A stretch of DNA of 42,995 bases from Halieaceae bacterium (lineage in GTDB: Bacteria > Pseudomonadota > Gammaproteobacteria > Pseudomonadales > Halieaceae): the NCBI GenBank assembly GCA_002683335.1, contig NYTE01000048.1, forward strand, positions 1 to 42,995. The letters are read 5' to 3'. The translations under genes were made by a program, and so were the position numbers. Shown piece by piece: positions 1-42,995 of this stretch (positions are counted from its first letter, which is position 1; the number at the start of each line of letters is the position of its first letter). The notes under the pieces were generated by a model. That model was not told the DNA's origin and did not search any database. It saw only the letters and a list, made by a program, of their open reading frames with translations.

Positions 1-255
1 CGTGGACAACGAAGCTTCAAGATTAAGCAGTACGAAAGTGACGAAATTCATTTTGCAGGTATCGACGACTCCAAAATTGCGCGTCAGGCATTTGGTAGAG
101 GCCTATGTGTTTATGAAGACCGGGTTCTCGTCGGAGGCTCCTCACCCTCCACGATCTCGCTTTACGATATTCCCTCTGGCGACACCATTGGGTCGGTAAA
201 CATGACCATGGACATCCGCAACGCTATTCATGGCCTCGAGTTATGGCCTTATTAA
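1..255 (+). CDS. C-terminal fragment of a CDS cut by the window start; possibly a DUF4915/TIGR03032-like beta-propeller-type protein
   Basis: Frame 1 is open from base 1 to TAA at 253-255: RGQRSFKIKQYESDEIHFAGIDDSKIARQAFGRGLCVYEDRVLVGGSSPSTISLYDIPSGDTIGSVNMTMDIRNAIHGLELWPY*. It lacks a start in the window, so the ORF track missed it. The family guess rests on repeat-like VLVGGSSPSTISLYD and the terminal GLELWPY only. Confidence 0.55.
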   Translation, partial: RGQRSFKIKQYESDEIHFAGIDDSKIARQAFGRGLCVYEDRVLVGGSSPSTISLYDIPSGDTIGSVNMTMDIRNAIHGLELWPY

Positions 256-281
256 GCTGATGCCGCTATTTCAGTGCACAC

Positions 282-306
282 AAAAAAGGCCAGCAAAGCT
301 GGCCTT
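282..306 (-). terminator. Rho-independent terminator downstream of the TonB-dependent receptor; the stem lies between convergent genes
   Basis: Perfect 9-bp inverted repeat AAGGCCAGC-AAA-GCTGGCCTT (286-306). On the minus strand it is followed by a T-run (AAAAAA at 282-287 on +). Confidence 0.8.
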
Positions 307-332
307 CAAGATGCCGCTGTCGAGACCTACCC

Positions 333-2858
333 CTATCCGCCCCAGCGCTTGATCAGTCTTATCCCGAACTCACGAGGCCGATTGACGTAGTTCTTCTGAA
401 CGTGCTCTCTGCCGTCGATTGAACTTCCGGCACCATATTCAAATGCACCAGAACCAGTGGTATAGATTGCGCGCTCATCGGTGAGGTTGTTAACAAAAGC
501 AGAGACCTCCCAACTGTCAGCCCGTAGCCCAAACGACAGGTCGCCAATGTTATTGCTAGGATTGGTCAACTGTGGATTGTTAGCGGACCTCGGAGTGTTA
601 TCAATGATATTGCTACTATCACCCCGATAAGACCACTGGAGCCTGGCAAAGACCTCAGAGCCATTAAAAAACGACACCGGTCGGTCGTAATTCAACCATG
701 CCGAACCGGTCAGTTCCGCAACAGTAGGTAAGTTGTCGCCCTTATAGATCGCAAGGTCTTGGTCGGTGAGATCAGAGTCGTTCTCCGCCTCAAGCCACTC
801 TGCATTCATACCAAACGTCCAGTTCTGGTTTAGAGCCCAATCGAACTCACCATTCACGCCCAGGATGTGTGCGTCACCAGCGTTGCCGATCGACACCTGC
901 CATGGCTGCCCGCATACACCCGCGACGCTATCGGGACCACCGTCGGGACACTGTTGGTTGCTGGGGTCTACGAGCTCGAGCTGATAATCCTCCCAATCCA
1001 TATAAAAAGCGGTGAGGTTTAGGCGACCTGCACCCCCGAAGATGGTAGATCGAATACCGGCTTCATAGTTTGTCATGATGTCCGGCTCGTAGTTATTCGG
1101 GTAAAACGGCTGCCCGCGAACACGATTGGTGCCGCCGGGCCGGTACCCCTCGGTGTACAACATGTACGCCATCACATCCTCATTAAAGCGATATGACACC
1201 GCAATTTTCGGTGCGAACTCTTTATCGTTTGTTTCGTGCACTTCAGCGCCGTTGGGATACGTATCCAAGTCGTCACGGGTATTGGGACGCTGCACGTAGT
1301 AAGCGTTCGATGTATCTCGGTCGAAAAACCGACCGCCCATCGTAACGTCAATCTTGTCCGTTAAATGCCAAATGACTTCACCAAACACGGCCCATTGCTC
1401 CCAGCTCGTGTCGCTGTAAGAGTCCCAAGCATGTGTCGCATTAGGGTACGTCGCCTCATCCATTGACTCGTAATAGTCGAGCGCGACGGACTGCTGGAAG
1501 TCGCCGTTCGTTACATCGGCAAAGTCACTTTCCCAGTAGTTTTGTGCATCCTCGTAATACAAACCAACCAGCCAATCGAGGGTCTCACCCTGAGCTGACA
1601 ATCGAAGCTCTTGCGTGAACCGCTCCTGATAGCCAATTTCTTGAATCGTACTCAGGTAATCCCCGGTCGCTGTCGGCGCAAGGCAGTAGGCCCCGTTGTA
1701 TAACGCTACCCCACCTGGTGTTGAGTAGTACCAATAGTAAACGTCGGGATCCAAGCCGCCAGCACATGACCAATTAGCACCAGACCAATAGTGGTGATAA
1801 GCCGTGATATCCTGGCCCCAGGTGGTATCACGCTCGTAATAGGAAGTCGCAGACACTAGCTGCGCGAATCCGAGGTCAGCTTCTACCGTCAAGCCGTAAA
1901 GGTCTAGCTCATCCGTGCTGTAATCATCAAAGAACGACACTTTTTTGAGATCGCCCACATACGGGTCCATGAATCCGTAAGCGCCGTTATCCACCTCTTG
2001 GTGCAGATACTGAGCGGTGGCGGACCAACTGTCATTAATGTCCCAGCGCAACGCCCCACGCCAGCCGTCTACCTTGGAGTGGTTAACGTCGTCTTCCACA
2101 AATTCTGAGTTATCCAACTCGCCCCAATCCATGCCACTCCAATCATGGGGGCTATCAGGAGTACTGACGTAGTCGGGGGTGTGGCCTAATACGTTGTCAA
2201 TGAATCCGCCATCTTCGGCGGTGAAACCCACCACCCGCAGCGCCAGCGTGTCATCGATTAGCGGAATATTGGCTACGACAGAACCATCATAACTACCGTC
2301 TACGTCAGAACCCGTTCGCACATACCCATCCAGCGTAAGGCTATACTCATTCATCTGGGGTTTTTGGGTAATGATGCGAAGGGTTCCAGCCTGCGCGTCA
2401 GAACCATAAATCGCGCCCTGGGGACCGGCCAAAGCCTCGACCTGCGCAATATCTACCATGCGAATAGTCGGCTGCGCGCCCGTTGAGGTGATTGAAATTT
2501 CGTCGAGATAAACCGATGAGGTTGCCTGCGCGACATAGCCACCGCCGTCGATCGTCGCGCCACGGAAGATCACGCTTGACGAACCGTTGCCATAATTCAG
2601 GACATTCACCGAGGGCATGAATCGGGTAAAATCTTCCATACCCCGGGCGCCCATCTGCGCGATATCCTCACCCGACAGCGCCTGCACACTGGCAGGGATA
2701 TCCTGAACGGACTCTGTCCGCTTTCGCGCACTGACAATCACTTCCTCGAGCATTGCGCCCTCTTGCGCCATCACCTGAGGTGACGGTACGAGCACAGAAG
2801 TCACCGCCGTGGTCAGCGGCAGCAGCTGAAACTTTGGTTTGTGCATAGATTGAAACAT
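333..2858 (-). CDS. TonB-dependent outer membrane receptor
   Basis: 841 aa. N-terminal signal region, TonB-box-like EEVIVSARKRTESVQDIPASVQALSGEDI, plug motif QVEALAGPQGAIYGSDAQAGTLRIITQKP, C-terminal beta-barrel ending FGIRLIKRWGG. Confidence 0.95.
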   Translation of the reverse strand: MFQSMHKPKFQLLPLTTAVTSVLVPSPQVMAQEGAMLEEVIVSARKRTESVQDIPASVQALSGEDIAQMGARGMEDFTRFMPSVNVLNYGNGSSSVIFRGATIDGGGYVAQATSSVYLDEISITSTGAQPTIRMVDIAQVEALAGPQGAIYGSDAQAGTLRIITQKPQMNEYSLTLDGYVRTGSDVDGSYDGSVVANIPLIDDTLALRVVGFTAEDGGFIDNVLGHTPDYVSTPDSPHDWSGMDWGELDNSEFVEDDVNHSKVDGWRGALRWDINDSWSATAQYLHQEVDNGAYGFMDPYVGDLKKVSFFDDYSTDELDLYGLTVEADLGFAQLVSATSYYERDTTWGQDITAYHHYWSGANWSCAGGLDPDVYYWYYSTPGGVALYNGAYCLAPTATGDYLSTIQEIGYQERFTQELRLSAQGETLDWLVGLYYEDAQNYWESDFADVTNGDFQQSVALDYYESMDEATYPNATHAWDSYSDTSWEQWAVFGEVIWHLTDKIDVTMGGRFFDRDTSNAYYVQRPNTRDDLDTYPNGAEVHETNDKEFAPKIAVSYRFNEDVMAYMLYTEGYRPGGTNRVRGQPFYPNNYEPDIMTNYEAGIRSTIFGGAGRLNLTAFYMDWEDYQLELVDPSNQQCPDGGPDSVAGVCGQPWQVSIGNAGDAHILGVNGEFDWALNQNWTFGMNAEWLEAENDSDLTDQDLAIYKGDNLPTVAELTGSAWLNYDRPVSFFNGSEVFARLQWSYRGDSSNIIDNTPRSANNPQLTNPSNNIGDLSFGLRADSWEVSAFVNNLTDERAIYTTGSGAFEYGAGSSIDGREHVQKNYVNRPREFGIRLIKRWGG

Positions 2859-2969
2859 CCTTCTCTCCCCGTGGATTCTCGCTTCCGAGTGACAAGCTTT
2901 TTTTTAAAACTACTTTCTTTTAACTTTATAGCAATTTTCCGCAAGGAGAAAGGTGCGATTCTTCCCGAC

Positions 2970-4973
2970 CTATAGGCGGCTAGATCCAAGGTTTGGATCT
3001 AGCTCCAACAGGGGCTCTAAAATATCGAGCAACTCGCCCAAATGGGACTCATATCGCTGCCAGAGATTCACTGAACTGGAATAAATAGGTTGGCGCACCT
3101 GTTCCGAGCTCGCCGTTTTCACCGCTCGCTGGGTCGTATGAAAGTTCACGCAGCCAGCCTCAAAGGGCAGCCCGCAAAAATCAAGAATCCGGCGCACCTG
3201 GCCTTCGACATCATTGACGACGTCCTCATACTGGACATCTAACACAAACCCAGGCATTACCTCGTGCCAGTGATCCATAACCCGTTGATATTGAATGTAA
3301 TACTCACCTATTTCTGTCAAGTCATAGGTAAACGGCTGCCCCTTTGCAAACAACTGTTTGAAACTACCAAAACAACTATCGATTGGGTGGCGTTTCGCGT
3401 TGATGATACGTGCGTTAGGTAGTATCAATCGGATCAGACCCGCATGGATAAAGTTATTAGGGTTTTTATCAATAAACCGTGGCGCTCCTCGTCGGTACTT
3501 CTGCGTTCGCTCTATATAGGCCTCTCCCAAGCTTGCCCATACCTTCACCGCCAGATCAGGGAGATTGTCGGGGAAGCGGTGTTTTGGGCTTCTTTGCGGC
3601 AAGCTCCGCACAACCATTCCCAAGTCACTCAATTCATGAGTGCCATCCACCTCGCTGTGACTGGCGAGAATTTGCTCCAATAGCGTCGATCCTGAGCGCG
3701 GTAGTCCAACGATAAATATCGGTGCGTCATCGCAAGCACCCTTACCCTCGCGCGCTTCAATGAATTTTGGCGTGAAGATTTCTATATGGCGATCGGTTGC
3801 CGCTTCAGTCTCAACGGGGTCGTAACTTTCTAGCGCACGCTGCTGAGAATTACCTTTTTGAAAATAATAGAAGGCTCGGTCATATTCCTTGCGGCTCTCG
3901 TAGGCAAAGCCCAGCGCATTGCACAACTGAACAGCAGATTGGTCGCTTGTCTCCTGACTTTCCAGCATCTCCAGCATCACCCCAAGGTCACTATCATCAA
4001 AACGGAAAGTCTTCATGTTTGCGAGGCTCCAATAGGGCTCCGCATTCGTGGGGTCAGATTTTATGCTCTGCCTGTACACTTCTATCGCTTCTTCTTGCCG
4101 CCCTATTGTCTTCAGTTGCTGCCCCAGACCCGAAAAAGCGCCGGCGTGATCCGGAACGATATCCAGAGCTGTTCGATACGATTCTGCCGCCTGCTCAGGC
4201 CAATCAGCGCGAGCCTGTGCGTTTCCTAATGCAAGATGAGCCTCCGCAGTATCTGGGGCAAGTTCCACGACCTTCCGCGCGCTCTCAATCGCCTCCTCCA
4301 GCTTCTCGTCGTTCAATTGCGCGACCGACAGCTCTAACCATGCTCGGGCATAGTCCGGCGCTACCTTTACTGCTTGCTGCAGGAACACTTCTGCATCTCG
4401 ATATTTTTGGTGCTTTGTCGCGATCGCGGCCAAATGACGCATCGCTTCCACATGATCCGGATCTCGGCGCAAGATCCTGCGGTAAATATCTTCTGCCTCA
4501 GCACCCTTTCCATCTCTTTCCAATTGCCCTGCGCGCGCCATTTCTTCTGGAAACTTTACTCTCGCTCCACGTGTGCCATCCTTAGGTCGTAGCCGATTCA
4601 TTCGGTAACGTGCATGATCGATTTTCTTTTGCACTTCATCGCCGTCGGGGCGCAGGCGTTGGGATTGTCGATAAGATTTAATCGCCTCTCCCGGCATTCC
4701 CTCCAGTACAAGCAAATCAGCGTGAATTTCATGGGTGATTGAACTACCCACCTGCAGCTTCATTGCTTTATCGATGTATAAGCGCGCTTCGCTGAGGTAG
4801 CGTTTTGCAATACAACTTTTTGCCGCAACGCATAGTAGGGGAATGTTTTCCGGATAACATTTGAGACCCTCAATACTCACAGCGATCGCGGTCATGGCGT
4901 CTCTTTTCGCCAAATGCATGGTCGCCGAATCGCAATATTGTTCAACGGTAAATGTGGCCACTTTTTGATCCAC
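2970..4973 (-). CDS. Tetratricopeptide-repeat protein with C-terminal sulfotransferase domain (PF13469-like)
   Basis: 667 aa. TPR-type repeats (e.g. AEDIYRRILRRDPDHVEAMRHLAAIA, AIEVYRQSIKSDPTNAEPYWSLANM), then a PAPS-binding-type motif PIFIVGLPRSGSTLLEQILASHSEV. Confidence 0.92.
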   Translation of the reverse strand: MDQKVATFTVEQYCDSATMHLAKRDAMTAIAVSIEGLKCYPENIPLLCVAAKSCIAKRYLSEARLYIDKAMKLQVGSSITHEIHADLLVLEGMPGEAIKSYRQSQRLRPDGDEVQKKIDHARYRMNRLRPKDGTRGARVKFPEEMARAGQLERDGKGAEAEDIYRRILRRDPDHVEAMRHLAAIATKHQKYRDAEVFLQQAVKVAPDYARAWLELSVAQLNDEKLEEAIESARKVVELAPDTAEAHLALGNAQARADWPEQAAESYRTALDIVPDHAGAFSGLGQQLKTIGRQEEAIEVYRQSIKSDPTNAEPYWSLANMKTFRFDDSDLGVMLEMLESQETSDQSAVQLCNALGFAYESRKEYDRAFYYFQKGNSQQRALESYDPVETEAATDRHIEIFTPKFIEAREGKGACDDAPIFIVGLPRSGSTLLEQILASHSEVDGTHELSDLGMVVRSLPQRSPKHRFPDNLPDLAVKVWASLGEAYIERTQKYRRGAPRFIDKNPNNFIHAGLIRLILPNARIINAKRHPIDSCFGSFKQLFAKGQPFTYDLTEIGEYYIQYQRVMDHWHEVMPGFVLDVQYEDVVNDVEGQVRRILDFCGLPFEAGCVNFHTTQRAVKTASSEQVRQPIYSSSVNLWQRYESHLGELLDILEPLLELDPNLGSSRL

Positions 4974-5296
4974 TAGGTCGTGTCATCTCGCACATATTTG
5001 GCGGCTTATCTGAGCACAGGCGGTAATGTAAATCTAGCGAATTAGCGCCCATCCATTCTGAAATAATCCGGAAAAGGTTCATCGTCTTTCGCGGTACCTC
5101 AAACTCTAGCCATAACCCAGCCACCCTGCTAGGACCAATTGCGCGCAGGGGGCTCGCACTATCGAATAGTGACAGAACCGCCCAGCGTGGGTTGAGTCGC
5201 GCTCGCCCAAAGGGCGCGGACCAAACGTTGCCTAAGCGAGCCCCAGGTGCGAGAGTACCGTCACTCACTATAAAAAGTCGGCAGATTGGAGCACCT

Positions 5297-6463
5297 TTGA
5301 CCACGGACATTACCGAGACAACTGAACCCACCAACCCCTTTGATGCCAGGGGTCCTTTCCTCCTAAGCTTGTTCATGACTCTGGTTGGCTACAGCGTATT
5401 AGTGGCACTACCCGCTATCAACAGCGCATGGGTCGATCAGCTGGGTTTCACAGAGGTGCAAGTCAATCGTGTTGCGTCGGCGGACTTGCTCGGCCTGTTT
5501 ATTGGCGCGGTGATCACCAGCCTCTTGATAAGACGGTCGAATCGTCAACATCTCATATACCTCGGCATAGGGTTGGCGATTCTTGCAAACGGCCTGTGCA
5601 CTCAATTCATTGATTATCCGATGACCCTTTCCCTCCGGTTCCTAGCCGGATTAGGCTCGGGATTTTATACCGCTGTTGCAGTAGCAAGCTTGGGCGCCAA
5701 CTCCAAGCCAAGAGAGGCGTTCAACTGGATGCTACTCGCCTTCGCCGTGTCCCAATTTCTTGAGCTGCAACTGATACCACGCCTGACAATGGATGGCATC
5801 TACTATTTTTTCATCGCGACGTATGTAATCACCCTCCCCTTCGTGGGCATGATCCCCGCAAAAGGTATTGAGACCGTCCACGTGGAAACGACCTTGACAA
5901 ATCAGCGCCCGCCTAAGTTAGCGTGGGTTGGCATCGCGGCAATCGTCATCGCCTACGTCAACATCGGCGCCTACTGGTCAAATATTGAGTTGGCAGCCAG
6001 TGCATCGGGGCTTGATAGTGAATGGGCCGGGCAAGTGATCGCTTGGTGCTCCCTGCTGTCATTCGTAGGTTGCTTCGCCGCTATGTGGGTACTGAAAAGA
6101 TTTGATTACGATCGGCCGCTATTGGTCACCTTCGCTTTCATGATATTCGCCGTGAGTCTCTTGGCATTTAATATTAATGCAGCACTTTTCTTAATGAGCG
6201 TGGCGATGTTCAATTTCCTTTGGATCTTCATCGACGTGTATCAAATGGGTGGTGTATCGGTGACTGACCGGTCTGGCAGCGCGGCCGCCTTCATTCCCGG
6301 CGCACAGGGCCTCGGTCAGACAGCAGGTCCATTTGCCGCTTCAATTATGCTCGACCTTGGCTGGGGCTTTGATGGGGTTTTTGTTCTGTGTGGACTGGCC
6401 TCAAGCTGCGCACTGACCATTTACGCCCTAATCTATTTACGATACCGACATCAATCGGAGTAA
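5297..6463 (+). CDS. MFS-type transporter (start proposed at TTG 5297; longest ORF starts at 5192)
   Basis: Multiple hydrophobic segments: GPFLLSLFMTLVGYSVLVALPAINSAW, ADLLGLFIGAVITSLLIRR, SLRFLAGLGSGFYTAVAVASLGA. A GGAG motif (5288-5291) sits 5 nt before TTG 5297. Confidence 0.82.
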   Translation: MTTDITETTEPTNPFDARGPFLLSLFMTLVGYSVLVALPAINSAWVDQLGFTEVQVNRVASADLLGLFIGAVITSLLIRRSNRQHLIYLGIGLAILANGLCTQFIDYPMTLSLRFLAGLGSGFYTAVAVASLGANSKPREAFNWMLLAFAVSQFLELQLIPRLTMDGIYYFFIATYVITLPFVGMIPAKGIETVHVETTLTNQRPPKLAWVGIAAIVIAYVNIGAYWSNIELAASASGLDSEWAGQVIAWCSLLSFVGCFAAMWVLKRFDYDRPLLVTFAFMIFAVSLLAFNINAALFLMSVAMFNFLWIFIDVYQMGGVSVTDRSGSAAAFIPGAQGLGQTAGPFAASIMLDLGWGFDGVFVLCGLASSCALTIYALIYLRYRHQSE

Positions 6464-6465
6464 CG

Positions 6466-7824
6466 ATGCTGGTAACGATTCCATCTTCGATCCGCCCAAA
6501 ACTGTGTCAAATAGCGCTGGGGATCTTACTTCCCTTTACCGTGGCAGGCGCTGCCGAGGTAAAGGATCACTTGCCAGGCGATTCCAGTGGCGTAACGGTA
6601 ATTAAATGTGGCGCTGTAATTGATGGCCTAGCGCCCGCCCCTCTGACCCAGCGACTCATTACCATCTCGAACGGGCGCATCAGGTCCATCGAGCCAGATG
6701 ATGGCCGTCCAATACCCACGCCCAATAGCTTAGATCTATCAGAGTTCACCTGCCTGCCGGGACTTATCAACACCCATGTGCATTTAGATGGCAATCCCGA
6801 GGACTCTGTAGACTATGGCGTTTATGCGAGAAGAACACCCGAAGAAACGCTCCAACTAATTCTTGATAATGCGCAAACGACGCTACTTACCGGGTTCACC
6901 ACCGTGCGCCATGTAGGGGCTTGGTTCCCTGACAGGGTCTATCAGGCTCGCGAAATCATAGAGCGAGGAGATGCGTTGGGCCCTCGAATACAAACCGCGG
7001 GGCCATACCTCACCGTTCCGGGTGGAGGGGGCGACCTTACCTTCCCTGAAATCCCACCGGATCGAATCCCAGTCGAGTCGCAGCAGGGTATAGCAAGAAC
7101 ACCGGTGGAGTTTGCTGAGCGTGCTGAGGCCGCCATCATCGCGGGCGCCGATTTCCTAAAAGTCATTGCGTCGGGCGCGGTTTTCTCAATGGGTACGAGC
7201 CCCGGAGCCCCCGAGATGACTCAAGCCGACATAGCATCTGTTGTTGCCGTGGCCAAAAGATATGGGAAAAAAGTAACCGCCCATGTTCACAGCGACCAGT
7301 CAGGGCAAGATGCCATCTTGGCAGGGGTAGACTCCCTTGAGCACGCATCGCTCCTCAAAGATGCCACGATAGACCTAGCAGTAGAGCACAACGTCGCGTT
7401 TTCAATGGATATTTACAACGGTACTTACACCGATACCATTGGCAGGCAGCAGGGCTACCCGGAAATATTCCTGCGCCGCAATACATATACAACCGAAGCA
7501 CAGCGTATCGTTTTCGAAAAAGCGTACAAAAAAGGCGTCACGTTACTTTACGGAACTGATGCCGCGGTGCTGCCCCATGACATGGGAGGCTGGCAGTTCG
7601 CGATTATGGTGGAGCGAGGTATGGCTCCGATGGATGCGATTAAGTCGGCAACATCAGTGGCGGCCAAACACCTCTCGATTGATTCGAATGTGGGTGCTAT
7701 TACTCTTGGCAAGCGAGGCGATCTCGTAGCGGTGAAAGGTGATCCGCTAACGGACATGACTGCGTTACGCCGGGTAGCGTTTGTGATGAAGGGCGGCAAA
7801 GTGATTAAAACGCCCATTGATTAA
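6466..7824 (+). CDS. Exported amidohydrolase (imidazolonepropionase/prolidase-like metal-dependent hydrolase)
   Basis: ATG at 6466 follows a GGAG motif. Signal-peptide-like N-terminus (MLVTIPSSIRPKLCQIALGILLPFTVAGAAE). Amidohydrolase motifs INTHVHLDG, FLKVIASGAVFS, VTAHVHSDQSGQDAILAGVDSLEHA, LLYGTDAAVLPHD. Confidence 0.9.
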   Translation: MLVTIPSSIRPKLCQIALGILLPFTVAGAAEVKDHLPGDSSGVTVIKCGAVIDGLAPAPLTQRLITISNGRIRSIEPDDGRPIPTPNSLDLSEFTCLPGLINTHVHLDGNPEDSVDYGVYARRTPEETLQLILDNAQTTLLTGFTTVRHVGAWFPDRVYQAREIIERGDALGPRIQTAGPYLTVPGGGGDLTFPEIPPDRIPVESQQGIARTPVEFAERAEAAIIAGADFLKVIASGAVFSMGTSPGAPEMTQADIASVVAVAKRYGKKVTAHVHSDQSGQDAILAGVDSLEHASLLKDATIDLAVEHNVAFSMDIYNGTYTDTIGRQQGYPEIFLRRNTYTTEAQRIVFEKAYKKGVTLLYGTDAAVLPHDMGGWQFAIMVERGMAPMDAIKSATSVAAKHLSIDSNVGAITLGKRGDLVAVKGDPLTDMTALRRVAFVMKGGKVIKTPID

Positions 7825-7921
7825 TACAGTTTGGTCGGCTGGAAAAAGAAGCGCCTTACTCTCACAGTTTAACGCCCCGTGACGTCGCTTTATCTCGTCA
7901 ACGGGCTGAGCAAAGCCCGGC

Positions 7922-8584
7922 TTAGCGGACATGCAACGGAAATGCTCGGCGCAAAAAGTCCCTCGCCACTGCTCTGGCACATCGCTTAGTCAGCTCTCGG
8001 GGGGTCACCAACAATCCCAGATGGAGACCATCGATAAGCGCAGAATACCCAATGGCTAGCTCGCGCGCGTCCGAACCGACGTAACCGCCCTCCTTGATAA
8101 TTTCGACAAATAGCGCCTCGAGCTTCTGCGCAGCGAAACGATCTGAAGTGGCCACGATTTTTTGGTACACGGGGCGTGCACCGGCCTCACCGTAGTAGGC
8201 AAACCAAACCGACATTTTTTGACGCTGGGTCACGCCGCGACCGAACTGAAAATCGAGCAACGCGTCCAATCTCTGGCCCAAATCAGGCATGTCAGACCCT
8301 GACATGATCTCGATCTGACCACCGTGGTATTCGTCCGCCACAAAGCGCAGCGTTTCTTTCAGCAAGTTATCTTTGCTTTGGAAATGAAGATTCGCGATCC
8401 CAACGCTAAGCCCGGCTTCTCGGGTGACCATTTGCATGGTGACCGACGATAACCCCCGCTGCGCAATACAACGGATCGTCGAATCGATCAGCTGCTGGCG
8501 ACGCTCTGCTTTAGGGCGAATCTGGCGCCTTTTTACAGCAGCGCCAGCAGGCTCGCCAGCCACCAAACCTGAAGCGTCGCTCAT
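7922..8584 (-). CDS. TetR-family transcriptional regulator, BetI-like
   Basis: N-terminal HTH RRQQLIDSTIRCIAQRGLSSVTMQMVTREAGLSVGIANLHFQSKDNLLKETL resembles the BetI HTH region. C-terminal segment IGYSALIDGLHLGLLV resembles the TetR_C_6/BetI C-terminal domain. Confidence 0.85.
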   Translation of the reverse strand: MSDASGLVAGEPAGAAVKRRQIRPKAERRQQLIDSTIRCIAQRGLSSVTMQMVTREAGLSVGIANLHFQSKDNLLKETLRFVADEYHGGQIEIMSGSDMPDLGQRLDALLDFQFGRGVTQRQKMSVWFAYYGEAGARPVYQKIVATSDRFAAQKLEALFVEIIKEGGYVGSDARELAIGYSALIDGLHLGLLVTPRELTKRCARAVARDFLRRAFPLHVR

Positions 8585-8645
8585 ATGTTTGCTCGTGAAA
8601 TCCCTACCAAGAGTCTAAAGACTTCTCCAACAAGTCTCAATGTCG

Positions 8646-8665
8646 GAATGAATAATCATTCATTC
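8646..8665. promoter_or_regulatory. Likely TetR/BetI-like operator between divergent genes
   Basis: Perfect inverted repeat GAATGAAT-AATC-ATTCATTC in the intergenic region between the regulator start (8584) and the oxidoreductase start (8730). Confidence 0.75.
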
Positions 8666-8729
8666 TAGGTGGACGCTCATCATCGATCATGGCACTATTT
8701 CGATCCACTTAAGATCACCGGAGAGTGCA

Positions 8730-10346
8730 GTGAACCAGTATGATGCGATCGTCATTGGGGCGGGCCACAATGGTCTCACTAATGGCGCCTATCTCGCCAA
8801 AGCCGGTCTGAAAGTCGCGGTACTCGAACGCAATCCCTACATCGGTGGCGCAACGGTCAGTCGGGAACTCCATAAGGGCTGGTGGTATTCCAATTGTTCT
8901 TATGTCTCGAGCTTGCTGCGTCCCGAAATTACCCGGGATCTCGAGCTACCGCGCCACGGGTTACAGGTGGTCTCATTTGGCGGCGGCGCAACGTTCATGC
9001 GCAATGGCGACCACTTTGGCAACTACAGCGACCACGATCGTCACTACCGGGAAATGGCGCGACACTCCAAGCGCGACGCCAACGCCTACGACCGCTATGC
9101 CGCTGATACCAGCCTGCAGACCAAACTGATTCGGCCCTACTTGATGCGGACACCGCCGGACCCCACCTCGATGAAACCGCGTGACCTGCGGGATCTCTTA
9201 GAGTTCGCACGCTCATTCATGGGTTTGGGCGAAGAAAAGCTGCTCGATACGATCAAATTCTGGACGGCGAGCGTCGGCGACTATCTGCACGAATATTTCG
9301 AAACCGATGTCATCAAAGCCCACATGGCGGGCAGCGGCATCATTGGTACCGCGTTGGGGGTGTACTCGCCCGGTACCGCGTATGTTCTGCTCCATCACTA
9401 TATGGGTGATGTCGATGGCAATGTTGGCGCATGGGGTTTCGCCCGCGGCGGGATGGGTGCCATCGCCGACTCGTTGTCAAAGGCCTTTCAGTCTTATGGT
9501 GGCGAGATTATCTGTGACGCGAATGTGGATGAAATCATCGTTAAAAACGGCAAGGCAGCCGGTGTCGCATTGAAGGATGGTACCGAGTACAAAGCGCCGA
9601 TCGTGGTTTCCAATTTAGATCCGAAGCGCACCTTCCTTGATATTACCAACCCCGCGGACTTGCCTAAAGACGTGCTGAAAAAAGCGCGCAATTTTAAGAT
9701 CAGGGGATCTTCGGGGAAGCTCAATATCGCGCTTGACGGCTTACCTGTGTTTAACGGTCTGGACCCGCGCAACCGATTAATGGCGGGCGACCTTCACTTC
9801 AGTGACTCCCTGGAACGGCAGGAACGGGCATACGATGACTGGAAAGCGGGAACATGGTCCAAGGATCCCTACCTCGACATGATGATCCCGTCACTCACCG
9901 ATCCCACTATGGCCCCTCCAGGCAAACACATGATGTCGGTTTTCGTACAGTACGCGCCTCCAAAGGTAGAAGGTCGCGAGTGGACCGATGAGGACAAAGA
10001 CGGATTCGAGAAGTCTGTCATAGACCAAATCTCAAACTATAGCCCCAACTTTAGAGACCTTATTTTGCACTGCGAAACAAGAACGCCCAGAGAAATCGAA
10101 GCAGAGGTCGGGCTAACCGAAGGCAACATCTTTATGGGAGAGCTGACGTTTGACCAACTGCTATTCAATCGACCATTTCCGGGATATGCGCAGTACCGGT
10201 CACCTATTAAAGGGATGTATATGTGTAGTTCTGGCACGCACCCCGGTGGCGGCGTAATGGCAGCACCGGGCGCCAACGCAGCGCGCGAAATTCTGGCCGA
10301 TTTGAAAAAATCCAACACTGTTCCGGGAGGGTACGCCGATGACTGA
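8730..10346 (+). CDS. NAD(P)/FAD-dependent oxidoreductase, phytoene desaturase-like (COG1233 type), copy 1
   Basis: GTG start. N-terminal dinucleotide-binding motif YDAIVIGAGHNGLTNGAYLAKAGLKVAVLERN; C-terminal FAD motif MYMCSSGTHPGGGVMAAPGANAAREIL. Confidence 0.9.
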   Translation: MNQYDAIVIGAGHNGLTNGAYLAKAGLKVAVLERNPYIGGATVSRELHKGWWYSNCSYVSSLLRPEITRDLELPRHGLQVVSFGGGATFMRNGDHFGNYSDHDRHYREMARHSKRDANAYDRYAADTSLQTKLIRPYLMRTPPDPTSMKPRDLRDLLEFARSFMGLGEEKLLDTIKFWTASVGDYLHEYFETDVIKAHMAGSGIIGTALGVYSPGTAYVLLHHYMGDVDGNVGAWGFARGGMGAIADSLSKAFQSYGGEIICDANVDEIIVKNGKAAGVALKDGTEYKAPIVVSNLDPKRTFLDITNPADLPKDVLKKARNFKIRGSSGKLNIALDGLPVFNGLDPRNRLMAGDLHFSDSLERQERAYDDWKAGTWSKDPYLDMMIPSLTDPTMAPPGKHMMSVFVQYAPPKVEGREWTDEDKDGFEKSVIDQISNYSPNFRDLILHCETRTPREIEAEVGLTEGNIFMGELTFDQLLFNRPFPGYAQYRSPIKGMYMCSSGTHPGGGVMAAPGANAAREILADLKKSNTVPGGYADD

Positions 10347-11895
10347 TTATGATGCGGTAATCATTGGCGCCGGCCACAATGGGCTAATTTGCGCGAGCTA
10401 CCTCGCCAAAGCGGGCAAGCACGTCATGGTGATTGATGGCCGCACAGAGCCCGGCGGTTGCGCGAGCAGTCGCGAATTCACCCCGGGATTCAATGTCTCC
10501 GATTGCGCGCAATGGCTGTCCCAGTTTGACCAGAGCATTGTTAAAGACCTTGATCTCAAAGGCGCCGGTTTGTCTTTAGGTAAAGCCAAGGCAACGATTT
10601 CACTGCAACCTGACGCTGACCACCTGATATTGGATGGGGATCAGGTCAGCGGGGCCGGGGTCGATCCCGTTGATCAAGCTGCATATCGCGATTTCAGAGA
10701 AATGGTGCGTAGCTTTGCAAAACTGATGACAACCCTCTATCGCAACCGGCCGCCTAAATTGGTTGAGCAAAACTGGACAGATCGATTCACGCTAATGAAG
10801 TTGGGCCTCAAACTGAAGATGCTCAGTCGCGAAAGACTCCGGGATCTGATGCGCGTTGTGATGATCAACATCTATGACGTAATGAATGAGCATTTCTCTC
10901 ACCCTGCATTGAAAAGCACTATCGCTTTAGACGCTGTTACCGGCACCAATATGGGTCCGCGTTCACCTAATACGGTATACAGCTATCTGCATAGAGCAAC
11001 CGGGGAGCACCTCGGGCAGACCGGTACTACACAGGTGATCGGCGGCATGGGCGCTCTGGGTAAGGCCCTCGCCACCACGGCAGAAAAACATGGCGCCACA
11101 CTGAAATTGGGCACGGCAGTCTCCGCCATCGACAAAACCGGTGACCGAGTGACCGGTGTCACGCTTGCTTCGGGAGAGACCGTATCGGCGAAGATTGTCA
11201 TTTCTAATGCTGATCCCACCACCACTTTCCGCGATTTGCTTGGATATCATCAGATGGAAGCCGGTATGGCGAAGCGGACTGAGCACTACCGATCCAGAAG
11301 CGGCACCGCCAAACTCCACCTCGCGCTGAGTGCACTACCCACCTTTACAGGCCTGACGGAAGCGCAGCTCTCAGAGAGACTCGTCATTACACCCTCTATG
11401 GACAGCATGGAGACAGCGCTAAACCCGATGAAGTACCGGGAGCTCAGCAGTGGGCACATCTTTGATATCAGCATACCCACTGTTGAGGACCCCGGCTTGG
11501 CGCCGGTGGGCGAACATATGCTGACCGCGATCGTCCATTATGTGCCCTTCGCACCCGACATCGGCTGGGAGGCCGGTAAGCCGCGACTGCTTAACCAATT
11601 GCTGGAAGAGCTAGAGGCCTATGCGCCCGGTATTGGCGCTTTGGTAAAAGCGAGTGAACTGGTGGTGCCTTCGGATTTTGAGGCGTCGCATGGTATGACC
11701 GGCGGCAACTGGCACCACGGTGAACTGTCGATTGATCAAGCCTTGATGATGCGGCCATTTCCCGGATCTACACAGTACGCCACTGCAGTCGATGGACTCT
11801 ACCTCTGCGGCGCCGGAGCGCACCCCGGTGGCAGCATTCAGGGGCTACCCGGGCGAAATGCCGCCAAGGAAATTCTGAAAAGAGGAGCCCTGTGA
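10339..11895 (+). CDS. NAD(P)/FAD-dependent oxidoreductase, phytoene desaturase-like (COG1233 type), copy 2
   Basis: YDAVIIGAGHNGLICASYLAKAGKHVMVIDGR; VISNADPTTTF; LYLCGAGAHPGGSIQGLPGRNAAKEIL. Overlaps the upstream CDS by 8 bp. Confidence 0.9.
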   Translation: MTDYDAVIIGAGHNGLICASYLAKAGKHVMVIDGRTEPGGCASSREFTPGFNVSDCAQWLSQFDQSIVKDLDLKGAGLSLGKAKATISLQPDADHLILDGDQVSGAGVDPVDQAAYRDFREMVRSFAKLMTTLYRNRPPKLVEQNWTDRFTLMKLGLKLKMLSRERLRDLMRVVMINIYDVMNEHFSHPALKSTIALDAVTGTNMGPRSPNTVYSYLHRATGEHLGQTGTTQVIGGMGALGKALATTAEKHGATLKLGTAVSAIDKTGDRVTGVTLASGETVSAKIVISNADPTTTFRDLLGYHQMEAGMAKRTEHYRSRSGTAKLHLALSALPTFTGLTEAQLSERLVITPSMDSMETALNPMKYRELSSGHIFDISIPTVEDPGLAPVGEHMLTAIVHYVPFAPDIGWEAGKPRLLNQLLEELEAYAPGIGALVKASELVVPSDFEASHGMTGGNWHHGELSIDQALMMRPFPGSTQYATAVDGLYLCGAGAHPGGSIQGLPGRNAAKEILKRGAL

Positions 11896-13079
11896 TGAGC
11901 GACGTCAGCCGAGACACTATGCTACTCACCACGCCGTTCCACTCCCGGGTGGAAGCGATGTGCGATTTAAACGACTGGGGCAACTGGATGGGATACACCA
12001 CCCCTAATGCCTATTTCGATGTGGAACTCGAGTATTTCGCACTGCGCAGCACTACCGGGGTGTTTGATCTCTCTCCCATGAATAAGTACCGGGTCACCGG
12101 ACCAGATGCGCAACGCTATCTTGACCGGCTCATCACACGGGATGTCAGCAAGATCGGTGTCAATCGAGTGGGGTATGCCATTTGGTGTGATGACAATGGC
12201 CAAGTCATGGACGATGGCACCATCTTTCGGCTCGGGGAGCAGGACTACCGTATCTGCTCTTACCAGCGTGCGGACGACTGGCTCGCTTGGAACAAATTAG
12301 GCTTCGACGTCACGATTGAAAATGAATCCGAAGCGGTCGTGGGACTGGCTGTTCAGGGACCCACCTCTTGCACCGTCCTAACACTGCTTGGGTGCCATGA
12401 CCTAAATCAACTGAAGCCATTCGGCATTGCGCATTACACTTTTGAAGGCCAGCCCCTGATGGTGAGTCGAACAGGCTTTACTGGAGATCTGGGTTACGAG
12501 GTCTGGATACCCCCCGAAAGCGCAGAAACGCTCTGGGATCAGCTTTTTCAAGTCGGCCATGACTACCTCATCAAGCCGATCGGCTCCTATGCGCTTGAAC
12601 TTGCGCGCATCGAAGCGGGTTTTTTACAAGCCAATGTTGATTTTATGCCCGCCGAGGAAGTCGTCCGTGTGGGTCGAACACGCAGCCCGTTCGAACTGGG
12701 ATTAAGCTGGCTGGTCGATTTCTCAAAACCCCTCTTTAATGGCCGCTCAGCGCTGCTCAAAGAGCAGGCCAATGGGTCTCGCTATCGCTTTGCCATGCTC
12801 GATGTAGAGGGTAACAAACCGGCCGAGCACTCCTTTATTCTTAAGGGAGACAAACAAGTGGGCACCGTGACCTCCGCAGCCTGGTGCCCGACAGCCAAGG
12901 CCAACATTGCCTACGCTCAAATCGAGATGCCCTATGGCGCCGCGGGAGACGAACTGGTTGCGGAAATTTATTACCAGCGTGAATTGCATTGGACGCGCCT
13001 GCTCGCGCCATGCAAGGTAATTGACGCGCCCATCTTCAAATCTCCCAAGCGCTGGCAAACACCAGCACCACCTCATTGA
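11895..13079 (+). CDS. GcvT-fold aminomethyltransferase family protein (GcvT/DmdA/LigM-like folate-dependent methyl transfer)
   Basis: ATG 11895 overlaps the upstream TGA. GcvT-like segments: LRSTTGVFDLSPMNKYRVTGPDAQRYLDRLITRDVSKIGVNRVGYAIWCDDNGQVMDDGTIFRL, VVGLAVQGPTS, SRTGFTGDLGYEVWIPPE, ALELARIEAGF. Confidence 0.88.
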   Translation: MSDVSRDTMLLTTPFHSRVEAMCDLNDWGNWMGYTTPNAYFDVELEYFALRSTTGVFDLSPMNKYRVTGPDAQRYLDRLITRDVSKIGVNRVGYAIWCDDNGQVMDDGTIFRLGEQDYRICSYQRADDWLAWNKLGFDVTIENESEAVVGLAVQGPTSCTVLTLLGCHDLNQLKPFGIAHYTFEGQPLMVSRTGFTGDLGYEVWIPPESAETLWDQLFQVGHDYLIKPIGSYALELARIEAGFLQANVDFMPAEEVVRVGRTRSPFELGLSWLVDFSKPLFNGRSALLKEQANGSRYRFAMLDVEGNKPAEHSFILKGDKQVGTVTSAAWCPTAKANIAYAQIEMPYGAAGDELVAEIYYQRELHWTRLLAPCKVIDAPIFKSPKRWQTPAPPH

Positions 13080-13104
13080 TCCGCCGCTTTTACTGAGAGA
13101 CGCT

Positions 13105-14382
13105 ATGCAGACCATTGCGACTTCCGTAGACGATTCTTTTCAGCGCATGCGCCAGAAGCTGGAGGCCGAGAAGGCTCGGCCCCACCACGCGATGGACTCC
13201 TATTTTTATCGCTCGCATTTGGTCCATGAGCAGGAGCTTGAACACCTTATTTTCAAAAGCTGGATTTATGCACTTCATACCAGCGAGATCCCCTCTCCCG
13301 GTGATTATCAGCTCATTGAGATCGGCGAAGACTCGATCATCGTCGCGCGGACAGAAACCGGCGAAATCCGCGCAATGCATAATATTTGTCGCCACCGAGG
13401 CGCCCGGGTTTGCGAAGAGACCCGCGGTAACCGTAAAACCCATGTCTGCCCTTATCATGGCTGGGTCTACAACATCGACGGCTCACTCAAAGTCGCTCGC
13501 GAAACCCACATCATGTCGGATTTTGAAAGTGCTTCGCATGGCCTGAAGCCGGTCAACTGCGTAACCTATATGGGTTTGGTCTTTATCAACTGCGATCTCG
13601 AGGCCGGCGACCTCCTGGCTTCGCTGGAGAATATCCGTGAACCCCTGGGTGCCTATGACCTTGAGCACGCTAAGGTTGCGCATCGGCAAACCTATCGCGT
13701 TGAGGCAAATTGGAAGTTGGCTATCGAGAATTATCTTGAGTGCTACCACTGCGCTACCTCACACAGAGCCTATGCGCGTTTGCATACCCTGAAAGACCTG
13801 GAAGAAAAATCAGCGCCAGTAGTGGCTAAAATGCTTAAGCGCGCCGACGAGGTGACGGGTATTCCCGGCATTTCAAAAGAACACACCGAAATCTATCTTG
13901 ATGCACCCAGTTTTGGCGCCTGCGCACATACAATGCGATACGGTCTATTCGACGGGTTTGTGACGGGCAGCAAAGATGGGCAACCCGTTGCGCCACTGAT
14001 GGGCGATATCCGGGACTACGATGGTGGTGCCGGCGACTTCCAAATGGGCCCTCTGACCTTCATGCTCAACTACCCTGACCACTGCGTGTTGTACCGCTTT
14101 TTACCCCGCTCACGCACCGAGACAGATATGGAACTGGTATGGCTCGTTCGCGAAGACGCCGTAGATGGTAAGGACTACGACGTCGAAAACTTGACCTGGC
14201 TCTGGCATCACACAACCCTTGAGGACGAATACATCATTACGCGCAATGCAGCAGGCGTGAATTCGCGGTTTTTCGAGCCTGGTCCGTATCATTCAGAATT
14301 CGAATTTACATTGCAGCAGTTCGTACACTGGTACCTTCATTCATTGGAAGCCAGCTTGGATTGTGAGATAAGGCCACGCTGA
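13105..14382 (+). CDS. Aromatic ring-hydroxylating/Rieske oxygenase alpha subunit, GbcA/choline-monooxygenase-like
   Basis: Rieske motif CRHRGARVCEETRGNRKTHVCPYHGWVYNIDGSL; catalytic-domain motif NWKLAIENYLECYHCATSH. Start assigned to ATG 13105 (longest ORF starts 13021, overlapping the upstream gene). Confidence 0.92.
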   Translation: MQTIATSVDDSFQRMRQKLEAEKARPHHAMDSYFYRSHLVHEQELEHLIFKSWIYALHTSEIPSPGDYQLIEIGEDSIIVARTETGEIRAMHNICRHRGARVCEETRGNRKTHVCPYHGWVYNIDGSLKVARETHIMSDFESASHGLKPVNCVTYMGLVFINCDLEAGDLLASLENIREPLGAYDLEHAKVAHRQTYRVEANWKLAIENYLECYHCATSHRAYARLHTLKDLEEKSAPVVAKMLKRADEVTGIPGISKEHTEIYLDAPSFGACAHTMRYGLFDGFVTGSKDGQPVAPLMGDIRDYDGGAGDFQMGPLTFMLNYPDHCVLYRFLPRSRTETDMELVWLVREDAVDGKDYDVENLTWLWHHTTLEDEYIITRNAAGVNSRFFEPGPYHSEFEFTLQQFVHWYLHSLEASLDCEIRPR

Positions 14383-14466
14383 GGGCGCCCCGTACTATAC
14401 TGCCCGCACGGTGAAGTAGTGGCCAAGGGACTTGCTTTCCCAGAGCGATATTGTCATCGATCTACC

Positions 14467-15897
14467 ATGACAAAAAAGGGGCAGACTTTGCAGCAAAACA
14501 CCGCGACTGATGGCTCCGATTTGGATGCAAAACGCACCCGCATACCGCTCTTCAGCGCGTTTTTCATGATTTACATCTTCGTCTCAGGAGGCTCTTTTGG
14601 CATAGAGGAGATGGTCTCGTCGTCTGGACCGGGCCTCACGCTTCTATTACTGCTCTTTTTACCCATTGTCTGGGCGCTGCCAATGGCACTTATCGCCAGC
14701 GAACTGGGATCTGCTATCCCAGAGAATGGCGGTTTCTACATCTGGACGCGACGAGGCCTCGGCGAGTTTTGGGGGTTTCAAGCTGCATGGTGGTGGTCTC
14801 TCGCTCTCCTGGTCGACACGTCGTTATACATCGTCCTGAGTGCCACCTATCTGCAAAACCAGATTGGCTTTAGTGACTCGGTGTACTACCTGATCTGCTG
14901 GTCTGTTATCGCGATCTTTACGCTCGTCAATATTATGGGCATCCGAGTGGTGGCTATCGGATCCAGCCTGTTTGCCATTCTGATTATTTCACCCATTGTT
15001 ATTTTGGCCGCAGTGGGAATTGCCAACTGGCAGTTCAATCCCTTCACGCCGATCACACCACCGGGAACCGACCTTTTAGGCAGCGATGGCACATTGATTC
15101 TGGGGCTCAGTGTCGGCTTATGGATGTACGCAGGTTATGAATCCATGTCGACCCTAGCCGGAGAGATTGAGGAGCCACAGCGCATCATTCCTAGAGCGCT
15201 GATGCTGGCGCTCCCTTTTGTTGCGCTCATGTACTTGGTGCCCACCGCCGCCAGTATTGCGGCGATCGGTGAGTGGGAGCTCTTTTCTGTCGATAGCGGC
15301 GACGGCAAAATGTCCTTCGTGGACATTGGACGACAACTAGGCGGCACTGCGCTTGGGCACGCCTTGCTTGCGTCTGCAGTGCTCGGGAATCTCGCGCTCT
15401 ACCTCGATTATATGGCGTCAGGTGCTCGGCCGATTCAAAGCCTAGCCAGAGACGGCTTACTGCCCTCGATGTTAACCGTCACCAGCTCGCAATTCGGCAC
15501 CCCCATCGTGGCCATTCTTCTCATAGCAGGCGTCAATGCCGTATTGGTAATCGGACCTTTTCAGAGCCTGGTCATCATCGACGTGCTCCTGATGGTGGCT
15601 TCCTATGCTCTTATCTTTATCGCTGCCGCAAGACTGCGCGTCGTCGAACCCGACCTACATCGCCCTTTTAAGATCCCCGGCGGCATGATCATTATGGGCC
15701 TGTTGATTACCCCTCCGATCGCCCTGATTGCTTTCATGATATTCATCACGCTGGGGGATCATAGCCTGACGCTATGGGGCCGTGACCGCTTTGGATTTTT
15801 AGGCATCGAAATCGGGTGGTATGGGGTAGCCGGACTGATTGCCATTCTCTCTGGACCGCTGCTCTATCCCTGGTTACGGGCACATAATCGACAATAG
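14467..15897 (+). CDS. APC-family amino acid/amine permease
   Basis: Multiple TM segments: FFMIYIFVSGGSFGIEEMVSSSGPGLTLLLLLFLPIVWALPMALIASELGSAIPENGGFYIWTRRGLGEFWGFQAAWW, and MYAGYESMSTLAGEIEEPQRIIPRAL, typical of APC permeases. Confidence 0.9.
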   Translation: MTKKGQTLQQNTATDGSDLDAKRTRIPLFSAFFMIYIFVSGGSFGIEEMVSSSGPGLTLLLLLFLPIVWALPMALIASELGSAIPENGGFYIWTRRGLGEFWGFQAAWWWSLALLVDTSLYIVLSATYLQNQIGFSDSVYYLICWSVIAIFTLVNIMGIRVVAIGSSLFAILIISPIVILAAVGIANWQFNPFTPITPPGTDLLGSDGTLILGLSVGLWMYAGYESMSTLAGEIEEPQRIIPRALMLALPFVALMYLVPTAASIAAIGEWELFSVDSGDGKMSFVDIGRQLGGTALGHALLASAVLGNLALYLDYMASGARPIQSLARDGLLPSMLTVTSSQFGTPIVAILLIAGVNAVLVIGPFQSLVIIDVLLMVASYALIFIAAARLRVVEPDLHRPFKIPGGMIIMGLLITPPIALIAFMIFITLGDHSLTLWGRDRFGFLGIEIGWYGVAGLIAILSGPLLYPWLRAHNRQ

Positions 15898-16021
15898 CCA
15901 GTGTAAACTAGCATTTGGCGGGGAATATTTAGCGCTGCCTGAAAAGGAATGCGCCAGATCTACGGCGAACTGGCTCCTCATCACATCCAAGACGCTCGTC
16001 TAGCTGATTAGGTAACCGATT

Positions 16022-17428
16022 ATGAACAAACCTTTTCCCGGGCCCAAAACATTACGCGCGCTTGAGCGCGGCATACCGCTTTTTAAAAATGGGTTGCGCT
16101 TCAATGAGGCCATGCAGAAAGCGGGATCCCGTGGATTCAGATCAGTGCGTCAGATCGTGGTCTCCAGGGCTGAGGGGGATTTCGTATGGGATCTCGACGA
16201 TCAGCGCTATATCGATTTCCAAAACGGCTGGGCGACCAACCCGTTAGGTAATTGCCACCCCGAAATACTCAAGGTGGTGGAAACCGCTAACCGGCGCTAT
16301 GGGTTTCACTTTGATCACCCGCTTCGTTACGAGCTGGCGGAGATGTTGGCGGAAATTATGCCCGGTTGCGCGCTACCGCGGACCAACTTTGAAGTGTCGG
16401 GCACTGAGGCGGCGGAGGCAGCGGTGCATCTCGCGCTGACCCATACCCAACGCCAATATATCGTTACCTTCGGCGCGTCCTACCACGGCAATTCCATTGC
16501 TGGAAAATTACTAAGCGGACTCGGGGGCGACTCAGCCATTCACCTGGAAGCGTGGTCAGGGGGCGTGGTCCGTGCGCCCTATCCCTTTAGCGACAATATT
16601 CCGGCTAATCTCTCACAGGATCAATATGTAGATTTCTGCTTATGGTATCTGGAACACCACATCCACGAGACGATGGTGAGTCGCGACAATATTGCCGGTG
16701 TAATGCTCGAACCTGGCTTGGCAGAGGGGGGCAACTGGATTCCAACTCAAGCATTTGTGCGAGGAGTTCGGGACATTTGCGACCGAAACGACTGGCTACT
16801 TATCAGCGACGAGGTGCTCACCGGATTGGGAAGAACCGGGAAAATGTGGGCGATAGAGCACTACGACGTGACTCCAGATATCTTGGTTTATGGCAAAAAC
16901 CTGTCAGGCGGTATCGCACCGCTATCGGGCATTTCCGCCCGTGATGACATCCTCGGTGACAACCGTCACTTTAATTCTGGGTCAACCTTTGCAGGTTCTC
17001 CCGCAGGGTGTGCCGCAGCGATAAAAACCCTCGAGATATTCGAAAGAGATGGCATCGTCGCGCAAGCAGCCAAGCTTGGTCGAATTGTCGAGGAAATCAC
17101 CCGAGACTGGGAAAACTACGACATTGTTAGGCAAGTCAGAGGGAATGGACTGCTGATCGGGGTGAGTTTTGAGAGAGCTAGCCGAACTGACCGCGAAGGA
17201 GAGAACTGGTGGGTCGCACGGGCTGTAAGGGGCGAGATGCTTGAGCGAGGGGTATGGGCTATCTCGGATCATGAGGATACGATTCGCCTATATCCAGCGC
17301 TCAACATGAATGAAGACACCCTGAGAGCAGGACTTCACATTATGGAGGAGGCAATTCAGGCGGTTTCAAGCGGCGCGGATATCGAAGGAGACAGCGCCGC
17401 CTATCCCACTGGCGTCGCCGGCTTCTGA
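16022..17428 (+). CDS. Class III (PLP) aminotransferase
   Basis: FEVSGTEAAEAAVHLALTHTQRQYIVTFGASYHGNS, LLISDEVLTGLGRTGKMWAIEHYDVTPDILVYGKNLSGGIAPLSG (PLP lysine context), HFNSGSTFAGSPAGCAAAIKTLEIF. Confidence 0.93.
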   Translation: MNKPFPGPKTLRALERGIPLFKNGLRFNEAMQKAGSRGFRSVRQIVVSRAEGDFVWDLDDQRYIDFQNGWATNPLGNCHPEILKVVETANRRYGFHFDHPLRYELAEMLAEIMPGCALPRTNFEVSGTEAAEAAVHLALTHTQRQYIVTFGASYHGNSIAGKLLSGLGGDSAIHLEAWSGGVVRAPYPFSDNIPANLSQDQYVDFCLWYLEHHIHETMVSRDNIAGVMLEPGLAEGGNWIPTQAFVRGVRDICDRNDWLLISDEVLTGLGRTGKMWAIEHYDVTPDILVYGKNLSGGIAPLSGISARDDILGDNRHFNSGSTFAGSPAGCAAAIKTLEIFERDGIVAQAAKLGRIVEEITRDWENYDIVRQVRGNGLLIGVSFERASRTDREGENWWVARAVRGEMLERGVWAISDHEDTIRLYPALNMNEDTLRAGLHIMEEAIQAVSSGADIEGDSAAYPTGVAGF

Positions 17429-17459
17429 TTAATTCAGATAGGACATTACCCGTAAAAAC

Positions 17460-18254
17460 TCACGTCTCATACCAGAGCCCATCGGGATCCTCTGGCCAAA
17501 CACCGAGGTAGGGGCCGTGCGCTTGGAACCCGAGCATCCTTCTCATCGCTTCAGACTGCGAGGCCACTTCATCGCGTGTTAACGTAAGATATTGGTTCTC
17601 CTCCTGCCGCAACCAACCCAAACAGTAGGTATTGACGACTGCTTTTCTGGCCGCATCGCTCTGATTCTGGCCACCGCCATGTAACGTAGAACCTAAATAC
17701 AACACTACAGAGCCCTTGGGCATCACCGCCTGAATTACGTCCTTTTCACAAACCTGCGCGAAATCCTTTATCCCGGTCTCCTTTCGCACTATCCGCGTCG
17801 CGCCGTTCTCCTCCGTAAAATCGTCTAGGGCCCATAGAGCGGAAATTTGAACTTCAAACGGCAATAAGTGACTCGGGTAGCAGGTGTCATCAGCGTGAAG
17901 CACCTGCGCACCCTCACCCGGCAATATTTCAATAGCGGTCGTACTCCCCACCTGATACACGTCGCAATAAGGTTTCAACACTGCATCTGCCACAGCGAGC
18001 ACAGTGGGATTCAGCAGGAAATCAGCAAAATAGACCGAATATTTTGTTACACCTCCCACACGCAAGGTTTGATGACCGTTAAAACCGTTTTGGTAAAGGT
18101 GTCCCTCCCGGTCAAACTGCGGCCGAAGGTCAGTGATGAGCCCAGACACAATCTTCTCAGGTAATAGGTTTTCTATCACTACGGCCCCGGTCGTCGTAAG
18201 GGCTGTCACAACATCCTCAATATCGTCGTGCACCCCATAACGAGGAAGTGTCAT
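17460..18254 (-). CDS. Phytanoyl-CoA dioxygenase (PhyH) family Fe(II)/2-oxoglutarate-dependent oxygenase
   Basis: VLHADDTCYPSHLLPFEVQISALWALDDFTEENGATRIV (HxD) and GSTLHGGGQNQSDAARKAVVNTYCLGWLRQEENQYL (distal His region). Confidence 0.88.
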   Translation of the reverse strand: MTLPRYGVHDDIEDVVTALTTTGAVVIENLLPEKIVSGLITDLRPQFDREGHLYQNGFNGHQTLRVGGVTKYSVYFADFLLNPTVLAVADAVLKPYCDVYQVGSTTAIEILPGEGAQVLHADDTCYPSHLLPFEVQISALWALDDFTEENGATRIVRKETGIKDFAQVCEKDVIQAVMPKGSVVLYLGSTLHGGGQNQSDAARKAVVNTYCLGWLRQEENQYLTLTRDEVASQSEAMRRMLGFQAHGPYLGVWPEDPDGLWYET

Positions 18255-18418
18255 GCCGCTCTACTCCTGTATAAATTTCTGAGCCTAGGGTACTGAGTAT
18301 AGCCTGCGAAATCCCGATATCGCCCCAAGTAACCCGCCCCTTCTCGTCTCGGATAATCCCCGGACGGCTTGCACCAACCCCGTACTCTCCCCCGACTGAG
18401 AGAGCGGTGTTATGGTAA

Positions 18419-19222
18419 GTGACTGTGATGTGGGAAAAAATCGAAATGACTCAAGACGCACGGGCCAATCCACCACGACCAGCAACTGTATGCGACGCCC
18501 AATGGGCGGAGCGAGTGGATCTCGCAGCGGCGTTTCGGTGGGCAGCTCGCCTTAATTTCCATGAGGGCGTAGCCAATCATTTTTCAGTCTCGGTTAGCGC
18601 CAATGGCACGCAATTTTTAATGAACCCTAACCAATCGCACTTTTCGCGCATCCGCGCATCCGATCTACTTTTGGTCGATGCTAATGACCCCGGTACTATG
18701 GAGAGACCGGGTGCGCCAGACCCTACGGCTTGGGGGTTACATGGCGCACTGCACCGCAAGTGCCCTCACGCCAGAGTGGCGCTGCACGTACATTCGATTC
18801 ACGCCACCATACTGGCAACGCTGGAAGATCCTCGTCTCCCACCAATCGACCAGAATTGTGCGATGTTTTTCAATCGCTATGCGGTTGACCGCGATTACGG
18901 CGGGCTGGCCTTCGAAGAGGAGGCCGAGCGCTGCTGCCAACACCTCGCGGACGCATCGAAAAAAGTGCTCATCATGTGCAACCACGGTGTGATGGTCATT
19001 GGTGACAATGTGGCGGATGCGTTCAATCGACTATTCTATTTCGAGCGCGCAGCGGAAACCTATGTTAAAGCGCTGTGGACCGGTTTGCCGCTCAAGGTAT
19101 TGCCAGATGCCGTTGCCGAAAAAACAGCGATAGAGTTAGAGAATTACCCGGGACAGGCCGAGGGACACTTTGCGCAACTCAAATCCATACTAGATGAGGA
19201 GGAGCCAGACTACGCCAGCTGA
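18419..19222 (+). CDS. Class II aldolase/adducin family protein
   Basis: LAAAFRWAARLNFHEGVANHFSVSV, ALHVHSIHATILATLEDPRLPPID, VLIMCNHGVMVIGDNVADAFNRLFYFERAAETYVKAL. Start uncertain (GTG 18419, ATG 18428 or ATG 18446). Confidence 0.88.
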   Translation: MTVMWEKIEMTQDARANPPRPATVCDAQWAERVDLAAAFRWAARLNFHEGVANHFSVSVSANGTQFLMNPNQSHFSRIRASDLLLVDANDPGTMERPGAPDPTAWGLHGALHRKCPHARVALHVHSIHATILATLEDPRLPPIDQNCAMFFNRYAVDRDYGGLAFEEEAERCCQHLADASKKVLIMCNHGVMVIGDNVADAFNRLFYFERAAETYVKALWTGLPLKVLPDAVAEKTAIELENYPGQAEGHFAQLKSILDEEEPDYAS

Positions 19223-19273
19223 AGTAGCGGCAGTGTTTTGACAGGGACCTACCAAGCGTAACCCTCGCATCTA

Positions 19274-20407
19274 TCACTGGCGCAATACCGCCTCCAAAGC
19301 CGTGAGACATCGATTGATATTGGTTGTGTTGCAACTGCTACCCATCAGCCCAATGCGCCATTGCTTACCCGCCAACTCCCCGAGACCAGCGCCCACCTCC
19401 AGGTCGAACTCCTTTAATAAGGCATTACGAATTGCGGCGTCATCCTGGCCATCAGGAATCTGGACGGCGTTGAGCTGCGGCAGTCGCCAAGGTTCTGAGA
19501 CTGCGAGTTTGAGGCCGAGCTCCGAAAGGCCCTCAGTCAAAACCAGGTGATTTGCTTTGTGACGGGCAAAGCTGGCCTTAAGGCCCTCTTCCTCTAGCAT
19601 CAGCAATGCTTCATGAAGCGCATAAATGGCATTTACCGGCGCCGTGTGATGATAAGCACGCATGGCGCCCTCACCCCAATACCCCATGATGAGATTCATA
19701 TCCAGGAACCAACTCTGCACTTTACGCTTTCTAGTGGCGATCATCTCCACTGCATTCGAACTAAAGGTAATTGGCGCGATACCCGGCAAACTGGAAAGGC
19801 ATTTTTGCGTGCCCGAGTACACAACATCAGCACCCCAGGCATCCACCTGCAGATCGATTCCCGCAAGTGACGTCACTGCGTCAACAATACTGAGCATGCC
19901 CGCGGATTTCGCCATGCCACAGAGCGTTTCAGCATCGCTGCGCACGCCCGTGGAGGTTTCTGCATGAACAAAGGCGAGGATTTTGGCGTCGGGGTGCGTC
20001 TGAATCGCCTTCGCCACCTTCTCGGGGTCGACCGGATCACCCCATCTATCTTGCACCATCACCGCAGTACCACCGCAGCGCTCAACGTTTTCTTTCATTC
20101 TCCCGCCAAAGACGCCGTTCTGGCAGACAATAGCTTTATCACCTGGCTCGAGGAGATTAACGAACGCCGCTTCCATTCCGGCAGAACCAGGCGCCGACAA
20201 GGGGATAGTCAGCTCGTTCGTCGTTTGAAACGCGAATTGCAGTAATCGCTTGACGTCGTCCATAAGACAAACAAATAAGGGGTCTAGGTGCCCTATCGTT
20301 GGCCGGGCCGCAGCAGCCAGAACCCTCGAGGAAACGTCAGAAGGACCGGGACCCATCAAGGTACGCAAAGGGGGATAGAAAGGTGAAGACAAAAAAAACT
20401 CCGTCAT
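19274..20407 (-). CDS. Class V aminotransferase, alanine-glyoxylate / serine-pyruvate aminotransferase-like
   Basis: MGPGPSDVSSRVLAAAARPTIGHLDPLF, SAPGSAGMEAAFVNLLEPGDKAIVCQNGVFG, DVVYSGTQKCLSSLPGIAPITFS (PLP lysine), GAMRAYHHTAPVNAIYALHEAL. Confidence 0.92.
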   Translation of the reverse strand: MTEFFLSSPFYPPLRTLMGPGPSDVSSRVLAAAARPTIGHLDPLFVCLMDDVKRLLQFAFQTTNELTIPLSAPGSAGMEAAFVNLLEPGDKAIVCQNGVFGGRMKENVERCGGTAVMVQDRWGDPVDPEKVAKAIQTHPDAKILAFVHAETSTGVRSDAETLCGMAKSAGMLSIVDAVTSLAGIDLQVDAWGADVVYSGTQKCLSSLPGIAPITFSSNAVEMIATRKRKVQSWFLDMNLIMGYWGEGAMRAYHHTAPVNAIYALHEALLMLEEEGLKASFARHKANHLVLTEGLSELGLKLAVSEPWRLPQLNAVQIPDGQDDAAIRNALLKEFDLEVGAGLGELAGKQWRIGLMGSSCNTTNINRCLTALEAVLRQ

Positions 20408-20502
20408 GAAGGTAGTTGTTGCCAGATATCAGAGTGCTGACGGTTAAACCGCTCGGCTCTCGCTACTCAACTAAACAAACCACCTAGAAGTGATTCGTGT
20501 AA

Positions 20503-20578
20503 TGGTGGGCCGTGCTGGGTTCGAACCAGCGACCAATTGGTTAAAAGCCAACTGCTCTACCGACTGAGCTAACGGCCC
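20503..20578 (-). tRNA. tRNA-Lys (anticodon TTT)
   Basis: Reverse complement GGGCCGTTAGCTCAGTCGGTAGAGCAGTTGGCTTTTAACCAATTGGTCGCTGGTTCGAACCCAGCACGGCCCACCA folds as a cloverleaf (acceptor GGGCCGT/ACGGCCC, loop CTTTTAA, GGTTCGAACC arm). CCA is encoded. Confidence 0.97.
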
Positions 20579-20636
20579 AATGAAGGGAAGGCGCGTATGC
20601 TAACGCTACTAGGTGAAAATTCAAGCCCCGAGGTGG

Positions 20637-21536
20637 CTAAAAGTTCTCCAATAGAAACTGCCGCGCCAACTGCGTTGCTGGATGAGAGGGGTACTCTCGA
20701 ATGACTTCGTCAAGGTACCCCTGTGAACGCTGCCGGTTGCCCTTGATAAACTGTACGCGCCCCAACTTGTATAGCGCGTCTGGGATTTTCGGGTCAGCTG
20801 GGTATTGATCCAACAGGATTTTAAAACTCTGACGCGCCAATTCTGGGTCAGGGGGATCGAGAACGAGATATAACTCGCCCAGCCAGTAATGTGCATTCGG
20901 GGCGTAACGACCAAACGGAAAATCGGTGAGAAAAGAAAGGAAAGCAGCCACTGCGTCATCAAATGACTTTTCCCGAACCAGTTCATAGGCTGCCCGATAG
21001 GCAGCCTCTTCACCTACTTGTGGGTCAGCAGCGCCTGCACGCACTGCGCCATCATCACCTCCAATCGGCGTGTTCACCGGTGAAGTTGTGACCTCGTCTG
21101 TACCTGCAGCTGTGTCGATCACAGCACCGGCAGCCACCCGACGATCCAGATCAACATACCGCTCCAGACTTTGAGCCTCCAATCGAACCAAGGCTTGAGT
21201 GGCCTCTTCCAAAAGTCCGTTTAAGCGCCTGACATCGGCTTCAAGCTGCTGTACTCGCAAAACCAGGCTACCGGAGTCGCTACTCGTAATACCTTCACCA
21301 TCAATATCAGAGGGCGGAGAAGCCACCGTCGTTGAACCGGAATAAGGTCGTATTCCAGAATAGCTAGCGGCATCATTATCAACAGTGGCGTTGACCGGCA
21401 TCGGCGCATTGAGATTTTCGGCGTCGGTCCGGCGCTCCGCTTCCACGTCGACATAATCCTGAGCAGATAAGGGCATATTTGTGCCCAGCAACAAAAAACC
21501 GACACAAAGTGCCGGCTTGATGGGTAACGCTGTCAA
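20637..21536 (-). CDS. cpoB: Cell division coordinator CpoB / Tol-Pal system protein YbgF
   Basis: Signal peptide, coiled coil, TPR region AYRAAYELVREKSFDDAVAAFLSFLTDFPFGRYAPNAHYWLGELYL; lies directly downstream of pal. Confidence 0.93.
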   Translation of the reverse strand: MTALPIKPALCVGFLLLGTNMPLSAQDYVDVEAERRTDAENLNAPMPVNATVDNDAASYSGIRPYSGSTTVASPPSDIDGEGITSSDSGSLVLRVQQLEADVRRLNGLLEEATQALVRLEAQSLERYVDLDRRVAAGAVIDTAAGTDEVTTSPVNTPIGGDDGAVRAGAADPQVGEEAAYRAAYELVREKSFDDAVAAFLSFLTDFPFGRYAPNAHYWLGELYLVLDPPDPELARQSFKILLDQYPADPKIPDALYKLGRVQFIKGNRQRSQGYLDEVIREYPSHPATQLARQFLLENF

Positions 21537-21550
21537 AGTCTTGTCCTCAG

Positions 21551-22093
21551 TTATTTGAGCTCAACCCGACGGTTCTGTTGCCAATTACTCTCGCCAGAGC
21601 CGTAAGCCACCGGGTTTTCCTCACCGTAACTCACCGTCTCTATTCGGTAACTTGGTAAGCCATTAGCTACCATGTAGTCTCTGACTGCATTGGCACGACG
21701 TTCGCCCAGAGCCAAGTTGTATTCCCGCGTGCCTCGCTCGTCAGTGTGGCCCTCTAAACGGACACTGTCGTTATTCCCCTGCAATGCTGCGATATGTGCA
21801 TCAACCTGAGCACGCGCTTCGTCGGTCAAAGACGAGCTGTCAAAATCAAAGTAAAAAGTGGTCCCCACCGCAGCAGCAGCGGCTTCGGCCTCTCTCTGGC
21901 CGGCGGCGGCCGCGGCCTCTGCTTGTTGTTGTGCTGCCTCCTGCGCGGCGGCTTGGGCCTCCTGAGCTGCCTGCTCGGCAGCGGCGGTAGCGGCCGCCTC
22001 CCGCTCCTTGGTATCGTTACCGGAACAAGCTGCCAAAATCAGTGATGCAAAAATCAGTCCTAACCACTTTGTGTAAAGCGTTGCGTTTTTCAT
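21551..22093 (-). CDS. pal: Peptidoglycan-associated lipoprotein Pal
   Basis: Lipobox LILAAC; OmpA-like domain FYFDFDSSSLTDEARAQVDAHIAAL...LEGHTDERGTREYNLALGERRANAVRDYM. Start assigned to ATG 22093 (signal sequence MKNATLYTKWLGLIFASLILAAC) rather than ORF start 22219. Confidence 0.96.
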   Translation of the reverse strand: MKNATLYTKWLGLIFASLILAACSGNDTKEREAAATAAAEQAAQEAQAAAQEAAQQQAEAAAAAGQREAEAAAAAVGTTFYFDFDSSSLTDEARAQVDAHIAALQGNNDSVRLEGHTDERGTREYNLALGERRANAVRDYMVANGLPSYRIETVSYGEENPVAYGSGESNWQQNRRVELK

Positions 22094-22194
22094 GGTCCTT
22101 ACCTTTCCCCAGTGTTTGGAAACTAATATACGTCTAATGTAGCGCATAACCACCTTATTTTCCTCTGCCCTGAGTAAAAAAATTACGCCAAAAG

Positions 22195-23484
22195 TCAAGG
22201 TGTCACATATGGCGACCAAGCAGGCTCCTGCACACTCCCCTCGCGCGAGGGCAAGCTGAACCTGACACCGCCATCCACAGCAACGGCACCCAGGATACTT
22301 TCTTCTCCGCGCTTGGTAGCATAAAGGACGATCGACCCATTTGGGGCAATACTGGGGCTTTCATCGAGGCTTGTCTCAGTCAGCACTGTCAACCGGTCGG
22401 TCACCAAATCGAACACCGCAATGTGATAACGCCCGTCCCGCTGATGCACCATTGCCACATTTCGACCGTCCTGAGCAACTCTGGCTCTCGCGTTGTAAGG
22501 TCCCTCAAACGTCACCCGGACTATTTTTTTTGTCCTTAAGTCATAACGATAAATCTGCGGGCGCCCTCCACGATCAGAGGTAAACAACAGAGACTTCCCA
22601 TCAGGCATCCAAGTGGGTTCGGTATCAATCGCAAAATGGCGTGTTAATCGGGTCAGCGAACGGCTGGACAGATTGAGAATATAGATATCCGGATTTCCAT
22701 CCTTTGAGAGCACCAAAGCCATACTGTTGCCATCCGGTGACCATGCAGGTGAATTGTTTAAGCCCTTGAAATTGGTGAGCTGCTCTCGTTGGCCAGTCAG
22801 GAGGTTTTGTCTGTAAATGGCTGGCCGAGAGGTCTCAAAAGAGACATAAGCGATCTCGCGACCGTCTGGAGACCACGTCGGCGAGAGAATGGGGTCACGC
22901 CCCTCCAGCAAGACGATCGGACGCCTGCCATCGGCATCGGCCAGCGTGAGACGATAAAAGTCTTTGCCTTCAGGATTGCGGGTCACGGACACATAAAGCA
23001 GCCGGGTGGCAAACGCACCGGGTATACCCGAGAGCGTTTCATAAACCTGATCGGACACGCGATGCGCCAACATGCGTAACTCACTCACCGGGCCTGTCAC
23101 CGTGCCCGACTCCACCGTTGCCTGCCGGGTAACATCGAACAGCTGAAAGTCGATTCTGGCCTGGGCCCCAACACTAACCCTGCCAATCAGCACATACTCT
23201 GCAGAAATTGCGCGCCAATCCCGGTAATACAGTTCGGATTCGCGGCTTGGGAAGCCAAGCATATCCCGCCGACTGACCGGCGAAAACTGACCACTGCGCG
23301 CCAGGTCCGAGTCGACAATCTGAGCAACGTCCTCCGGCGCCGCACCTACGCCTTGCCAGGCAAACGGTACAATTGCCACGGGAGTCGGATTCTCCACACC
23401 CTGATTAATTTCAATCTGCAGCTCTGCTGAACCGGAAGATACATACACCCCCAGCAGGAGGGCCAAGAAATTTCTCATGAGCAT
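22195..23484 (-). CDS. tolB: Tol-Pal system beta-propeller protein TolB
   Basis: Signal peptide, repeated beta-propeller motifs [67 protein letters not shown]; gene order. Confidence 0.97.
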
Positions 23485-23486
23485 TT

Positions 23487-24200
23487 TTAGTACCTCAAAT
23501 CCTCGGGCTTGAATATCAATTGAAAACGACGAAAGTTCGCCTCAAAGGTCCGATTGTCCACCTTCGCGATTTCGGGGAAACGCCCGGCACGCTCGACCGC
23601 TGTCACTGCACTGCGATCAAACGCCGTGTTACCACTGGATTGAATGACCCCAACGCCGACTACTTCTCCCGTAGGCACCAATTGTATAGACAATATTGAA
23701 ACCATGCCGTTCCGCGCACTGGGGGGTCGAGTCCATCGACTAATCACTGCCGCTTGAATAGTCGCTGCCACCACGTCGCGGAGAGAGGGTTCGAGCGATC
23801 CAGACGCGGCTTGTTCCGCATCAATGAGGGACGTCAATTCCTCACGGGTTAACGCAGCCAGCTGTTGCGCATCCATTTGCAACGCAATTTCCTCTGCGGG
23901 AGTCGGGTCGGCGGCCTTCGGTTGCGGCGTGACGGCTACCGGCGGTGGTTCTGGCTTGGTCGTCGGAATCTCCGCGGATTTCGGTTTCGGTTCTGGTTTG
24001 GCTTTTGGCTTAGGCTTGCTGGCTGCCTTTGCGGTTTCCGTTCTCACAATCGTCGCCTGAATCGGGAGCGCGACGGGCACCGATGCCACGACCTCCGTCG
24101 GCCCAGACCACCGCAGAAACAAAAGCGACGCCACTACAATATGGAGTAACAACGACAATAGCGTCGGAAACCCAATGAAAAGTAGCCGGTCTGCTGTCAT
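23487..24200 (-). CDS. tolA: Cell envelope integrity protein TolA (short form)
   Basis: Single N-terminal TM, Pro/Lys-rich linker, C-terminal TonB/TolA-like domain ([53 protein letters not shown]); 4-bp overlap with tolR. Confidence 0.92.
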
Positions 24201-24622
24201 CCGTTGTCTGCGGGGTTTTCAGTCACCAGTCCCACTGAGGGCACCCCTGCCTCCTGCAGCGCCGTCATTAACAAGACCACATCGCCATAAGCCACCTGCT
24301 TATCTCCCCAGACCAGTACGGGTTTATCCGGCGTCCGCCTCAATACCGCGGCGACACGCCGACGAATAGTCGCAAGCTCAAGCGCCTGCTTGTCATCGAC
24401 CCCAAGGTTTAAAAAGAGTTGTCCGCGGTCATTGATTGAAACGATGAGGGGTTCGGCGTCCTGCTTGGCGACAGGTGCTGATTGCGCCTCGGGTAAATTC
24501 ACTTCGACCCCCTGCATCAACATGGGGGCAGTCACCATAAAAATCACCAGCAGCACCAACATCACGTCGATATAGGGCACGACATTGATCTCTGCCAACA
24601 TGCGCCGCCTTCGCACGGTCAC
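24197..24622 (-). CDS. tolR: Biopolymer transport protein TolR (ExbD family)
   Basis: RRRMLAEINVVPYIDVMLVLLVIFMVTAPML, typical ExbD/TolR. Confidence 0.96.
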   Translation of the reverse strand: MTVRRRRMLAEINVVPYIDVMLVLLVIFMVTAPMLMQGVEVNLPEAQSAPVAKQDAEPLIVSINDRGQLFLNLGVDDKQALELATIRRRVAAVLRRTPDKPVLVWGDKQVAYGDVVLLMTALQEAGVPSVGLVTENPADNG

Positions 24623-25329
24623 CGCCTCTGCCCTTGTTGTGCTCTCAAGGCGTAGGCTTGTCGCTGAAGAATGCCTGAAAATTCGTCCACAAAGGTCTCA
24701 TAACGATTCAATAGCACGTCGCTGCGCGCAGCAAGTTTGTTGTACGCCAGTACCGCGGGAATCGCAGCAAAAAGGCCCATGGCAGTAGCGATCAGCGCCT
24801 CCGAGATCCCTGGGGCAACCGTTGCCAGTGTGGCCTGTGTCGCGTTAGCCAACCCTCTGAAGGAGTGCATAATGCCCCAGACAGTCCCAAAAAGACCGAT
24901 ATAGGGGCTGGTAGAACCCACTGACGCCAGGAACGGCAAGTGCTGCTCAATGCGGTCTGTTTCTCGCATCAACGCAACTTTCATGGCACGTCGCGATCCC
25001 TCCAACATAGCGTCGGCATCAATATCGGACTGTTGCGATAGCCGCGAAAACTCCTTGAACCCGGCGCGAAAAAGACTTTCCACTCCCGTCGGTAATTGAC
25101 CATCTGCCACAGCCTGATTCCCCTCTCGATACAGCTGCGCGAGGTCAATCCCCGACCAGAATCGCTCCTCAAACGAGAGAAGCTCATCGTCCGTCCGGTG
25201 CATCAACATGGTCTGCTGAATGATCAGAAACCAAGAGGCAATCGAAGCCACCCCTAAGATCAGCATCACAATCTGTACCAATACACTGGCTCCCAGAACC
25301 AGTTCCAACAAACCGAGCTCCTGCGTCAT
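24619..25329 (-). CDS. tolQ: Tol-Pal system protein TolQ (MotA/TolQ/ExbB family)
   Basis: LPFLASVGSTSPYIGLFGTVWGIMHSFRGLANATQATLATVAPGISEALIATAMGLFAAIPAVLAYN. Confidence 0.97.
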   Translation of the reverse strand: MTQELGLLELVLGASVLVQIVMLILGVASIASWFLIIQQTMLMHRTDDELLSFEERFWSGIDLAQLYREGNQAVADGQLPTGVESLFRAGFKEFSRLSQQSDIDADAMLEGSRRAMKVALMRETDRIEQHLPFLASVGSTSPYIGLFGTVWGIMHSFRGLANATQATLATVAPGISEALIATAMGLFAAIPAVLAYNKLAARSDVLLNRYETFVDEFSGILQRQAYALRAQQGQRR

Positions 25330-25751
25330 ACCTCATCCCTTTCTATTTTTGTTGTCGCCAGCAACCGCTCTCTGATGTTACTCCCAAGTCGACGCGGCCG
25401 GCCCGAAGCCTGATCAACACACGCGACTTGGACTTCGGCCTTCAGTAGTAATTGGTCGGTGCGGCGAACCGTCTGGGTAAAATCGATGGTCGCGCCCCCT
25501 ACTTGATGGGCGAGTGCAGTTGCCACAATCTCGTCATCTAATTTCGCTGGCAGCAGATAACTGACAGACAACTGGGACACAACAAATATCCGGCCATCAT
25601 CAGTCAACGCGGCACGATGAACACCCAGAGAACGCATAAACTCCGTCCTGGCGCGTTCGAGAAATTTTAAATAGTTGACGTAATAAACAATGCCCCCTGC
25701 GTCGGTATCTTCAATATAGACCCGAATTGGCAGGGAAAATTCCCCGGTCAT
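25326..25751 (-). CDS. ybgC: Tol-Pal associated acyl-CoA thioesterase YbgC
   Basis: [34 protein letters not shown], 4HBT/hot-dog family motif; position upstream of tolQ. Confidence 0.96.
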
Positions 25752-26800
25752 GTCGGCTCTTCCAGATCGAGGGTGAGCGTTTCTGCGGCCGAACCCTGAA
25801 AGGGTATGCCAAAATGCGTGTAAGCATGGCGGGTCGCTATGCGGCCCCTTGGTGTCCGGAGGATAAATCCTTGCTGAATGAGAAAGGGCTCCAGCACATC
25901 CTCGATCGTACCTCGCTCCTCCGATAGTGCTGCCGCCAAACTATCTACACCCACTGGCCCACCATCAAATTTTTCTATCATCATTAGCAACAAGCGGCGA
26001 TCCAAATGGTCAAAACCTTGCGCGTCGACACTCAACATATCCAACGCAGCCTCAGCCACCGGGCCTGTGACTGCACCGTCCGCTTTTACCTCAGCATAAT
26101 CTCTTACGCGCCGCAGTAACCTGTTAGCAATGCGGGGCGTACCTCGAGATCGACGAGCTATGGCTGCCGCACCCGAATCCTCGATCGGGATTTTCAGAAT
26201 GCCGGCCGCTCGTTTTACAATCTCACTGAGCTCAGACGCGTCGTAAAACTCCAATCGCTGAACAATCCCGAATCGGTCTCTTAGAGGGGATGTGAGCAAC
26301 CCCGCACGCGTGGTGGCTCCCACCAGCGTAAAAGGGGGTAAATCAAGTTTGATAGATCTTGCTGCGGGGCCTTCACCAATCATGATGTCGAGCTGAAAGT
26401 CCTCCATAGCGGGATAGAGAATTTCCTCGACATACGGGCTCAAACGGTGGATCTCATCAATAAATAGGACATCACCGGGTTCAAGATTCGTCATCAACGC
26501 GGCAACGTCGCCCGCTTTTTCTAACACTGGACCACTCGTGGCCCTCAGTTGCACACCCATCTCTTCTGCAACAATGCTCGCCAATGTCGTTTTGCCCAAC
26601 CCGGGCGGCCCAAAAATTAAAGTGTGGTCAAGTGGCTCCCCGCGCCCGCGAGCGGCGGAAAGAAAAATCTCCATCTGCTCCCGAACGACACGCTGACCGA
26701 TATAGTCAGCCAACCGACGCGGTCGTATTGCGCGATCCATCACCTCATCACCCTTCTCGGGCGCACTGGTCGCTACCAACCGATCCGTTTCAATCACCAT
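25748..26800 (-). CDS. ruvB: Holliday junction branch migration helicase RuvB
   Basis: [82 protein letters not shown]. Confidence 0.98.
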
Positions 26801-26822
26801 GCCACGTCCTCAATCCGACACT

Positions 26823-27449
26823 TCACCCCTTGTTGCCGCCCGCCAGACGTAGCGCCAGGCGAATCAACTCCTCGGTAGAAGCGTCGTCTGGCGCGTCAAC
26901 GCTGGCAATCAACTTTGCTGCCTCAGTAAGCTTAAAACCCAGAGAAACCAATGCATGTTCTGCCTCTAAACGCTGATCAACTCCCGCGACATCCTGATGA
27001 ACTGGCGCTGCAGCAACCTTGACTCCCGGTGACAATTCATCGAGCCAGTCACCTGCCTTATCTCGCATCTCTACCAGTAAACGCTCTGCGGTTTTCCGTC
27101 CAACACCGGGCAATGCTACCAGCGCAGCAACATCATCGCGCTGCAAACAGCGCGCGAAATCGGCCGCATCCATGCCCGAAAGTAATGTCAGCGCAAGCCG
27201 GGGACCCACACCGCTCACTTTAATCAACTCACGAAAAAGGCGACGGTCAACCGGCTCTATAAAACCATAGAGCAGCTGTGCATCCTCTCGCACTACAAAA
27301 TGGGTTAGCAGCACGACTTCCTGACCAAGCTCAGGAAGTAAGTACAGGGTTGTCATCGGCACCTGAATCTCATAGCCGATACCGCCCACCTCGACCAAAA
27401 TATCTGGCGCCTGCTTTCCGATAAGCTTGCCGCGAATTTGTCCAATCAT
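26823..27449 (-). CDS. ruvA: Holliday junction branch migration protein RuvA
   Basis: MIGQIRGKLIGKQAPDILVEVGGIGYEIQVP, LIKVSGVGPRLALTLLSGM, LVALPGVGRKTAERLLVEMRDK. Confidence 0.98.
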   Translation of the reverse strand: MIGQIRGKLIGKQAPDILVEVGGIGYEIQVPMTTLYLLPELGQEVVLLTHFVVREDAQLLYGFIEPVDRRLFRELIKVSGVGPRLALTLLSGMDAADFARCLQRDDVAALVALPGVGRKTAERLLVEMRDKAGDWLDELSPGVKVAAAPVHQDVAGVDQRLEAEHALVSLGFKLTEAAKLIASVDAPDDASTEELIRLALRLAGGNKG

Positions 27450-27458
27450 GACGCCACT

Positions 27459-27977
27459 CTACCTCAACCGGCCCGCCCTGAAGCCGCTCGCGGAGAGCGC
27501 GGCTGACAGGCCCGCCGCATGACAGTGACACAGTGCTGCAGCCAGACCATCAGCGGCATCCTCTGAAGGCGCCTCAGATAATCCCAACAAGGCTGTCACC
27601 ATGTGCTGCACCTGCTGCTTTGTGGCCGCACCCGTACCGACAACGGATTGTTTGATCTGACGCGCGGCATATTCGTGCACAAGTAACCCCTTAGTCACAC
27701 AGGCCACCATTGCCGCGCCTCTCGCGTGACCTAATTTGAGCGCAGAGTCGGCACTTTTTGCCATAAATACCTGCTCTATCACCCCTTCTGTTGGGTTGTA
27801 GGTATCAATGATCTCTATCAATGAGTCGAACAACACACTCAAACGGGCGGCCAGCGTCTCCTTCACCGGAAGCCGAATCGTGCCACTGGCGACATAAATA
27901 GAACGTCCTTCCTCGACACGAACAATGCCGAAGCCCGTTTTGCGGGATCCGGGGTCAACCCCGAGAATAGTTGTCAT
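27459..27977 (-). CDS. ruvC: Crossover junction endodeoxyribonuclease RuvC
   Basis: ILGVDPGSRKTGFGIV, EGVIEQVFMAKSADSALKLGHARGAAM, VVGTGAATKQQVQHMV. Confidence 0.98.
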   Translation of the reverse strand: MTTILGVDPGSRKTGFGIVRVEEGRSIYVASGTIRLPVKETLAARLSVLFDSLIEIIDTYNPTEGVIEQVFMAKSADSALKLGHARGAAMVACVTKGLLVHEYAARQIKQSVVGTGAATKQQVQHMVTALLGLSEAPSEDAADGLAAALCHCHAAGLSAALSASGFRAGRLR

Positions 27978-28033
27978 GTTGGCAACCGGCCAAGAAGAGC
28001 GATTAGTGTGACCGATTACGTGACAAACGTCAT

Positions 28034-28777
28034 TTATAGGCCGGTCAACACAGATTCCGGAATATCAGCGTTGGAATAAACATTTTGCACATCATCCAGA
28101 TCTTCCAACATATCGATCAACTCCATCACCGCCGACGCGTTTTCCTCATCCAACGTAACAGCCATGCTGGGCAGCATCGTCACCTCGGCCTGCAATGGCG
28201 TAAGTCCGGCGCCAAGGAGCGCGTCGCGGATATCGGTAACGCTTTCCCACTGAGTCAGCACATCGACTGCTCCATCGGAGTCTGTCACGACGTCATCTGC
28301 CCCCGATTCGAGGGCAATCTCCATGATCGCGTCTTCATCAGCTCCGGGGGCAAACTGAATGAGTCCTGTCCTTGAGAACAAGTAAGCAACCGATCCGTCG
28401 GTGCCCAAATTTCCGCCTCGCTTAGTGAAAGCGTGACGAACCTCTGCGACCGTCCGATTCCGATTATCCGTCATTACTTCAACCAGAACGGCCACCCCAC
28501 CCGGCGCATAGCCCTCATATGTGAGCTCCTCCATGTTGTCGGCGTCATTGGTCCCCGCTCCGCGGGCGATCGCGTTATCGATCGTATCGCGCTTCATGTT
28601 GGCACCCAGGGCTTTATCCACCGCAGCTCGAAGGCGAGGATTATCCTCTACAACCGGGCCGCCGGCTCTGGCCGACACAACGAGCTCACGAATCAATTTG
28701 GTAAAAAGCTTTCCACGCTTGGCATCTTGCGCCGCTTTACGGTGCTTGATATTTGCCCATTTGCTATGGCCAGCCAT
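28034..28777 (-). CDS. yebC: YebC/PmpR family transcriptional regulator / translation factor
   Basis: [79 protein letters not shown]. Confidence 0.98.
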
Positions 28778-28784
28778 CGCTCCC

Positions 28785-30563
28785 TTACGCTCCCGACTGT
28801 GGCTCTGGTCGCCGCGGCTTGAGTGAAAGCTCCTTCAGCTGCTGGTCAGACACCATGCCCGGCGCCTCGGTCAAAACGCACTGCGCACTCTGAGTCTTTG
28901 GAAATGCAATGACGTCCCTGATGGAGTGACCGCCAACCATCAACATCACCAGACGATCCAGACCGAATGCGAGTCCGGCGTGGGGCGGCGCACCGTGTCG
29001 CAGGGCTCCGAGCAGAAAACCAAATTTGGATTCGGCCTCCTCTTCGTCAATACCCAACAAATCGAAAACGACTGTTTGCATTGACTGATCATGAATCCGC
29101 ACAGAGCCACCACCAATTTCGCTGCCATTCAGCACCATATCGTAGGCCTGAGAGAGCGCCGATTCCGGATCGGTTTTCAGCGCTTCAATCGAACAAGAGG
29201 GGGCAGTGAAGGGGTGATGTAAGGCAGTTAAGCCACCTCGCTCGTCTCGCTCGAACATCGGAAAGTCAACCACCCATAGCGGCGCCCATCCTTCTCGGAC
29301 CTGATCGAGGTCACTCGCGACTCTTAATCGCAAGGCGCCCAAAGCTTCATCTACGATGGAGCGTTTGTCAGCTCCGAAAAATAAAATGTCACCCTCCTGT
29401 ACGCCGAGACGCTCCAAGAGCAGCAAAACCGTCGCCTCAGGCATAAACTTGATAATCGGTGACTGCAGACCTTCTATTCCAGAGGTCAGGTCATTCACTT
29501 TAATCCAGGCCAGCCCCCGCGCTCCGTATACACCTACAAACTGAGTGTAGTCATCAATTTCCTTTCTGGAGAGCGTCGCACCCCCAGGCACTCTCAACGC
29601 GGCAACCCGACTGTCGGGATCCTGCGCTGGGCCGCTAAAAACCTTAAAGTCCACCCCAGTCATTAAATCGTCAATCGACACCAACTCCCAATCCACCCTA
29701 AGATCAGGCTTATCAGAGCCGTAACGCTCCATAGCATCGGCCCAAGTCATGCGCGGAAATTCTCCCAGATCGACACCGAGCTGCTCCTGAAACAGATGAC
29801 GAACTAGGCCCTCGGTAATAGACATGACTGCTTGAGCGTCGAGGAAAGATGTCTCGATATCGATTTGCGTGAATTCTGGCTGCCGGTCTGCACGCAAATC
29901 CTCATCTCGGAAGCAACGCGCGATTTGGTAATAACGATCGAAACCCGACACCATCAAAAGCTGTTTAAACAATTGAGGTGACTGGGGAAGCGCAAAAAAA
30001 GCGCCGTGTTGAGTGCGGCTGGGGACAAGATAGTCCCGCGCTCCCTCGGGGGTGGCGCGGGTAAGGATGGGTGTCTCGATGTCGAGGAATCCATGTTCAT
30101 CAAGATAGCGTCTGATCGCTGAGGTGATACGAGCGCGCGCGATAAGATTTCGCTGCATTTCTGGCCGCCGCAAATCCATGTAGCGATATTTCAGGCGAAC
30201 GTCCTCTCCCACAGCATGGTGGCCGTCAAGGGGGAAAGGTGGAGTTTGTGCGCTGCTGAGGATTTCCAATGTTTTCCCAAGCACCTCTATGCGGCCTGAA
30301 GCCATACCGGGATTAACAGTCGCTTCAGTCCGCGCCCGCACTCGACCGGTAATGCACAACACGAATTCACTGCGGACACTATCCGCTTTCTGAAAATGCT
30401 CTTCGGTATCGGGATCGAAAACAACCTGCACCACTCCCTCACGATCTCGCATGTCAAGGAAGATCACGCCACCGTGATCGCGGCGTCGGTCTACCCAGCC
30501 ACACAAAGTCACGGTTTCATCTATCAGTTTCTCGTCGACCAAGCCGCAATAATGGCTGCGCAT
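28785..30563 (-). CDS. aspS: Aspartate-tRNA ligase
   Basis: [101 protein letters not shown]. Confidence 0.98.
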
Positions 30564-30594
30564 GTGTCTCTCCATTTCTCTTCAGTATCCGCGC

Positions 30595-30930
30595 TCAGGT
30601 CGCCTTGCTCACATCATTCTTGACAGGTGCGGCTGACTTTTCAGAAGGTTTCTTGGCGGTCTCACTCGACCCGGCCTGACCAGCATCTTTGGTCGAGGAA
30701 TTAGTGTTCTCCGCACCACTGCGCTCACCAGCAATGTTCTTCTTATCGCCGGTTTTAAAATCCGTCTCATACCAGCCTCCCCCAGAAAGCCGAAAAGAGG
30801 GGGCGCTGACTTGTTTTTTCAGACTTGATTGTCCGCAAGCCGGGCAATCAGATAGAGGAGCGTCCGCAAGCCGCTGAATCGCTTCCAAACGATGGCCACA
30901 ATCCTGACAACAGTACTCATATATTGGCAT
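30595..30930 (-). CDS. FmdB-family zinc ribbon protein
   Basis: MPIYEYCCQDCGHRLEAIQRLADAPLSDCPACG, followed by a low-complexity tail. Confidence 0.92.
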   Translation of the reverse strand: MPIYEYCCQDCGHRLEAIQRLADAPLSDCPACGQSSLKKQVSAPSFRLSGGGWYETDFKTGDKKNIAGERSGAENTNSSTKDAGQAGSSETAKKPSEKSAAPVKNDVSKAT

Positions 30931-31092
30931 GGCAAACCCTCCTCATGGTGATAGTCGATATCGGCTCAACCCAACACATGAGGTCACTAGGAAAGTTTTA
31001 CACGGGCGCGGAGCGTACCGTAAACGCTGTTGTAGTAAAAGATGGGAGGGGTGTGAGGATTTAGCTGTCCGGTGACGATGACTGGTGCCGAG

Positions 31093-31117
31093 AAAAAGGC
31101 TCCCCCGGGGAGGAGCC
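31093..31117 (-). terminator. Rho-independent terminator of the HU-like gene
   Basis: On minus strand: GGCTCC-TCCCCGGG-GGAGCC followed by TTTTT. Confidence 0.7.
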
Positions 31118-31131
31118 CGAAATACTCTCGC

Positions 31132-31485
31132 TCAATTGGCGAACTCTTTCATCTTCTTCAGTGGGCGCACCTTGACCGCAGTACTCGCGGGCTTGGCCTT
31201 AAACATAGTCTCTTCCCCGGTGAAGGGATTGATACCCTTCCGTGCCTTCACTGCGGGCTTGCGGACTGTAGTGATTTTCATCAAGCCTGGCAACGTGAAC
31301 TCGCCTGCCGCACGCTTCCCAATACTCGCCTCAATGAGTCGCTCCAGAGAACCCAGCACAGACGACACCTCCTTTTTGGAGAGACCACTGTCACCTGACA
31401 GCGCTTCGATCATTTGCGACTTTGTCATTTTTTCCTTTACCGCCTTCATTTTTGATGGCGCTTTCGGGGTAGCTTTCTTAGCCAT
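31132..31485 (-). CDS. HU/IHF-family DNA-binding protein with basic N-terminal extension
   Basis: MTKSQMIEALSGDSGLSKKEVSSVLGSLERLIEASIGKRAAGEFTLPGLMKITTVRKPAVKARKGINPFTGEETMFKAKPASTAVKVRPLKKMKEF; N-terminal MAKKATPKAPSKMKAVKEK. Confidence 0.92.
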   Translation of the reverse strand: MAKKATPKAPSKMKAVKEKMTKSQMIEALSGDSGLSKKEVSSVLGSLERLIEASIGKRAAGEFTLPGLMKITTVRKPAVKARKGINPFTGEETMFKAKPASTAVKVRPLKKMKEFAN

Positions 31486-31726
31486 TAAGTTAACACCTCT
31501 TTGAATGGTTAGATTTCGTAAGAGACAAGCGGGTACCCGCAGTCGTCGAGATTCAACACCACTCCGACCCTTGACACAACCCTCCCTCGCACTGTTTTTA
31601 TCGATATTTCGCTAGCCCGACCTAGAAGCGCACTCAATAGCCCATTCTCAACTACTGATAACGTCTGCTGTCTGTACTGCCCTACGTTCGAACATTAGAA
31701 TGGCGTTCCTGTAATTGGAGTCTGTC

Positions 31727-33445
31727 ATGCGCGCCAGCGAGTTCTTGCTTTCCACACTCAAGGAAACACCCTCAGATGCAGAGGTGATCAGTCATCAACT
31801 CATGCTGCGCGCAGGGCTGATCAGACGCGTCGCCGCCGGCATTTACAATTGGATGCCGCTGGGCCTCAGGGTCTTGCGGAATGTGGAGCGAATCATTCGC
31901 GAGGAGATGGAGCGTGCCGGCGCACTCGAACTATCCATGCCCGTTGTCCAACCCGGAGAACTGTGGGAGGAATCGGGTCGATGGGAACTTTATGGCCCGG
32001 AGCTATGTCGCCTTACAGACAGGCATGAGCGACCTTTTTGCCTGGGACCGACTCACGAGGAGATTGTCACGCACATTGCCCGATCGGAAATCAAGAGTTA
32101 CAAGCAACTCCCCGTTAATCTCTTTCAGATTCAGACCAAATTCCGAGACGAAATAAGGCCCCGATTTGGCATCATGCGATCGCGCGAATTCATCATGAAG
32201 GACGCCTATTCTTTTCACATCGATCAAGCTTCTCAGGAACAAACCTACTGGCGTATGCACGAAGCCTACTCAGCGATCTTTTCGCGGCTGGGGCTTGATT
32301 TTCGTGCGGTCGAAGCTGACACCGGTGCGATCGGGGGCAATCACTCCCACGAATTTCATGTCTTGGCTGAATCGGGTGAGGATGCAATCGCCTTTTCCAC
32401 AGGTAGCGACTACGCCGCAAATGTTGAATTAGCGCCCGCGCTACCGGGCGGTAGGATCACATTGGAAGGTGCGACATCGCCGGAGCGGGAAAAGTTTGCC
32501 ACGCCCGACGTGACCACTATTGACGACCTCTCGGTCCATTTTGATATTCCCGCCGACCGGTCGGTCAAAACACTCCTCGCCAAAGGAGACCAAGATGAGC
32601 TGATTGCTCTGGTCGTAAGGGGTGACCATCGGCTGAACGCGACAAAAGCGTCGAAACTGACGGGTTTGCAGTCGCCCCTGACGCTAGCAGATGGAAATGA
32701 AGTCAAGGCGCGACTCGGTGCTGGCTTTGGATCATTGGGTCCGGTAGATCTTCCGGTGCGCATAATTGTTGATCAGACCGCCGCCTCCATGCCCGACTTT
32801 GTCTGCGGTGCCAATGCGGATGGCCATCACTTTAAAGGTGCTATATGGCATCGCGATGTTCCTGACTTCGAGGTGGCTGACATCCGAGAAATCGCCAGCG
32901 GCGATCCCAGCCCCTGTGGCAGTGGCACTCTGGAAATTCGCCGGGGCATCGAAGTTGGGCATATTTTTCAACTGGGGACCAAATACTCGGAGGCGATGAA
33001 TGCAACCGTGCTTGACAAACAGGGTCGCCAACAACCGATGGTAATGGGCTGTTATGGCATTGGTGTCACGCGCATCGTCGCCGCCGCTATTGAGCAAAAC
33101 CATGACGACAAGGGCATTATTTGGCCAGCCGCTATGGCGCCTTTTGATGTCGCCATAGTGCCCCTAGGTATAGATAAGTCTGATGCCGTCCGAGATGCCA
33201 CAGAGGCACTCTATGCGGCCTGCAACGCCGCGGGCTTGTCAGTATTTATGGATGATCGAGCCGAGCGGCCAGGCGTCAAGTTCGCGGAAATGGAATTACT
33301 CGGCATGCCTGTGCGCGTTACCATTGGCGAACGATCTCTCGCCGAGGGCCATCTTGAGATCTCGCGACGCTCAGACGGCCAAACGGAGATGGTCACTGCC
33401 GAAGCCGCCGTGGATCAGATTCGCCAGTTCCTGAACGACAGATGA
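31727..33445 (+). CDS. proS: Proline-tRNA ligase
   Basis: [80 protein letters not shown], class II ProRS with editing insertion. ATG 31727 preferred to TTG 31715. Confidence 0.98.
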
Positions 33446-33692
33446 AATCTTAACAGTGCACTGCCATTTACTGATCAGTCGCATCGCCGGTTAGCGCTAT
33501 CGCAAGGGTCGTTGATCGGTTTAATCATACGCACAATTTGCGGCTGAGCGCCCGATAGCGGGGCACACGGCGGTCGGCATGCGCCGGGAAAAGTCCACAC
33601 AGTGCGGCAAAATCGGGTTCATATCGCACCTCCCGACTGGTGAGTCGCCCATTCCGCCGGTAAGATTGGGCGCCTTAAATAAGAGATACATC

Positions 33693-35036
33693 ATGCACCC
33701 GGAAGCAAAAAAGCTACTGGCCGAGTACCCCAATATCAAAATGGTAGAGGCGCTAATCACGGACTGTAACGGCGCAGCGCGGGGTAAATGGCTGCCAGTA
33801 GATAAACTGTCTTCGCTACTCACTGAAGGTATTAAGTTGCCTGAGTCCGCGGTCGCACAAGATATATGGGGAAGAGATGTGTCCAGAATTTGTCTTGAAA
33901 ACGGCGACATCGATGGATGGTGCCGCGTGATTGACGGCTCACTTGCCCCGTCGCTGACCGCCAGCGGAATCGATCAAGCACAGGTCGTACTGACTATGTT
34001 TCGGGAGGATGGCGCGCCCTCCTTCTGGGACCCGCGTCAGGTATTGAGCAAAGTGGTGACCGCCTTGGCAGACCGTGGCCTTCACCCGCGCGTGGCGATC
34101 GAGCTGGAGTTCAACCTGTTCGATCGTCCCACCGACGGGCAGTCACTGAGAGAGGCGCTACCAGACGAATCACGCACCGGCGGTAATCTCTACGGATTGA
34201 GCGCTCTGGATGAACATGCTGGGTTACTCGAAGTCTTGAGAGAGACTTTCGCGGTTCAGCACTTGCCCTACGAGGGCGTATTGAAAGAAGCCGCACCGAC
34301 GCAATATGAAATCAATGTCGCTTATTCCGACGACGCGCTCGCCTATTGCGATCAAATAGTAAGGATGCAACGCGGAATCAGTACCGTCGCGGCGCGCTTC
34401 GAGACACTCGCGAGCTTTATGCCCAAGCCGATGGAAAACCAAGCGGGGAATGGCATGCATATGCATTGCAGCCTGCTGGATAGCTCAGGTCGAAATGTCT
34501 TTGACAGCGGAACCAGCGAGGGCACGACACTATTACATCAAGCGGTCGCTGGCTGCATAGCGCTGATGCCCGACACGCAACTCATTTTCGCACCGAGCTA
34601 CAACGCCTATCGGCGATTCCAGCCGGGCAATCACGCCCCTACGCAACCCAATTGGGGTTACGATAATCGAACAACTGCTCTGCGGATTCCGGCCAGTCCT
34701 AGCGCCGCAACGCGAATAGAGCATCGAGTAGCCGGCGCCGACAGCAACCCTTACCTAGCTATTGCAGCGCTGTTGGCGGGCATCCTGATGGGGCTGGAAA
34801 AAGGTCTGATAGCGCCTGATCCCATTTCCGGTAATGCCTGGACGGATGACAGGGACAACGATTTCTTGCCCCGTCACATGGCTGACGCGATTCATCGCTT
34901 CTCGCGTTCTCCAAATGTCGAGGCCTATTTGAGCGAACCGTTTCAGAGAGCCTTCACAGAACTGAAACAACAAGAGCTAGTGGAGTTCGAGCGACGGGTG
35001 ACCCATTTCGAACTGGAAACCTACCTTTCAGCCTAG
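33693..35036 (+). CDS. Glutamine synthetase family protein (gamma-glutamylpolyamine synthetase/PuuA-like)
   Basis: MVEALITDCNGAARGKWLPVDKL, RVAIELEFNLFDRP, YEGVLKEAAPTQYEINVAY, ENQAGNGMHMHCSLLD, GYDNRTTALRIP, RIEHRVAGADSNPYLAIAALLAG. ATG 33693 preferred to ORF start 33579. Confidence 0.9.
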   Translation: MHPEAKKLLAEYPNIKMVEALITDCNGAARGKWLPVDKLSSLLTEGIKLPESAVAQDIWGRDVSRICLENGDIDGWCRVIDGSLAPSLTASGIDQAQVVLTMFREDGAPSFWDPRQVLSKVVTALADRGLHPRVAIELEFNLFDRPTDGQSLREALPDESRTGGNLYGLSALDEHAGLLEVLRETFAVQHLPYEGVLKEAAPTQYEINVAYSDDALAYCDQIVRMQRGISTVAARFETLASFMPKPMENQAGNGMHMHCSLLDSSGRNVFDSGTSEGTTLLHQAVAGCIALMPDTQLIFAPSYNAYRRFQPGNHAPTQPNWGYDNRTTALRIPASPSAATRIEHRVAGADSNPYLAIAALLAGILMGLEKGLIAPDPISGNAWTDDRDNDFLPRHMADAIHRFSRSPNVEAYLSEPFQRAFTELKQQELVEFERRVTHFELETYLSA

Positions 35037-35094
35037 GCATCAGCAGAACCCAGCGGCCCCGAGTTTTTTCTGTCATCCATCAATGGAGTAATAC

Positions 35095-35574
35095 ATGAGT
35101 ACCGCCCACGATTTCTCAGCAGAGCTTGCCAGCGGCGAGGAAACTTCACTGTCTCAGTTCCAGGGGCAGGTTTTATTGATTGTGAATACCGCCTCAAAGT
35201 GCGGATTTACCCCCCAATACGCGGGCCTTGAGTCATTGCAGCAGCGCTACGAGACACGTGGGTTTTCGGTACTCGCTTTCCCGTGCAACCAATTCGGCGC
35301 ACAAGAACCAGGAACAGAGACCGACATTCAGTCTTTCTGTGAGATGAATTACCAGACGACTTTTCCACTGTTCAGTAAAATAGAGGTAAACGGGGCAGCA
35401 AGTCACCCTCTTTTCACCCACCTCAAGGAACAAGCACCCGGCATCTTAGGTAGCAAGCAGATCAAATGGAATTTCACCAAGTTTCTGGTCAACCAACAGG
35501 GTGAGGTCGTCAGGCGCTACGCACCGTCTACCGACCCCAAGGCCATTGCTGCGGACATCGAAGCACTCCTCTGA
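35095..35574 (+). CDS. Glutathione peroxidase family protein (Cys form)
   Basis: LLIVNTASKCGFTPQYAGLESLQQRYETRGFSVLAFPCNQFGAQEPGTETDIQSFCEMNY, KWNFTKFLVNQQGEVVRRYAPSTDP; codon at the catalytic position is TGC. Confidence 0.96.
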   Translation: MSTAHDFSAELASGEETSLSQFQGQVLLIVNTASKCGFTPQYAGLESLQQRYETRGFSVLAFPCNQFGAQEPGTETDIQSFCEMNYQTTFPLFSKIEVNGAASHPLFTHLKEQAPGILGSKQIKWNFTKFLVNQQGEVVRRYAPSTDPKAIAADIEALL

Positions 35575-35580
35575 CAGCGG

Positions 35581-37158
35581 TCAGTGCTCACGCGTCTCGC
35601 GAAAACGAATATCCGGCCAGCGTTCTTCCATCAATGAGAGGTTCACTCTGGTCGGCGCTAAATAGGTGAGGTAGCCACCTCCGTCTTCAGAAAGGTGCTC
35701 GGCGGCCTTTTTACGAAACTCTTCAAGCTTGCGATCGTCCGCTGCTTCTACCCAACGGGCGGTGTAGACGTTGATTGGCTCATAAAGCGCTTCGACCTTG
35801 TATTCGTCAGCCAGCCGGTAGGCGACGACGTCGAACTGCAGTTGCCCCACAGCGCCCACAATAAGATCACTGTTGTTTAGCGGCGAAAATACCTGCGTTG
35901 AACCCTCCTCGGACAATTGCTGCAACCCCTTTTGCAGCGCTTTGGCCTTCATGGGGTCTTTTAGCCGAATACGCCGAAACAGCTCAGGTGCGAAATGGGG
36001 AATACCGGCAAAGCGGATAGCTTCGCCGGTCGTGAAAGTGTCGCCGATCTGGATCGTCCCATGGTTATGTAGACCGATAATATCCCCCGCCACCGCCGAC
36101 TCTACGAGGCTGCGATCGCCTGCACGAAAGGTTACTGCATCGGCAATGCGCACATTTTTTTCAATCCGGACGTGCCGCATCTTCATGCCTTTTTCATAGC
36201 GGCCTGAACAAATGCGCATGAAGGCAATACGGTCTCGGTGCTTGGGGTCCATGTTCGCCTGAATCTTGAATACAAAACCAGTGAAGTCGGGTTGGGATGC
36301 CTCGACCACTCGCTCAGTCGATACCCGGGGTTGGGGCGCGGGCGCCCAGTTGACAAAATCGTTCAGCATCTCTCGCACACCGAAGTTACCCAGTGCGGTA
36401 CCAAAAAATACCGGGGTTAACTGTCCCGCTAAAAAGGCGTCCAAATCAAATTCATGTGACGCACCACGAACCAATTCGATTTCCTCGAAAAACGCCTCAT
36501 AGTCATCAGCCAATAGGTCACGAGCAGGGTCTGAATCGAGGCCGGCAATGACTTTTTCCTCAGTCAGCACCCCGCCTTCTCCAGGGCTGAAACAATGAAT
36601 CGTATCGGTGTAGAGGTTATACACACCCTTGAAATCTCGCCCCATGCCGATGGGCCAGTTGATGGGGGCACCTGCAATACCTAATACCGCCTCAACCTCG
36701 TCCACTAGTTCGACGGGATCACGAATATCGCGGTCGAGTTTATTGATGAAAGTCAGGATTGGTGTATCCCGCAAGCGGCATACGTTCATTAGCTTGATGG
36801 TGCGATCCTCGACACCTTTAGCTCCGTCTATCACCATCAGCGCTGAATCCACTGCTGTCAGAGTCCGATATGTATCCTCCGAGAAGTCCTCGTGCCCTGG
36901 CGTATCCAACAAGTTGACCCAGCGGTCACGGTACGGAAACTGCATAACCGATGATGTGACAGAGATACCGCGCTCCTGCTCCAGCGTCATCCAATCGGAA
37001 GTCGCGTGAGGCCCTCTCTTACCTTTGACCGATCCGGCTACCTGAATGGCCTGACCCAATAACAGCAGTTTCTCCGTCATTGTCGTTTTACCCGCATCCG
37101 GATGCGAAATAATGGCAAAAGTGCGGCGGGAATCGATGTCGCGCTGTAAGTCAGACAT
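35581..37158 (-). CDS. prfC: Peptide chain release factor 3
   Basis: [86 protein letters not shown]. Confidence 0.98.
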
Positions 37159-37206
37159 GGTGGCTCCTATGAGGACGCCGGATTATGCCAGCCAATTAGG
37201 GGGTCG

Positions 37207-37824
37207 TCAGGTCTGAGAGGGTAATACCTGCTCAAGGTGATGCAGCAGCCGCTCACCCAGATCAGTGAAGTCTATCGGCTCATCTGCCCCCACCTCTAGC
37301 TGAACCGAGGTCACTTCCAACCCTTCGTGTCCACAAGGATTGATACCCGAGAACGGGGATAGATCCATATCAACATTAAGCGATAAACCGTGGTAACTGC
37401 GACCTCGGCTAACCTTCAAGCCGAGAGCTGCTATCTTTCTGCCCCGCACATAAACGCCTCTTGCCGCCGGGTCGCCCTGAGCGGTGATACCGTGATCGGC
37501 CAGTAGATTGATTACTGCTGTCTCGAGGCTTTCCACCAACTCACGCACATTCATGCCCGCACGCCGGAGATCATAGAGAACATAGGCGATCCATTGGCCG
37601 GGACCGTGATACGTGACCTGGCCACCCCGATCGATGTGAACAACTGGAATAGCACCCGCGTCCAGAACATGCTCGGCACGACCAGACAGCCCCTGAGTGT
37701 AAACCGGCGGGTGCTGTAGTAGCCATATTTCATCGTCGGTAGCCCCCGTTCGGGCCGCGGTGAAAACCTTCATCGCCTCAAAGGTGGGGGAAAACTCCAC
37801 TAATCCCAGTCGCCGGAATTCCAT
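37207..37824 (-). CDS. lipB: Octanoyltransferase LipB
   Basis: EIWLLQHPPVYTQGLSGRAEHVL, HIDRGGQVTYHGPGQWIAYVLYDLRR, RKIAALGLKVSRGRSYHGLSLNVDMDLSPFSGINPCGHEGLEVTS. Confidence 0.97.
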   Translation of the reverse strand: MEFRRLGLVEFSPTFEAMKVFTAARTGATDDEIWLLQHPPVYTQGLSGRAEHVLDAGAIPVVHIDRGGQVTYHGPGQWIAYVLYDLRRAGMNVRELVESLETAVINLLADHGITAQGDPAARGVYVRGRKIAALGLKVSRGRSYHGLSLNVDMDLSPFSGINPCGHEGLEVTSVQLEVGADEPIDFTDLGERLLHHLEQVLPSQT

Positions 37825-37828
37825 GAGC

Positions 37829-38095
37829 TTAAATCACCATAGACACCAAGCCCGTGTCCATCAAATCTTGATGTATTAGGCGCAACTGTGTCTCGCTCTG
37901 AGCTTCGATGGTGACAGTAATAGACTGAAAAGTGCCTTTTTTCGAGTCCTTTATCACCACGTCATCCCGACTGAAACCCGATGCATGGCGATCAAAAATA
38001 CTCAGAACCCTAGCGCTAAAAGTATCACTGGATCGGCCGAGCACTTTGATCGGGTAAGCACAAGGAAATACGATCTTTGGAGGCTCGACATTCAC
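37829..38095 (-). CDS. ybeD: YbeD/DUF493 family protein
   Basis: 88 aa: PPKIVFPCAYPIKVLGRSSDTFSARVLSIFDRH...LRLIHQDLMDTGLVSMVI; position between dacA and lipB. Confidence 0.93.
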   Translation of the reverse strand: MNVEPPKIVFPCAYPIKVLGRSSDTFSARVLSIFDRHASGFSRDDVVIKDSKKGTFQSITVTIEAQSETQLRLIHQDLMDTGLVSMVI

Positions 38096-38101
38096 AGGTA
38101 T

Positions 38102-39295
38102 TTAGCCCGCCAAGCCCTGAAACCACAGCACGATACTATCCCATAACCGCGCAAAAAAACCTGCAGCCTCAATATTGTTGAGTACTTCGAGGGGGATCTC
38201 AGCCACTGCCTCGCCATTTCGGCTCAGCAATACTCTACCAACGACGTCGCCCACTAGCAGCGGCGCGATCAGCGGTGTGTCTACCTCGACAGACTGCGTG
38301 ATCTCGACGCTGGCACGCGGCAAGGTCAATACAACATCCCTACTGACACCGAGAGAAACTTGCTCACTGAGCCCCTTCCAAACGCGATGTTCAACCAGCA
38401 CTTGCTCCGCCGTGAGAGGGCGGACCGTCTCATAAAATCTAAACCCATAGTTGAGCAAACTGCGTGTTTCAGCCTTGCGGCTGCCTGTAGAGCTGCTTCC
38501 CATTACGACTGAAATCAATCGCATTCCTTTGCGCTTTGCTGACGCCACAAGGCCATATCCTGCTTCGCGTGTATACCCTGTCTTAAGACCGTCCACCGTA
38601 TCGTCCTCCCGTAAAAGGTGGTTGCGGTTGTATTGTGTAATGTCGTTATAGGTATAACTTCGCTCTTTGTAGACTGTATAGCGATCCGGGTGGTCGCGAA
38701 TCGCTGCAATCGCCAACGCTGCAAGATCTCTGGCGGTAGACGAGTGGTCTGGATGCGGCAGCCCGTGGCTATTTTCAAAGTGGGTGCTAACGAGATTCAT
38801 CTCACTCGCATATTGATTCATCAAATCGACAAATGCCTTCTCGCTCCCGGCAATGTGTTCGGCAATCGCTACCGTGGCATCATTGCCAGACGAAATCACA
38901 ATGCCTCGCTCCAGTTCGGCCACCGTCACGACCTTCCCGGGTTCAATCCACATTAGCGAAGAACCGTTAAAAACCGGGTTCTGAGACCAGGCATTTCTGC
39001 TCACGGGCACGACATCATTCAGACCCAATCGCCCCAGCTCAACTTCCTGTGCAAGGATGTAAGCGGTCATCAGCTTGGTAAGGCTGGCTGGCGGCAGTTT
39101 TAAATCGGGGTTGTGCTCCACCAACACTTCACCCGTATCAAAATCCACCAAAATGTAAGAATCCGCATTGATGGAAGGGGGCGCCGGTACCAAGCCGGCG
39201 CCGGCATTTACGGTAGTCGTAAGTAGCAGGTTCGCCAGAGCAAAACCGAATAACCAACACCTCAAATTCTGCACAACTAACCTCTTCACACTCAT
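38102..39295 (-). CDS. dacA: D-alanyl-D-alanine carboxypeptidase (PBP5/6 type)
   Basis: Signal peptide after MSVKRLVVQNLRCW; SYILVDFDTGEVLVEHNPDLKLPPASLTKLMTAYI (SxxK), VISSGNDATVAIAEHIAGS, VDGLKTGYTREAGYGLVASAKRKGMRLISVVMG (KTG). ATG 39295 preferred to ORF start 39409. Confidence 0.97.
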   Translation of the reverse strand: MSVKRLVVQNLRCWLFGFALANLLLTTTVNAGAGLVPAPPSINADSYILVDFDTGEVLVEHNPDLKLPPASLTKLMTAYILAQEVELGRLGLNDVVPVSRNAWSQNPVFNGSSLMWIEPGKVVTVAELERGIVISSGNDATVAIAEHIAGSEKAFVDLMNQYASEMNLVSTHFENSHGLPHPDHSSTARDLAALAIAAIRDHPDRYTVYKERSYTYNDITQYNRNHLLREDDTVDGLKTGYTREAGYGLVASAKRKGMRLISVVMGSSSTGSRKAETRSLLNYGFRFYETVRPLTAEQVLVEHRVWKGLSEQVSLGVSRDVVLTLPRASVEITQSVEVDTPLIAPLLVGDVVGRVLLSRNGEAVAEIPLEVLNNIEAAGFFARLWDSIVLWFQGLAG

Positions 39296-39359
39296 AACAT
39301 CAATTTCGCGGTCGTCCGGCAGTGTAACAAGCGGCGGCGAGTACAGAGGACGTAAATTT

Positions 39360-40124
39360 TTAGGGCAGACGTAAAGGCTCTGGGAAGCCCTGATCCAGCA
39401 ACTGACCACGCATCCACTCCAAAGCGCTTTGACCTTCGAATGGGCCCAGTCTCACGCGATGCAATCTTTTTCCGTCGACGTCAACTGGCGATACGTACCA
39501 GTTCTGACCCCATTGCCGCTGTAAAGTTCGCGCCAAATCAAGCGCCGATTGCCATGAGGAGAACGCCCCAATCTGCAAATAACGGTGAACGGCTGAAGGT
39601 TGATCACGGCGGTCTTCAATGCCCTCTTGCGGAAGCGCCTCGATCTGCACTTTGGCAGTACCTTGCTCCGAAAATCCAAGGGCCACAGCAGCCTGATACG
39701 AAACATCAATAATGCGATCTGGAGCAAAGGGGCCCCGATCATTGACACGCAATACTACGGTGCGTTGATTCTTAAGATTCTTCACTCGGACATAACTGGG
39801 GATAGGCAGGGAGCGATGGGCGGCAGTGGCGCCATAAACATCGTAGATTTCACCGTTGGATGTAGAGCGCCCTTGAAACTTCATGCCATACCAGGAGGCG
39901 AGGCCCTCTTCTCGGTATCCCTCATTAGTACCCAGTACTGTGTAGCGAGCACCGTGAACCTCATAAGGACTTTTATTTCCGTAGCGCAGTATCGGTTCTG
40001 CCCGCGGCACCGCATCCACCCATGGTATCGAAGCAGGCGCTGAGGGTGGATAGTCGGCGCCGGCGGCAGTTGCTTCCTGAACAGTGCTTGCAATCAACGC
40101 GAAAAGTGCCAACAACAAACCCAT
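39360..40124 (-). CDS. rlpA: Septal ring lytic transglycosylase RlpA with SPOR domain
   Basis: EEGLASWYGMKFQGRSTSNGEIYDVYGATAAHRSLPIPSYVRVKNLKNQRTVVLRVNDRGPFAPDRIIDVSYQAAVALG; C-terminal SPOR-like RYLQIGAFSSWQSALDLARTLQ. Start proposed at ATG 40124. Confidence 0.95.
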   Translation of the reverse strand: MGLLLALFALIASTVQEATAAGADYPPSAPASIPWVDAVPRAEPILRYGNKSPYEVHGARYTVLGTNEGYREEGLASWYGMKFQGRSTSNGEIYDVYGATAAHRSLPIPSYVRVKNLKNQRTVVLRVNDRGPFAPDRIIDVSYQAAVALGFSEQGTAKVQIEALPQEGIEDRRDQPSAVHRYLQIGAFSSWQSALDLARTLQRQWGQNWYVSPVDVDGKRLHRVRLGPFEGQSALEWMRGQLLDQGFPEPLRLP

Positions 40125-41155
40125 TAAAGGTCTTTCTCCTTCCGAGCCTTCGCTATTGACTGACTCAGGTCCCAAACTGCCATGGCGTACATAGCGCTAT
40201 GGTTGTAGCGCGTGATGACATAGAAATTTTCCAAACCCAGCCAATATGCCATGCCGTCCTGTACCTCCAGACCGATAGGCGTTGCCATTGCGTCCGAGTT
40301 GATAGATTGAGATGGCATCACCCCCCGGGCGACCAGTTGGGCCACGCTGTGGATCGGCTTCAGCCCCCCCTCGAAAAGCCCTGGATCGGGATCATTCACT
40401 GTCGCCGAAACCACCACATCCTTATCAGCGTGCCAACCGTGCTCCAGCAAATAGTTGCCAACACTGCTGATTGCATCGGCTGGGTTATCCCAAATATCGG
40501 GTGCGCCTTCGCCCTCAAAACGAGTAGCGTAAGCTCGATAACTTGACGGCATGAACTGACCATAACCCATTGCCCCCGCATAAGAGCCTTTCAGCATGAG
40601 TGGATCCTTACCGGACTCCCAAGCCAGCAGCAGGAATGCCTCAAGTTCTTTGGTGAAAAACGCCGATCTTCTGGGGTAATCAAATGCCAGCGTGGCCAAA
40701 GCATCAATCACTCGATAGCTGCCAGTAATCCTGCCGTAAAAGGTCTCCACGCCGATAATGGCGACGATCACTTCCGGCGGTACGCCGGTAACGGCCGACA
40801 CGGCGTCCAGGACGAGCGAGTGCTCGTCCCAAAAGACGACGCCTTCACTAGTGCGGCGAGGCGTCAGAAAAATTTGTCGATACTCATGCCATGGCTTGGT
40901 TTTCTCAGCGGGTCTGGCAATCGCATCAAGTATCGATTGTTGACGCTCCGCAGCACTGACCAAGTCGGTCGACCACTTGGCATCAACGCCGGCAAGCTCT
41001 GCTGATTTAATCACCTCGATAGCAGCTACGCGCTCGGCATATTCTCCAGCAGCCACCTCAACAGCAATCAGGCTACTCAACGCCGCCCAAAGCAAGATGG
41101 GCGCCGCCCGGACGCCCCAGCGTCGCGCGCACCGGGTGCTGAAAAGTAACCTCAT
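40124..41155 (-). CDS. mltB: Lytic murein transglycosylase B
   Basis: VIVAIIGVETFYGRITGSYRVIDALATLAFDYPRRSAFFTKELEAFLLLAWE, GSYAGAMGYGQFMPSSYRAYATRFEGEGAPDIWDNPADAISSVGNYL. ATG 41155 (MRLLFSTRCARRW signal peptide) preferred to ORF start 41446, which overlaps rodA. Confidence 0.95.
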   Translation of the reverse strand: MRLLFSTRCARRWGVRAAPILLWAALSSLIAVEVAAGEYAERVAAIEVIKSAELAGVDAKWSTDLVSAAERQQSILDAIARPAEKTKPWHEYRQIFLTPRRTSEGVVFWDEHSLVLDAVSAVTGVPPEVIVAIIGVETFYGRITGSYRVIDALATLAFDYPRRSAFFTKELEAFLLLAWESGKDPLMLKGSYAGAMGYGQFMPSSYRAYATRFEGEGAPDIWDNPADAISSVGNYLLEHGWHADKDVVVSATVNDPDPGLFEGGLKPIHSVAQLVARGVMPSQSINSDAMATPIGLEVQDGMAYWLGLENFYVITRYNHSAMYAMAVWDLSQSIAKARKEKDL

Positions 41156-42291
41156 TGAGAAATAATCCTTGTCTCTGTACTGATCGCTGTCAGGATACCG
41201 AAACCCAACATAAGTGTAACGATGGCCGTGCCGCCAAAGCTGATAAATGGCAGCGGGACGCCCACAACAGGTAACAACCCTGCGACCATACCCATATTGA
41301 CCACGACATACACACAAAAGGTCAAGGTAATCGCGCTGGCAAGCAGTCGGCCATAAGTACTCTGTGCCGTCAGACTTATCCAGAACCCTCGCGCAACGAC
41401 CAAACCATAAAGCGCGAGCAGGCAGAGCACCCCGCGGAAACCCCACTCCTCAGCCAATACGGCGATGATGAAATCCGTTTGACTCTCGGGTAAAAAATCG
41501 AGGTGAGACTGAGTGCCTTGTAACCAACCCTTTCCTGACCACCCCCCCGACCCAATGGCGGTTTTTGACTGAATGATATTCCAGCCCGCACCTAGCTTGT
41601 CGGCTTCAGGATCAAATAAGGTCAAGATTCGTTGCTTCTGGTAGTCCCTCAAGATGAACAGCCAAGCGGGCCATAGTGCCGCCAACGCAGTGAGCATACC
41701 CGCCATGATCTGCCACCAGCTGATGCCCGCCATGAAAATAACAGAGGCTCCACTGGCCGCCACCAGCAACGCAGTGCCGAGATCGGGTTGCAGGCCAATA
41801 ACGACAGCGGGTAGAGCAATAATGAGCAAACTCACCACAGTGACACCTAACCGCGGTGGCAACCCGTAGCGCACTACCCAGTAAGCGACAGCCAGTGGCA
41901 TTGCAATCTTCATCACCTCGGAGGGCTGGAATCGGATGATCCCGAGGCTCAGCCAGCGCTGAGCGCCTTTGGCACCAACACCGAACATGAGCACCATAAG
42001 CAATAGCCCTAAGGCAAAGAAATACAGGGCAGGACTCCAGCGCTGAATCGTATCGATCCGAACCTGAGCGACGACCAGCAACACGCCCCAACCCACGACA
42101 AAGTTGCGAAGTTGCCGACTTACAGTGCTCCAGTCGCCATCAGAGGCGCTGAACAATACGAACAGGCCCAGCACCATAATGAGACACAGAGGCAGTAACA
42201 GAACCAGATCAAGGTGTAACCACTGAGCCAGTGTCCTGGGTCGCGCGAAAGAACGCTGCGAATCATCGAGGTAGCGGGCGTATTCAGACAT
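41152..42291 (-). CDS. rodA: Rod shape-determining protein RodA (SEDS glycosyltransferase)
   Basis: Polytopic SEDS protein: RWLSLGIIRFQPSEVMKIAMPLAVAYWV, LQPDLGTALLVAASG, SHLDFLPESQTDFIIAVLAEEWGF, GVPLPFISFGGTAIVTLMLGFGIL. Confidence 0.98.
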   Translation of the reverse strand: MSEYARYLDDSQRSFARPRTLAQWLHLDLVLLLPLCLIMVLGLFVLFSASDGDWSTVSRQLRNFVVGWGVLLVVAQVRIDTIQRWSPALYFFALGLLLMVLMFGVGAKGAQRWLSLGIIRFQPSEVMKIAMPLAVAYWVVRYGLPPRLGVTVVSLLIIALPAVVIGLQPDLGTALLVAASGASVIFMAGISWWQIMAGMLTALAALWPAWLFILRDYQKQRILTLFDPEADKLGAGWNIIQSKTAIGSGGWSGKGWLQGTQSHLDFLPESQTDFIIAVLAEEWGFRGVLCLLALYGLVVARGFWISLTAQSTYGRLLASAITLTFCVYVVVNMGMVAGLLPVVGVPLPFISFGGTAIVTLMLGFGILTAISTETRIISQ

Positions 42292-42995
42292 CGCTGAGCT
42301 CGTTTAACCAGGCATCGATCACGCGGCGTGCAACTGGTGTTGCAGCGCTGCTACCTCCCCCATTCTCCGCTAAGACCACTACCACAATACGGGGCTTAGT
42401 CTCGGGTGCAAAGGCAATGAAGAGGCCATGATTACGATTGCGCTCACTTACCTTGTCCTCTTCGTAAATGGCATCTTGTGCTATACCAATCACCTGAGAC
42501 GTTCCCGTCTTGGCGGCCATTTGGTACGTGATACCCTTGGAGATGCTTGCCGCCGTGCCCCGTTGCCCGTGCACCACATCGACCATACCCTCGATAACCG
42601 CCCGCCAATCCTCTTCATGCATTTTGAGGGGTTCGCGCGGTACCCCTCCCACCGTCATGTCGCCAACACGATGAACGATCGACGGCACGAAGCTGGTTCC
42701 ACGGTTGGCCAACACCATTGTTGCCTGTGCAAGCTGCATCGGCGTCGCCAACATATAACCCTGGCCGATACCGGCGCTGAGGGTCTCACCCGGAAACCAT
42801 GCCTCGCCCATCGCTTCTCGCTTCCATCGAGTGTTCGGCAATATCCCACCTTGTTCAGCTGTTGTATCAACGCCCGTGGGCCGACCCAACCCAAAAGGTT
42901 CCAAGACGTCCGCCATGGTGTCGATGCCCATTCGGTGCGCGAGATCGTAGTAATAGGTATCACAGGACTCGGCAATGGCCATCCGCATGTCGACC
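42284..42995 (-). CDS. mrdA: Penicillin-binding protein 2 (MrdA), C-terminal part; 5' end runs off the window
   Basis: AIAESCDTYYYDLAHRMGIDTMADVLEPFGLGRPTGVD, KTG motif MAAKTGTSQVIGIAQ, GLFIAFAPETKPRIVVVVLAENGGGSSAATPVARRVIDAWL; adjacent to rodA. Confidence 0.95.
   Translation of the reverse strand, partial: VDMRMAIAESCDTYYYDLAHRMGIDTMADVLEPFGLGRPTGVDTTAEQGGILPNTRWKREAMGEAWFPGETLSAGIGQGYMLATPMQLAQATMVLANRGTSFVPSIVHRVGDMTVGGVPREPLKMHEEDWRAVIEGMVDVVHGQRGTAASISKGITYQMAAKTGTSQVIGIAQDAIYEEDKVSERNRNHGLFIAFAPETKPRIVVVVLAENGGGSSAATPVARRVIDAWLNELSDV

Follow-up and report, generated by a model that had tools for sequence, protein, structure and literature searches.

The window analysed here, a 42,995-nucleotide stretch of DNA from a Halieaceae bacterium, raises the question of what two adjacent, phytoene-desaturase-like flavoproteins do at a locus whose labelled neighbours are not carotenoid genes. 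Both proteins, designated F1 and F2, are full-length FAD proteins with the CrtO/CrtI fold. F1 (positions 8730..10346, forward strand, GTG start, 538 amino acids) is the slow-evolving partner and F2 (10339..11895, forward strand, 518 amino acids) the fast-evolving one. Reading frames and junctions are exactly as described in the original prediction, which saw a tandem pair with overlaps of 8 bp and 1 bp. The genes of F1 and F2 overlap in the 8-bp sequence ATGACTGA, with the ATG of F2 placed within the last codons of F1, and the TGA of F2 has one base in common with the ATG (11895) of a third gene, coding for a GcvT-like protein. An alternative GTG start of this third gene at 11892 would make its overlap with F2 4 bp long. 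The motifs said to be common to both flavoproteins were all located: GAGHNG at 8757 (F1) and 10366 (F2), VVSNLDPKRTF at 9603 in F1 and VISNADPTTTF at 11197 in F2, and HPGG at 10239 and 11821, respectively. Otherwise the two proteins are strongly diverged, as had been claimed; BLASTP aligns them over 524 amino acids with only 32% identity (E 1e-82), a similarity nevertheless far beyond chance.

The pair is part of a larger unit. A profile built from eight F1 sequences was used to search whole genomes in a class (n=229), a phylum (n=399) and an order (n=195) sample, and up to 20 kb around the F1 orthologues were taken and scanned with profiles in all six frames. Strongly scoring orthologues of F1 are patchily distributed, being present in 4/229, 11/399 and about 12/195 genomes of the class, phylum and order samples, respectively, and each one examined is adjoined by both an F2-type gene and a GcvT-like gene. 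All three genes lie on one strand in 43/43 complete units, mostly in the order F1-F2-GcvT (F2-F1-GcvT in three, GcvT-F1-F2 in one), and GxGxxG is retained by both flavoproteins in 43/43 orthologues. A reciprocal search of the order sample with an F2 profile gave 20 strong matches, all 20 adjoining an F1. Neither copy is thus regularly found alone: no lone orthologue appeared among the strong matches to F1 (class, phylum and order samples) or F2 (order sample), with loci gathered via F1 or F2, so that very diverged lone copies could escape. Three seemingly unpaired matches (G537, G623:C4 and G623:C2:481531) were paired once the surrounding DNA was read. The trio is also annotated in Rhizobium, Shinella, Parasedimentitalea and Fuscovulum within a plasmid collection, is present in GTDB genome loci of Halieaceae and their relatives wherever the contig is long enough to tell, and is found in numerous Proteobacteria from sea and soil. 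The GcvT-like gene is no less obligatory than the F1/F2 pair, and the first reading, that of the pair alone, was incomplete. Two loci (L159 and L166, from genomes G622 and G757) represent an early-branching type of cassette, in which the genes run GcvT-F1-F2 and F2 has diverged greatly. At three others (L039, L040 and L022) several cluster genes are split by apparent frameshifts, probably assembly errors of metagenome-assembled contigs.

The third member (11895..13079, forward strand) belongs to the GcvT folate-binding superfamily, with 190 bits to PF01571 and an additional PF08669 match. Its DDGT motif (12210-12221), in the region of D106, and its SRTGFTGDLGYE block are kept across orthologues; DDGT aligns with the DD of GcvT, the established site of the catalytic aspartate. 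Among PDB chains, that of trimethylamine N-oxide (TMAO) demethylase comes nearest with its folate domain (9q5a, 171 bits), followed by glycine-cleavage T proteins and then by sarcosine and dimethylglycine enzymes. The cassette would work in the manner of folate-linked amine demethylases. The heterotetrameric sarcosine oxidase SoxBDAG and dimethylglycine oxidase/dehydrogenase combine a flavoprotein with a homologous tetrahydrofolate domain of GcvT fold in amine N-demethylation. However, their flavin subunit is of DAO type and their folate part is a fused domain, whereas in the cassette both flavoproteins are of CrtO type and the GcvT-like protein stands alone; because its flavoproteins are of this other type, the cassette falls outside the sarcosine/dimethylglycine oxidase family. 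TMAO demethylase (Tdm; 9q59, 9q5a), whose folate domain is the nearest by sequence, carries it fused to a catalytic domain that is not of CrtO type and has no counterpart in the cassette.

The fold of F1 and F2 is a poor guide to their chemistry. Structure models of both (F1, pLDDT 79, pTM 0.83; F2, pLDDT 80, pTM 0.84) find gamma-carotene desaturase 4rep as best Foldseek match, then CrtI, an archaeal oxidoreductase and amine oxidases, among them nicotine oxidoreductase and putrescine oxidase. As desaturases and amine oxidases have this fold in common, it cannot by itself settle the reaction, and with carotenoid desaturases as top matches it does not by itself indicate an amine substrate. One could read the two proteins as carotenoid or isoprenoid desaturases or ketolases in an unusual place, since besides the 4rep match their best NCBIfam matches are CrtO and CrtI and they share fold and FAD motif with this COG1233 family. 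Yet the scores are far below the cut-offs, with 291 (F1) and 215 (F2) bits against 1000 for CrtO beta-carotene ketolase (NF045689) and 110 and 138 bits against 238 for CrtI (TIGR02734). In a tree obtained by a quick method F1 forms one clade and CrtI/CrtD a separate one (support 99 for each), F2 forms one clade save one long branch, and neither F1 nor F2 falls within a carotenoid desaturase clade. Phytoene synthase (PF00494) has no match in the window's assembly, which is 74% complete, and the context is one of amine metabolism instead. By its labelled neighbours the locus lies outside any carotenoid context, as first proposed, and a carotenoid role, disfavoured by score, clade and context, is very improbable. 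Still less credible is a recent tandem duplication, with F1 and F2 redundant in function and their neighbours there by accident. Their common fold and their adjacent, overlapping genes would fit it, but they are only 32% identical, form two ancient clades and always occur together across families and classes. The residues conserved in each clade differ as well: E464-G-N-I467-F468 in F1 stands against G455-G-N-W458-H459-H460 in F2 (GGNWHH motif at 11701), in a region where the models are of low confidence (loop F1 463-487 / F2 454-479). In the same tree, with its root uncertain, F1 groups with single-copy COG1233 proteins (support 95) and not with F2; therefore the two parted long ago and move together as a cassette. 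Recent local duplication is rejected on the identity and this placement. The first interpretation stands in part: simple local duplication is not supported, while the two copies do form separate clades that always co-occur and co-diverge.

This co-divergence extends to the whole trio. Pairwise divergences correlate at 0.88 for F1/F2, 0.94 for F1/GcvT and 0.87 for F2/GcvT, values that partly reflect species history, as in any mirror-tree comparison. Paralogous cassettes within one genome sort into matching F1 and F2 subclades, and the match of F1 and F2 therefore exceeds what species history alone would give. Mean identities across units (64% for F1, 45% for F2 and 50% for GcvT) show F1 to evolve most slowly and F2 most rapidly of the three. 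Across Halieaceae and related loci, identity to the proteins of the window is about 82-99% for F1 and 54-98% for F2. The window's own genome, a 2.24-Mb metagenome-assembled genome with Luminiphilus/Halieaceae as nearest relatives, harbours a second, diverged cassette on contig 36 (about 59.6-64.0 kb; L049:9559-14007) in the order F2-F1-GcvT. It adjoins a ligase resembling gamma-glutamylputrescine synthetase (GS-III/PuuA-like) and a PuuB-like oxidase, both below curated cut-offs. Further along the same contig (about 71.3-74.6 kb; L050:1285-4638) lies a divergent, head-to-head pair of further CrtO-like proteins of the single-copy subfamily, outside the cassette and next to sulfatase-like and symporter-like genes.

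The surroundings of the cassette in the window point to amine catabolism. Divergent from it, a TetR-family repressor of BetI type (7922..8584, reverse strand; PF13977 TetR_C_6 and TetR_N) has BetI (TIGR03384) as best NCBIfam match, at 105 bits against a cut-off of 201. The intergenic region between it and F1 contains the palindrome GAATGAAT-N4-ATTCATTC at 8646..8665 (in full GAATGAATAATCATTCATTC), which is better conserved than any other block when these regions are aligned and recurs as exact copies at the same position in loci of 10 relatives; it is the only perfect copy of GAATGAATN4ATTCATTC in the 2.24-Mb assembly. It is likely the TetR operator. Downstream of the GcvT-like gene, a Rieske oxygenase of Group V type (13105..14382, forward strand; PF00355 and PF00848) comprises 425 amino acids when read from the ATG at 13105. 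The listed reading frame has its TTG start at 13021, still within the GcvT gene; a purine-rich stretch precedes ATG 13105, which is probably the true start. Oxygenases of Group V, acting on quaternary ammonium compounds, are marked by a bridging glutamate and a Cys-X-X-Cys beside the mononuclear iron site (PMC10952381). The enzyme of the cluster shares both with GbcA, Stc2 and CntA, in the form of ECYHC in the window (NYLECYHCATSH, 13729-13764) and in Halieaceae loci. Its nearest PDB entries are 3n0q and stachydrine demethylase (3vca/4qup) and its best NCBIfam match is GbcA, but we do not call it GbcA because it reaches 290 of the required 670 bits. No reductase gene for it was identified within the cluster. 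An amino-acid/amine permease (14419..15897, forward strand; PF13520), present in 15 of the 24 Halieaceae and related loci, is a probable uptake partner in Halieaceae. It is followed by a class III aminotransferase of the omega-amino acid/GABA type (16022..17428, forward strand; PF00202), whose nearest solved structures are mostly GABA aminotransferases. Beyond the cluster (17460-20407) lie genes for a PhyH oxygenase, a class II aldolase (above the PRK07490 cut-off) and an aminotransferase of class V type, which follow it in Luminiphilus relatives as well.

Similar neighbours recur elsewhere. We counted them around 39 cassettes, that of the window and those outside the Halieaceae set, and around seven single-copy relatives. 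Of the 39, 27 had a TetR gene of the window's type nearby, 22 a class III aminotransferase, 19 ABC genes of polyamine type, 15 a Rieske gene (within about 10 kb) and six a glutamine-synthetase-like ligase; seven had no scored amine-catabolism neighbour at all. The limited share with a Rieske gene and these seven cassettes weigh against the demethylase reading favoured below. Among the single-copy relatives the scored types were absent (0/7) except for Rieske genes (2/7). A PuuC-like aldehyde dehydrogenase is one further neighbour. Several cassettes have PuuA-, PuuB- and PuuC-like genes, PotABCD-type transport and class III aminotransferases nearby, in likeness to Puu/GABA polyamine catabolism. 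The Puu pathway is not known to include CrtO-type flavoproteins or a GcvT protein.

The cassette is obligatory, coupled and co-diverging, it keeps its FAD and folate-site motifs, and it sits in an amine-type context. The amine and quaternary ammonium neighbourhood points to the chemistry of F1, F2 and the GcvT-like protein, and we lean, with some reserve, towards a folate-linked, oxidative N-demethylase of three proteins forming one functional unit, probably a heteromeric enzyme, whose assembly and substrate we infer from this evidence. The earlier suggestion of an F1/F2 heteromer or two-step enzyme remains plausible. The flavin of F1, F2 or both would convert a cationic amine to an iminium by oxidation of an N-methyl group. 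The GcvT-like partner would then take up the one-carbon unit in the form of 5,10-methylene-tetrahydrofolate, in the manner of sarcosine/dimethylglycine oxidases and TMAO demethylase. Where present, as in the window, the Group V Rieske oxygenase may take the first methyl off a quaternary ammonium compound and leave subsequent ones to the flavoproteins. The resulting primary amine could then be processed by the class III aminotransferase or the glutamine-synthetase-like ligase, through transamination or gamma-glutamylation. F1 would serve as the conserved core subunit and F2 as the one adapting the enzyme to its substrate, for which candidates are a betaine-like compound, an N-methylated polyamine or an N-methylated omega-amino acid.

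Two other readings stay within amine metabolism. F1 and F2 could be amine dehydrogenases or oxidases that act on C-N bonds of polyamine-like substrates and not on methyls, with the GcvT-like protein employed elsewhere, for example in scavenging formaldehyde released by the Rieske enzyme. The transporters of PotABCD type, the PuuA/PuuB/PuuC-like neighbours, the class III aminotransferases and the amine oxidases among the structural matches are all in keeping with this reading. Nevertheless, the GcvT-like gene is part of all cassettes, even those without a nearby Rieske gene, and its link is therefore with the flavoproteins and not with the Rieske enzyme. This is our main ground for proposing that a one-carbon unit comes out of the flavoprotein reaction, and the C-N bond alternative appears to us distinctly less likely. 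Alternatively, the cassette might act on another class of N-methylated compounds, such as the methylated pyridines homarine and trigonelline, in a pathway already published under another name. Its hosts are marine and plant-associated, and a conserved homarine pathway of environmental bacteria, published in 2026, is cited in PMC13390433. As far as that citing paper describes the pathway, N-methylglutamate dehydrogenase (Mgd) takes part in it; the methyl group hence seems to be retained until late, a core GcvT protein is not obviously needed, and we regard this possibility as rather improbable.

A full-text literature search of limited coverage returned no account of COG1233 proteins paired next to GcvT, which is weak evidence. 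We tentatively suggest that the folate-linked N-demethylase favoured here may belong to a class not described so far, in which two CrtO-fold flavoproteins that cannot replace each other form a heteromer with a separate folate protein of GcvT type. It would be an independent solution to the task of DAO-type sarcosine/dimethylglycine oxidases, by which marine and soil Proteobacteria could obtain one-carbon units and ammonia from amines that are quaternary or N-methylated.

Many proteins are named "phytoene dehydrogenase" or "NAD(P)/FAD-dependent oxidoreductase" from their fold alone. One such set is an obligatory three-protein cassette linked to amine catabolism, for which a concrete and testable function can now be proposed. 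If the proposal is true, it would add a type of flavoprotein to folate-linked demethylation, through which marine and soil bacteria recycle nitrogen compounds that carry methyl groups.
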